This document shows positions 1 to 64,000 of a DNA stretch of 64,000 nt, piece by piece. Both the position numbers and the translations under genes were made by a program. The stretch is from Schistosoma haematobium (lineage: Eukaryota; Platyhelminthes; Trematoda; Strigeidida; Schistosomatidae): positions 92,977,864 through 93,041,863 of the forward strand of contig NC_067196.1 of NCBI RefSeq assembly GCF_000699445.3. The letters run 5' to 3'. The notes beneath the pieces are model-generated. The model made no database searches. It saw only the letters and a program-made list of their open reading frames with translations, and was not told the origin of the DNA. The stretch's first letter is position 1; each line of letters starts with the position of its first letter.

Positions 1-116
1 TTCTAATCTTCTTTCAAAATCAGTAACCAATGATAGTACAACCCATACAAAAAACCAAGTATATAAATCGAACAATACACCTTACAAGAATGGTCTTTAA
101 TTGATTTTGTGCTTAC

Positions 117-163
117 CGTTGCTCGTTCGCCCACCAAAAAGCACAACGCTAAGATCTGAAAAC
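117..163 (-). CDS. PPR gene exon 15 (last one visible)
   Basis: 47 nt, acceptor AATTTCAG, donor GTAAGC. It encodes [15 protein letters not shown] after a split arginine codon. The gene continues beyond the left edge, and I see no convincing further exon in bases 1-110. Confidence 0.6.
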
Positions 164-3100
164 CTGAAATTGAAGAGCATAATGGAAAAAGGAAGCATTA
201 GTAAGAAAAGTGAGGACATGTGAATTAGTTGTCTGACATGAGGGCTCAGAGAATAACCCCCTTACGAAAACCAAATGCTTCGAGTTTAGTACCCGGGTAT
301 AATTTCCACCTATAAATAAATAAAGTGATGATGTTAAAAAGAAGTGTGGATTATTGATGTCTAACTAACTTTACAGACTTTGATTGGATTTAAAAAACGA
401 GAAACAATTATCAAACTTACGAAGATAGTTCCACAGATTGATCAGAAGAAAGTTTTGCCATAATGTGCTTGAATAATAGGAAAAAGAAAATGCGATCATG
501 AAACACATATTCAAACAAAAATGCAATGTACTTTAGGATATGATCACATCCTCAAACTTCGCAAATCACATGTCAACAATCCTAGTGTTTAACACAAATA
601 AAAACAACAGAAAATTGATTATAACTAATGCAAATACTAACGGTTTCAAAAAGTGACAAATTACAAGGATATGCATATAATTAATGTTATTCATGTGCGC
701 GAAACGTACCCTTGGTACACCGGCATCTTTCAATCCTGATAATATCCAATCACCATAACCAAACGTGACATTCTAAGAGAAAAAAAAAGTGGCAAATGAA
801 TACAAAAAAATACTAGGTAATAACGCAGGTGGATGTCTTAGGGTCAAGAACTCAATAATATTTTTAATAAAATATCCAGATTAATAACTACAGGTGCTAG
901 AAAACTATCAGTACGATAGTTGTGGAGATAGTTAAATTTCGTTGAAATCACAAACCAATAACTGGCTGTTTAACTTATATTAGTTTGAGATCTCAAATAA
1001 ACCAGTGAACTTATAATCAATGAATAAAAGTTAGCAGATGAAATTTAACGCATAAGTGAACATATTTAGACTAGTACGGTAGTTGAGAGCTCAGTAAATG
1101 GTTTACCCATGAAAGCACTGTTCTTCAAAAAGAGATTACCAGTTTTGAGACGTAACTTATGCTGAGAAATAGGGTCAAAAATATTGTCGACGGATAAAAA
1201 TGGGGATTTAGGAAGCAACAAATAAATATGTACCTTTCAGAAACTCGTAAATCAGCAACAACTGTAGGAGTAATAGTACTCCATACACATTTGGTGTAAA
1301 CAGTAAAAATAATTAGCACACAAATAGTATAAATTAATAGTAGAATTTTGAGTTTTTAGTATACGATCTACCTATTTTGACCGTAAAGATCGTCCTACAT
1401 GGAGACCAAGTTTGAGTAAGTGTTCACCAGAAATTAAATTTTTGTAAAAAGTATACATCTTTCGATAAGAGTACTCCGTAAACATTACTGATGAATTCAA
1501 GAACCTATGAATAAAGGGTATTGTAATAGGAATTGGTTTTATCAATACACTGTCTCATATGCATGCAGCAGTGTTGCAGTTAGTAAAATGTTTTAATTCA
1601 TTGGTTGATGCCTGTAGCCTTTCCTGGGTTACTCCCGGTCCCAAGCCCTGGTAAACGAGGAGGTTGGGCATGGAGTCAGAAACACCATCAAGTAGAAAAC
1701 AATCTTACTTTAAAACACTGGCCAAAAATTCCTGATTGGCAGCCTATGCTCTTCCACGACGGGTAAATTAAAAGGATCAAAATCTATCGACCAAGTTACA
1801 ATGTGGCGACTAGATTCACATATAGTCTGCAGTTACACAGCATACTTTGATTTAAAATGTTCAAGTTTTATTGAGCAGCTCTACGTGATAGAATTCGTTT
1901 GCAGAATGTCAATAAGACATTACGATGACCTACGTTAATCAAAATACTCTCAAACTAACAATAGGTAGTTTTGAATGCACATTACACTAGCTCCTTAAGT
2001 GATAATTTTATTTAAATAATTGCGAAGTTCAATAAAACTCAGTAACAAGTGTATTTTTCTAATGTTTAAATCATTTACTATCAATAAAACAGAAATCAAG
2101 TATAGGTGCAACCATCAACAAACCAAAACGAAAATATTCTCCGCTTACTTGATGAGCGCATACATCAGCTACAAGTTGAATTACAATATTTTTTGGGATG
2201 CCATGAAATGAACGAAGGTTGGATAACATCAAAGCTTCGAAAACTTGCAAGTACAGCATACGTAACGAACGTTTTGTTAGTGTATGGCTGAAAATGCGGA
2301 AAACGTCATGCATTACGGTTGATTTATTCAACTTTGCAATTTCTGCCATATCTGAAACGGATATTATATTTGTCACCTGAGGTTTAAGAAAACAAAACAA
2401 GAAAAGCACATCCATCAAAAGTCAGAAAAAAATTCAGACGTTGCATAATAGAAAAACGCATAGATTGAAAAAGAAACTAAGTAATGAACAATTAAGAAAA
2501 GTACTCTTCTGAGCATGATAATAGCATGATCACTATTAAAACTTAACAACGCAATTACACTCTACCAATTCCTGACCCTGAGTACCTATGGGACAAATCC
2601 TGTCTCATCGATATAACCTTAGTTACCTGTCTAGTCGAAATTTTAACTTGATTCACTGAATAAGAACCTGACACATAAGTACATCGGTTTAAGCTGTCAT
2701 GCCTCATTAACACAGCAAAGCCAATAATAGTACAGATTATGAAATAATTAGTGATAAGAAAATATAAGTTTCCGAATGTTTGAAAATACTGACTACTAAA
2801 ACATTCGCACACAGATGCAGATCAGAAAAGAGATTTGGCTTTCTTTGTTCGATTAGAAAGTTCTATAAAAGTGAGAAAACGGTGTCTTAATGTAAACACC
2901 ACCCATACCTCAACAGATTACAACCCGAGTGTTATCGTAGATAAGTTGTACCACCAACTGAACGGAAGAGAAAGCACTATTGAAAGATAGAGTAGCGCGA
3001 GTCAGACATTTAATTGTGAAAAACAAGCGTCTACACACATAGGAGTCGAGTGTTGGCTTACGGTAACTTCTTCACAGGATCTATAATGGTGACTATCATC

Positions 3101-6100
3101 TCCAGCGCCTGACATCCGATTCTCATCCTTTTAATTTCGTAAACACCTTCGCCGCGATGACTTTCTGGCAGTGGCTGCATATGGGAGGCCATTTGAGAAC
3201 ATTTCAAAAATAGGCGTGCTGTCCTCTATTCCGGCCGTACTAATGCATTTAGGGAGCAGTCATGAGAGTTTGTCGTCTGATGAAATTTTTACACGAATTC
3301 ATAAGGCTCGATTCTCGTTCGCCAACTTTCTTCATTTGTGGCGTAGTTGAGATATCCTTTAACCAACCAAAGGTGAGTTTACTGTGCAGCGGTTTGCTCA
3401 TAGGTGACTTCGAAGCATAGCTCGTGTATTTTGGGACCACGAAGTGAGCTATGCCTCGGTTTAAGATCTGGATACTAGGTTAGAACAGCGAATTGAGTGA
3501 TGAGGTACTAAATATTCATCAATTTATGCCAAAGCCCACTTCAACGGTGGGCGGATAATCCTTTTCGGTTGCTACTCATCCTTATGATATCTACTTCCAA
3601 TTCTCGACACAGCGCTCTTTGGTCTTTCTCATTTCCGTTAACCTTCAGGATTTCAAGTTAGAGCTCGCCTCGTGATGTAGTTTGATGGTTACCCTAATGT
3701 ATCTCGTATCCACTACCGTCTTTTCGTGATTTCCTCCTCAGCTCAAAGTCGGATTGTTCTTTCCCACAGTTAGCTGTTGTTGATGGTATCCAGCCAATGG
3801 ATTTTGAGTATATCGCGTAGACAACTATTTATAAATACGTGTGCCTTTTTGATGATGGTTGTATTAGTTGTTGAAGTTTCAGATTTGTACAGTAGAACTG
3901 TCTCGACGTTCGTATTGAAGATTGTGGCTTTGATATTGTTTGACATTTGTTGTAAGTTCCAGATATTGTTCAATTGTAGGAATATTGCTCTTGGTTTACT
4001 GATCCTCACCATTACATCTGCATCAGATTCTCCCTGTTCGTCGATGATGCTGACCTTGTCATGTGCTAAAAGTTTCCACTTGCTCCAGAGTTTGTCCATC
4101 AAATGTGATTTGTTTGGTTTGTGTTCTCTGCGTTGTATTTGAGGATGTTGGATTTTATCTTGCGTAGTTTGATGGTTACCTTAATGTATGTTGTATCCAA
4201 TACCAACGTTTTTTCCTGATTTCCTATCCAGGTAGGAAGTGGTTTGTTCTTTACCACAGTAAGTTGTTGCTAATGGTATCCGGAAAACGGCCATTCAGTA
4301 ATTATATGGCAATAGAAATTTATTGGTCGTACTATTTTATAGCACTCACAATAAGGAAATGTAAGTATTTGCAAATAACGTCCACACATGGGGTCTTCAA
4401 ACCAATGTAATATTCCGAGATGATGAATAAAAGCAATGAATAAAACTGAACTATCATTAGTTATTGGGATCAGATAGGAAGTTTGTGAAAAACAGGTCTT
4501 ACTAATAACTTATGCTATATGCATTACAGTTAATCAGATAACACTTTGACGAAATATAAATACAGTTTCCAAATGCAAAACTTGATGGATTTATCTCCAC
4601 TTAAACGTAAATGCAATTTACCATAGGGCAATATGTGCCCGGTTCCCGTTTTTTAGCGTCACAAGGCAAGCCCCCACATGGAAACCTCAAGGCCAAAGGA
4701 AAACCAAAGAACACATTACGCCGAGACAGACATGAGAAGAATGAACAACAATTGGATAGAACTAGAAAGGAAGGCCTAGGACAGAGTGGGTTGGAGAATG
4801 CTGGTCGGCGGCCTATGCTCAATTAGGAGTAACAGGCGTAAGTAAGTAATGTGTGTCCAGATATTTTTTTACTTCATACAACATAAACAAAATGTATAAT
4901 TGACTAATTACCAGTTTAACTATAATGGGGTTGCCCAAACGAACAACATCATTGTACGGTAGTAATTCCTTAGCGCGATACTCATTCACCAATTCCAAAC
5001 AGCTAGTTAAACGTGATTTTAAATCGTCTGTTGATTGTATTGATACTAGGTTATTAAACACATATCCAAACACTAAAGCCTTATTAATCTCATGATCCTA
5101 AAATGCAAAAACATAGAAAATAATAATTTTAAAATTATAGATTTATCATATATAAGCAAAATAAAGAATGTCATCATTTTCCTGTAAGAATATTGCAGTA
5201 GAATCGAATTCTAACAAAAGAAGTCTCGATAACCAGAAATGACCTAGACGAAACGGGATAAACGTTTTGTGTTATTATTATTCAATAACGAAGGAATATT
5301 AAGCGATACATTCTTGATAAGAAGGCAATCAAAACAAAATTCACTCAAGTATAGTATCGCTGAAAATACAATTATGGTGTTTATGATTAATGATAATATT
5401 TACTATTAAAACTGGATATCATGAAAATCTTAGCAGAACATCCACTAACATAATGAGACATTACTCTTATGATATTTAGATATGGGCATTCACATACAGT
5501 CAGTCAGTCAGTAACAACGTAGAACTTCGTACGTACATACATCAGTTCGAGTTGCCACACCACATTAGCACAGAGATGCAGTTGTCGATTCGAATCCCGT
5601 AGTGGTAGAGGTAATAAGAGTATAAGCAGTAATCGGAAAGATTAGGGTTTGGAGATGTTCAAGACATATTGAACTAGCAGAAACAGACTTAATAATTACA
5701 TAAAGCTACTTCACTGGGCGCAAACTCACACATTTGGCAAGGTTTGGTCAGTCAGCTACAACGTAGGACCAGGCACATATATGCATCGGTCCGAGTTGCA
5801 ATACCTCATTAACACAACAAGATGGACACCGGATTCATAAAAGTAGTTAATACAGAGGTGGTTATATATAAAAGAAAGATTGCAATAAGAATATAGTACA
5901 GGAAGAAAGAAAGATATGAAGAATTTTAACCTCTTAGTTTAGGGGAAGACAGAGTGTATACACCGACGCTATTGTGATCGATTCTGAACCATGTCTCACA
6001 GGGTCTCCAACCATTGGTTACGATAGTCACGAGGATCCCAACCAAGTAGTCTGCATCTACCAACATGGCTCAGACTAGAAGATAGTAACTGCAAGCACTG

Positions 6101-9100
6101 ATGCCACGTTTTGGTTTGGCCACCCCTAACTTTCTTCCAACCATCTTTAACACCGGTTAGCATTGCACGTCGTGGTAATCGGTGTTCAGGCATACGTAGC
6201 ACGTGGCCCACCCGGTCTCTCAAACCAAAGTGCCGAAGGACTGGGACTTGTAACTTCTTGAATAAGGCATTAAAGATCTTCAGATAACTTCAGGTATCAT
6301 AAATAACTTTATATTTAAACTCATACAGACTAACACTAAGATTTAATTATATGTGAAAATTATATTTGACTTAATCTCAGAGGTTGAAGTTTAAATGATT
6401 CCAACGTTTCGTCCAGCAAACTTGAGTAAACTTCTTCAGGGTAACCAAGATCAAAATTATTTGAATTTCTGTCGCTCAGATTACTTCAAATATAATTTAC
6501 ATGTATAATGGCTTTTCTATATTCGGCAGACTATTCGTTCTAATATTGACGAATACCCGTATCGTAAGATTTATTCAAGATTAGTAAAAATAATAATACG
6601 TATAAAACGTACTTGAGTTTGATTGATTAAGTCCTGTAAAGAAAACCCCGAGCGGTTTAATTTTGGTAGAAACAATGAATACGCTAATGTAATGTTCGTT
6701 TTATTTAGATTCTTCAATAAATCAAGAGCGCCTACAGAAAAAGTAGTGAACATAATAACAAGCTTTTACACCATAAACGAGTATAACAGTGAATGTAGGA
6801 GTAAAGCTTAAATAGGAAATAAAAGAATTAATGTATCATTAGGTTGAACAGATAAATATCAACACAAAGTCAACATAATACTTGCATAAGAAGTCAAGCA
6901 AATATGCTGAGTACATACTGTCAATAATCAGAACAGAAAATTCTCAAAGCTGATTTTCTCAGCTGTCAGTTTATTGTTGCCCAGGTAGATTGGCATCTAA
7001 CAAAATTGCGACAAAGATTTAACCTTAGACAACATACATCATAAATAGTGTAAGTAGGATGTCCGTGACGGGATCAGCTCCCAACGTATTACTTCACAGC
7101 TGTGAAACGTAGTCTTTGAAAAGAAACAAACGCAAGCTGCAGGATTTAAAAAGCATTTGTCGGATTAAATTTTGCGTAATGTGAAAAACATAGTGAGTGA
7201 TCAGGGTTTGTAATGTCTCATAGATGTATCTTCTATACACACCATAAAGGTTCAAGTTCCTCTTTTCATTTTTTTACTTTCTTATACAAATATATCCCTA
7301 TTGGCTTAAGGCAAGGAGTAGAACTTCCCGGACAGAAGCCATACACTACTCCTTTAAAAATTTATCTTGGAAGTTCGCACCAGTCAGTCATGTGTAAAGT
7401 AGGACTTGACACATGTGCATCGAATTTAGTTACCGTCACAGTTTCTGATTATTACTTTAATAGCATGTCCTTAAAGATATAATTCAGGTGAAAATCCAAA
7501 CCGAAATACTTCGTTTAGTTTGCTTTGTTCCTGTCAAGAGAAATGTAAGAGAGATTGCGATGGGATCGCCATTGACTTCTAATTTAAGCCCTTTCTGACA
7601 AAGTCTCAAGACACTGAGTTGCATCATTTCATTGTACCGAATAATAAAATGTCGTATCCTGAGTATTATCACTCAGCCAAACAACTTCATTCGTATATTC
7701 AAGTTTAGAAATACTTCCTCAGTAAAATGACCCACACCACCACCACTACCCACTTCCATGAGTAACGCTTTCAGAATATCATCGATGGCAAAGTTGTGGG
7801 GGAAATGACGAGACTAACTAATCCTGTCTAACCATGCTGTTGGAATGGAACAATGCAGAGAGGTGGTTGTACGCCTTTTCTGTCCCTGACGTGTTTGTAT
7901 ACCGAGTCATCAAGATATTAATAACTCTTGGAGATACCCTTCTTAAACAAACAATCTGAGAGAACAATCTCATTCAACAAAACAAAGGTGGCCGTCATAT
8001 CAAGAAGCACAACGATTATTGATGTGCAATAAGTACGGTGATGTTTTAACGTTTGGCACAGTACAAATATGTAATTGTTAATTCTTGGACCAGAACGGAA
8101 ACCACCTTGCCCCCACCCGTATCAGACTTTCAAGAATTTTGATCAACCTGTGTAGTATGACGGGAGCCAATCGTTTGAATGCAATCGACAGTAGACTCTG
8201 ATAGCTATTGTTTAGATGACAAAGCCTTTTTCAAGGATAAGCAGGATTTTTGTTTTAGTTCAAGATGTTGGGACACTTAATTTTTTATGCTTTTCGTAAC
8301 AGACCTATCACTTTCCTGATCAGAGGTTTGCTACGTTCCCAAAAAATAACCAGTGGTGAACTGTTTGGTCTCGCTAACTTATGACGCTTTATAAGATGGA
8401 GTTCCATGTGGATCTTTCTTTTGTTAGGTGGTCCATTCGTCGGCGATCACGGAGAGCAGAATAAACTAATCGATGACTGGGGCAACAGAACAGTTGTACT
8501 GCTTTTCGAAAACTCGGCTAATCGTTTCCGACGTATTTGAACATTGCTAATTGGGGTATCATCAGCTTTAGAGATTGTTTCACTGATACCAAATTTCTTA
8601 TTCTGCGTGGCTCAGAGTTGAAATAGCTTTCGGTGGATCATTGTAGTGGAAGTCGGGAGACTAACGATGAAATATCTAAAACATGACAGTAGTCCACGAA
8701 TTTGTTGACTGTTTGGTCCTTAACTATACTGATTGATGCAGACTCCCTGGTAGGAGTGTGCGCAACAACCACAACCAGTGTTCAGAGACTTTCCGTGAGA
8801 TGGTATGGGATAATCATGCGTACTGGTTGTTTGAATCATTTCACTGTTTTTTAAGGCCCCAAGTGATTAGTCTCCTTTGGGATTTGTCTATCATGTGCAG
8901 ATTGCGTCGACAATCTATTCAGCCAAAAGCATTCTAAGCAGAGTTGAATGGTGGCCCAGTTTTGTATACTCTGGAACTTCCTCTCAATCTTAGATACCGA
9001 TATTTCTTTTACAGATAACTTTCAACTTTGTAGTTTTAAATTACTTCACGCTTATTCCTTCTCACTATCATTGTTACATTATTTTGATTTCTTTTGACAT

Positions 9101-12100
9101 ACTTTTTGTTATCTACATCTTGAAGTCCTAATATGATATGAAGAATTGAGCCAATGGACATCTGTCCCAGGCTCTACGTTAATGAGGATTGACCAAATCA
9201 AAACAACACTATGATGCTAAATGTATGAAGACAGAGAATAAATATATTATAAGAATAACATAAAATAATAATTATTTTTAAGTTATTGCTAAGTTGTAGT
9301 ATACAGCATTCATACGACGGTCTACACTACAAAGTCGGGCATGGATAACAGCTTATAGACGCATTTCAATTGACAACTGGTGTCAGATAAGGCAGCTTAC
9401 TCTTTCCCTCTCTCTCATATGGTGGTTGACTAGATTATGAAGACCCACACATGTGAGGGGAAGCACGGAATACAATGAAAAGCTTGGATGCAACTAGACG
9501 ATTTGAACTTCCAAGACGACCCAACTCTTTTATCTTATATACACCAACAAATGCAGATGAAAACAACCTGTGTAGCAGAAGACTACATCAGTAGGTCCTA
9601 ACATACGCGAGGTAAAATCCAACATCCTCAAATACAACGCAGAGAACACAAACCAAACAAATCACATTTGATGGACAAACTCTGGAGCAGGTGGAAACTT
9701 TTAGCACATGACAAGGTCAGCATCATCGACGAACAGGGAGAATCTGATGCAGATGTAATGGTGAGGATCAGTAAACCAAGAGCAATATTCCTACAATTGA
9801 ACAATATCTGGAACTTACAACAAATGTCAAACAATATCAAAGCCACAATCTTCAATACGAACGTCGAGACAGTTCTACTGTACAAATCTGAAACTTCAAC
9901 AACTAATACAACCATCATCAAAAAGGCACACGTATTTATAAATAGTTGTCTACGCGATATACTCAAAATCCATTGGCTGGATACCATCAACAACAGCTAA
10001 CTGTGGGAAAGAACAATCCGACTTTGAGCTGAGGAGGAAATCACGAAAAGACGGTAGTGGATACGAGATACATTAGGGTAACCATCAAACTGCATCACGA
10101 GTTACTTACTTACTTACGCCTGTTACTCCCAATGGAGCATAGACCGCCGACCAGCATTCTCCAACACACTCTGTCCTGGGCCTTCTTTCCTAGTTCCATC
10201 CGATGCTTGTTTATTTTTCTCGTGTCTATTTCCATTTCTCAAAGTAATGTGTTCTTTGGTCTTCCTCTTTTCTTTTGGTCTTGAGGATTCCATGTGAGGT
10301 CTTGTCTTGTGATGCAGTTGGGTGCCTTCCACAATGTGTGTCCTATCCACTTCCAGCGCTTCTTCCTGATTTCTTCCTCCACTGGGATCTGGTTTGTTCT
10401 CTCCCACAGTACCTTGTTGCTAATAGTGTCCGGCCAACGGTTGAATGACATGGCTCAAAATCGTTTGCAATGGCGCAGGTGCATCCACTCTCTGTGTTCT
10501 CCCAAATTTTAATCTTCTGATTTTTTCATGTCCCTTTCTTTTTTCTCTTTCCAAACTTATTTCACTGGATTATAGTCCTTGAATAACATCTTCAAACCCT
10601 AATTTTTCTGATTACAGCTTATAATCTTACTACATCTAGCACTATGGGATTTGAATCGACAACTGCATCTCTGTGCTAATGTGGTGTGTCAACTCGAACT
10701 GATGTACGTACGTACGAAGTTGTACGTTGGTACTGACTGACAGACTGACCGGCCAACGGATCTGAAGTATTTTGCGTAGACAACTGTTAATAAACACTTG
10801 TATTTTCTGGATGATGGCTTTCGTAGTTCTCCAGGTTTTTGCCCCATACAGTAGAACTCTCTTGACATTTGTATTGAAAATCCTGACCTTGGTGTTGATT
10901 GACAGTTGTTTTGAGTTCCAGATGTTCTTCAGTTGTAAATATGCTGTTTTTGCTTCGCCGATCCACGCCTTCACATATGCATCAGATCCACCGTGTTCAT
11001 CAATGATGCTGCCCAAATATGTAAAGGTTTTTACATCTTCCAAATCTTCTCCGTCAAGTGTGATTGGGTTGGTGTATGCTGTGCTGTATCGGAGATCCTT
11101 GCTTTTCCCTTTGTGTATATTGAGATCTACTGCTGCTACACTGGTCGTTTTCTCCTGCATTTTTGTTGCGCTTGGAATAGAAGGGCCAGATCATCTGCGA
11201 AGTCTAGATCGTCTAACTGCATCCTAGATGTCCACTGTATCCCGTGCTTCCCTTCAAATGTTGATGTCTTCATGATCCAGTCGATCACCAGGAGAAAGAG
11301 AAAGGGTGAGAGTAAGCAACCTTGCCTGACACCGGTCTTTACTTTGAACGACTTTGTCAATTGTCCTCCATGCACGATTTTGCAGTTTAATCCATTATAC
11401 GAACTCTGTATGATACTGACTATCTTCTGAGGCACGCCGTGGTGTCGAAGAAATTTCCATGGTGTTGTTCTGTCTACACTATCAAATGCCTTTTCGTAGT
11501 CAATAAAGTTGATATAGAGTGATGAATTCCATTCAATTGATTGTTCCACAATGATCCGTAGAGTTGCGATTTGGTCTGTACACGGTCTATCCTTACGGAA
11601 TCCTGCCTGCTGGCCACGAAATTGGGTGTCTACGCAGTCCTTCATTCTGTTTAACAATACCCTGTTGAAGACTTTTCCCGGTATTGAGAGGAGAGTGATG
11701 CCCCTGTAGTTATCACAGTTGCTGTGATCGCCTTTCTTCGGTATTTTGATCAGGAGTCCTTCATTTGTTGCTCTTCAATGTTGGTGATTACCTCGCCTTC
11801 CTTGCTTTTCACTGGTCGTTCTGGTTTGCGGCGATTTCCAGAGAGTTTCTTTGTCGTGTCATACAGTTGTCTCATGTTTTCTTCTGTTGCAGCCTTTACC
11901 GCCGTCGTTGCTAAACCTTCTACATATCAACGTTTGTCAGTTCTAATGCTCCTCTTCACTTGTTTGTTTACTTCTGTGTATTCAGCTTGTGCCTTGGTTT
12001 TTTCTGCTCTTGTTCGGATGGTATTGTTTGCTGCCTTCTTGTACCTCCTTTCTTGAATCTTATCCAGTGTATCAACAGTTATCAATTCCTTGTGATGGTG

Positions 12101-15100
12101 CTTCTTGTGGCCCAGAACCTCATGACATGTTGAAGTGATTGCCTCTTTGATCCTTTTCCAGTTGCTCTCCACAGTAGTTCCTTCTCCATTGAGTAGATCA
12201 TGAAAAACGCCTGGAACTTACTGCTGAGGACTATCTTGAATTCGTTGAGTTTGTTAGTATCCCGAAAAAACGTCGTATTGAACTTTTTGTGATATTATCC
12301 GCCCTATTGTCCAGTGCTTCTTGAGTTTCAATTTCATCTTGGCGACCAGCAAGTGATGATCTGATGCTATATCAGCTCCTCTCTTGGTTCTCACGTCCTC
12401 TATAGTTCTCCTGAACGTTTTGTTGATGCAAATATGGTCGATTTGATTTTGCGTGGTGTGATCCAGTGAAGTCCATGTGGTTTTGTGTATGCGTTTATGT
12501 GGGAATATGGTGCCGCCTATGACCAGTTTATTGAAGGCACATAAATTTGCAAATCTCTCACCATTTTCGTTCCTTTCTCCCAGTCCGTGTCGTCCCATGA
12601 TGTCTTCATATCCAGTGTTGTCCGTTCCAATCTTGGCATTGAAATCTCCCATCAGAATGGTCAGGTCCTTTGTTGGGCACTTCTCGACGATTGACTGCAG
12701 CCTATTGTAGAATTGATCTTTAGCGTCTTCATTGTAGTCGTTGATAGGCGCATAGCATTGGATGATGTTCATTGAAATGCCCTCTTTCTTTGTTTTGAAC
12801 GAGGCTTTGATGATCCTTGGTCCATGAGATTCCCATCCCATAAGTGTCTTTTGTGCTCTTTTGGACAGTATCAATGCAACTCCTTGTGTATGTGGAGCAT
12901 TTTCTTCATCATGGCCGGAGTATAACAGAAGCTCCCATGAAGCTAGTCGTTGTTGTCCAACTTGCGTCCAATGCGTTTCACTGATCCCAAGCACTTCTAG
13001 GTTGTATCTCCTCATTTCTGCAGCAATTTGGAAGCCTCTCCGGGTGTCCCACATTGAACGAACATTCCATGCACCTAAATAAATGGTTTCTCTGGTTGTC
13101 AGAAGGGGCATCGGCCTCGTAACTTCCGAAGGAATTCGGCTTTCATCATGAGGCGTCATAATTCTTCTAAATGAAGACCTGACTCCCGGGGCAGAGTTTA
13201 AAAGGTTTGAATAATTCTTTTTTGGTTGGCGTTTTTTAGCGAGTTAGTTTTCTACGGGATGGGGACGCTAACCCCATGCCCAACCCTCCTCCTTTATCCG
13301 GGCTTGGGACCGGCAGTAGCCCCCGGAGGGACTTCACGAGGCGAGCTCTAACTTGAAATCCTAAAGGTTGACGGAAATGAGAAAGACCAAAGAGCGCTGT
13401 GTCGAGAATTGGAAGTAGATATCATAAGGATGAGTAGCAACTGGAAAGGATTATCCATGACAGAGTTTGATGGAGAATATTGATGGGTGGCCTATGCTCC
13501 TCCACGAGGGGTAACAGGCATAAGTTGTAGTGAATTAAACTGATGGCAGGTTAGTTTTAATAGCTTTACACTTTTTGATAAATAACCAACCTTGTACGTT
13601 GTGCTCTTCAAGACAGGTTTGAAATTGATCGCCCAATTTACTGTTTGTTTTACCGATCCGATGGAAATCTAAAGAGAGAACTTTTCTTTAGATGGATATA
13701 CAGAATCAAAATTAAAATATTATTATCCAAGAATTAATTTTATGGATGAAATGTTGAGTAAATTACACAAGTTTGCTCCTGTGATTCACGACAATAATAC
13801 ACATTCAAAATTATAATGAAAACAGTGAAATTAAACAAGAATTATGAAATAAATAACTACTTCTTCTTGATAAGACTTTTTACGACATATGCAAATAAAG
13901 GTCTTGAAAACTACCCAGCTACAATATTTGGACACGTGAATATATGGATGTCTAAAATAGTGAATAACAGAAAATGTAAAAACTTTGGGAACATAAAGTT
14001 CAGATGTCCTGGTTATCTACTAAGGCATGAATGAGTTTGTAATGTACAATTAATGCATCGTTTTACAGTCGTTATATCTTATTTTGTAAAATCCACTTCA
14101 ATTTACAAACAGAAACAGTAGCAGCGACCAATGAATGGAACAATAATTTACAAGAATCGTTTAAAAAATAACAATATGCTAAACCTGGTGCAAAACATAT
14201 CACACACAGCAGCAGCAACAAACAGACAGCTAGTTTACTCAACATGTACAACTGATATGTCAGTTTTAACCCATTGAAATAACACTGCAGAAAGTATTTA
14301 CAATGTAGGTATGTATTTTCTATAAGGTTTACCACAAAAAGATATGAATTCAAAACAGTCGTAAAAATTAACCACGAGTGCAAACACTTAGGCGGATGAT
14401 TCTGTCTATTAAACTGGACAAAGTTCAATACGGTTATATTTATACAAATATGAACATTACAAATCATATTACTTACACAATTTACATTTATTTCTAAGCA
14501 TAAACAGCTCTTTACTATCCACATTAGCTGTATGCCAGAAAGGTTCTAGTGCCTTGTAATCCTGGTAAAACAAAGACAGGTGAGGTGCAAATATAAATAT
14601 TTAATGTTAGGTATGGAGATAAAATAAACAATGACTTGGAAGATTTTTCTTTTAAGTGAATGGACAAACAAATCTTGGATCAATGTTAGAATACTCACCA
14701 AAATACTTGACAACTCTGATTGAAATATCCGGCAAATGACACAAAACAATGATGAAATCGATTTGAAAAAACACACTTTAACACAATCTACTAAATAGAT
14801 TGGACTAGATTACTAATGACCAAACATAATGGCAGAAAAACCATATTCAACTGAGGGCACAGGAAATACCATGAAGAAACTCAAAAAGAGACAATTTCAT
14901 AATACTCGAAAGTAAGAGATGTGCCACAGTAATTATGAACGATGAATGAAAAATTGATAAGCTACTTGAGGATATAAGCATATACAAACAACGGACACAA
15001 ATCCAATGAAAGGTTGGAAAAAGACTTGCAAAGCGTCAAAAAAGCTTGACAGAGCAAGACTAATATCGATATAAGACAAATCACGAATGAAAGACAATGA

Positions 15101-18100
15101 ATAAATTCTCTTTCTATTCTATGGTGGGCTGAAACTACACAAACCAAATGCCCCACTACGGCCAGTCTAATCACTCCTCGGAACCTTAACATATAGTTTA
15201 TCAGGAGGAAGTTAAATACTGAAACCTTTGGTGAACTTATCCGTCTATATCATTACATCTTCCACACAATTAAAGTATAAGACTAGGGAAATTTAAATCA
15301 ATGACGACAAAATGATAATGTCCTTTGAAGCTACAGCTCTATGTAGATGATAAATTCGTAAACATTAAAAAGGAGCTGGAGAATATCTACAACGTCAAGG
15401 TCTTTGAGTACACAAACTTTACAATGGAAGAATCGGACAAAAACTGTCATTTTTAGACATGTTAGACACAAGAAACACAACAGAAAAAATAAAAAAAGCA
15501 AAGGTATATTGGGAACCAACTCACACAGAAAAAATTTTCAACTGTAGTCAGAGATTTTTCGATTAATGCCATTAAACATTGCTCCGCTCCTTTGCACTAT
15601 TTAAACTTGTGTAGATTTAATTTGTTTATTCCTCTGAAGAAGTGGCAACTTCAACTGCAGCCCTTCTAGTGATACACCGGTTCTAAGCTCGAGAAAAAGA
15701 GGAGGGTCTGGCACAGAGTCAGCAATACTATTACGCGGAAAACAACCTTGCCGAAAGCGCCGAACGACAGGAACAAATTAAACTATTTAAATTCTTCATT
15801 AGGAGTTGAAGGATCTTCATCCAGAAGAATTATGACACCTCATGGTGACAGTCAAGATTCTTCGAAAGCCACGAGGTCAATGTCCATTCTAGCAACAACA
15901 GCAACGGTTAACATAGATAATTGAAATGTTCGGACAATGTGCGAGACTGGAAGGACTGATCTAATAATTAAGGAAATGCGGAGATACAACATGAATGTTC
16001 ACGGAATCAATGAAAACCAAATCTGCACAGTAAAGGTTAGATTCAGGAGAGCTGCTGCTGCACTCTGGTTACGAAGAAGGAAATGCTTTACACACTCAGG
16101 AACTTGCTCTGATAATGTACAAAGAAGCATATGGAGCACTCACAGGATGAAAACCTTATCAACCCGGAATAATCAACGCATCTTTCAAAAGAAGGTAAGG
16201 AGGGAGTCACAATGTTATCCAATGTTATGCACCAACCAATGATAGCAATGATGATGATAAAGATCAGTTCTATGAGAGGCTACAATCAATCGTAGCCATG
16301 TGTGCAGGGAAGGACATGATGGGAGACCTAAACGTTAAATTCGGAGTGGACAACACCGAGTATCCAGATATCGTGGAACGACACTGACTGATTGGGAGAA
16401 ACGAACGAGAATGGTGACAGATTTGCAAATTAGTATGCATTCAAAAAATGATCATAGGTGGTACTACTATATTTCTCCACAAACACATACACAAAGTTGC
16501 GTGTGTCTCACTGGATTATACCACACAAAACCAACTCGATCATATTTGCATCATTAAAATATTCACAAGGTCAATGGAGAACGTGAGAACCTGGAGAGGA
16601 ACTGACATAGCTTCAGATCACCATCTACCTGGTGGTTGCCAAGAAGAAAACTGATGCTAGAGAAACACTGGACAACTGGAGAAATAGTACTCTAAAAGTT
16701 CAATACAGACTTCCTTCGATATACTGACAAACTCAACCAATTCAAGATAACTCTCAACAACAGGTTTCAAGCCGTACAAGATTTACTCAAAGAAGAAGAA
16801 AATACTATGGAGGACAATTGGAAAGGGATCACAGAGGCGTTAACATCAACGTTTCAGGAAATGCTAGGTCGCAACAAGCATCACCATAAGGAATACATCT
16901 CCATCAAAACCCTCAACAAGATTCAAGAAAGGAAGAACAAGAAGACAGAAACTGACAACAGAGAAAGTCAAGGCACAAACTGAATACACAGAAGCAACAA
17001 GTAAGTGAAGAGGAACATTGGAGCTGACAAACAAAGATATATGGAAGACCTAGCAACGAAGAGGGAAAAAGTCACAACAGGAGGAAATATGAAACAACTA
17101 TATGACAAGACGAAGAAACTGACAGGGAAATATAGTAAACCAGAGCGACCGGTCAAGGATAAAAGGGATAAGACCATCACAGAGATTCAAGAACAGATGG
17201 GTAGAATACTTCGAGGAACTCTTGAGTAGACCCGCCCCACTTAACCCAACGGACATCGAAGCATCACACACAGACCCTCCTATAGTTGTCACTACACAAA
17301 CGAACGAAGAGACCAGAATGGCCCGTCATCAGACAAATCAATAGTGGGAAAGCAGCACGAACTGAAAATATGCCACTTGAAGTACTGAAGTCACACATAG
17401 AAGTAACTGCAAACATGCTCTGCTCTCCATTCAGGAACATTTGGGAGAAAGAGCAAGTGCCAACTAACTGGAGATATCAGCTAATGTGAAAACTACAGAG
17501 GAATCACACTACTATCGGTATCAGGATAAGTTCTCAACAGTGTTGCTGAACCGAATGGAAAATTCAGTAGACGCTCAACTCCGAGTTCAACAAGTTGGAT
17601 TCTGTGAGGACCAGGCGAGCACACGCCAAATCGCGAAACTATAGATCATTGTTGGGCAATCAATTATATGGAACGTCTCACTATAAATCACCTTCTTTGG
17701 CTATGAGAAATCAAACGACGGCATGAGTAGGAGAACCTTATGGAACCGACTTTGACACTATGGAGTGAGTAACTGAGGAGATCATCGACATCATACGGAT
17801 TTCTTACAACGGACTACACTACAAAGTCGTACATGGAAGGCCTATTTTCTCCATCAGGTGTAACGGATGTATTTAAGAGATCAAAGTCGACAAGACAAGT
17901 TATCAGTCATACGTAGAGAGATTCGAATATGTCGCTTTTACTTCTATCTGAAGTTTATGCTGATGTTCAGAACAATAAGCTTCACGAATAAACCAAACAG
18001 CTGAAAGAGTGAAACTGTAGCAAAAACAAAATTGGGGGGAACGCTTGAATTGTGTAGTATATATAAACAAAAAAGTGACTAACCAAACCACCAGCAGCAG

Positions 18101-21100
18101 CATAAACCGGAAATGAAGATAGATGATCATTTTGTTTTTGATACTTATGTATTACTTTGAAAATTTCCAGAGCAGCAGCTGGGCGTCCCTTCGCTAAGAG
18201 CACTTTGACAGTGTCAATAGCAAACTCCAACGGAAAGTAATCTGTTGTAAGTAATTTTGTTGTAATCTGTAGGTTAATAAATAAAAATATGTGGAACAAA
18301 TTATCAACAGTTAGATACAATCTTGAATAGGCTATTGAATAGAGCTTGGTCGAAATATGATTAGACTGATATAATAAATTGCACAAAATCAAGACAGAGG
18401 GAGCAGAACTACATTAACGCAGACAGAAGCTGGGCAAACAGCTGGGAGTCACATTATCTAGCAGATTTAATGCATATTGTTATATCTACAAAAACGTGAA
18501 CCTGATCTACATTCATCTACTCCCACACAATTCTCAATGCAGAAATTCACGAGACATTACATGTTTTGGCTTTTTAAGTAACTTTATTATCATGAGGTGA
18601 AATTTACTGTTTAGAAAGTTATTAGCTTAGAAAATGTGAACCCCGGTTTCTACAGTGTTACCCAAGTTCATATAAGAATGAATTTTGTAGATCGTATGAA
18701 GCGACATCTATGGTAGTATGTTGAACAATTAATACAATTTGTAAAAATCCTTCACATTTTATTTTGGAAAGATTTATAATTTAATAGAGTAAAATACCAA
18801 ATTCAAATATACATAACAATAAATTGACCAAATACCTCACTGCACGTTGCATCAGTATATGCCAACGAACACACTAATCTTGTGTACAGATCCAAGAGTA
18901 AAATAGGTGAGATTTCACGGGATGCTGTTTTGTCATCTATTGAAGGGAGTACAGCGTAAGCCTCATCTAGAGTTCGTAATAAACTGTCTTTGTCACCAAT
19001 ATCAGCGTAAGCGGACAAAAGGCCTTCATATGCAAACTTTGATGGCCACAAACCTATTTGAGATAGTAACTCCTGCGTAGAAGAAACTTCCTCAGGTAGT
19101 CTGAAAGGTTGTTTTGAAGTTTAGAGAATACAAATTAACTCAAAATAAAACCAAGGTATTTTAAACAATTTTATTCAGTGTTCAGAACAAGTAAATGTTA
19201 TTATAACTTGATGACAATATACTTGGATAGTGATTATAACTAATATCTTAGACTGGAGTGAGTTAAGGTTGGAAGCTGTAGCACGGAGGTGGAAATAATT
19301 ATGTGGATAAAATGTAAACGATTTAACACTAAGATGATATGCTTGTGGATCAACATAAAACGTCACTAGAGGCGCGATGGATTGTACCAATTAGGAAGCA
19401 AGATCGACTAGTAGAACATCCGTCGAAAGACCAGCCGATGATGCAACTAAACAATTATAGATATGCTGTATTACAAGCCATATACTGTTAGGAGTGAAGA
19501 CAATAGCCAATAGTTTTATCTTTGGTAGAATAAACATAAAAAACCAAATATGTACAGAAGGCTCGACTAGCTTTTACCAACTTGCGTCATTCATGGCGTA
19601 GGCGAGATTTCCGTCTATCAACCAAAGGACGTGTTTACTGCGCAGCAGATCGTTTCGTCCTACTTTATGGCAGCGAAACATGGCCGGTAAGAGTAGAGGA
19701 TATTCGTAGGTTACTAGTATTTGATCATAGGTGTCTTCGAAATATTGCTCGTATATCATGGGACCATCGAGTAAGTAATGCAGTTGTTAGGAAACGGGTA
19801 CTAGGTAAGGATGGCAAATCAATTGATGACGTAGTGAAACTTCATCAGTTGAGATGGCTTGGACACGTGTTACGTAGGCCCAACGACCGACTGCCTCGAC
19901 GTGCGATGTTCAGTGGTATAGGAGTAGGTTGGAAGAAAGCTAGGGGCGGCCAGACCAAAACATGGCACAAGTCCATGAAGTCACTGACAAGTGGACTGAG
20001 CCATGTTCGTAGGTGTAGACTACCTGGTTGGGGACCGCGAGATGATAGCAACCGATGGTTAGAGACCCTGAATGACATGGCTCAAAATCGTTTGTAATGG
20101 CGCAGGTGAATCGACTCTTTGTGTTCTCCTAAATTCTAATCTGAATTCTCCTTGTCTCTTCCCAAATTTATTTCACTGGATTATACTCTTTAAATAACAT
20201 CTCCAAACCCTAATTTTTCTGATTACAGCTTATAATTTTACTACATCTAGCACTACGGGATTTGAGTCGACAACTGCGTCTCTGTGCTAATGTGGTGTGG
20301 CAACTCGAACTGATGTACGTACGTACGAAGTTCTACGTTGTTACTGACCGATTGAATTTAAAAAACTGGTCTGTCCGGGAGCTCTAACTACGTATTCCAC
20401 TACTCCTGAATTTCAATGATTGAGTTGCCTACCTAATTTTTGACTAGTCACTCTGGTTTACTACATTCCCCTGCTAGTTTTTTCGTTGCCATATAGTTGT
20501 TTCACATTACCTCTTGTAGTTTTCTGCAGCAGTTGCTAGGTCTTCTAGATATTCTCGCCTGTCAGTTGTAATGCTCCTCTTTACTCAATCGTTCCAATGT
20601 ATCCGGCCTGTGCCTTGGCTTCTGTTCTAGCCAGGACGTTAAGTTTCTTTCTATTTTTAGATTTTTACCTAAAGCGTCAATAATGACTAACTACAAACTA
20701 CTGGTCAGGAAGGGTACCGTAGCGTTTACTTAAGTCACTCATACCAACACCCTGCTTACCATAAGATAAAATTACTGGATGTTGTAAAACGATTATTCTA
20801 ATCACTATCACAGGTTGGCTTACTACCTAGATCCTTAAACTATAACCAGCCATATACAAAGTAATACCTGTCACATACATCAGTTAGGGTTGTTACACTA
20901 TGTTATCGCAGATGTATTAGATTATTCAGACACTTCAGAGTAATGAAAGCAGTGACAGTATCAGATGTAAAAATATGTAATGATAAAAGGTTTCGGGATT
21001 CTGGATTCAAGGAGGTGCAGCGAACACCGAAAACAAGCAGACAGGTGATAACATAATCAGAGCAGAAAACACTATCTATATAATTTAGGGCTTATCATGA

Positions 21101-21776
21101 GCAAATACCGTGTAAACAGTTAACACTTACCCGGCTTTCACGTAACCGTGTAAAATCTGGGAAAAAATGTAACGATTGGGCTTGAATCCAGCATCTCGGA
21201 GCATACGCAAGCAAAAGCTGAAATTAATGTTATATATTGACAGGGTACTTTGTTTGATTCATATCTCCGACAGCACAACTTTGAGATATAAAGGAGGCGT
21301 ATATCCACTAAGCAACATTACTTGATAAACTGAACCTACGGAGCTAGGCGTCAATCCAGCACCTCGCATATCTTTTAAAACCTTTTCCGGGTCATTATGA
21401 AGTCCTAATTTGACTCTCATATTTAGATATCTTTCGATCAAGTCCATATCCCCAGCTGCTTCACTATGAATATAATAAGTACTGTACCTTTTAGAATCCG
21501 ACTCCAAAAACGTTCTGTAGCCTGCTCATTTTCGTCGCGGCTGTACAAAGCACCCTTAATTCTTTGTTTGCGCAGAAACCTATCTATATCAGTCAAGTCA
21601 TTTTCATCAGAAACACGGAGAGCCAAATTTGGTTTGTAAGTTTTCTGGGCGCCTTCAACTGTTGAAATACATCTGGCACTTGGACACGAGACAGACTTAG
21701 TAGCATTCAAATGTCTTAAAACGATATTTTTACTGAACAGTCGGCGAACTGCCAACATTGTAAATACGCCAGCCAT
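117..21776 (-). CDS. LRPPRC-like mitochondrial pentatricopeptide-repeat protein (15 exons, 3' end outside window)
   Basis: Fifteen minus-strand exons join in consistent phase with GT/AG borders: 21776-21488, 21455-21340, 21307-21249, 21217-21131, 19100-18836, 18266-18084, 14561-14477, 13668-13591, 6731-6613, 5097-4912, 2376-2149, 772-710, 467-421, 309-266 and 163-117. They total 1,896 nt (632 codons) without a stop and continue beyond base 1. The N-terminus is basic and hydroxylated ([17 protein letters not shown]), as in mitochondrial targeting peptides. PPR-type helix pairs follow, for example [20 protein letters not shown] and [26 protein letters not shown] is known to bind and stabilise mitochondrial mRNAs with SLIRP; transferring that role here is inference. 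The spacing of GD..(x)..MrdaG.kP units recalls LRPPRC more than plant-type PPRs, but another mitochondrial PPR protein is possible. Introns are 31-32 nt near the start and up to about 6.9 kb later, filled with retroelements. Confidence 0.75.
266..309 (-). CDS. PPR gene exon 14
   Basis: 44 nt, acceptor TTTATAG, donor GTAAGG. It encodes [14 protein letters not shown] with one base at each end shared with its neighbours (phase 2 in, phase 1 out). Confidence 0.62.
421..467 (-). CDS. PPR gene exon 13
   Basis: 47 nt, acceptor ATTCAAG, donor GTAAGT. It encodes [15 protein letters not shown] plus TC, completed to a serine by the first G of exon 14. The interlocking phases of exons 12-15 are the main support for these short exons. 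Confidence 0.62.
710..772 (-). CDS. PPR gene exon 12
   Basis: 63 nt, acceptor TTTCTCTTAG, donor GTACGT. Only frame 0 is open: [20 protein letters not shown] plus R. It follows exon 11 in phase. Confidence 0.65.
1613..1765 (+). mobile_element. RTE-A mini-copy: 5' end fused to 3' end
   Basis: About 110 bp resembling the RTE-A 5' end (GGTCCCAAGCCC, GTTGGGCATGG, GTAGAAAAC as at 13,333-13,220 on the minus strand) run directly into the RTE-A 3' terminal motif (GGCAGCCTATGCTC...GGGTAA). Essentially the whole coding region is missing. It lies in the intron between exons 11 and 12. Confidence 0.6.
2149..2376 (-). CDS. PPR gene exon 11
   Basis: 228 nt (76 codons), acceptor CCTCAG, donor GTAAGC, phase 0 at both ends. 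It begins [20 protein letters not shown] and ends VADVCAHQ. An alternative acceptor (TTTCAG just inside) would shorten it by 24 nt in frame. Confidence 0.72.
3245..3520 (+). mobile_element. Decayed RTE-B/C fragment (RT C-terminal part)
   Basis: Translation in shifting plus-strand frames gives matches to the RTE-B region after the RT domain: [23 protein letters not shown] and [16 protein letters not shown], against [15 protein letters not shown] and [16 protein letters not shown] at 46,430-46,650. Several stops and frameshifts mark an old relic. Confidence 0.5.
3540..4300 (-). mobile_element. RTE-A relic, inverted near-duplicate of 9,606-10,101
   Basis: The minus strand carries the RTE-A post-RT region ([50 protein letters not shown]). 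The 110-codon stretch at 3770-4102 differs from 9668-10000 by a single Lys/Arg change. Bases 4160-4300 repeat part of the same RTE-A region from another copy. No intact ORF remains. Confidence 0.75.
4640..4855 (+). mobile_element. 5'-truncated RTE-A 3' end
   Basis: Ends with the family's terminal block (GCTGGTCGGCGGCCTATGCTC, then AGTAACAGGCG and a (TAAG)n tail). It encodes remnants of the C-terminal [10 protein letters not shown] motif. Located next to the exon 10 donor. Confidence 0.75.
4912..5097 (-). CDS. PPR gene exon 10
   Basis: 186 nt (62 codons), acceptor CATTTTAG, donor GTAATT, phase 0 at both ends. It begins [17 protein letters not shown] and ends GNPIIVKL. An RTE-A tail was inserted only about 60 bp past its donor, without disturbing the splice site. 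Confidence 0.75.
5493..5690 (-). mobile_element. RTE-B 3' tail (minus), 5'-truncated
   Basis: Plus-strand GTCAGTCAGTCAGTAACAAC followed by CGTAGAACTTCGTACGTAC is the reverse complement of the RTE-B 3' terminus seen at 47,165-47,220 and 20,300-20,349, including the (TGAC)n tail. Only untranslated sequence is present. Confidence 0.7.
5745..6265 (-). mobile_element. RTE-C fragment (C-terminal coding plus 3' UTR)
   Basis: Minus strand 6223-5996 reads [20 protein letters not shown] followed by KDGWKK and [10 protein letters not shown], the C-terminal region of an RTE close to RTE-B. The 3' UTR and tail run to about 5,745. A related copy lies at 62,043-62,985. Confidence 0.7.
6613..6731 (-). CDS. 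PPR gene exon 9
   Basis: 119 nt, acceptor TTTTTCTGTAG, donor GTACGT. It encodes [20 protein letters not shown] and continues [19 protein letters not shown], helical with PPR-like spacing. Confidence 0.72.
7480..9000 (-). mobile_element. Heavily decayed RTE-like reverse transcriptase
   Basis: Minus-strand translation around 8,110-7,970 gives [20 protein letters not shown] then [17 protein letters not shown], matching the RTE GFRPGRG...IFxLRqvLEhrh and VVFLDlkAAFDSvdR signature. Further down, [13 protein letters not shown] near 7,690 matches the YADD box with the catalytic aspartates lost (YTNEV). Many stops. It occupies the exon 8-9 intron. Confidence 0.55.
10441..10748 (+). mobile_element. 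RTE-B 3' tail insertion with 11-bp TSD
   Basis: CCGGCCAACGG at 10,430-10,440 is repeated at 10,749-10,759. The insert starts in the last codons of RTE-B (NDMAQNRL) and ends with the (TGAC)n tail. Removing it restores the RTE-A coding sequence (IRWPDTISN). This is the third layer of the nest. Confidence 0.88.
11136..11657 (-). pseudogene. RTE-A reverse transcriptase core (frame-broken)
   Basis: A 173-codon stretch with [36 protein letters not shown] (motif A with Asp), [20 protein letters not shown] (motif B) and [13 protein letters not shown] (motif C, FADD). The thumb and C-terminal part continue in another frame at 11,160-10,760 ([37 protein letters not shown]). The upstream link to the endonuclease (12,172-11,927) is also frame-shifted, so the polyprotein is broken. 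Confidence 0.8.
12254..13159 (-). CDS. RTE-A apurinic/apyrimidinic-type endonuclease domain
   Basis: A 301-codon open stretch. Motifs in order: LGAWNVRSM (N-terminal Asn motif), LGISETHW (Glu motif), MGDFNAKIG (GDFNA motif), and near the C-terminus QIDHICIN and [11 protein letters not shown] (the SDH catalytic motif). These are the residues expected for target-strand nicking during target-primed reverse transcription. The start at MTPHDESRI is the most upstream Met in the frame. The frame is lost downstream before the RT domain, so this copy is not autonomous. Confidence 0.85.
   Translation of the reverse strand: MTPHDESRIPSEVTRPMPLLTTRETIYLGAWNVRSMWDTRRGFQIAAEMRRYNLEVLGISETHWTQVGQQRLASWELLLYSGHDEENAPHTQGVALILSKRAQKTLMGWESHGPRIIKASFKTKKEGISMNIIQCYAPINDYNEDAKDQFYNRLQSIVEKCPTKDLTILMGDFNAKIGTDNTGYEDIMGRHGLGERNENGERFANLCAFNKLVIGGTIFPHKRIHKTTWTSLDHTTQNQIDHICINKTFRRTIEDVRTKRGADIASDHHLLVAKMKLKLKKHWTIGRIISQKVQYDVFSGY
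13545..14470. other. Intronic DNA around exon 8, no other gene seen
   Basis: Apart from exon 8 (13,591-13,668) this is AT-rich intron sequence. I see no convincing coding or repeat signature. Confidence 0.4.
13591..13668 (-). CDS. PPR gene exon 8
   Basis: 78 nt, acceptor TTTAG, donor GTTGGT (weaker than the others). It encodes [20 protein letters not shown] and EHNVQ. The trailing G joins GC at the start of exon 9 to give a glycine, making [13 protein letters not shown], a good PPR second helix across a roughly 6.9 kb intron. Confidence 0.68.
14477..14561 (-). CDS. PPR gene exon 7
   Basis: 85 nt, acceptor TTACCAG, donor GTAAGT. It encodes [20 protein letters not shown] and continues MLRNKCKL. 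It joins exon 6 in phase 0, and its single trailing T is completed by AT at the start of exon 8. Confidence 0.68.
14562..15300. other. Intron sequence with a doubtful extra exon
   Basis: A GTGAGT donor-like site follows an open minus-strand stretch near 14,780-14,697. Exons 6 and 7 already join in phase, and no acceptor gives a compatible reading, so I do not call an exon here. The rest is AT-rich. Confidence 0.35.
15300..15570 (+). mobile_element. Penelope-like element RT relic
   Basis: Plus-strand translation gives [34 protein letters not shown] text, [12 protein letters not shown] and [13 protein letters not shown]. These match the Penelope RT order YVDDtFviik, FTmEee..lpFLDvlv and KvyrKPTHTd. 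Frameshifts and stops are present. Confidence 0.55.
15645..17850 (+). mobile_element. Decayed RTE-A copy 1 of a near-identical pair
   Basis: Begins with a diverged RTE-A 5' end and continues through endonuclease remnants ([45 protein letters not shown]) and RT-linker remnants ([14 protein letters not shown], [10 protein letters not shown]). Stops and frameshifts throughout. It matches 54,766-56,960 almost base for base, stops included; the only difference I noticed is one extra A at about 55,565. It ends abruptly in the RT region. Confidence 0.8.
17905..18040 (+). repeat. Dispersed repeat, copy 1
   Basis: About 95-130 bp (ACTTCTATCTGAAGTTTATG...) shared with 25,560-25,690 in reverse orientation. 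The two copies have diverged, with small gaps. The family is not identified. This copy abuts exon 6. Confidence 0.5.
18084..18266 (-). CDS. PPR gene exon 6
   Basis: 183 nt, phase 0 on both sides, CTACAG acceptor and GTTAGT donor. It encodes [20 protein letters not shown] then [20 protein letters not shown], helical repeats of the degenerate PPR kind. The following intron to 14,562 holds an RTE-A relic and a Penelope relic. Confidence 0.78.
18836..19100 (-). CDS. PPR gene exon 5
   Basis: 265 nt from a CTTTCAG acceptor to a GTATTT donor. It encodes [20 protein letters not shown], then a PPR unit with [20 protein letters not shown], ending at CSE. This is the segment that most resembles the LRPPRC pattern of an AYaekGD helix followed by a longer degenerate stretch. 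Confidence 0.8.
19553..20349 (+). mobile_element. 5'-truncated RTE-B, coding part identical to 46,419-46,963
   Basis: The open stretch 19,582-20,097 (171 codons, ending DMAQNRL) reads identically to the C-terminal end of the RTE-B RT ORF at 46,448-46,963, with no indel. The roughly 250 bp 3' UTR differs at many positions and ends with TTACTGAC. It lies in the exon 4-5 intron. Confidence 0.85.
20390..20645 (-). mobile_element. RTE-A fragment
   Basis: Resembles 12,010-11,800 of the minus-strand RTE-A copy (plus-strand text CAGTTGTAATGCTCCTCTTT and GCCTGTGCCTTGGCTTCTG). This is the linker between endonuclease and RT. No open frame. Confidence 0.55.
20646..21130. other. Exon 4-5 intron, no further feature
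   Basis: AT-rich sequence without recognisable coding or repeat structure. It ends at the exon 4 donor. Confidence 0.4.
21131..21217 (-). CDS. PPR gene exon 4
   Basis: 87 nt between a TTTCAG acceptor and a GTAAGT donor. It encodes [14 protein letters not shown] and [13 protein letters not shown], a textbook PPR unit. Two trailing bases (GG) combine with the first A of exon 5. The downstream intron (21130-19101) contains RTE-A and RTE-B fragments. Confidence 0.75.
21249..21307 (-). CDS. PPR gene exon 3 (59 nt micro-exon)
   Basis: Lies between two tiny introns (32 nt and 31 nt). It reads [19 protein letters not shown] plus two bases, exactly the first PPR helix and the start of the next. Without splicing the frame is broken by stops, so the protein pattern supports both micro-introns. 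Confidence 0.72.
21340..21455 (-). CDS. PPR gene exon 2
   Basis: 116 nt, entered in phase after a 32 nt intron (21487-21456). It encodes [10 protein letters not shown]... to [14 protein letters not shown], the second helix and turn of a PPR unit. The donor is GTAGGT. The stretch between GDMDLIER and VLKDM is about five residues longer than a canonical PPR unit, so a small extra loop is possible. Confidence 0.72.
21488..21776 (-). CDS. PPR gene exon 1 with start codon and targeting peptide
   Basis: 289 nt (96 codons plus 1 nt). I chose the ATG at 21776 because it lies in CGCCATGG context and begins a basic, Ser/Arg-rich leader typical of mitochondrial import. An in-frame ATG at 21857 would add 27 residues and cannot be excluded. 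The exon ends ERFWSRILK plus one G, followed by a GTACAG donor. Confidence 0.75.
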
Positions 21777-21984
21777 GGCGAGACAGCGCAAGATTTTAAA
21801 GTGAGAGCGTTTTTGACCCAGTTTTCCTAAATTCAAACTATGGAATGCAAAACTCAAATTTAAAATACAAAATAAGATAACTTCACGTTATTTGTTACCC
21901 ATGAAAAAACTTTAAAGGTTGTGAATGCTGTAATGAACATGGTAGTTTCCAACTATATGAGTGTCTGTTGTGAAGGTGGTAGCT

Positions 21985-22117
21985 TAGAACTCCAAATAAC
22001 CTGAAGAAATTATCTGAATGGTCTCAAACCTGGCAGTTGCTGATAAATACTTCCAAGTGTGTTGTGATGCATATCGGTCATCAAGGCACAGATACATACA
22101 CGATAAATAACACTGAG
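21985..22117 (+). mobile_element. CR1-A fragment, inverted relative to its neighbour
   Basis: Plus strand reads LKKLSEWSQTWQLLINTSKC then VVMHIGHQGTDTYTINNTE, equal to the post-YADD region of CR1-A at 30,490-30,360 (minus). It abuts a minus-strand CR1 RT at 22,118, making a sharp head-to-head breakpoint about 200 bp upstream of the PPR start codon. Confidence 0.75.
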
Positions 22118-23815
22118 CAGTCTATTAGTTGGCACCTTGTCAAAAGCCTTACTGAAATCGATGTAGACAACATCCACTGAGTTTCCATTGTCTAGCGCAT
22201 TTATACGAAATTCCCTTGCTATAAGGAGGCTTGTTGTACAAGATAAACCATTTCTTAAACCATGTTGTTCCATGTTTAGCAATTTATTGGTTTCCATAAA
22301 TGCCATTATGGTCCGTTTGATTATTCTTTCCAGTATTTTAATTACAACACTGGTGAGGCTTACGGGTCTGTAATTCGATGGAACTTGTCGTGTACCTGTT
22401 TTATGTATGGGAGTGACGATGGCGTCCTTCCAGTCCATAGGTAACAAACCTTGGTCAAGTGACATATTGAATATCACAGTCAGTGGGGCCGCGATATATT
22501 GGGCAATATGTCTCAAGATTTTGGGGTGTAGTCCATCTGGTCCTGTTGACTTTTCCACGTTTAAAGTGCTAAGAGCCTTAAGCACATCGTTTTGGTCGAG
22601 GTCCACGGTGAGCAGCTGGTTTGTTGACTCTGTAGTTTGGTCTGGTTCTTTGTCTAGAGGAGGTTCCTGAGTGAAACTGAACCAAAATATTCAGCCATAG
22701 CCTCTGCTCTTTCCTGATCTTCCTCTATCATTTCAGATTCACTTCCTTCTTCAATTAGGTTGGGGATCCAACAATGCATCCTTGTTCTGTAATTTATCCA
22801 CGAGAATATTCTGTCAGGCTGCTTGAGTGCAGATTGTGCCAATCGCATAACATATTTTCTCTGAGCTTCCCGAATTTTAATTATACACGTGTTTCTTACC
22901 GATCTGCAGCGTTCCATGGTACCTGCTGTGCCAAGACTGATAGCAACATTCCAACATTTCTTCTCTTGTCTTAATAAACATCGAATATACCGGCCTATCC
23001 AGAGATGGCCGTGCTTCTTCTTCTTTTTGCGACTGTCCAGGGCATGCATGGTTGAGTTGCCTGATCGTATATCTGCCTGAAATGAGTCCATGCTCCTTGT
23101 GCTGATGCCATTGACTTGATTTCTTAGTTCTCAGCCGATGCTGAGGAGTTGATTGCCTCCATATCTGCCTTCCATATATTAGGATGTGTGAGCTCAACTG
23201 TTTGACAGGAAAGTTCGGCCATGAATTTGAATGATATGACTGCAAGACCGCCTCTTTCTAGTGGTGGGAGGAAGGTCATTTGGCCGATGTCATCACCATG
23301 TGTGAAGACTAAATGGAGAGGAGAAGAGGAGCTTCGTAAATTATATCTTGTGGAACCTCTAATGTGTTTGAATAAAGGTAATGCAATCGATGTTTCTAAC
23401 AGTTTGCAATCGAATGACGTTATCGATGGCCTCACTTCTAAGTTTACCCAGTTTATACACGTCACCTACCATAAGGCTTTTGTCCGTACTACACCAGGAC
23501 TTAAGTTTGCTAAGAAAGGAGTCGTCTATTACAAATTCTGAACTGCGATATACAGCAACTAATTCAGTATCTTGCCGCCTACATTTCAGCTTGAAACGCA
23601 ACCAGTTCACATGTTCCTGAATCATGTGCCACTGTTTCAACTGTTCGTGTGGTTAAAGTACTTTCCGTGTACAGGACAAGCCCGCTTCCTCCGGAGTTTA
23701 GTGTATCAACCCTACTGGATAAAAAACCAGTCAACTGAATTTCATTATCGAACACTTCTGACGCTAACTATGTTCCTGAGACTGCAATATCATTCGGTTT
23801 TTCTCTATCCATGAT
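22118..23815 (-). mobile_element. Fragmented CR1-like element (endonuclease linker and RT)
   Basis: On the minus strand: remnants of an endonuclease (ELVAVYRSSEFVIDDSFLSK, near 23,560), a linker with the IREAQRKYVMRLAQSAL pattern, then RT (22,606-22,118) with STGPDGLHPKIL, NYRPVSLTSVVIKILERII, EQHGLRNGLSCTTSLLIARE and VDVVYIDFSKAFDKVP. It stops before the YADD box at the inversion breakpoint. Multiple frameshifts. Confidence 0.75.
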
Positions 23816-23999
23816 TGTCTTGGGCCTCGCCATTTTATTCAGAAGGCTGCAAGCTTTTGTGTGGCACATTTTTAATCCTGTGGAGAATTTTCCATTACCG
23901 CCTAGAGTGTTTTGAAGATCGTTTTTCTCCGAATGTTTACAGTTTGAAAACCCTGAGAAGTCTCTTGGACGAGCTTAGACGGCAGCGAATTCCGGCATC

Positions 24000-24368
24000 T
24001 GACTACTCTTAAGGGTTAAAAGGTGTGTCTACAGTCCGTTCTGCTGAGCTGTCTCCAGCTTCAGGGTGATTCCTCTTAGGTTCTTGTCGGCGCGAAACTT
24101 AAGTAGATGTTTAAAGGGATGTCCAGAAGTATTTGAGATGCTGTATGTCATTAGGTCACCTCTAAGACGCCTGTACTCTAATGGGTAAATGTTTATTGAT
24201 TGAATGCGCTCTTCATAAGGTTCGAACTTGAGTCCTAAAATAATTACGTGACTTGTCGTTGAATTCGTTCCAGAGTGTCCTTATCCTTTTAGAATGAGGA
24301 GAGAAAAACTATATTTCCGCACTCTAAATTGGGACAAATAAAACCGTTGGAAATTATATGGAAAGTTA
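24000..24368 (-). mobile_element. CR1-like C-terminal fragment
   Basis: Broken minus-strand frames read NIYPLEYRRLRGDLMTYSIS and GHPFKHLLKFRADKNLRGIT, the conserved tail of CR1-type ORF2 (LxxRRxRGDLi...). A separate insertion from the CR1 fragment below it, because the order of domains is wrong for one element. Interrupted on the right by a solo LTR. Confidence 0.55.
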
Positions 24369-24783
24369 TGCAAAATTATGGTCCACTATGATATTAATAC
24401 TGCTCCAATAATAGACCGAGTTCTATGATTGTAGATTTGTCATGATATAACTGTCTAATCTATAAGATCTTACGTGGAAGTCACATCATCGTGTACACCA
24501 ACTCACTATATTGTAACAATTACCAATACATGATAGAGAACAAGCTTGGGCTAGAGACAGAACAATATATTCAATATGAATAAGAGATATAAGGTAATAT
24601 TCAGCAGGGACCACGCCTGCATGGCCGGGCCATGCCGTACGATCAACTCTCATTGATTCAATTCATTGTTCCCGTCTTTTCCATCGTTAGGTATTTCTCC
24701 GCGTTAAATATTGAATATCTATTTTCCGAGTAGTCTCGTGTTCAGCTTTGAGGATTGTGTGGTTATGGTCCAATGCCACTACA
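24369..24783 (-). mobile_element. Solo LTR (same family as 37,066 LTRs)
   Basis: On the minus strand it runs TGTAGTGGCATTGGACC... to ...CCATAATTTTGCA, about 415 bp, and aligns along its length with the 396 bp LTRs at 37,066 and 44,574. Flanking GTTA / GTTC may be a 4-bp duplication with one change. No internal region follows. Confidence 0.75.
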
Positions 24784-24784
24784 G

Positions 24785-26630
24785 TTCTGCCGTCAAACTG
24801 GCTAAAATGTGCTTCAACGTTGCTATTGCAAGGTTTGCTCGAAAAGCATTTTTGTTACAGTGTAAGACTTCAAATAGCAGGGTTCCACCACTCCTAAATC
24901 TTTTTCAACTTGGGTACTTCTAGAACGGAGTCTCCTAAGTTGTAGCCGTAGTCTGCATCGTATCGGAGATGGACCACGTTACGTTTTGACGTGTTAATAA
25001 TAATAATATATTTCTGCATGAGCAGGTGCACTCCATTTCTACAGGCATGATCTATAAACTACAACATTTTTCGGAGCACAGCATGCTTCCCAACTTATTA
25101 AGTTTATCCTTGTTATAAAGTAGACTCGTAGAGCGCTTGCTGTAAACCTTGACCTTAAGGAGGCGCGTACACCAAGTTTGCCCCAGACGTCAGAAGTTCC
25201 ATAGCTGTGCTGTCAGAGCAAGTTTCTGAGGAAGAAAAAAAGAGAAACAGAAGAGCAGCAAGGCACTTGGATATGAAGGCAAAACGTTGCTTAACATTGT
25301 GTAGTAGAACAGACAGAGGTATAATGAATTATATTGAATCCATATTATCTCTTTTTAGAGTGAAATGAAGTCAGAGGCTCCATATTAGAGAATTTAGTAA
25401 TAAAGAACAATGAGTTGTGATGCTTAACAAGTTTGATTAAGCTCACATGAAGGAAGGGAAGTCAAGGTTGGTACAAGGAAAGCGGTTTGTTAGAAGCGAG
25501 TGTGCACATAGAGGGTGAAGTGTTAAGAATTCTAACGACTTTATCTTTTATTGCCTCATTTTTTCTTTCTTTTTCTGTTGGAGTTTCGTTCTCTGAGCTG
25601 GATGGTTTGGTCGTGGAGCTTTCATCGTTCTTCTGAACGACATCATCAGCACAAACTTCAGATAGAAGTGAAGTGTTTGAATTTCTCCATATGTGTCTCA
25701 AAGCTTGTTCTCCACCATTTCTTTTTTTGTCCACCCGACACCAGCCACACAAAGTCCAAGTGTGCATGTTATAGGTTGTCTTAGTAGAATTGTTAATCCA
25801 GCATAAAATTGGAAACATGAATCCGAGTGGTGATCATAGGAAGACAATCTATACCACGGATTGATTGACTCGTTCCCAATCACAAAGAGCCTGATATATA
25901 CAAAATGTTCTGCCCCACAAACCCGGGGGATTGAAGTCATCGCCCCCATCATCAATGCTTGCTGGTTAGTAACTCCACCCTCCCTCCTTTTGTGATGTTA
26001 GGCTCATTTAAGCTTATTTTTTGGATATATATCATACCTCACACAATCCTCTGTGTTTCACATCCTGTTCACACTATTTCTATAAGTACCATTTTACAAG
26101 CTTATCAAGCAGTTATAAATTATGGACTGTGGGTAAGTCATCGATGCAATGCTTTAATCGACTGTAGTATAAAGTATAGGTTGCCGATCAGGGTATTGGC
26201 TATAAGAAGGGTATATTATAGAATAATGGTTTACCAAAGCAGGCGGAAAAGTATAGAAATATATGAGTTGTAGTTAAGGTGACGAGTGGAGAAATAATAA
26301 TAATTGCTAGTCAACATAGTGTACAGAAGAGTAAAATGTTAATAAATAATAAACAGGAGGAAACTCACACTAACTTGGTGCTTATGTTATTTTGTGTTGT
26401 CCTAACCAGTTGATGGGTAAAAGGCTCCATAGATGCAAAACCATTGGTAGTAGGCAGTCGATTGTACGGTTCTCTTGACTTTTTAGGGTGGTAGTTTGTG
26501 TCCCTTAGCAACCGAGTTCAGTTAAACAGTATCGATAGGTCCAGCGAGTTGTCTGTCTACTTCAAGTGAAGAAACAGGGTGGAAAAAATAACGAATACAG
26601 TTGCAAAATAGGAAAAATAAGGCAAACTGA
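24785..26630. other. Poorly characterised AT-rich stretch
   Basis: Includes a TAA microsatellite near 25,003-25,013, a second copy of the dispersed repeat (25,560-25,690, minus) and a 118-codon minus-strand open stretch (25,818-25,462) with a Lys/Glu/Ser-rich middle. That stretch overlaps the repeat and has no recognisable domain, so I do not call it a gene. Confidence 0.35.
25560..25690 (-). repeat. Dispersed repeat, copy 2
   Basis: Reverse-orientation partner of 17,905-18,040. On the minus strand it contains TCGTTCAGAAGAACGA, a 6 bp stem with a 4-nt loop, next to CTGATGATG and GAAAGC. Family unknown. Confidence 0.5.
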
Positions 26631-26639
26631 ACTTGATGT

Positions 26640-27960
26640 CCATTTTAGTCTAGACATGGACAGAGCTTATGATGTCTGAGTGGGGCGCAGATGTGTTCGT
26701 ACGTGCTAGATCAGTGCAAGTGACGGCTTGATCAAGCAGTTTTGCAAACGTATGTAATTCATCTGCCATGTGTATTTCGGAGGGAAGACTGTTCCATATT
26801 ATCGCATACTTTATGAGGAAGAAGTTTTACCGAGTTTTTGATCTGTATTTCTCAACTTTGACGGTAGATACTTTGTTTCGAAGTTCGTATTCATGTGAAA
26901 CTCGAGCATGAACTATCTTACATGCTGAATAAGTAAGGTTTCTGAGTAGTTAAAGGTAATTCCTTTGCCATCTGCCCAGCTTCGAAGTCGAATCAGATCC
27001 TCCTGAAGTTCTAGTATATCCACTTGATTGCGTGTCTCCCTCCACAGCTTCACAGAATCAGCAAAAAGTAATGAGCCTGACGATACCTGTTGTGGAAGAT
27101 CATTTATATAAGAAGAGAAGGGGTCCTGGTACTGAGCCCTGGGGAACCTCGCTAGGACATTCCATAGGCTGAGATAAGGTGCAGTTAACCCTAACCTTAA
27201 AATATCGATTTTTTAGATATGAAGTAAGCTAGTCACTTGTAGGTGATTTGTTATGTAATCGTTTGAGCTTATTGATAAGACATACATGGTCGGTCCTATC
27301 AAAAGCTTTTGAGAAATCAAGGTAAATGACGTCTACTATCCCCTTGCAATGAAGGATGGTTGTCCATATGTCCACTGCAGTCAGCAGGTTGGCTATACAA
27401 GAGTAACCGTTCCTGAAACCATACTGTTGGGGAGAAAAGAAGTTTAAGGATAACAAGTGGCCGTGTATATACCGTCGCATACCAGGGACTTCATAATTAT
27501 TAAAGGTATAAGGAGGAGAACCAACGGCCGGTAGCTTCAAGGTTCTCTTCGTCGACCTCCTTTGAAAATTAGTGGGATATAAGCCAGCTCCTAAATTTTC
27601 GCTCATGTGCCTCGGCTTAGCGAGTGTGAGAACATCACGCTAAGCGGTGTTGCCAGGATTGAAGCTGCTTTCCTCAGTATAGCAGAATGAACTATATCTG
27701 GACCGGGAGAAGTGTTTTTTTGGTTGTTGCAGTTTCTGGTACATCAAGTCAGCGCTCAGGTTCATTTCGGAGAGTCCTGTGCAGGTGCAGATGAAGCTTT
27801 GATCAATATAGTTAGTGTGGATCGGTTGAAACGTTCGAGAGTGCTGACGAGCCAGAAGTTTAGCAGCATCTTCGTCATTGTTGGTCAGGCTATCAAGACC
27901 TGGCAGCTGGTAAACTCCAGTTTTCGCTTGTCAAAGAAAGGCTACACAACGGAATAAGCT
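26640..27960 (-). mobile_element. Decayed CR1/Jockey-like RT element
   Basis: Minus strand 27,606-27,229 reads FFSPQQYGFRNGYSCIANLL and VDVIYLDFSKAFDRTDHVCL (RT motifs 2a and A), followed by PSEVPQGSVPGPLLFLY (motif B) in a shifted frame. C-terminal remnants (AIIWNSLPSEIHMAD) extend to about 26,700. Stops and frameshifts throughout. Confidence 0.65.
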
Positions 27961-28037
27961 TTTCGGACTGGAGACGGATTTACTGATATGCTTTATTTGG
28001 TACCGGAGTCTGTCTTCTCTTGTTAACCTTGTATATG

Positions 28038-28442
28038 TGTAGTGGCATTGGGCCCTAACCACAAAATCCTCAAAGTTGAACACGAGACGACTGAGAGAAT
28101 AGATATTCAACATTTAACACAGAGAAAAGCCCAACGATGGAGAAGGCGGGAAGAATTAATTAATTCGAACTGATCAGATGGAATGGCTCGGCCTTGAAGG
28201 TGTGTTCCTATTTATGTAACAGCCTTTTATCTATATTAAATAGATTGTTCTAACTCTAGCCTAAATGTGTTCCTCACCACATATTCATGATTGTTACAAT
28301 ACGAGTGAGTTAGGGTAGATAATGATGTAACACCTACGTAAGATCTTATAGATTAAACAGTTACATTATGACAAATCTACAATTTTAGGATTAAGTCTAT
28401 TATTAGAGCAGTACTAATATCATAGGAGACCATAATTCTACA
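28038..28442 (+). mobile_element. Solo LTR (same family as 37,066 LTRs)
   Basis: Begins TGTAGTGGCATTGGGCC and ends CCATAATTCTACA, about 405 bp. Flanks TATG and CATG look like a 4-bp duplication with one change. More diverged from the 37,066 LTR pair than those are from each other, so an older insertion. Confidence 0.78.
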
Positions 28443-28959
28443 CATGTTCCATACTTGTTTGCATTCCCTGTATGCCCTTTTGTTACCAATTCATTTGTAT
28501 TCCGCCCAACAGAGCCTTTTAGGGTTTCACAAACGAAGAGTGTGGTTCCTGATAGTAGCTTGCTTGTAGCTTTCGGGAATCATTTGAGGAACAGACTGAC
28601 TTGTAGCAAATAATAATAATAATAATTTATATTCTGAAAATAATAACTACAGAATTCACGCCAGTTTACAGGCATGATCAATTTGATATAAATAATAACA
28701 TTAGACGTGCAGAACAAACATGTGATAAAAGAAAGTTTTAAGTATACTAGTTCAGTAGTTGTTTAAGTAGTATATATATTACAGCGATCCTATGCATCAT
28801 CCAGGAATTTTTAATATTTCTTAAATGGACAGCCTGTTGATTTATGAACGGTGTAATTAAGGTCAATTCGTGTGCCAGATCGAAATAATGATAATTATCT
28901 ACAACTAGAGAAATTAAAACGAAAACAGAGAGCACGGAACAACAAAAAAGTAATTACCA
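28443..28959. other. AT-rich interval with TAA microsatellite
   Basis: Holds (TAA)n at about 28,609-28,627 and a GGCATGATCA-type block also seen near 25,040-25,060. No gene recognised. Confidence 0.35.
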
Positions 28960-29109
28960 AAATATATCAATCCGGTCTACCTAAATGCGTGTGTCATGTG
29001 ACACAGTGATATACTGGTCATGTTATTCAAATTAGTTAAAGTTGCTAGGGTCGGTGTTAACATATTGACAGCAAGTGGGTGGTTTTACTAAGGGAATTCA
29101 CTAATAAAG

Positions 29110-29710
29110 ATGGCTAAACATTTAAGGTTCCTAAAGTATCACTTGTGGAATGAGATACACTTAAAGGCGCTAGACCATTCAATGCATTTTCAGAGGAGCA
29201 GTATGCATCGATGCAGCGAACAAATAATAGGAGTGATTTTATCGTACGGATAGATTGTGGTAGGTTATTCCAGAGTCTAGAAAATTTACAGGTGAAGTAA
29301 TTCATATAAAGAGATGATTTAGAATGAGTTTGTTTCACTAGTGCCAAGGAATTATGGATGTCATAATGAGAAGTTTTTGCATATTGAATCACGTGATTGG
29401 ATGTAAAGGATAGTTTACTAAGTAGTTTGAAGAAAAAGATAACATTTAGTTTGAGTCTTCTCCTCCATGAAGAGTTTAGCCCAAGTTTATTACATCTAGA
29501 ATTATAAGTTAAGGTACAATCAGCTCCAAGGATACGAAGTGAAAATAGTCTCTGTACTGATTCCAGCCTTAATTTATCCTTTATGCGCGCACTGCTAAGA
29601 ATAAATGTGCAATATTCTAGAAGAGGTCGAGCACAAACTTTGTACATTACAATACGTGACTCATTGTTGCAAAGGTTTCGGGTTATGTAACCTATTAGTT
29701 TCATTTTGAG
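29110..29710 (-). pseudogene. CR1-B RT C-terminal piece
   Basis: A 196-codon open stretch (29,704-29,114) with KLIGYITRNLCNNESRIVMY, CARPLLEYC, LESVQRLFSLRIL and FSRLWNNLPQSIR. These are the conserved post-RT motifs of CR1/Jockey-type ORF2. It continues the RT found at 34,748-33,921 after removal of CR1-A. Confidence 0.75.
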
Positions 29711-29736
29711 AAGGACAGGAGGCTTGATGGCCTGTG

Positions 29737-32480
29737 TTAGTCCTGGCAGTGGTGGTCCCTCAGTTGATCCAACTTTCTTTTGAAAAAATCAACGGATGGA
29801 GCCTCAACCACCTGCTGAGGTAATGAATTCCACTCGTTGATGATTCGGTGGGAAAGTCGATAGTCAGCTGACAAGTAATTTATTCTTGGCTTGTGAACTT
29901 TTTTGGAGTGTCCTCGTAAATCCTCTTTTTTGGAAGACAAGAAAAATGAGGGCATATCAGGTGCAAATTTGGCACTAAGCAATTTGAAAACTGTAATCAA
30001 GTCGCCTCTAGTTCTGCGATATGACAACGGGAAAAGGTTCAGCTTGGCCAGCCGAGCTTCATACGGAAGCTTCGCTATTCCGGGAATCAGCTTAGTCGCC
30101 GTTCTCTGAACCTTTTCCAGAAGCTCACCGTCTTTTTTTAAGCAGGGGCTGGCCGCTTGTATGCAGTACTCAAGTTTATGACGTACGAACGCTGTATACA
30201 AAGTCAAAAACGTCTTAGCGTCGACATAACTAAAAGCCCTACGTATTGACCATAACGTTCTAAAACCTTTGGTGACTACTGCACGGCAGTGTGCAGTAGT
30301 CTTTAAGTCTTGGCTAACGATAACTCCTAAGTCATTATATGTCTGGACGACAGGTAGCTCAGTGTTATTCATCGTGTATGTATCTGTGCCTTGATGACCG
30401 ATGTGCATCACAACACACTTGGAAGTATTTATCGGCAACTGCCATGTTTGAGACCATTCAGATAACTTCTTCAGGTCATTTTGAAGTTTTAAGCTATCAC
30501 TCTTACATCGTATCGTTTTCCATATCTTGACATCGTCAGCATATAGCAAGACCGATGATGATAGGAGACAAGGAAGGTCATTTACATACAAGAGGAATAG
30601 CACTGGCCCCAAAACTGTACCCTGGGACACTCCACTAAGCACAGTTTCCCTGCTAGATAACCTTGAATTCATCCCTACTTTTTGTTGACGCCCAACTCAA
30701 AAGTCTTTTATCTACATCAATAGATTGCCTCCAATCCCGACATTTCTTAACTTATATAGCAGCCGGTTGTGCGGAACTTTGTCAAAAGCTCAACTGAAAT
30801 CAATGAAGGCTACGTCTACAGGTAACTTTTGGTCCTTAAGAGCGCACCAGCTTTCACGAGCCACTAATAAGTTAGTGAGACAAGAGTAACCTATCCTGAA
30901 ACCGTGCTGCTTCTCCGAAAAAATCCGGTTTTCATCGAGAAACTTTAAAAGCTCCTTCCGAATAATCTTTTCTAAGATTTTAGCAACCACACTAGTTAGG
31001 CTAACGGGGCGGTAATTCTCAGGTTTGTGTTTCGTACCTGTTTCAAAGACAGGACTTACTATGGCGTTTTTCCAGTCTTTGGCTAAACGACCCTCCGTAA
31101 CGGATAGGTTAAAGCATGTACTCAAAGGGCTTGCAACGAAGTTAGATAATTCCTTCAGTAGCCTAATTCATCGGCCCCCGTGGATTTACCTATGTCAAAC
31201 TTATTTAGCAGACCAAAGACATCGAGTTCTTTAATGGTCACGCTATCCAGTGTATATGTGGGGGATCTGTATGCGCTGACGGGAAGGGCGCTTCTGTAGT
31301 ATATACATTGCTAAAGTAGTTCGAGAACACTTGAGCCTTACCAAAGTCGTCCTCCACTAGTGACGTGGCAGTACTGTCTCCCAACAGAGCAGGAATATTT
31401 CCTCTTCTCTTTGTCCTTTGGTTTATATAAGAATACAAGCATTTAGGACATTCTATGGATTCCTTAACATTGTCTTCTTCGTACAACTTTCTAGACTTGC
31501 GGAGGGTCGAGGCACAAGTATACCGAGCTTTTCGATACCGAGATTTTGTCTCATCGGTCCACAGTAATCTAAATCTATCTCACATTTTCCTTCTCTTACG
31601 GAGAAGGATGAGGACATCCATACTGAACCATGGTGGAGAGTTTCGCGGCCCCCTTGGTATAGTCCAAGGGATGTGGGGTGTGGTAACTTTTAGGTATGAA
31701 TTTCGAAATGCGTACCAGGCCGTTTCAACTGAGGACTCTGGGTCTATTGGCCAATCTACTAACGTTGCTGAGTGCATGATATCTGGTATGTTTGCTTTCC
31801 AGACGTTTGGTCTGGATTGGACTGACGCGTGCTCGTGACTGACAATTATATGGAAGTCGAAAGTTAAAACTGCGTGATCACTTTTACCTAGGGGTGGCAT
31901 ATGATGGAGGTTTGCAACATCATCCTCATAGTGAGTCAATATCAGATCTGGTAAGGATGATTCAGTGTCCGGGTCGTACCTTGTCGCTTCTTTCACATGT
32001 TGCACTAGAGCACATGTGATAACCGCATCAACTAGTTCCTGCTCGAAGGAATTTTCCGACGATTTAGTTAGCAGATTTTCCCAGTCTACCATAGATGCAT
32101 TAAAGTCCTCTAGGATGAGATATCGACCACTTTGTGACCAAGTATTGAGACTGCTTAACAGGATCTCATTTACCTCACAGCTTGGACTGCGATAGACCAA
32201 ACCAATCAGCAGCTCTTGTCCCTTGCATTTCAAGCGGCAACTAACTAATTCACACGTCCTTCTCTCATGGGATACACTATCGATAATGGCAAGTGGGATA
32301 GCATTCCTAATGAGTAGAGCTACTCCCCCTCCTTGACGCTTTTGTGTTCTGTCGGCCCTTACTAACGTGAAACCCTCGAAATCAAGTTCCATACTATCTA
32401 TAGCCTGTGTCAGCCAGGTTTCTGTAACTGCAATTATGTCTGGCTTTGTAGAGTCAATCTGTACGCCTAGCTTTGGGCAT
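29737..32480 (-). pseudogene. CR1-A ORF2 (endonuclease and reverse transcriptase), broken
   Basis: Endonuclease at about 32,480-31,580: PDIIAVTETWL, RQGGGVALLIRNAIPLAIID, VYRSPSCEVNEILL, LEDFNASMVDW (GDFN changed to EDFN) and KSDHAVLTF. Linker 31,486-31,238 with YINQRTKRRGNIPALLGDS. RT 31,125-30,790 with NYRPVSLTSVVAKILEKIIR, HGFRIGYSCLTNLL and VDVAFIDFS, then from 30,672 SGVSQGTVLGPVLFLLYVND and LLYADDVKIW, ending VEAPSVDFFKRKLDQL. A frame change lies between 31,238 and 31,125 and another near 32,470, so the protein is not produced intact. Confidence 0.85.
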
Positions 32481-32575
32481 TAGTGTAACAGATCCGAAGC
32501 CTATTTAAGTGGCTTCGTGCTTCACCCAGAGTGGCCTTGACATCATTCTCTGTCGAATCCTTACAACCCGAAAAC

Positions 32576-33652
32576 TTACAACTTTAGGTCTTTTTCACCA
32601 GCGTCTAACCTAAGTTGTAGTTCTTTTTCGGCTTCCTGTCTTTTTACACGGTCTGCCAACGGTAAGTCCTTTCGGATAAAGACTCCTGAACCCTTTAATT
32701 TGTGTCCATTTTGTAAAATTAGGTCACGTTCGTTCGAAGAGTTGAATACTACTTTAAGCAGTCTGGAATGATTTGGTTTCGAGTCCGCTAGACTCCCTAG
32801 TCTGTACACCTTTAGCAAGGTGACCCCGGTCATATTTTGAAGCATGAGTTGGTTAAGCAGCTGCTTAATCAGCACAATGTCATGCTCAAAACAAGCTTTA
32901 GGTTCAGAGCTCTCGCTGTCCTTGATTCTATGAAAAAGAGCTGATCTGTCGCTATGATCAGCTTTCGATTTTACGACTACTTTCGCGAGGGTAGGATTAC
33001 CATTTATATCGCTACTTTTTTTCCCCCTTACAACCTGTACCCACTGGTCAACGGTGCTGGGAGAAGCAATAACAGTTGCGTCAAACCTAGTGTTGGATTC
33101 TGGAGAGTTGTCGACGACCTGAGAGGTCAGGTTATGTTTACCGCTTGAAACCGTTCGAGCCTTGCGATTGCGGCTTCTAGGCGTTTCCTGTTGGACCCCA
33201 TCTGAGAGACGGGGAACAGAAGAACCTACTTTTCTTGAGCTTTTGTTTAAGGCGGGCCCCTTTGGAGACTGCTTTTCCTTCTTTGACGGGCGTGAGTCAT
33301 CTATCATCGGACTAACCTTAGTTTCCTTCACGTTGATTTGCGTGTCGACAGATTGAGTGCTGTTTAACGTTTTCCGACTACGCTTGCTAAAACACTTCTT
33401 TGCAGCATCAACCAATGAGATGGCCTCGGTTAACAGACTGTTTGCATCCAAACAGCACTGTTGACAAAGCCATACGCAGCCATTCTTACCGAACCGTTTG
33501 AAAGCCACAGGCGTTAAGTTCGTGCAAACTTCGTGGTACCAGCCTTTGCACTCGTCGCACTGCATGCCGCTTTCAACAGGATAACGACAACCCGGATGTT
33601 GACAACTGCTTTTTTTACACTGTCCGAACATATAAAAGGGGTCCTTTTTCAA
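32576..33652 (-). CDS. CR1-A ORF1 protein with PHD-like zinc finger
   Basis: An uninterrupted 358-codon ORF. Residues about 12-64 contain CQHPGCRYPVESGMQCDECK, WYHEVC and WLCQQCC, a C4HC3 arrangement as in PHD fingers. The middle is basic and Ser-rich. The C-terminal part (ITGVTLLKVYRLG to LKVVFNSSNERDLILQN) has the look of an RNA-binding fold followed by a conserved block with RKDLPLADRVKR. PHD-bearing ORF1 proteins are known in CR1-clade elements. Presumed role: RNA packaging and nucleic-acid chaperone (inference). The start Met is the first in frame, close to the expected 5' UTR length. Confidence 0.8.
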   Translation of the reverse strand: MKKDPFYMFGQCKKSSCQHPGCRYPVESGMQCDECKGWYHEVCTNLTPVAFKRFGKNGCVWLCQQCCLDANSLLTEAISLVDAAKKCFSKRSRKTLNSTQSVDTQINVKETKVSPMIDDSRPSKKEKQSPKGPALNKSSRKVGSSVPRLSDGVQQETPRSRNRKARTVSSGKHNLTSQVVDNSPESNTRFDATVIASPSTVDQWVQVVRGKKSSDINGNPTLAKVVVKSKADHSDRSALFHRIKDSESSEPKACFEHDIVLIKQLLNQLMLQNMTGVTLLKVYRLGSLADSKPNHSRLLKVVFNSSNERDLILQNGHKLKGSGVFIRKDLPLADRVKRQEAEKELQLRLDAGEKDLKL

Positions 33653-33920
33653 GATGCGATGATGCTCAGAAACAAAAAAATAATCAATGACAAAAACGTG
33701 AAAAGCTGCAGATGGCTAGGACCAAAAGTACTAACAGATACAGTTGAAAAAGAGGTACTCAAGAGTATCAACTAATTGAGAGAACAGTAAAAACGGTACT
33801 CTAGCCGAATACTTTAACTGAAATGAATTCAATTAAAGTGAAAACAGTAGTCTTGATACGTAATAAACGACCAAAACAATGAAATTTACTCAACGAGAAA
33901 AAATACCACTGTCCGTTTTA

Positions 33921-34748
33921 AGTAGACATTGAGACTTAGAAATCTGTCTTAATATCTGTTCTGTAAACGCTAAGTCTTGTGATTGTCTAAGTCATAAGTC
34001 TAGTACTGTGTATAACCTAGATAACACTTCTCCATTTATGGTAATGTCTAGGTTGAGTGATGTATCGCCAAAGCATATCCATCTACATTTAGCCGTAATA
34101 AGCTCCAGTTGTCATTTTAAGCACCACTGTGCTACCTTTTTAAGCTCCATGCTGATGCAATTCTACTACTTTAAGATCATCTGCATATAGAAGGGGCTTA
34201 CCGACACAAAAACTTTCACAAATATCATTGATAAACACTAAAAAGGGCAAAGGACCTAAGACACTACCTTGTATCACACCACTTCTAACAGGAACAGCGT
34301 TAGACAATGAAGAGTTAATTTTAACTATTTGATGTCGATTGCTGAGAAAGGAATCAAGCCAAGCAAGCAAAGGATTTTGAACCCCATAAGATGCGAGTTT
34401 ACCTGTAAGAAGTTGGTGGCTAACCATGTCAAAGTCTCTGGAAATGTCCAGATATAGCACTAATCTTAGATATCTTTGGCTACGTAGAGAATAGATTAAA
34501 TTAAAGAAGTCAAAATGACATGTCATGCAAGAACGATTTCTAAGAAATCCATGTTGAGTATCATTGATAAATTTTTCAGCGAGTAAATAGTTGGAAAGTT
34601 CATCACTTATAATTTTCTCCATAATCCTAGAAATAAATGGAGTAATATTTATTTGCCGGTAATTGTTCATGTCAGTCTTATTTCCAGATATGTAACGTGT
34701 TATGATGTACGCGGTTTTCCAACAGTAAGCGTAAAAACCAGTTTCCAT
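33921..34748 (-). pseudogene. CR1-B reverse transcriptase domain
   Basis: Minus strand 34,748-34,140 reads NNYRQINITPFISRIMEKII, FINDTQHGFLRNRSCMTCHF, LRLVLYLDISRDFDMVS (motif A, Asp retained), SGVIQGSVLGPLPFLVFIND and LLYADDLKVV (motif C). A frameshift near 34,140 is followed by the palm/thumb text up to the CR1-A insertion at about 33,920. Confidence 0.78.
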
Positions 34749-34893
34749 GGAGAGAGTAAACAGCTTTAGAAGAAGAAATGGAATATCTGGGTCACCATAT
34801 TTGTAGAGATAGGATGAAATCCCGTCTACCCCATGACCTCTCGAAAGCTTCTTCTATTCCGTCCACAACCATTTGAACCATTTGCAGAAGGTC

Positions 34894-35428
34894 TCAGTCC
34901 GCATGTTTATAGTCCCTAAATTGACATGTTTTTTGAATGAGTCGCTTATAAATAGGATATATAGGGAGAGCGCAAACTACTATGTTATGGTCACTGCTTT
35001 CAAATTCATCGTATACTTTTACAGGTAGTGGGATAACATCTCTACTAAATATTAGATCGGGTATACTATCGCCTCTAGTTGGGGTACGAACCCACTGTGA
35101 CCAGCAATGCATGTTAATGGTTGCCGAGAACTCATCATTACATGACTGACAACTACCGGTACTCCAGTTAATCCAAGGATGATTGAAATCCTTAATGATA
35201 ACCTTAGCATTAAAGTTTAGAGAAGATGAATGTATGAATGCATTGATAATTAGATCATTCCTATTATTCGAACTATCAGGAGCTCTGTATATACATCCAA
35301 GGAGTAGACTATGATTCAGGGTGTTGACTGATATTCAGACTGACTATGGTAAACAGTTCAAGAAACCATCTTCAACTTTGTTAGTTGTTAGGGTATCCAA
35401 AGCATATATAATGCAACCACCTCCTCGC
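34894..35428 (-). pseudogene. CR1-B endonuclease, C-terminal part
   Basis: From 35,428 on the minus strand: GGGCIIYALDT, CIYRAPDSSNNRNDLIINAF, VIIKDFNHPWINW (GDFN changed to KDFN) and DSIPDLIFSRD, FESSDHNIVV (SDH motif). The N-terminal part lies at 47,408-47,231 beyond the RTE-B insertion. Confidence 0.75.
35419..35428 (+). repeat. Target-site duplication of RTE-B, left copy
   Basis: ACCTCCTCGC, repeated at 47,221-47,230. The first A may belong to the element tail. Confidence 0.9.
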
Positions 35429-36121
35429 ATCTCGACCGAAGCTGCTACCTTGACGCGGTGGTCGAGCTTGCCTATCGTGATGACCCAACCGAGCTATATT
35501 GGCTGGAACATATGTTCCTGTAGGTTCTACCATGCCAGGCAGGTCGGTTGGAGAACGGTAATACCAAAAGCAGCAACTCAAGGTCTGAGGGCGAAGTCTT
35601 ACTGCTGACTGTAGAGGGGTGTGACAGGTGTTTCCCTCGGACAACCAGCATGACAGCGATGCTGCCACCCCACAAGGAGGAGTGGGGTTAGAAAAGGTCG
35701 ACCCTAAAAATGTCACACCTCACCTTGCCTCACGGATTTCCGTCTCCGGCTGTAAGGCCCTTTGAAGAACGGAGCTAACACATTAATAACCTTCCACGAA
35801 AAGGCCGTGCGTGACCGGCCTCAAGCAGTTGTCCCTTGGGCTCTGCGGTCACGCTCCCAGGTCGTTAAGATCAACACTAATCCGACTTCTATTTCAGATT
35901 CCTCAAGAAATACCCTTCCACGGTGTGGGCAGCCGGGAAGTGATACCAGCCTATATACCCCTAACAGCACACGAGACCAAGTTGGTCACATTCAAATCCT
36001 TCCTACACCTCCTAATACCTCTCTTATCTCCCCGACTAACCCTCCTCACGTCTCTTTATCACCTCGCACCGCTAGGGCAAACGATTCGAGTACGCGGAAT
36101 GCTATTCCTAGTCTAAACTAC

Positions 36122-37065
36122 ACGTAGGAGCTTTTAACGTCCGAACACTGTGCGAAATAGGACAGCAGTCTACCTTAGCTAGGACTTTAGAATCCCGCGC
36201 CATCGACGTCTGCTGCGTCTTCGAAACGCGCATACAGGATCCGAGTAGCGTCATTCACTTGACCTCACCTTGCCAAAATAAAGAACCGACTCGATTCACA
36301 CTTCGTGTATCTGGAAGCCCTGATTCTGCTTCCTGTGGCCTCGCCGGCGTAGGTATAGCATTGAGTCCTAGGGAAGAACTAGCTCTCTTAGAGTGGATCC
36401 CAGTAGACAGTCGTTTGTGTGCTGTCCAACTAAATGGAACAGTAAGGATCCGAAAAGATGGGGACACTCGTCGTTGCCTCTTCGTCGTCTCTGCCTATTC
36501 TCCCACTGACTGCAGCACAGATGATGTAAAAGATGAGTTTTACAGAAAGCTCTCCGACCTTCTCCGAAAAGATAGGTGCTTGGATGTAATAATAATGGCC
36601 GGTGATTTTAATGCTCAAGTATGTAAATTAAGATACTTGGGTGGATCTTATGGTGTCGTGGCTCAAAGAACAGATAATGGCGACCGTCTGTTGCAGCTAT
36701 GCTCAGATAACCGCCTGTTCCTTACAAATACTAACTTTAAGCATAAGGAAGAACATCTTTTAACATGGCGACCCCCTAATTCGTCCTAACGTTGGACCCA
36801 AATAGATCAAATCGTAATCAGCCATTGATGGAGGGGCTCGATAGAAGACTGTCGCTCATTCTGGAGCACATGGTTAGATTCAGATCATGCTCTAGTACGA
36901 GCGCGTATCTGTCTGCGTCTTACTGGACGTAGGAAAGTCGCTGCAAGTAAACCTCTTAGGGCTCTACTTAATGATAGTCAAGCTAAGAGTATATTTCAGG
37001 AACAACTAGGAAAACAGTTAGGCAGCCGTATATGTGATGCCCACCCTGATGCAGCATGGAGTGAT
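36122..37065 (+). pseudogene. RTE-B endonuclease domain
   Basis: Begins VGAFNVRTLCEIGQQSTL, then VVSAYSPTDCSTDDVKDEFY, IIMAGDFNAQVCKLR and, after two in-frame stops (near 36,787 and 36,826), TQIDQIVISH and LDSDHALVRARICL. All main endonuclease motifs are recognisable. The linker runs to AAWSD at 37,065 and resumes IQKAVETAV at 44,974 in the same frame. Confidence 0.8.
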
Positions 37066-37461
37066 TGTAGTGGCATTTGACCATAACCACACAAGACTAC
37101 TCAGAAAATAGATATTCAATATTTAACACGGAGAAATACCTAACCATGGGGAAGGCGCGGAGAATGAGTTGAATGGACTAGAGTTGATCGAACGGCATGG
37201 CTCGGCCATGCAGGCGTGGTCCCTGCTGAATGTTATCTTATATCTTCTATTCATATTAAATATATTGTTCTTTCTCTAGCCTAACCTTGTTCTACATCAC
37301 GTATTGGTAATTGATACGATACAGTGAGTTGGCGTAGTCGATGGTGTGACTTCCACGTAAGATCTTATAGATTAGGCAGTTATATCATGACAGATCTAAA
37401 AATTTAGGATTAGGTCTATTATTAGAGCAGCACTAATATCATAGTAGACCATAATTCTACA
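37066..37461 (+). repeat. 5' LTR (396 bp)
   Basis: TGTAGTGGCATTTG...ATTCTACA, starting TG and ending CA. By eye it is identical along its whole length to 44,574-44,969. It is preceded by TGAT, the target duplication, which recurs at 44,970-44,973. It contains GATCTTATAGATTA and other possible promoter elements but I cannot assign a transcription start. Confidence 0.93.
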
Positions 37462-37476
37462 TTGGTGAGCCCAACT
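37462..37476 (+). other. Primer-binding-site-like motif
   Basis: TTGGTGAGCCCAACT immediately after the 5' LTR. The TGG start fits pairing with the CCA end of a tRNA. The tRNA is not identified. Confidence 0.6.
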
Positions 37477-37763
37477 AAAGAAACGCAACCTATTGATGCG
37501 CGCTCTATTTAAAAGGACAGTGGTATTCTTTCTCGTTGAGTTAATTAACTGTTTTGATCGTAAATTACGCATCAAAACTGCTGTTTACACTTTAATTGCA
37601 TCTACCCCAGTTAAAGTGATATTTTATTGAGTGTTTCGATTTTGCTTTTCTGTATTTATTGCATTGAGGCATACTTGGTCGACTTTTACTTGGTTTATTT
37701 AGTTAAGGTTTGAAAATCCTTTTACATATCCTGTTTTTGTCACCGTTCTAGTTGATTTTCAAG

Positions 37764-38960
37764 ATGGCTAGGTCTACTCATAAATGTGGACAACCATACT
37801 GCTTATTTCCCGTGGGTGAAGGGATGCAATGTGATGAGTGTAATAAGTGGTTCCATAAGATGTGCACCCGATTAAGCCCCACTGCATATAAAAGGTGCTC
37901 AAAGCCCAACTCTCATTGGCTTTGTAGTTTTTGTTGCTCGAGCAAAACATTGCTTATCCAGGAAGCAATTAGTCTCCTGGTGTTGGCTAATAAGAAGGTT
38001 GATGAGGGCTGTACTGATAACATTGGTACGGATGGCGAAGATTGCGTTAGTGTCGTAAGTGCTATCATGGCTCAAGCTAGACATCTACCCGTGCAACCCG
38101 CAGTTAAACGTTCTCCCCCGAAACGATCAGCGAGTGACACGTCATAAGACGTTGGTGGCCATATTGCTACAGCAGCAACCGGTGACCCAGATAAAACAAT
38201 TACTGTCCCGAGTTGTTCTAATGTAGACGTTTCGACTGATGGAAAATGGATGACGCGAAAACGCAGAAGAGTAGGAAAGATAGCTAAAACTAATGACTGT
38301 TTATTTGGTAAGTCCTTGGTGGACTCTCAGACCAATCCGCCAAAGTCTCATAGTAAAGCTTCGTCTAACATTGTTGTTAGTCATTCGCTTGACTCCCAGG
38401 ACTCTGTTAAAATAAAAACTAATCGTAAGCTACCAGTAGTTAAAATACAGGATCTAACGTCACGGTCGAAAGCTGTGAACACAGTTTCAAAAGAAGCTAA
38501 ACCCATCCCTAGTTTAATTATTTGGAATCTAGAGGAGTCGAAAGACAACGACCCTGCTAAAAGACACGCACATGACCTGCAGTTAGTGGAGTCTGTGGTG
38601 AGGAATGTACTACCTGAAGAGGTTTCAGGGGTACATATTACAAAAGTAATACGACTTGGTAAATGGGTTGGAGGCGAGACCCAACCAAGAAGGATCCTGA
38701 AGCTGGTTCTCGGGAGTTTCGAAGAAAGAGACATATTATTGAAAAGCGCACTAAAAACTCGTGCCTCAAATATCCGTATTCGACCAGATTGGCCGCTTGA
38801 GGATCGAATCAAGTGGAAGAATGCTCTTACGGAGTTGAGGACTCGCAAATTAAATGGCGAAAATAACCTTACCATTAAGGGTTTTCGGGTAGTCAGGTCT
38901 TGGAAGCCAATGCTTCCGAGGCCTGTATGGGTAGAACGATTGATCTCCAAAACACCTTAA
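37764..38960 (+). pseudogene. CR1-C ORF1 (PHD-like finger protein), one stop
   Basis: MARSTHKCGQPYCLFPVGEG then MQCDECNKWFHKMC and HWLCSFCCSS form a C4HC3 PHD-like finger in residues about 8-60. A TAA at 38,145 splits the frame. The second part (PSLIIWNLEESKDND, VSGVHITKVIRLGKW, RRILKLVLGSFEERDILLKS, RPDWPLEDRIKWK) matches the C-terminal half of CR1-A ORF1. It overlaps ORF2 by about 60 nt in another frame. Confidence 0.78.
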
Positions 38961-41734
38961 GTGTGTGCTACACGAACGCTCTTAGTCTTAGAAATAAAAC
39001 GTCCAAGCTAAGTCTGATGGTGCAAGAATTATGTCCCGATATAATTGTTGTTACAGAAACTTGGTTCACCGTTGATATAGACTGTTCTCCTTTCATTGCT
39101 GGTTATATCTGTATCAGAAGTGATAGAGTTTCAAGTCGCAAGGGAGGAGGTATAATATTTTACGTTAGGGATCACTTTCGTATACAATCAACCGTATCGG
39201 AGGCTCATATCAGTGGCACATGTGAGGTTGCATGTTGTAAGATTAAATCTAGAAATGGGTTAGTGACTATAGGGGGAATCTACCGTAGTCCGTGTTGTCT
39301 GGCTGACGACTTTATCCTAAGACACATCTGTTCTTGGAGTATGGCAGAATGTTGTCTCATCATTGGGGACTTCAACGCACCGCATATTAACTGGATAGAG
39401 CTTACAGCTCCAGGTAGTGGTTTCGATAGCGACCTTTTATCTACCGTTATTCAGTGTGCACTTGTACAATGTATCACAAAACCGACACATATTGATTTGC
39501 AACATGTTCCGTCACTGCTGGACCTTGCCCTCACCCACCACTCTGAGGATGTCTTTGATATCCAGCATATTCCTCCACTAGTGAACAGTGATCACGTTGT
39601 AATTCACTTTAAGTTTAGGACGCATGGTATACAATTCGTATCTGCTCCACCCCGTCCCAATATCTGGCGAGCTAATATTCCGGAAATCAGAAACCGTGCT
39701 ATCTTGACCGATTGGTCGGTCGACGCGGATGGATTGATCGAAGATGAATGGAATAAGTTTAAGGCAACATTCGAGTCCGTAACGTCGCCGTTTATCCCAT
39801 AGTCAGCACGTAAGCTATCACATTGCCCTCCATGGATTGGTAAGGAAACCCGGAAGCTGTTAAAGCGTAGGAAACGTTTCTGGGACTTATTCTTGTTGAC
39901 AGGTCATGCACCATTTAAGCGTGAGTATCAAAAATACCGTAATATCTGTAAGAAAACCATAGCCAAATCCCGTACCACTTACGAACGACAGTTAGTATAT
40001 GATAGCCGTACTTGTCCGAAACGATTGTTTTCGTATGTTAAACGGCAAATGAAACGTAGTGATGGTATTCCCCCGTTGCTGTTACACGAAAATTCAGAAT
40101 TACTAGCTGAATCAGATCGAGCAAAAGCTGAGACTTTTTCAGATTATTTTAGCGAAGTCTTCTCTACGTTTATTGTAACAAATACTTGTCCCACTCACAC
40201 CGAGATGGCAACCATTGAATCTGTACAGGTGACTGAGGAAACTGTCCTTCCGTTGATAACTAACCTCAAACCTGGTAAGATACCGGGCCCTGACGGGTTA
40301 CATCCACGGTTGCTATAATCTCTTGCGGACATTATTTCAAAACCGCTTGCGACACTCTTCAACATGTCCCTCTCACTCGCTCAACTCCCTAGAGATTGGA
40401 AGGACTCTATAGTTAGTCCTATATTTAAGGACGGTCAGCGACAGATAGTATCTAACTACCGGCCTGTCAGTCTAACTAGCATAGTCGTTAAGTTACTCGA
40501 AAAGATAATTCGGGTTAGGTTGCTAAGCCACATAGATTCACACAATCTGTTAGCTCCTGAACAACACGGATTTCGTAACAAGCGTTCTTGCTTGACTAAC
40601 TTGCTTATTGCGAGGGAGGATTGGACAGCAGCCCTAGATCACGGTCTGTCTGTCGACGTGATATTCATAGATTTTAGCAAAGCGTTTGACAAGGTTTCAC
40701 ACGTAGGTCTTATGCAGAAGCTCACGAGCTTCGGAATAATAGGTACTGTACATGAGTGGATAGGAAATTTCTTATGTGACCGCAGACAGAGAGTTAGGGT
40801 CAATGGAACGCTATCCGATTGGAAGCCGGTCAAAAGTGGTGTACCCCAAGGCACCATCTTAGACCCTCTGCTCTTCCTTCTCTACGTTAATGAGTTACCA
40901 CTGTTACTTAGGTCGTCGACATTATTGTTTGCAGATGATGTAAAAATCTGGCGAACAATAAAAAGTGCGGCTGATCATGTGGATCTTCAAGCTGACTTAG
41001 ACGATTTAGTTAGATGGGCTCGAGAGTGGGGCTTAGAAATCAATGCTAGGAAGAGTGTACTAATGCACGTCGGTCACGGTAATAGTTACCGTTACACTAT
41101 TGAGGGTAAACCTCTTCCATGCGTTCAAGAGCATAAGGACTTAGGAGTAATATTAAGTCATGACTTAAAAACAACTGCGCATTGCAAAGCAGCCGCTGTC
41201 AAAGGTTTTCGTGCGTTATGGTCACTTCGCCGAGCGTTCAAATCTTTTGACGAGGAAACGTTTCGAATTTCATATCCCATATATGTTAGACCACATATAG
41301 AGTACTGTATCCAAGCAGCTAGCCCGTGGCTAGTAAAGGATACTAACTCCCTTGAGCGTGTCCAGCGTGTGGGAACGAAATTAGTGAAGGGTCTTTCTAG
41401 ACTTCCTTACGATGAGCGTTTAAAACGCCTAAATCTTTTCCCCTTGTCGTATCGTAGGACACGAGGTGACCTTATACTGGCATTTCGTATCTTTAATTAT
41501 GATTTGGGTGTTAATATGTCTTATCTTTTTGCTCCCTCCAGCACTAATAATCTCCGAGGTCATAGCAAGAAGGTTCATAAACCGCGATCTAATAAACTTA
41601 AAGTGGGGTTCCGTTTTTCTCATCGAGTAGTCAATCATTGGAACGCCTTACCCGAACAAGTGGTATCAGCCCCATCAGTGAATACTTTCAAGGAAAAGCT
41701 GGACCTTCACTGGAAAGCAATGTGTCAGGATTAA
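38900..41734 (+). pseudogene. CR1-C ORF2 (endonuclease and reverse transcriptase), two stops
   Basis: One frame throughout, interrupted by TAG at 39,800 and TAA at 40,316. Endonuclease: CYTNALSLRNK, PDIIVVTETWF, RKGGGIIFYVRDHF, GGIYRSPCC, LIIGDFNAPHINW (Asp and Asn retained), LLDLALTHH, NSDHVVIHF. RT: NYRPVSLTSIVVKLLEKIIR, EQHGFRNKRSCLTNLL, VDVIFIDFSKAFDKVSH, SGVPQGTILDPLLFLLYVNE, LLFADDVKIW. C-terminal PLSYRRTRGDLILAFRIFN and SAPSVNTFKEKLDLHW. The catalytic FADD and GDFN residues are preserved, so the element died recently or the stops arose in this copy. Confidence 0.85.
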
Positions 41735-41760
41735 AACAGGTTCATCAACCTACTATCCTT

Positions 41761-44573
41761 ATTACTGAAGACTGAAGACTGATTATTGTTAATCCTTATT
41801 TCCACCTTAACCTTCTCAATCGGATTTTATTTTTGTAAACCCACTATTCTAATAGTCCTTTGATTAATGGTCACATATATTATCGTAATGTTATATCTAT
41901 TAGTTCACATAACTTACTAGCTCAATCGATAATAAAAGTTGATCATCTATATCAACTAATTAGCTTTGATGGTTCGTTAACAAGCTTTAATAGCATTTAC
42001 ATGCTTAAGCAACATACACTTGTTTAAACATCAAGCTCTAGTAAATATGACCTGTAAATAGCGTAAGTATACATTGACTAACAATGCAGTCAAGGACTAA
42101 ATAGTTATCTGGATCTAATTATCAGTGTTCCTTCACCTAACACCTCATCTTGTTTTAAACTATGCACTATCCCGTAATATCTTTTCTTCCGACCACTGCC
42201 TGCCTAATTTCATATTTTCGAGTTCCATTGCCAAACAACAAGGATGACACTTCTCCAAAAACATACGGTGAGTTTCATCTATAGGTTTTCTGCAATCATA
42301 AGGTCATTTTAGATGGCTCGTTCAATAACAACCATACAATTATCTGAATTCATTCGATTGTTCTAATCCGAGCGAGTGGCAAAAACGTCAACAGCATCAA
42401 GCACCCTGGGATTAATTGCCATACTGCATGTTTTATTCTGGATACTTTTGGATCATTACTACTCCTCACGAATGGCGTTATATATGTCGTCCACTGAATA
42501 ATCTAATTTTCAAAAATAACCCAGGCGAGTTCAACTATTTTACGTAATGATTTTTTTTACTTAACATGTATATGTTTCCGGTTCCTTTTGCCATATATTT
42601 GTAAGTGTCCCTAGGCTAAATGCTGTAACTCCTTATGGAATGTTTATAACGCATCATATTCCTGCCTAAAGTTTCACAAGCAGTCTAAACTTTAAAACCA
42701 TTTTCTGGTCATTTTCATTATTTTTAAATCGTCATATGCGTCAACAACCTGCTTGTTAATCTGGCCCGTACATACGTTTTACTATATCTTCATGTCTTTT
42801 GAATTTAGAAATCATCTGAATCGCCTTTAACATTTATCAATAAACTCATCATAGTTGTTGTTGCTAATCGTATTTGGGTTTATGTATTGGTTTATCATAG
42901 TAGCAGCCTAAAATGCAGACATAGTTTAGATAATTCGATTACAAATTTAAGTACTATCAACTGCACTAGTCAAATAACTAAATCCCCAGGTGGCTGTTGA
43001 CTAAACAAACGTTTAAAACCAAAACTCCGTAGCCTACTAAAATTACCACTAAACGAATATTTCTGAATTGAAAATTATAATATAATTAGGCGTCTCGGAT
43101 TCTGTAACATAAATTCCCGATAATTTTGAATCACCTAAAGCAAAAATACCTATTTTTTCCACTGGCTAATCCTCAATCAACACTATAACTAGTTAAACAT
43201 AATAGTTTCAGGATATCGTCATAAAGCATTGTCATGACTTGACAATCACGTAATATGACTGATAAAATTAATGAAACTATTAACAAATTTGGTCAGCAAA
43301 TTGACTTATAATTATCACTAGTGTTGTTTTTCTTTTATCTTCATTCACTACAGATGATTACAGTATGTTTCTCTACCAGTTGTTTATTCAGTAAATATCT
43401 CAGAACCTTGTCAGTCTAATTGGAGGTTTAGCGACACAATAATGCATGCAAATAACCAACATAAGCAGTCGAGCAAATCTCCCGCAAACTGAAAACATCA
43501 ATGTCGAATTTACCCCAACACTGACTAAGGTTCAAGCCATTATCATAGACATGAGTTGGGAGTGTACTCCCCCTGGTTAAAACTTATGTACTCCCTGATA
43601 ATCACATGAGCATCACTCACTGTTAATCATCTTGTAAAAGTTTATTTAGCCGAATACATCCTGTAGCACCACATCACCTAGTAATATGACACATAGGCCT
43701 AACTGATTTCAATAACTTATAACCACTATATCTCAATTAAATCGTATTCCGCCTTATGATAAACTGCGTACTTGCAACTAACGTGTATGCATCATCAGCC
43801 GGCAAGTATAAATATAAATAGTCTGCCGCAAATCAGAACATTGAGTCTAGAGCACGTCTCTTACGAATACACTCATGTTTAACGACTTGTTCTTAGCTAT
43901 CTGTCCAAAACTCATATAATTATCACTCATGTATTGAAATTTTGTTTTAATAACCATTCATGTGTATTAGTAGTATTAATAAATTCTATCACGGTCAAGT
44001 AAAAACGAGGTTGAGAAAATCTCCACGTAACTAAATAAACCGTATCAAACTAACTGAAACACTAGCTGGAATTCTTTTCCATGGTAATACTTTTGTTCTT
44101 TCAGTTAGCCTACTAATACAGATGTAATTGGAATTCAACACATATGGACAGCTTAACGGCATAATCGTTATTTGATTTCATAATCTAAACCAAAACTAAT
44201 ACCACTGTTAACATTTCCACAACATTCATTACTTTAATATTTCTAAACACAAAATACTTACTACCTATACGTTAAGTTACTAACCAACGGCTATTAACAC
44301 GCATCGTTTTATTATTATTATTGTAACCCCATTTTTTATAGTTCAAATAATCTTCACTCAAATTTTTATTTTCAAGCATGTTAAGCATGAAGGCAGATAT
44401 TTTAAAATTATTACATGTATTTCCCGATCAGATGCTGCCGCTTTCTTTTTGATTTATCTTTCAGCTTACCAATACCCGGAGGATTCTTATTATCCTTGGT
44501 AACCTCCAGCGCGCGACGATCCCATCCAATTTGGTATCGAACCAACATCACGTTGATTCTGGTGGGAGAGTAG
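41761..44573. other. LTR-element internal region without coding sequence
   Basis: AT-rich. Only short, unconvincing open stretches, none with a gag, zinc-knuckle, protease, RT, RNase H or integrase motif. A 63-codon minus-strand stretch (44,602-44,411) overlaps the LTR edge and is not called. An ATT run lies near 44,311-44,322. The last 10 bp before the 3' LTR are purine-rich. Confidence 0.6.
44560..44573 (+). other. Polypurine-tract-like motif before the 3' LTR
   Basis: GGTGGGAGAG followed by TAG and the LTR start. This is the expected position for plus-strand priming. Confidence 0.55.
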
Positions 44574-44969
44574 TGTAGTGGCATTTGACCATAACCACAC
44601 AAGACTACTCAGAAAATAGATATTCAATATTTAACACGGAGAAATACCTAACCATGGGGAAGGCGCGGAGAATGAGTTGAATGGACTAGAGTTGATCGAA
44701 CGGCATGGCTCGGCCATGCAGGCGTGGTCCCTGCTGAATGTTATCTTATATCTTCTATTCATATTAAATATATTGTTCTTTCTCTAGCCTAACCTTGTTC
44801 TACATCACGTATTGGTAATTGATACGATACAGTGAGTTGGCGTAGTCGATGGTGTGACTTCCACGTAAGATCTTATAGATTAGGCAGTTATATCATGACA
44901 GATCTAAAAATTTAGGATTAGGTCTATTATTAGAGCAGCACTAATATCATAGTAGACCATAATTCTACA
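44574..44969 (+). repeat. 3' LTR (396 bp)
   Basis: Appears identical to the 5' LTR. It is followed by TGAT, after which RTE-B resumes in frame. Confidence 0.93.
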
Positions 44970-44973
44970 TGAT

Positions 44974-46963
44974 ATCCAAAAAGCTGTGGAAACAGCAGTG
45001 ATATCTGCTAGTAAGGTAAACCAGAAGGTTAGGGAGCAACACTGGATCTCAGTAGCATCTATCGCACTGATAGATGCTCGGAAACTCATTCCATCTGGCT
45101 CTGAACATAATGAGGAGCGGAGTCAAATTAAGCGCAAGCTGACAAGAAGTCTACGCAATGATCGTGAACAGTGGTGGGTAGCGAAAGCAAGAGAGATGGA
45201 AAAGGCAGCGGCAATAGGTAATAGCAGACAATTGTTCAGACTTGTTAGGGAAACCGGTATTAAGAAAGCGACTGTTAGCGAAAGATGGATATATCATACA
45301 TTCTCAATCCAGGAGATTGGATCGATGGGCAGAACACTTTAGGGATCAGTTCAACTGGCCTCCAACCACATTTCTGTTTCCCACGATCTCCAGCCAACCT
45401 GAATGGCAAGTTAATGTAGGTCCTCCGTCCTTTTACGAAGTTGAAAAAGCCACAGGAAACCTGAAGCGAGGGAGAGCAGCAGGCCCTGACAGGATTACTC
45501 CTGAGATTTTTAAGGATGGTGGTTCAGTATTAGTAGTGAGATCAACTGAGGTGTTGGGTAGAATTTGGGAACTGGACGTAATCACATCTGACTGGTCTCA
45601 ATCACTGATTGTGCCCGTCTATAAGAAAGGACAAAAGTCCTCTTGTGACAATCACAGAGAAATCAGTTTGACCAATATAGTGTCTAAAATATTAGCTTCA
45701 ATAATACTTCGACGCCTAATCAAAGCTCGTGAAGAGCAGATTAGAGAAAACCAGGCCGGTTTTCGACCTGGACGTGGTCATATAGATCAGATATTCACAC
45801 TACGTCACGTTCTAGAACACAGACACACATTCAGACGCCCCACAATGGTAGTATTTCTCGACCTTAAGGCGGCATTTGACTCTGTTGATCGTGAGGTTCT
45901 ATGGCAGTGTTTGTCACTGAAAGGAGTACAAAAGAAGTACATTAACCTTATAAAGGCTCTCTACTCGAACACAACTGGTAGAGTGAGAGCTTATGGCGAA
46001 CTGTCATCGGAATTGATTACCTCAAGTGGTGTTCGTCAGGGCTGTCCACTCTCCCCATTCTTGTTCAACTTTGTGGTCGACGTACTTTTAGAGATAACAC
46101 TCTCCTCATCTAAATTTATAGGGGTTGAACTTGTACCGGGAGGTTCACTTGTTGACTTAGAATATGCCGATGACATAGTTTTATTTGGTGAGGACGCTGA
46201 CAAAATGCAGAGTCTACTGACCACTCTAAGCAACAATGCAAGCATGTTCGGGATGCGATTCTTTCCCTCGAAATGCAAAATGTTGCTTCAGGATTGGGTT
46301 GCATTGACACCCGAACTAATGATAGGGAGTGAAGTAATTGGGCATGCCGATCGCCTCACTTATCTTGGAAGTCTCATCAACCCTTGTGGTCTGGTGTGTG
46401 ACGAAATCTCAGCACGGATACAGAAGGCTCGACTAGCTTTTACCAACTTGCGTCATTCATGGCGTAGGCGAGATTTCCGTCTATCAACCAAAGGACGTGT
46501 TTACTGCGCAGCAGATCGTTTCGTCCTACTTTATGGCAGCGAAACATGGCCGGTAAGAGTAGAGGATATTCGTAGGTTACTAGTATTTGATCATAGGTGT
46601 CTTCGAAATATTGCTCGTATATCATGGGACCATCGAGTAAGTAATGCAGTTGTTAGGAAACGGGTACTAGGTAAGGATGGCAAATCAATTGATGACGTAG
46701 TGAAACTTCATCAGTTGAGATGGCTTGGACACGTGTTACGTAGGCCCAACGACCGACTGCCTCGACGTGCGATGTTCAGTGGTATAGGAGTAGGTTGGAA
46801 GAAAGCTAGGGGCGGCCAGACCAAAACATGGCACAAGTCCATGAAGTCACTGACAAGTGGACTGAGCCATGTTCGTAGGTGTAGACTACCTGGTTGGGGA
46901 CCGCGAGATGATAGCAACCGATGGTTAGAGACCCTGAATGACATGGCTCAAAATCGTTTGTAA
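44974..46963 (+). pseudogene. RTE-B linker, reverse transcriptase and C-terminal domain
   Basis: Linker 44,974-45,280 (SASKVNQKVREQHWISVASI). A one-base frame change near 45,280 is followed by an unbroken frame to 46,963. RT motifs: GRAAGPDRITPEIFKDG, HREISLTNIVSKILASIILR, NQAGFRPGRGHIDQIFTLRH, VVFLDLKAAFDSVDREV (motif A), SSGVRQGCPLSPFLFNFVVD (motif B), LEYADDIVLFGED (motif C, both Asp present). The C-terminal end has [20 protein letters not shown] and [20 protein letters not shown], ending DMAQNRL. Only the linker frameshift and the endonuclease stops keep it from being a complete polyprotein. Confidence 0.88.
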
Positions 46964-47220
46964 TGGCGCAGGTGAATCGACTCTTTGTGTTCTCCTAAAT
47001 TCTAATCTGAATTCTCCTTGTCTCTTCCCAAATTTATTTCACTGGATTATACTCTTTAAGTAACATCTCCAAACACTAATCTTCCCGATTACTGCTTATA
47101 CTATTACCACCTCTACCACTACGGGATTTGAGTTGACCACTGCATCTCTGTGCTAATGTGGTGTGGCAACTCGAACTGATGTATGTACGTGCGAAGTTCT
47201 ACGTTGTTACTGACTGACTG
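46964..47220 (+). other. RTE-B 3' untranslated region and (TGAC)n tail
   Basis: Ends TACTGACTGACTG, a short tandem repeat typical of RTE 3' ends. Diverged from the 3' UTR of the copy at 20,100-20,349 although the coding parts are identical. Confidence 0.8.
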
Positions 47221-47230
47221 ACCTCCTCGC

Positions 47231-48480
47231 TTAGTTTCACTGTAGCAGAGACAGAATCGACAGTTCTGGATATTTAATTCGGAATCAGATACTGCTTTAG
47301 AGCACCATGTTTCAGTGATAAGTATGAAAGAAGTCTTGGCTAGAAAAGCTAATGTTCTCAAGTCTGAAATTTTGTTCAGGAGTGAACGTGCATTGATAAG
47401 TTTTAAGTTTTAAAAGGGAGTATGGAGTGAAAAAACCGTGAGCTTCCCTAATGATTTTATGTATTTTGGATTTTCATAGACTGTGGTTTACTATGTTTGA
47501 CTTATCGTATGGGCTATCGCTTGAAAAAACTGTATTGCTAGTGGGACCAGGGATTTCTGAAAGCCAAAAAATCATTATTTTGATAAAAAGGATTAATTTG
47601 TTGAACTTGACTAGGCGGACAGTTAAGATAAGCACCTGCCAGTTGGGGTTGGGTTGATGGTGAGTAACCTAGTAATCCATCTTGCCCAATGGAAAAGTGT
47701 TGAGAATAGTTACGTCTTACACGTTTGAGGATGACCGTAGGATGTGTTGGTTCATTGTGGTCTGTCCAATATTAGGCCTGCTTACATAATGATTGCAGTG
47801 GCCATCTTGTGAGATATTTGAATCAGATCTGCCCTTACAACCTCCCCTACGATGCATAAGGTAAAGCATGGTATCGGGAAGTATAGTCTTATTTTGGTTT
47901 GGTAGGGTCATCGTAATATTTTTTATTGGGTCTAGAACCAGAAGGTTCTGTACTTACATTCTTTTTACGTAGCATAGGTTTTTTAATCTTGACAGTGTTT
48001 TTAAGAGTTGTAGCATTAGAACTAAGTACTTGCTTACGGGCTTCTAATGGTAAACTGGGTAATATCGGATTAGTGTCGTCATTAGATGTACATTGGTTAT
48101 CAGATGTCACTACAGGCATAACAGGCAAATTGTCACTTTTCGTTGGTAAATCAGAGTACTGAAGAACGTGAGATAAGGTAGCTGCTTCAGTGGATCTAGC
48201 AGCTCATGCATCGTGGTTTGTAATGATCTCAACACCTTTATTTTCGTTCAAGGTACGTTTTTGCGTAAGTCTTTGATTAGTGGTGTTACGAGCGCTTCTA
48301 AATTTCGTGAGCGCGCAGATTAGCCGCTCGGATTCTTTTAACTGTTCAGCTAATATATGAGAGTCGAATCTGAACATAACAGGGCACGAGTATTTCTGGT
48401 GCTTTTTATTAAGTCGAATGCATTGACATGAACTGTCTTGAAAGTTAGATGCTTTTAATATCCAGTTACTTACAGTTCTA
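47231..48480 (-). pseudogene. CR1-B ORF1 remnants and endonuclease N-terminus
   Basis: 47,408-47,231 encodes LKLINARSLLNKISDLRTLA, then FILITETWCSKAVSDSELNI, the start of an endonuclease. 48,480-47,650 holds broken ORF1 text (YSCPVMFRFDSHILAEQL, ESERLICALTKFRSA, PVMPVVTSDNQ). The ORF1 of this family lacks the PHD finger seen in CR1-A and CR1-C within the sequence present. Confidence 0.65.
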
Positions 48481-48489
48481 ATGGGGGAT

Positions 48490-48900
48490 TCTGTCAGATA
48501 TATTATAGACAATCACGTTATTACGAGAGACTATTCATGTGCAGTAAGAAATTCTAATGCGTATCGACATCAAGTTGAGGGTGAACTTCCCAATCCACGT
48601 GACACATCCGACGGTTTGAAATTTCAGCGTATGTTGTTGGTGGTATGTCTGAAGTCAGTTTTGTTGAGAAAACTGAAGGCCATGACGGCGTGGTCGCTTC
48701 TCCCCAGGGGAGCCCGGACTGGTAAGTTATCAATTAAGAATTCCTCGTCTGTAAATATGCAGTCTAAGCGCGACGGTGTCTGACTGTTACTCCAACAAGT
48801 TGCCGACTTGACATTTTCGAATAATCCCATATCCTTAATGAGGTCGGGGAACTTAACTTCAATAGAGTTTTCACCTCCAGTGTACGTATGTCCCTAGAAA
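48490..48900 (-). mobile_element. Non-LTR endonuclease fragment
   Basis: Minus strand reads VKFPDLIKDMGLFENVKSAT, SRLDCIFTDEEFLIDNL and LGRSDHAVMAFSF, the C-terminal endonuclease motifs of a CR1/Jockey-like element (SDH retained). It is cut off where CR1-B begins. Confidence 0.6.
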
Positions 48901-49139
48901 TTGACTTAACGAAGACTGAAGTCCTCCAGAATCAGGATATGAGTGAATGCGAGACGCACAAAGCAGGATTTCCATGGTTTCATGTGGAATACCTCCGACC
49001 ACCATCTTATCTCAACATGGTGCACGCAGTCTCAAGTCACCTAGACTAGTGGCCACATTGCAACTTGTTGGATAGCATTCGATCTACACTAAGAAGGACC
49101 TGACACATGAAATTGTTCACCACACCGTGACCAATTAGT

Positions 49140-49455
49140 TGTGAATCCCCGAAATCACTAGCTTTGTATGTTTTCGACATTGGTTGCTGACGGCACTAGT
49201 TTTGATGGACTCACCTAGCTGAAGGCGCTCGATCATGTATCCGCACCAGATCACTAGTGGCTACGCCATACTGCGCATCTCCTGCAACCTCAGCCAGTCT
49301 AGACCAAACGTTCCTTCGACATACCAAGAGCGTTCCAGATACATGTTCCAACCTCTTTGATTCTGTCTTTTGACGTGACAGTTTTTGCATACTTCGATTA
49401 CAGGTTTTACGGGCATGACGTTTTCAAACTCAGAATACTTGTGGCATATTTAACA
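49140..49455 (+). mobile_element. Ty3/gypsy-type LTR
   Basis: About 316 bp starting TGTGAATCCCCGAAATC and ending ATATTTAACA. Shares blocks (TTTTCGACATTGG, CTAGCTGAAGGCGCTCG, GATTCTGTCTTTTGA) with the LTRs at 50,612, 53,704 and 57,684. Confidence 0.6.
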
Positions 49456-49739
49456 GTATCTAGACCAACGTTAAAAGCCTGGAACCACCGGGTGGCCGTC
49501 ATGCCTTAGCTCGGGACTCCTCAGCAGTGCACATCCACGATCCCGCATGCGTGATATCTCACACGAATGCCCAAGCCCTAGATCACTTAGCTAGCATTCA
49601 TTGGTTTTAATATCTAGCTTCAATTGATCCATGAACCATTCACTCATTGTCTGATCCAGATACCATTCTCTACCCAACCTGAATTGGGCTCCACTGGCCA
49701 CAATCCCTTTAGTGGCTTGAGGTGCATTTCAAGGGGTGA

Positions 49740-49900
49740 CATGGATGTGTTTATATTCAGCTTGTTTGGTAGACCAAAAAGATTGCCCCACAGTGCTGGA
49801 ATATTTCCTATTCTCCTAGTCTCTCGGTAGAACGAGGGGTACTCGTCAAAAACTTTAACATTCCAAGATATACTCGTGGGCTTCCCAGACCAAACCAAAC
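49740..49900 (-). mobile_element. CR1-like linker fragment
   Basis: VFDEYPSFYRETRRIGNIPALWG resembles the CR1-A linker YINQRTKRRGNIPALLGD. Too short to place further. Confidence 0.4.
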
Positions 49901-49914
49901 GGAACCCTCAGGCT

Positions 49915-50611
49915 TCCAAAAAATAAACTGAAGGTATGTCATACAATCGAAACCGAAGGCCCACCTGTGTTTGCTAGACCTGGAGGACTATCACCAGATA
50001 AGCTTAAAATCTCTAGAGACTTATTCGAGTACTTGCTACAGATATGTACTGTCCATCCACTTGATAGTCAATGGGAATTGTCTTTGCATAGAGTCCTGAA
50101 GAGTAATGAAGGCAGTTAGCGACTGTGCGGAGATTACAGATCCCTCAACCCTAAAACCATATTAGATAGGTAGCCAATACCTCATATCCAAAATTTTATA
50201 AATGGCTTACAGTGTCTGAACATACTCATCAAAATCTACTTGGTCAGGGCATATCTCGATATCCCAGTAGCTGAGAAAAATACCCCCAAAACGGTCATTA
50301 TTATACCTTTTGGACTGTTCAAGTTTGTACACATGCCATTAGGCCTGAGGAATGCGGGACAAAGATTTCAAAGGCTTATGGAAAACCCACTTCGGAATAG
50401 GCCATCTGCACAGGTGCATAGACGACTTGTTAATTTCCAGTCCAGATTTGAATTCACATATGCAACACATTAGGACGGTGTTAATACAGCCAAATGAAAA
50501 TGAAATGAACATACATCAAAGTAAGTGTATTTCCGGTGTTTAGATTAGAGAATTTCTCAGACACATAATAAGCCCAAAATGGACCACACCGATCACTTAA
50601 GAGGTAGACAC
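49915..50611 (+). mobile_element. Ty3/gypsy pol relic (RT start)
   Basis: Broken frames read TEGPPVFARPGGLSPDKLK, LFEYLLQICTVHPLDSQWEL, LCGDYRSLNPKTI, then 50,240-50,473 with YLDIPVAEKNTPKTVIIIPF and GLFKFVHMPLGLRNAGQRFQ (gypsy RT block pkTAIiTPFGLFEF.rMPFGLrNA). Cut at 50,611 by the next LTR. Confidence 0.75.
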
Positions 50612-50683
50612 TGTAGCGGTAAATAAATCCCCAAAATAAATAGCTCTGTAAGTTTCCGACATTGGATGCTGACCAGATTAGTT

Positions 50684-51315
50684 ATATCGAAGGTCGTGAA
50701 TTCACTCTTTTCACTGACCATAAACCTCTTAATTTCTCGTTAAGCTCCTCTTCAGACAGGTGTTCACCTCGTGAGTCTTGACAACTGGACTACATTTCGC
50801 AGTTTGCTTCAGATATTCAACACATTTCTGGAGCAAACAATGTAGCCGCAGACGCTTTGTATCGCACAACTTCCTTGAACAGTTTCCAAGGAATCGACCT
50901 TCTTAAACTCGCCGAGCTTCAAAAAGAAGACACTTCATCACGAGTTATCGTCTACAAACCTCAAACTACGCATCAAACAGATGGGAACAGGTAAGGAAAC
51001 TTTACTTTGTGACACATCTACAGGTAGGGATCGCCCAATCGTGCCAAAACGTTATCGGCGCAACGTCTTCAATACGTTGCACAAACGTTCTCATCCAGGT
51101 GTTCATGCAACCATCAAGCTTATGGCAGAACGGTTTTGCTGGCCTGGCATGAATAAAGACGTGAGGGAGTGGGCATGCTCCTGTGTAGGCTGCCAGAAAT
51201 CTATGGTTATCAGACACAATAAATGTCCCTTAGACTCGTTTAAAACTCCCGATGCTCGTTTCGACCATGTTCATCTGAATTTGGTAGGATCTTTACCAGA
51301 TTCAAATTATTACTC
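50684..51315 (+). pseudogene. Gypsy RNase H end and integrase zinc-binding domain
   Basis: EGREFTLFTDHKPLNFSLSS (RNase H), IQHISGANNVAADALYR, then 50,981-51,315 with VFNTLHKRSHPGVHATIKLM and AERFCWPGMNKDVREWACSC followed by VGCQKS (the HHCC finger H..H..C..C), and DHVHLNLVGSLPDSNY at the start of the integrase core (the expected Asp is replaced by Asn, HLNLVG). Two stops lie upstream of 50,981. Confidence 0.78.
51308..51315 (+). repeat. Target-site duplication of the foldback element, left copy
   Basis: TATTACTC; the right copy at 52,508-52,515 is TAATACTC (7 of 8 match). Confidence 0.8.
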
Positions 51316-52507
51316 GGCGAGACTCTAATTTAAGGACGACCTTTGAACGAATCTTATGTGACCATGACAATTATTAGCCAATCAGAAGACAGTTGGTATA
51401 AAGTGAGAATATATTGTAAGTAAGTAATGAATTACAGTAGATATTCTTCTTTTACATGATTTAAAAACTTGTTAAGCTTTGATAAAGGTTCAGAGGCTCT
51501 GAATTCATAATGCATATTATACAGAAACTCGTCCATAGGGTTAGTGGTTAGGGTTGTAGCCTGTAAGTAGACACATATTCTCTAAAATCCAATGTAAACC
51601 GATCGCATGCTAGCACCCTAATCCTAACCTAACCCTAACGTAACCCTAAACCCTAATCTAACCCTAAACTTAACCTAACCCTAAATCCTAATCTAACCAT
51701 AACCTTAGCCCTAATCTAACCCTAACCAAACCTAACCCTAAACCCTAATCTAACCCAAAAACCCTAACCTTCACCCTAACCTAACCAAACCTAACCTTAA
51801 ACCCTAATCTAACCCAAAAACCCTAACCTTAGCCCTAAACCCTAATCTAACTCTAACCTTAACCTAACCCTAAACCCTAATCTAACCCTAACCTTAACCT
51901 AACCCTAAATCCTAATCTAACCCTAACCTTAACCCTAATCTGACCCTAACCTTAACCTAACCCTAAACCCTAATCTAACCCTAACCTTAACCTAACCCTA
52001 AATCCTAATCTAACCCTAACCTTAACCCTAATCTAACCCAAAAACCCTAACCTTAGCCCTAAACCCTAATCTAACCCTAACCATAAACCCTAACCTTAAC
52101 CTAATCGTTAACCCTAATTTTAACCCCAAACCCTAACCCTATGGACGAGTTTCTATACAATATGCATTATGAATTCAGAACTTCTGAACCTTTATCAAAC
52201 CTCAACAAGTTTTTAAATCATGTAAAAGAAGAATATCCACTGTAATTCATTACTTTCTTGTAATATATTTTTACTTTATACTGTCTTCTGATTGGCTAAT
52301 AATTGAAATTGCTCAGACGCTTCTCATTGGCTCGTCCCTAAATTATAGTTTCGCCGTCCCATCTGTTGTAACCTCTCATTAATCACCTACTCTCTAAAAT
52401 CCGCTGTGAACCGATCGTATGTTAGCAGCGCGTGTTGAACTTGGCTCCGTGACCTTGAAATTGCTCAAACGCTTCTGATTGGCTCGTCCCTAAATTAGAG
52501 TCTCGCC
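51316..52507. mobile_element. Foldback (long inverted repeat) DNA element with telomere-like core
   Basis: Both ends show GGCGAGACTCTAATTTA as an inverted repeat. The arms (about 230 bp left, about 365 bp right, the right with an extra internal duplication of a GAAATTGCTCA block) are closely similar, including an inner stretch of about 160 bp ending CTCGTCCATAGGGTT. Between the arms lies the telomere-like array. The 8-bp duplication and the exact restoration of the gypsy integrase frame (SNYYS then [12 protein letters not shown]) show it inserted as a unit. An 8-bp duplication fits hAT or Merlin transposons. No transposase is present, so it would be non-autonomous. Confidence 0.85.
51610..52142 (+). 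repeat. Degenerate telomere-like (CCCTAA)n array
   Basis: About 530 bp of CCCTAA, CCTAAC and CCCTAAAC variants with CCCTAATCTAA interspersed, C-rich strand on plus. Trematode telomeres are known as TTAGGG. Longer-period order is visible (CCCTAATCTAACCCTAACC recurs many times), so it is a higher-order repeat rather than a fresh telomere. It is internal to a transposon, not a chromosome end. Confidence 0.9.
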
Positions 52508-53403
52508 TAATACTCTTATCTCTTAACCTGCGTCGACCGTTTCACTCGATGGCCAGAAGCAGTACCTATCAAGGACATCACTGCTGGAACAGTGGCTCGC
52601 GCCTTCGTTGAACGATGGGTAGCAAACTTCGGCTGCCCTTCAACCATCACTACAGACCGCGGACGTCAGTTTGGATCTGATCTTTTCCGTCGTCTGACCA
52701 CACTTTTAGGAATCACTCGATTCCGAACGACCGCCTACCACCCACAGGCAGACGGGTTGGTGGAACGTTTTCACCGACAACTAAAGGCTTCTCTATCAGC
52801 TGCAAACGTTTCACAGTGGACTGACGCTCTTCCACTCGTCTTACTAGGTATTCGCAATGCAGTGAAAGCTGACATTGGATACACTGCAGCTCAACTCGTT
52901 TATGGAACGACACTTCGACTTCCAGGAGAATTCGTGGATCCTTAATCCTCTTCAATGAACACGAATCTAACCTCCTACACGAACAGGCTTACAAACGCAA
53001 TGCGTTCAGTTAAATCTGCTTCCACTCGACCACAACCTGACTCACGATATGGTACACACGTCTTCGTATGTCGAGACTCGCATAGACGACCATTCGAATC
53101 AGCATACGAAGGACCTTTCAAAGTTCTTCAACGTGAATCTAAGTACTATATAGTCGATAAGAACGGAACAAACGATAGCATCAGCATCGATCGCTTAAAA
53201 GCAGCGTATTTAGAAGGAAATCATATTCACGTCGACTTTCCTTCGGTACAATCGCACAACACGACTCCTACGCTTACAATACCCCAACCGACAGGCAACA
53301 CACACGATGATACTTCCGTGGTATCAGAAAATAAACTTAAGACGATGCGTTCTGGAAGAAGAGTAAGATTTCCAGAACATTTAAACGATTATTGCACGTA
53401 AGG
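52508..53403 (+). pseudogene. Gypsy integrase core and C-terminal tail
   Basis: [20 protein letters not shown] (with the first catalytic region just upstream), [20 protein letters not shown] (second Asp in TDRGRQF), [20 protein letters not shown] (Glu in VERFHR). The D,D,E pattern is recognisable except for the changed first Asp at HLNLVG before the insertion. One stop at 52,943, then 52,955-53,401 with FVCRDSHRRPFESAYEGPFK, YIVDKNGTNDSISIDRLKAA and RRVRFPEHLNDY, the typical gypsy tail. Confidence 0.85.
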
Positions 53404-53703
53404 CACTACTTGACATTTTATATTATCTCGATTTTTCTTTTTACGATAAATAATGTTTAAAAAAAACGATTTCAATATGCTTAGATATTTATATTTTCAT
53501 TTCAAAAAAGACAAACACAAAAACAACATAAAAACCCTTTTTAACGATATTACGTGTACATGAGTTTATTTTCCATTTATTTCGTCGGCATTGTGTTCTT
53601 ACGCGCGTACGAGTGTATTTCGACATGCACTTACATTTTCTTCTTTCTTTTCCAGGACGGCTGGGGAAGAACGATGAAGTTTACGAGGAGCCAAAATTTT
53701 TAT

Positions 53704-53993
53704 TGTACTTTTTTCGACACTGGATGCTGACCAGATTAGTTTTAGTGGACTAATCTAGCTGAAGGCACTCGGTCATGCATGCGCACCAGATCACGTGTGG
53801 GAACGCCGTGCTCAACTGCTACTGCAATCGCCAGCCGGATTAGATCAGATAATTCCGATATACTGGCAATCGTCAAATACAACTTCTGATCTACTCGATT
53901 CTGTCTTTTGATTTCTCTTGGTGGGTACGAGTTATATTAGGTGTTACTGGTAAAAGCGTTGTCAAACACTGAATACCTGTGCCATCTTCAACA
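53704..53993 (+). mobile_element. Ty3/gypsy LTR (3' LTR of the deleted element)
   Basis: About 290 bp beginning TGTACTTTTTTCGACACTGG and ending CCATCTTCAACA. Shares GATGCTGACCAGATTAGTT with the 5' fragment at 50,612-50,683. Confidence 0.68.
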
Positions 53994-54040
53994 CCGTCAG
54001 ACAATAGCTCATACCAAGTTCTTCCGGTTGTGTACAACTA

Positions 54041-54600
54041 ATGCAACCTTTGAAAGATTCGCTTAAAGGAAAACCAAAAGAATTCAAGCTGACTTCTGTG
54101 TCTATTAAACAACCAAGGAATAAACCGGCTCAAGTACCTACGATGACATATCCGAATTCCCATTCCCCACTCACTTTGATAGTGGAAGATTGGGACAAAG
54201 CAGTAGGGGTATCCTTAAGCAACTAGTTGAAAACTCCTGGAAACCGATTGCACTGTTCTCAAAAAGACCTACTCAAGCAGCGACAAAACATTCTACCTTA
54301 GGATGAGAACTTCTCGCAATCCACCTAACCGTTAATCATTTCAGACACATGTTGGAAGGTAGGAAATTCACAGTTTATATGGATCCTAGACCACTAATCA
54401 ACGCACTGAAAGCTAGAGCCGATAAATATTCTCCTATATAGGTCCGACACATGGAATGTACATCACAGTTCACCTGTGATACACGACATGTCAAAAGTCA
54501 GGAAAACCAGGCAACAGATGCAATATCTCATCCAAAAATAACCATAATACAACAATCTAACGACAATTTCGAGGCGGTCTGAGAAAGCCAATGAAAGGGT
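54041..54600 (+). mobile_element. Ty3/gypsy RNase H relic
   Basis: Reads DWDKAVGVSLSN, LLAIHLTVNHFRHMLEGRKF in shifting frames, YMDPRPLINALKARADKYSP and SQFTCDTRHVKSQENQATDA. This matches the gypsy RNase H pattern DasdkAvGvsL and hFRhmLEGR.FtvyTDHrPL, with the TDH motif changed to MDP. Frameshifted. Confidence 0.72.
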
Positions 54601-54765
54601 CAAGAAATAAAAACCTAATAACAATAAAAATTTTAGTCTTTAATGAGCACAGCTACCATCATCTATTGAAGAAAACATGATTAAATATGACATGAACAAG
54701 GTGATGAATTGATACTTCGTTCACCAAAATATAGGAAAATCAATATTTAGTAACTTTCAAAATCT

Positions 54766-57575
54766 GCAACTTCAACTGCAGCCCTTCTAGTGATACACCG
54801 GTTCTAAGCTCGAGAAAAAGAGGAGGGTCTGGCACAGAGTCAGCAATACTATTACGCGGAAAACAACCTTGCCGAAAGCGCCGAACGACAGGAACAAATT
54901 AAACTATTTAAATTCTTCATTAGGAGTTGAAGGATCTTCATCCAGAAGAATTATGACACCTCATGGTGACAGTCAAGATTCTTCGAAAGCCACGAGGTCA
55001 ATGTCCATTCTAGCAACAACAGCAACGGTTAACATAGATAATTGAAATGTTCGGACAATGTGCGAGACTGGAAGGACTGATCTAATAATTAAGGAAATGC
55101 GGAGATACAACATGAATGTTCACGGAATCAATGAAAACCAAATCTGCACAGTAAAGGTTAGATTCAGGAGAGCTGCTGCTGCACTCTGGTTACGAAGAAG
55201 GAAATGCTTTACACACTCAGGAACTTGCTCTGATAATGTACAAAGAAGCATATGGAGCACTCACAGGATGAAAACCTTATCAACCCGGAATAATCAACGC
55301 ATCTTTCAAAAGAAGGTAAGGAGGGAGTCACAATGTTATCCAATGTTATGCACCAACCAATGATAGCAATGATGATGATAAAGATCAGTTCTATGAGAGG
55401 CTACAATCAATCGTAGCCATGTGTGCAGGGAAGGACATGATGGGAGACCTAAACGTTAAATTCGGAGTGGACAACACCGAGTATCCAGATATCGTGGAAC
55501 GACACTGACTGATTGGGAGAAACGAACGAGAATGGTGACAGATTTGCAAATTAGTATGCATTCAAAAAAATGATCATAGGTGGTACTACTATATTTCTCC
55601 ACAAACACATACACAAAGTTGCGTGTGTCTCACTGGATTATACCACACAAAACCAACTCGATCATATTTGCATCATTAAAATATTCACAAGGTCAATGGA
55701 GAACGTGAGAACCTGGAGAGGAACTGACATAGCTTCAGATCACCATCTACCTGGTGGTTGCCAAGAAGAAAACTGATGCTAGAGAAACACTGGACAACTG
55801 GAGAAATAGTACTCTAAAAGTTCAATACAGACTTCCTTCGATATACTGACAAACTCAACCAATTCAAGATAACTCTCAACAACAGGTTTCAAGCCGTACA
55901 AGATTTACTCAAAGAAGAAGAAAATACTATGGAGGACAATTGGAAAGGGATCACAGAGGCGTTAACATCAACGTTTCAGGAAATGCTAGGTCGCAACAAG
56001 CATCACCATAAGGAATACATCTCCATCAAAACCCTCAACAAGATTCAAGAAAGGAAGAACAAGAAGACAGAAACTGACAACAGAGAAAGTCAAGGCACAA
56101 ACTGAATACACAGAAGCAACAAGTAAGTGAAGAGGAACATTGGAGCTGACAAACAAAGATATATGGAAGACCTAGCAACGAAGAGGGAAAAAGTCACAAC
56201 AGGAGGAAATATGAAACAACTATATGACAAGACGAAGAAACTGACAGGGAAATATAGTAAACCAGAGCGACCGGTCAAGGATAAAAGGGATAAGACCATC
56301 ACAGAGATTCAAGAACAGATGGGTAGAATACTTCGAGGAACTCTTGAGTAGACCCGCCCCACTTAACCCAACGGACATCGAAGCATCACACACAGACCCT
56401 CCTATAGTTGTCACTACACAAACGAACGAAGAGACCAGAATGGCCCGTCATCAGACAAATCAATAGTGGGAAAGCAGCACGAACTGAAAATATGCCACTT
56501 GAAGTACTGAAGTCACACATAGAAGTAACTGCAAACATGCTCTGCTCTCCATTCAGGAACATTTGGGAGAAAGAGCAAGTGCCAACTAACTGGAGATATC
56601 AGCTAATGTGAAAACTACAGAGGAATCACACTACTATCGGTATCAGGATAAGTTCTCAACAGTGTTGCTGAACCGAATGGAAAATTCAGTAGACGCTCAA
56701 CTCCGAGTTCAACAAGTTGGATTCTGTGAGGACCAGGCGAGCACACGCCAAATCGCGAAACTATAGATCATTGTTGGGCAATCAATTATATGGAACGTCT
56801 CACTATAAATCACCTTCTTTGGCTATGAGAAATCAAACGACGGCATGAGTAGGAGAACCTTATGGAACCGACTTTGACACTATGGAGTGAGTAACTGAGG
56901 AGATCATCGACATCATACGGATTTCTTACAACGGACTACACTACAAAGTCGTACATGGATGGCAGGTGACAGACGCATTCCAACTGACAACTGGTGTCAT
57001 ATAGGGCTGCTCTCTCTCTCCGTCTCCCTCTCGTATGTTGGTTAACTAGATTATGAAGACCCTCACACGTGATGGGATGCACGGAACACAATGAACAGCT
57101 CGGAATGAATTCGCAGATGAACTGACCCTTCTATCCCATAGACACCAACAAATGCAGACAAAGATAATTAGTGTAGCAGAAGCCTCTGCTTCATTGGTCC
57201 TCAGCGTACACAAGAGAAAAACTGACATCCTCAAATACAACACAGAGAACACCTAACAAACCAATCACACTTGATGAAGATGATTTGGAATCTTTCATCA
57301 TAGATGAACGAAAAGGATTTGATGAAGACGTAAAGGTGAGGATTGGCAAAGTGAGGGCAGTATTCCTCTAGTTGAACGGCATATAGAACTTACAACAACT
57401 GTCAACCAATATCAAAGTCATAATCTTCAATACGAACGTCGAGATAGCTCTACTGTACAAAGCTGAAACTTCAACAACTACTACAACCGTCATCAAAAAA
57501 GCACAGGTATTTATATGGAGAATTCTGGTCGATGACCTATGCTCCTCCATGAGGGTTGACTGTCGTAGGGAAGTA
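54766..57575 (+). mobile_element. Decayed RTE-A copy 2 of a near-identical pair
   Basis: Bases 54,766 to about 56,957 match 15,645-17,838 almost perfectly, including every premature stop. This copy then continues through the RT end (tracking 9,320-9,480) and C-terminal remnants (SIIDERKGFDEDVKVRIGKV) to a 3' motif near 57,550 (GATGACCTATGCTCCTCCAT). It is therefore the longer representative. Confidence 0.8.
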
Positions 57576-57683
57576 ATAAGGGATGCTTATTAGATGTTTA
57601 GTGAACTGAATTCCTGATTGATCTCAATGGCAAAGGGATAAAGAACAAAGGAATCTGATTTTATGTCACTAAAAATTTGATTC

Positions 57684-57998
57684 TGTTGAAGATGTTACAG
57701 GTATTTGTAGTTTGACAACGCTTTGACTAGTAACACCGTACCCATCAAGTGAAATTAAAAGTCAGAAGCGACAGGGTTCGAAGATATATTTGATAGGTCA
57801 TCGATATATATAGGATCGACTGATCTAAACTGGCTAGATATTGCAGGGGATGTTGATCACGACGTTCCCACTCGTGATCTGGTGCGGATGCATAACCGAG
57901 CGCCTTCAGATAGGTGAGTCCATTAAAACTAATGTGATCAGCATCCAATATCAAAGACTTACAGAGCTATTTATTTTGGGGATTTATTTACTACTACA
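57684..57998 (-). mobile_element. Ty3/gypsy solo LTR
   Basis: Minus strand starts TGTAGTAGTAAATAAATCCC and ends CATCTTCAACA, about 315 bp, the same family as 50,612 and 53,704. No internal region attached. Confidence 0.65.
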
Positions 57999-58689
57999 TT
58001 GTCTTTTGATGTTCACCCCCAGCAATATGCACATTTTTGATGGTTATCTTTATTGATGTTCCCCCTGTATAATCGCTAGCCGTCCCATTCCTCCGTTTAG
58101 TAACCGTCCTTTTCATTGGATGCCATATAGATTGCTTCTCCAAAATAAGATATTAAGAGAGTGTATTATTAATTTTTAACTTGGTAACCAGTGTCATATG
58201 TGATTAAATCACAATTATCTTTATCTAAGACTCCATGTAATCCGTCGACTTTATCATTACTCTGAGGATCAGGTCAACAACTAATTTGTTTCCATCACCA
58301 TATTTTAAGGATGTTCAGTGATACATTTCAAATTAAGCTGTATGGAAACCTTCATAACAATAAACATCCATATAACCACTAGATTCCAGCTGTTATTAAT
58401 CAAGAAATCATATCTCTGATGGCATCATTATTCTATTGTTTAATACAGTAGTTTGCCGTAAAAAATGTTTAAACAATTATTCCTGTCGTGAAAACTAAAG
58501 TTTGAAGGTATACATTGATTTTACTGTTTAATTTAACCAATTTTCACAAACACCACAGTAACGGATAAAATCAACAGAAATACCTGGGAAATACTTATTG
58601 AATCTAGAACATGGTCTAGCTGTTGAAATTACTACAATCTCCACAAAGCCCCTTCTGATACTTGTTGAATTATTTTTTTCTGGTTAGTG
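57999..58689. other. Unannotated AT-rich interval
   Basis: No recognisable coding, RNA gene or repeat signature. Confidence 0.4.
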
Positions 58690-58800
58690 TGTTTTTAGCG
58701 AGTTAAATTTCTACGGGATGGGGTCGCTAACCCCATGCTCAACCCTACTTTTTTATCCGGGCTTGGAAGCGGCAGTAACCCAAGAGGGGCTTTGGAAGGA
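58690..58800 (-). mobile_element. RTE-A 5' end, inverted
   Basis: Plus-strand TTTAGCGAGTTAAATTTCTA and CGGGATGGGGTCGCTAACCC, GGGCTTGGAAGCGGCAGTA are the reverse complement of the RTE-A 5' end. It lies about 190 bp left of a plus-strand RTE-A 3' end. Confidence 0.65.
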
Positions 58801-58984
58801 TTTAGGGAACTACTTGCAAGACATATCTAAAACTGATATGTATTCCTTTTAATACTTAGGACGCTAATTTCTTTTAATAATAACTTTCTTATTTATTTAA
58901 CCTTAAGCACAGAGTCTAGTTCATACAATTTTGAAATGATCCTACTCGTATAATTAAGATAGTGGACAATTATCAACTAAACAT

Positions 58985-59360
58985 AATAAGCTTCAGATTG
59001 AATACAATATTTATAAATAGTTGTCTATGCAAGATACTCAACATCCTTTGGCCGGATACAATCAGCAACAGCCTTATGTGGGAGAGGACAAACCAAATTA
59101 GGAAAAGACGATGGAGTTGGTGGATAGGACATGCATTACCGAAATCACCAAACTGCACCACAAGACAAGCCCTATCTTAGAGTCCTGAAGGGAAGCGAAA
59201 AAGAGGAAGGCCAAAGAACACATTACGTCGGGAAATAGAAGCAGATATGAAAAGGATGAGTAACAACTGGAAAAGATAGCCCATGGCAGGGTTTGATGAA
59301 GAGTGCTGGTAGGCAGCCTATGCTCCTCTACGAGGAGTAACACGCGTAATTAAGTAAGTA
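58985..59360 (+). mobile_element. RTE-A 3' end, 5'-truncated
   Basis: Reads [40 protein letters not shown], then [18 protein letters not shown] in a shifted frame, and ends with the GGCAGCCTATGCTCCTCTAC block and a (TAAG)n tail. Together with the inverted 5' end on its left it may be one rearranged insertion. Confidence 0.75.
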
Positions 59361-60389
59361 ATATTTGTTTAGCAAGGTTTAATCATTTTCCTGAGCAGTA
59401 GCAGTACAAAAAACACACTCAATTTATGATATACTAATCAATTATTATATTTAATATTCTTACGAAACACTTGTTAACTGTTATTCATTTTCATCTCTGT
59501 TGATATTAGATGATACCTGTAGTTAGTAATTCACCAGTGTATTGAATTTTACACACCTAAACAATGCTGGCGATTGCGCTCAACTGAAAATTAATGACAG
59601 AAAAAAATATAATAATGTGAATGGATATTATATTGATAAACAGTGTATAGGTTATCATTAGCTTCTACTAGCGAAATTAAACAATCAGATGAGCTACGTT
59701 AATCCTAGCCATTCACAGTACTGTAGAGGTATTCACACAAAAACTGAGTAATTTACCATCTTACTTGTTCTCATGGAAACTGAATAACGTCTAGAATTTT
59801 TAATATATGAAATGAACAATTTAGTAGTGTGGTTTGACCGCATGGGAATCCAAGTAGATGATATACAATGTTATATCACTCAGTTGATGTTGTTATTATC
59901 ATAAAATACTATGTGCTACAGTTTCGAATGTTTGGTGTTTAGAATATGATGTATTAATATCACGTCAGGTAAATGTTTATTCATTCGCTACAATGGTCTG
60001 TATAAATAGTCATATGCAGTTTGTTAAATTTCGTAGTTTGCACAATAATTATGGACTTAGTGATACAGAACCTGATGATAAAGTTATTGAAAACAATTTT
60101 AAACTCAAAATATTCTGTGAGTAATTTGAAACTGAACAAATCAATATCCAAGCCATTACAAGTCAAAGGTCAACAACATCCAATCAAAATCAAGATTGAT
60201 AGATTGAATTGTTTATCATATGTAGATAATAAGAGAGGGGATTTGTGCATATTATAGCAATTTCTATAGTTGAGATCATGAGTTAATTGAAGATACACCA
60301 ACATGGAAAAACTGGAAGCACTGGATGGAACACAAATAGAATGACATGTTCCACTTTCTTGTTATTGCCATAAAACGTAGAGGAGACGA
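59361..60389. other. AT-rich interval, nothing recognised
   Basis: Only short open stretches with A/T-driven composition. No domain or repeat signature. Confidence 0.4.
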
Positions 60390-61130
60390 GACAGTTCAAC
60401 GGTTGGTTGGTCAAAAAAGTATCTGGATTTCAATTGTTTTTGTTCAGTCAGTTACAAGAAGACACTGGTCAAAACACTAACTTATGGGGTAAAAAGGATA
60501 TGTGCCACCGACAAACTGGAAGAATTGATCAACGTTGAAAAATGTCTAAGAAACAACTGCTACCCACATAAACGTGATGATGAATATAAAAACCTAAAGA
60601 AAATAGGACAGAAGTGGTTATGGTCAATAAAAACCCATATCTGTGAATCTCAACTTCAAAAGTGATAATGTCGTAAACACAATCAGCAGGAAACTGAATA
60701 CTGCACTAACCAGAACTTATCCCGCAGCCGAACTATTAATTCTGTATAAAACAACAATAACCCAATCAAAGGTCGACAAGAACCCCTTTCATATTACCGC
60801 CAACTGTGTTTATAGATTTACATGTACCTGCCAAAGAAGCTACATTGACCAAACAGAAAGAAGAGCATATTTTAAATTTTTTGAGCATATCTCAAAAAGC
60901 CCCAAAACAAAAGAAAGAAAGACTAAACAATGCAATCAACAAACATCTCTTGGATATAGAATATCAGGTCGATACCTTGCAGTCTTTCATGGTAGTTAAT
61001 AAACAACCAAATTACAGTCTTCTGAAGTTTTGCTGAAGCCGTTACTATCGGACATCAAAAACCTGATTTATGTGTTCATAAGGAGACGGTTATCAATCAT
61101 TCCTTGCCTTGGTGACAAATATTCCGTCGT
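60390..61130 (+). mobile_element. Penelope-like element relic with GIY-YIG remnant
   Basis: Frames give YLNFNCFCSVSYKKTLVKTL, RICATDKLEELINVEKCLRN and NNCYPHKRDD (post-RT region), then 60,643-60,999 with NPFHITANCVYRFTCTCQRS and YIDQTERRAYFKFFEH. The VY..tC.C...YIgqT.R pattern is the GIY-YIG nuclease start of Penelope-like elements. Stops between the parts. Confidence 0.65.
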
Positions 61131-61558
61131 TGAATCTTAAACTTCTTTCTTTAACTCTTTCTTGCATTTATTGCATCATTGAGTTTTATTTCAACTATCT
61201 TCCAGATTTTTATGCTGCATTGGTAGTATCATGCATAAGTAAGTAAGTAATCTTATTTTATTAACTGAGTTCTACTCATTTTATACATATCAATGTTGAC
61301 TCATTATGTAATCACTTGTTTCTAACCGTTTTAACTCTTATCACAATCGATGTTGTAGAGTGTTCTTTCACACAAGCTCTATATTTACAATGTTCAGTCA
61401 GTTAAATTTATTTACATCCTTGTTATACTATACTAATATGTCTTCAGCATAATTTCCAACTAAATTATATGTAATTCTGATATTTTAAGACTCGAATATT
61501 GCAAGAACAATTAAATAGTACTATAGAGATAAATAGAATACTTTAATAACTAAATCAC
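61131..61558. other. AT-rich interval downstream of the Penelope relic
   Basis: No gene recognised. Presumably intronic if 61,559-61,827 is an exon. Confidence 0.35.
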
Positions 61559-61827
61559 CTTGTTGTAGTAACGCCGGATACCAACGACGCCAAAACAAGC
61601 ATTGACGGTGACGTGGTCTTGTGCTAACGAGAAGGTTTGCCGGAGCTGAACGAAAAACGATGTAGGCCTTTGTACTATTTCGAAATTCAGGCCATCCAAT
61701 GAATGGATTTTTACGCCCTTGTTTATGATTCAGTGAATCTTCTAACTCACCTCCAGTTATTTCATCTGGACCTTCTGGATTTACATTATCAGTCACGTGT
61801 CGACCATCTGGTAAAATATTAGGATCC
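61559..61827 (-). CDS. Probable exon of an unidentified host gene
   Basis: On the minus strand a TTTGTTTAAAG acceptor precedes 269 nt (phase 1 in, 1 nt left over) ending at a GTGATT donor. It encodes DPNILPDGRHVTDNVNPEGP, then GRKNPFIGWPEFRNS, STRPRHRQCLFWRRWYPALL and QQ. The first part is acidic and polar, the second Arg/Trp-rich. The codon pattern and lack of A/T bias differ from the surrounding DNA. I do not recognise the family, and no neighbouring exon could be linked in this window. Confidence 0.5.
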
Positions 61828-61829
61828 CT

Positions 61830-62042
61830 TTAAACAAAAATTTAATACCAATTATTGAAAGCCGACAATATGAGGTCCGCTTATGAAACTGCAACAAAAC
61901 TATTGCTTTCGAAATAAAATAAAAACTAATATGGGTTAATTATTAAATTACATAAAATGAGGATGTAGATTTACGAAAATGAGCATCAGATACCACGTGG
62001 GACAAGGAACATAAATGAATTGATCAAAGTTGCCATACCACA
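61830..62042. other. Sequence between exon and RTE-C relic
   Basis: No distinct feature beyond the polypyrimidine-rich acceptor side of the exon. Confidence 0.3.
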
Positions 62043-64000
62043 TTAGCACAGCAAGGTGAACACCAAATTCATAGAAGTAATTACTTCAGTGGTAGTAAGA
62101 TATAAAAGGAAGATTGTGCATAACGATATGATACATGGAGAAAGAACTAGTTCGTAAGCATAAAGGTATGTCATTTTAATCTGACGGTTTAAGGGAACAC
62201 AAAGAGTGTATACACCGACGCTATTGTGATCGATTCTGAACCATGTCTCACAGGGTCTCCAACCATTGGTTACGATAGTCACGCGGACCCCAACCAAGTA
62301 GTCTGCATCTACCAACATGGCTTAGACTAGAGATTAGTGTCTTCAAGCACTGATGCCACGTTTTGGTTTGGCCGCCCCTAATTCTCTTCCAACCATCTCT
62401 AACACCCGTTAGCATTGCACGACGTGGTAATCGGTGTTCAGGCATACGTAACACGTGGCTCAACCATCTCAGTCGATGAAGATTTACAACCTCAAGTCTG
62501 AATCTAACCTCACTATTACTTGCTTAGTGATGCCAGCAGATGCGAGCAATATTTCTAAGGCATATGTGGTCAAATACTAGTGGCTTGCGAGTATCTTCTA
62601 CTCTTAATGGCCAGGTGTCGTATCCGGAAAGAAGAACAGAACAAACTGCCGCGCAGTATAATCATCCCTTAATTGATAGATGGATATCTCACCTTTACCA
62701 GAGGTGACGTAAGTTGGTAAGAGCCAAGTGAGCTTTCTGAATCCGTGAAGAGATTTCACCACACACCAAACTATTGCTGCTGATCAGACTGCCCGAAAAT
62801 TCTGTCGACAAGAGCACTATTTTCAGCAGCAGGCCTATGATGAAGTTAGACAAAATTGGAGGTAGTGGACAGCGTAGCCGAACACCACTTAAGGTTGCGA
62901 AATCAGATGACCTTTTGCTATAGACTCTGACTCGACTGTTAGTGTTCGAGTAAAGAGCCTTTATAAGGTTTATGTACACCTTTGAATGGTTACTTACTTA
63001 CTTACGCCTGTTACTTCTAATGGAGCATAGGCCGCCGACCAGCATTCTATAACACACTCTGTCCTGGGCCTTCTTTTCTAGTTCCATCCAATTCTTGTTC
63101 ATTTTTCTCATGTCTATCTTCATTTCCCGGCGTAATGTGTTCTTTGGTCTTCCTCTTTTCCTTTGGCCTTGAAAATTCCATATGAGAGCTTGTCTTGTGA
63201 CACAGTTGGGTGCTTTTTTAAATGTGTGTCCTATCCATTTCCAGCGCTTCTTCCTAATTTCTTCCTCCGCTGGGATATGGTTTGTTCTCTCCTACAGTTG
63301 GTTGTTGCTATTAGTGTCCGGCCAACGGATCCGAAGTATTTTGCGTAGACAGCTGTTAATGAGCACTTGTATCTTCTGGACGATGGCTTTCGTAGTTGTC
63401 CAGGTTTCCGCCCCATACAGTAGAACTCTCCTGACATTTGTATCGAAAATCCTGACCTTGGTGTTGGTTGACAGACAGTTGTTTTGAGTTCCAGATGTTC
63501 CTCAGTTGTAAATATACTACTCTTGCTTTACCGATCCGCGCTTTCACATCCGCATCAGATCCACCATGTTCATCAATAATGCTGCCCAAAACTCCGCCTG
63601 GAGTCCCCCCGGGGGCTACTGCCGATCCCAAGCCCGGATAAAGGAGGGTTGGGCATGGGGTTGGCGACCCCACCCTGTAGAAAAATAACTCACTAAAAAA
63701 CGTTAACCATAAAAAAATTCAAACCTTTTGAATGATAGACACTACTAAAAAACCTATCGGTCTACAGAGCCAAATGCTGCTTTTAAGTCAAGAAAAACTA
63801 TCATTGTCGGGCGCTGATAAGCATGCCTGTGTTCTAAGATCTGACAAATGGTGAATATGCGGTCGATGCAGCCACGACCAGGTCTGAAGCCAGTCTGATT
63901 TTCTCATGTTTGCAGTTCATGAGTCTTTGTTAGGTGTCCGATCATCATTGAGGCCAGTATTTTAGATGCTATTTTAGTTAAACTAATCCCTCTATGGTTG
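62043..64000 (-). mobile_element. RTE-C relic, split by an RTE-A insertion
   Basis: From the right edge (minus): NHRGISLTKIASKILASMMI, TGFRPGRGCIDRIFTICQIL, TMIVFLDLKAAFGSVDR (motif A). After the RTE-A insert: VYINLIKALYSNTNSRVRVY, SGVRLRCPLPPILSNFIIGL, then a deletion that removes the YADD box, ISSRIQKAHLALTNLRHLW and, by 62,463-62,248, [20 protein letters not shown]. The 3' UTR runs to about 62,043. It extends beyond the window. Confidence 0.78.
62989..63726 (-). mobile_element. RTE-A copy with 5' inversion (twin-priming structure), 8-bp TSD
   Basis: TTTGAATG occurs at 62,981-62,988 and 63,727-63,734. The minus-strand part 63,594-62,989 is an RTE-A 3' end ([20 protein letters not shown] onward to the (GTAA)n tail). 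The segment 63,598-63,715 is the RTE-A 5' end in plus orientation, with the extreme 5' end (CCCCCGGGGGCTACTGCC) at the inversion joint and internal sequence at the outer joint. Flanked by RTE-C. Confidence 0.85.

Follow-up and report, generated by a model that had tools for sequence, protein, structure and literature searches.

A putative non-autonomous Merlin transposon carrying a degenerate telomere-like array in Schistosoma haematobium

We analyzed a window of 64,000 nucleotides from Schistosoma haematobium, in which a decayed gypsy integrase gene is interrupted by a 1,192-bp insertion at positions 51316-52507 (Table 1). Profile matches confirmed the gypsy integrase assignment that a sequence-only reading of the window had made, with the zinc-binding domain (PF17921) to the left of the insertion and the core domain (PF00665) to the right, where the match begins at profile position 24. 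The insert plus one copy of its target duplication amounts to 1,200 bp, which places the two sides of the integrase in phase. That reading had further claimed that removal of the insert restores the reading frame. The phase agrees with this, but other frame changes and stops are present elsewhere in the gypsy copy, and the insert is therefore not its sole lesion. Open frames and translations revealed no long open frame within the element (51316-52507), and Rfam gave no match in positions 50000-54000 of the window. Elsewhere in the window, two reverse-transcriptase frames (19540-20097 and 45218-46963) have their C-terminal ~180 residues in common and probably belong to the same RTE-like retrotransposon, present twice. 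A reverse transcriptase of the window matches the S. haematobium protein MS3_00009929 at 98%. A 498-nt inverted repeat (3669-4166 and 9604-10101, 99% identity, 5.4 kb apart) reflects either a recent duplication in inverted orientation or a pair of young repeat copies. At the end of contig C2, the final 500 bases (L096) contain neither CCCTAA nor TTAGGG words, so the assembly stops short of the telomere there.

Table 1. Coordinates of the insertion, its parts and the flanking host gene in the window
Feature	Position	Strand	Basis
Host gene, left part: gypsy integrase zinc-binding domain PF17921	51041..51202	+	E 8e-18
Left target duplication copy TATTACTC	51308..51315	+	7/8 against 52508-52515; mostly 8/8 in other copies
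Whole element: putative telomere-cored non-autonomous Merlin, composite form	51316..52507	+	Ends, arms, array, duplications
Left arm: Merlin 3' end, reverse-complemented, terminus GGCGAGACTCTAATTTA	51316..51537	+	blastn, 30/30 Merlin-transposase loci, 72-89%
Merlin transposase remnant in left arm, last 34 codons and stop	51432..51536	-	Translation; frame end compared with L033 by eye
18-bp telomere-like filler GGGTTAGTGGTTAGGGTT at internal-deletion junction	51538..51555	+	Read in 29/30 loci; absent from 9 listed Merlins
63-bp block from Merlin 5' region	51553..51615	+	Direct repeat of part of the tail, 79%; Merlin matches
Degenerate CCCTAA (telomere-like) array with 35-bp unit	51615..52141	+	Tandem Repeats Finder
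Right arm: second, inverted copy of Merlin 3' end; inner terminus 52332-52355	52140..52355	+	Arm alignment, terminus pattern
Merlin transposase remnant in right arm, last 34 codons and stop	52141..52245	+	30/34 residues as in L033 frame
152-bp tail: Merlin 5' end, reverse-complemented, with outer right terminus	52356..52507	+	87-93%, 9 listed Merlin loci
Right target duplication copy TAATACTC	52508..52515	+	7/8 against left copy
Host gene, right part: gypsy integrase core domain PF00665	52514..52744	+	E 2e-12

The outer ends of the insertion were identical at 23 of 24 positions (51316-51339 compared with the reverse complement of 52484-52507), as expected from the matching termini described earlier, and both begin with GGCGAGACTC, a GG start as in Merlin. 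The terminus pattern GGCGARACTMTAATTTARGGACGA, allowing up to three mismatches, occurred three times in the window, compared with a mean of 0.00 in 100 shuffles. The arms pair over 160 nt at 91% (51396-51555 with 52122-52281) and at 86% when 51316-51553 is paired with 52125-52355. Long inverted arms bearing the outer termini had been proposed; the arms (86-91%) are present, but the right arm stops at its own terminus and the outer right end belongs to the tail. The inverted ends fall within the 24-462 bp range for Merlin, both for the outer 24 bp (23/24) and for the inner arms (~240 bp). The arms surrounding a middle segment also give the unit a foldback shape, a term that describes shape rather than superfamily.

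Tandem Repeats Finder assigned the 527-bp central array, previously put at 530 bp, a period of 6 (ACCCTA), with longer units of 35 bp and 224 bp. The degeneracy that had been described was confirmed, since perfect CCCTAA covers 41% of the array and is nowhere found in two consecutive copies. In the predicted DNA fold of the window copy, the arms form a stem and the array stays open. Because this array has a single orientation, only the arms can pair, and the long hairpin of arms plus array suggested earlier is limited to an arm stem. Similarly, the 8-bp duplication suspected at the flanks is present, but its two copies match at 7 of 8 positions. Terminus and arm patterns had no matches in viral contigs or in the genome_contigs set, while one 18-mer matched one viral contig (L001). 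A distant blastn search of the left part against phages found none, and a 46-aa arm peptide gave no candidate in a protein database.

We searched the 400-Mb assembly, in which the window is G000:C2:92977864-93041863, using the left arm and adjoining block as the query and obtained 1,270 first-look candidates; scoring 40 of these yielded at least 52 matches. The best 30 loci, chosen by similarity to the window copy, were analyzed (L002-L031, L002 being the window copy). A left arm, array and inverted arm were found in 29 of 30 loci, with the inverted arm shortened in L011; the 63-bp block was detected in all of these but L023 (28 of 29). The one locus with no array, L031, is 376 bp long and has the target duplication AATTCATT. 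A complete tail is lacking in four of the 30 loci (L008, L020, L026 and L029). Among the 26 complete copies, 19 are flanked by perfect duplications (18 at 8/8 and L005 at 9/9), two by duplications at 7/8 (L002 and L018) and one at 6/8 (L015). The four copies in which no duplication was found (L006, L010, L012 and L025) count against mobility, as do L015 and the 10 of 24 Merlin pairs at 6/8 or less described below. When flanks were paired across different copies as a control, 8/8 matches arose in 0 of 650 pairs and 7/8 matches in 5 of 650. Collectively, the unit occurs at many sites with 8-bp (once 9-bp) duplications, and in 29 of the 30 loci the same sequences border the array. Several of the duplications at the flanks of L003-L030 have the form GA(A/T)...C (for example GAAATACC, GAAAAGTC, GAAATTTC, GAAATATC and GATTTTTC), a possible target preference judging from these flanks.

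Like MITEs, the element has many copies, lacks a transposase gene and shares its ends with an autonomous-type element. At 1,192 bp the window copy exceeds the MITE length of roughly 400 bp given in the relevant section of PMC9659126, which the 376-bp L031 fits. Genome-wide, the terminus pattern with up to two mismatches was found 862 + 804 times (1,666; reversed control, 0 + 0), a count that takes in full Merlins and inner ends. The composite junction, in which the inner terminus is followed by the tail, was found 61 + 52 times (113; control, 0 + 1). These are counts of patterns in one genome rather than of curated elements. As a less biased sample, we took the first 30 exact terminus matches, all on contig C1, which correspond to 21 places. 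Using a cut-off set after looking (at least five telomere-like words in 60 bp), 15 of the 21 have a telomere-like core. Four others are of Merlin length (L065, L078, L088 and L089), L080 has three telomere-like words and L079 has no paired end. Two places repeat loci already analyzed (L064 = L016 and L078 = L044).

The 29 arrays range from 63 to 753 bp, and all contain CCCTAA and lack TTAGGG; the longest, in L010, takes in other Merlin-derived pieces. This range of lengths might suggest that the termini are mobile but that each copy acquired its array separately, through telomerase or capture of a chromosome end. Several observations make this very improbable. The junction with the filler is common to 29 of 30 loci, the filler being identical in 20 and slightly changed in 9 (the search word failed in L015), and such near-uniformity makes a single origin likely. 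The array edges are also the same in most listed copies, including an identical breakpoint between array and right arm, and the 35-bp unit (up to two mismatches) was found in 25 of 29 arrays. Finally, a gapped alignment matches the arrays of L005, L006 and L009 unit for unit, as expected from the gain and loss of units. Genome-wide, the 35-bp unit had 96 matches (control, 0), and element sequence accounted for 92 of them. Seventy-five of the 96 lie within 1 kb of one of the 40 places from the left-arm search, and 17 more fall at 10 fetched sites, seven with both arms and three with one arm within the short stretch fetched (L095, L098 and L100). The matches outside the 92 are at C2:57185017, C1:47533126, C1:47538543 and C4:33331946, the last of which lies ~300 bp from a composite-junction match.

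To identify transposase-bearing relatives, the genome was searched with the profile PF12762 (IS1595-type), giving 885 candidates, of which 150 were scored to yield at least 150 matches. All 30 Merlin loci that were cut out match the left arm over stretches of 108-227 bp at 72-89%, L060 in two pieces. Pairable ends were found in 24 of the 30; 19 of these 24 pairs are spaced 1,077-1,113 bp apart, eight of them exactly 1,112 bp. Their target duplications are at 8/8 in 9 of 24 pairs, 7/8 in 5 and 6/8 or less in 10. The tail matches the opposite Merlin end at 87-93% among the nine loci listed. The right arm encodes MDEFLYNMHYEFRTSEPLSNLNKFLNHVKEEYPL, in which 30 of 34 residues are identical to the end of the frame of Merlin locus L033. 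That frame matches PF12762 with an E value of 7.3e-23 and, as judged by eye, has acidic residues at plausible places for the catalytic D, D and E. Most listed Merlin copies carry stops inside the matched PF12762 domain, and movement may therefore be over. Related proteins among 15 matches came from S. haematobium, S. intercalatum, S. spindalis, S. mekongi and S. mattheei. The ends, arms and tail of the window element are thus both ends of a ~1.1-kb Merlin of the same genome, and on this sequence evidence we assign the element as a non-autonomous derivative of that IS1595-type transposon.

Duplications of 8 bp are not unique to Merlin, and the element could instead belong to another superfamily with such duplications (hAT, Mutator or P) that contains Merlin sequence through nesting only. 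On a transposase search of the genome confined to PF12762, we consider this more improbable still, because both ends are the ends of Merlin-transposase elements that have duplications of their own, and because the termini start with GG, as given for Merlin in the portion of PMC8101967 dealing with termini.

Since the array is telomere-like and the window lies ~0.26 Mb from the end of contig C2, it could also be an ordinary interstitial telomeric sequence, left by a chromosome fusion or by on-site telomeric addition at a break, with the arms incidental. The array, however, halts at fixed arm sequence on either side, is not plain TTAGGG but a degenerate repeat with a shared 35-bp unit, and belongs to a unit with termini and a duplication; similar units lie on several contigs, each with different duplications. 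We regard this explanation as having a negligible chance of being correct. A telomere-fusion scar would have head-to-head arrays without transposon ends, while the window has a one-orientation array within termini and a duplication.

On contig C1, L062 and L063 share flanks. The pairs L082/L085 and L090/L091 lie 34-41 kb apart with mutually reverse-complement duplications and are either inverted segmental duplications or assembly errors. These places resemble duplicates of one insertion, which lowers the number of independent insertions. Although they would fit an assembly artefact or a single segmental duplication counted repeatedly, the flanks differ among the complete copies of the 30 best loci, leaving that explanation equally negligible.

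We therefore return to Merlin, and judge it very probable from the sequence comparisons that the element is a non-autonomous Merlin of MITE/foldback type, with a degenerate telomere-like array as cargo moved by Merlin transposase. Based on the shared ends, a Merlin transposase acting in trans would recognize the GGCGAGACTC... ends and mobilize the whole unit, including the array. The earlier proposal that the array is cargo of a mobile element and not a chromosome-fusion scar is upheld by the presence of the array in 29 of 30 loci and by target duplications that differ between copies, and array-bearing copies at many sites agree with the spread of telomere-like DNA through the genome that it anticipated. 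Of the checks it suggested, the search for other copies of the arms gave the matches above (at least 52, with 40 of 1,270 candidates scored), and these copies have a CCCTAA core in common (29/30 loci). Duplications of 8 bp were recovered at other copies (18/26 at 8/8, one at 9/9), and a transposase-bearing relative with the same termini was found in the Merlin (PF12762) loci, hAT or Merlin having been suggested.

The 376-bp locus L031 points to how such a unit may have arisen. In the nine listed Merlins, the 3' region reads CTCGTCCA.ATGGCT..., with small changes between them, and in the MITE L031 the same region reads CTCGTCCATA-GGGTTAGTGGTTAGGGTT-GTAGCC. This comparison places the 18-bp telomere-like filler where the coding region was; its last 3 bp (GTT) are common to Merlin sequence beyond the junction. 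In a possible first step, a Merlin would have lost its coding region, and some 18 bp of telomere-like filler would have closed the break to leave a MITE of 376 bp. Two such 3' ends would then have joined head to head to give a symmetric foldback, in which the filler of one side would have enlarged into the array through tandem duplication. In a third step, a symmetric foldback would have inserted into another Merlin's 5' end, after which the left end of the foldback and that 5' end would have moved jointly, producing the form seen in the window. We put this three-step history at slightly below an even chance.

Several copies bear on these steps. L004 and L005 have identical left arms and different target duplications, with arrays of 245 and 427 bp, respectively. 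The tail-less L026 and L029 stop at the inner terminus, where each carries an 8/8 duplication (GATTATAT and AAATTTTT), a pattern suggesting that the symmetric foldback is mobile without the tail. L090 (8/8 duplication) and L076 (7/8) also lack the tail, and in tailed copies the tail follows immediately after the inner terminus. Copies that lack the tail and bear duplications of their own are plausible intermediates. The array-poor L080 (G000:C1:55649658) is a MITE that has the telomere-like filler and an almost complete 5' end; a short run of telomere-like bases links it to an inverted 3' end, and the copy looks like a foldback preceding array growth.

Other builds do not follow from this simple history. 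In L094 (G000:C3:30177000-30177900), the orientation of the array and 63-bp block is reversed with respect to the arms, the product expected from recombination between inverted arms. L093, L101 and L102 are more symmetric, each containing CCCTAA as well as TTAGGG words and the 63-bp block in the two orientations. These four builds are unexplained by the simple history. Both words are also present in L097-L099, and a single orientation is therefore true of the 29 arrays, not of all copies. One arm is cut to ~157 bp in L062, L066, L069, L071, L074, L076, L082, L085 and L090.

More tentatively, telomerase-type GGGTTA repeats may have sealed the break left by loss of the Merlin coding region, so that the resulting MITE gave rise to a satellite grown from the filler within a foldback, which Merlin transposase may then have delivered to roughly a hundred chromosomal sites or more. 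The filler could instead be chance sequence or captured telomeric DNA rather than a telomerase product. Because ends, duplications, a transposase relative, an array-less form and candidate intermediates occur in one genome, the idea is directly testable. Telomere-like tracts of schistosome chromosomes need not be marks of fusion, and the copies offer a natural series for following satellite growth, as in L004 and L005.

Neither this element nor a telomere-like array in any MITE or Merlin was found described in the open-licence literature searched, and the strings of the arm sequence had no match in its text. The claim that the architecture is undescribed stands to that extent, although tandem repeats are known inside foldback elements, inside Merlin, where several families contain them internally (in the section consulted of PMC8101967), and inside MITEs (likewise from part of PMC9659126). 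The available text of PMC8101967 also gives Merlin duplications of 8 or 9 bp, and Merlin blocks from S. mansoni and S. japonicum appear in an alignment legend there.

The element resembles the Merlin superfamily, which is related to IS1016/IS1595, in its GG termini, its 8- or 9-bp duplications and its IS1595-type transposase loci with the same ends. It differs in having no transposase, in combining two inverted 3' ends with one 5' end, and in its telomere-like array. MITEs with hitchhiking tandem repeats, such as those with lepidopteran (GTCY)n, Xenopus Xstir and X. tropicalis miDNA4, similarly carry and spread an array, but in the part of PMC9659126 that describes them the repeat is not telomere-like and the parent transposon is different. 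Long inverted arms are shared with foldback elements and with Tetris and Galileo of Drosophila; as far as partial accounts of these describe them, their arms are internally repetitive and they belong to other superfamilies (Galileo being a P-element), whereas here the array lies between the arms. Lastly, interstitial telomeric sequences at repaired breaks (TERC-ITSs and others) have a short telomere-like stretch at a junction, comparable to the filler. According to the conclusion of PMC8537989, TERC-ITSs were not spread by transposons; in S. haematobium, in contrast, a transposon carries the telomere-like repeat.
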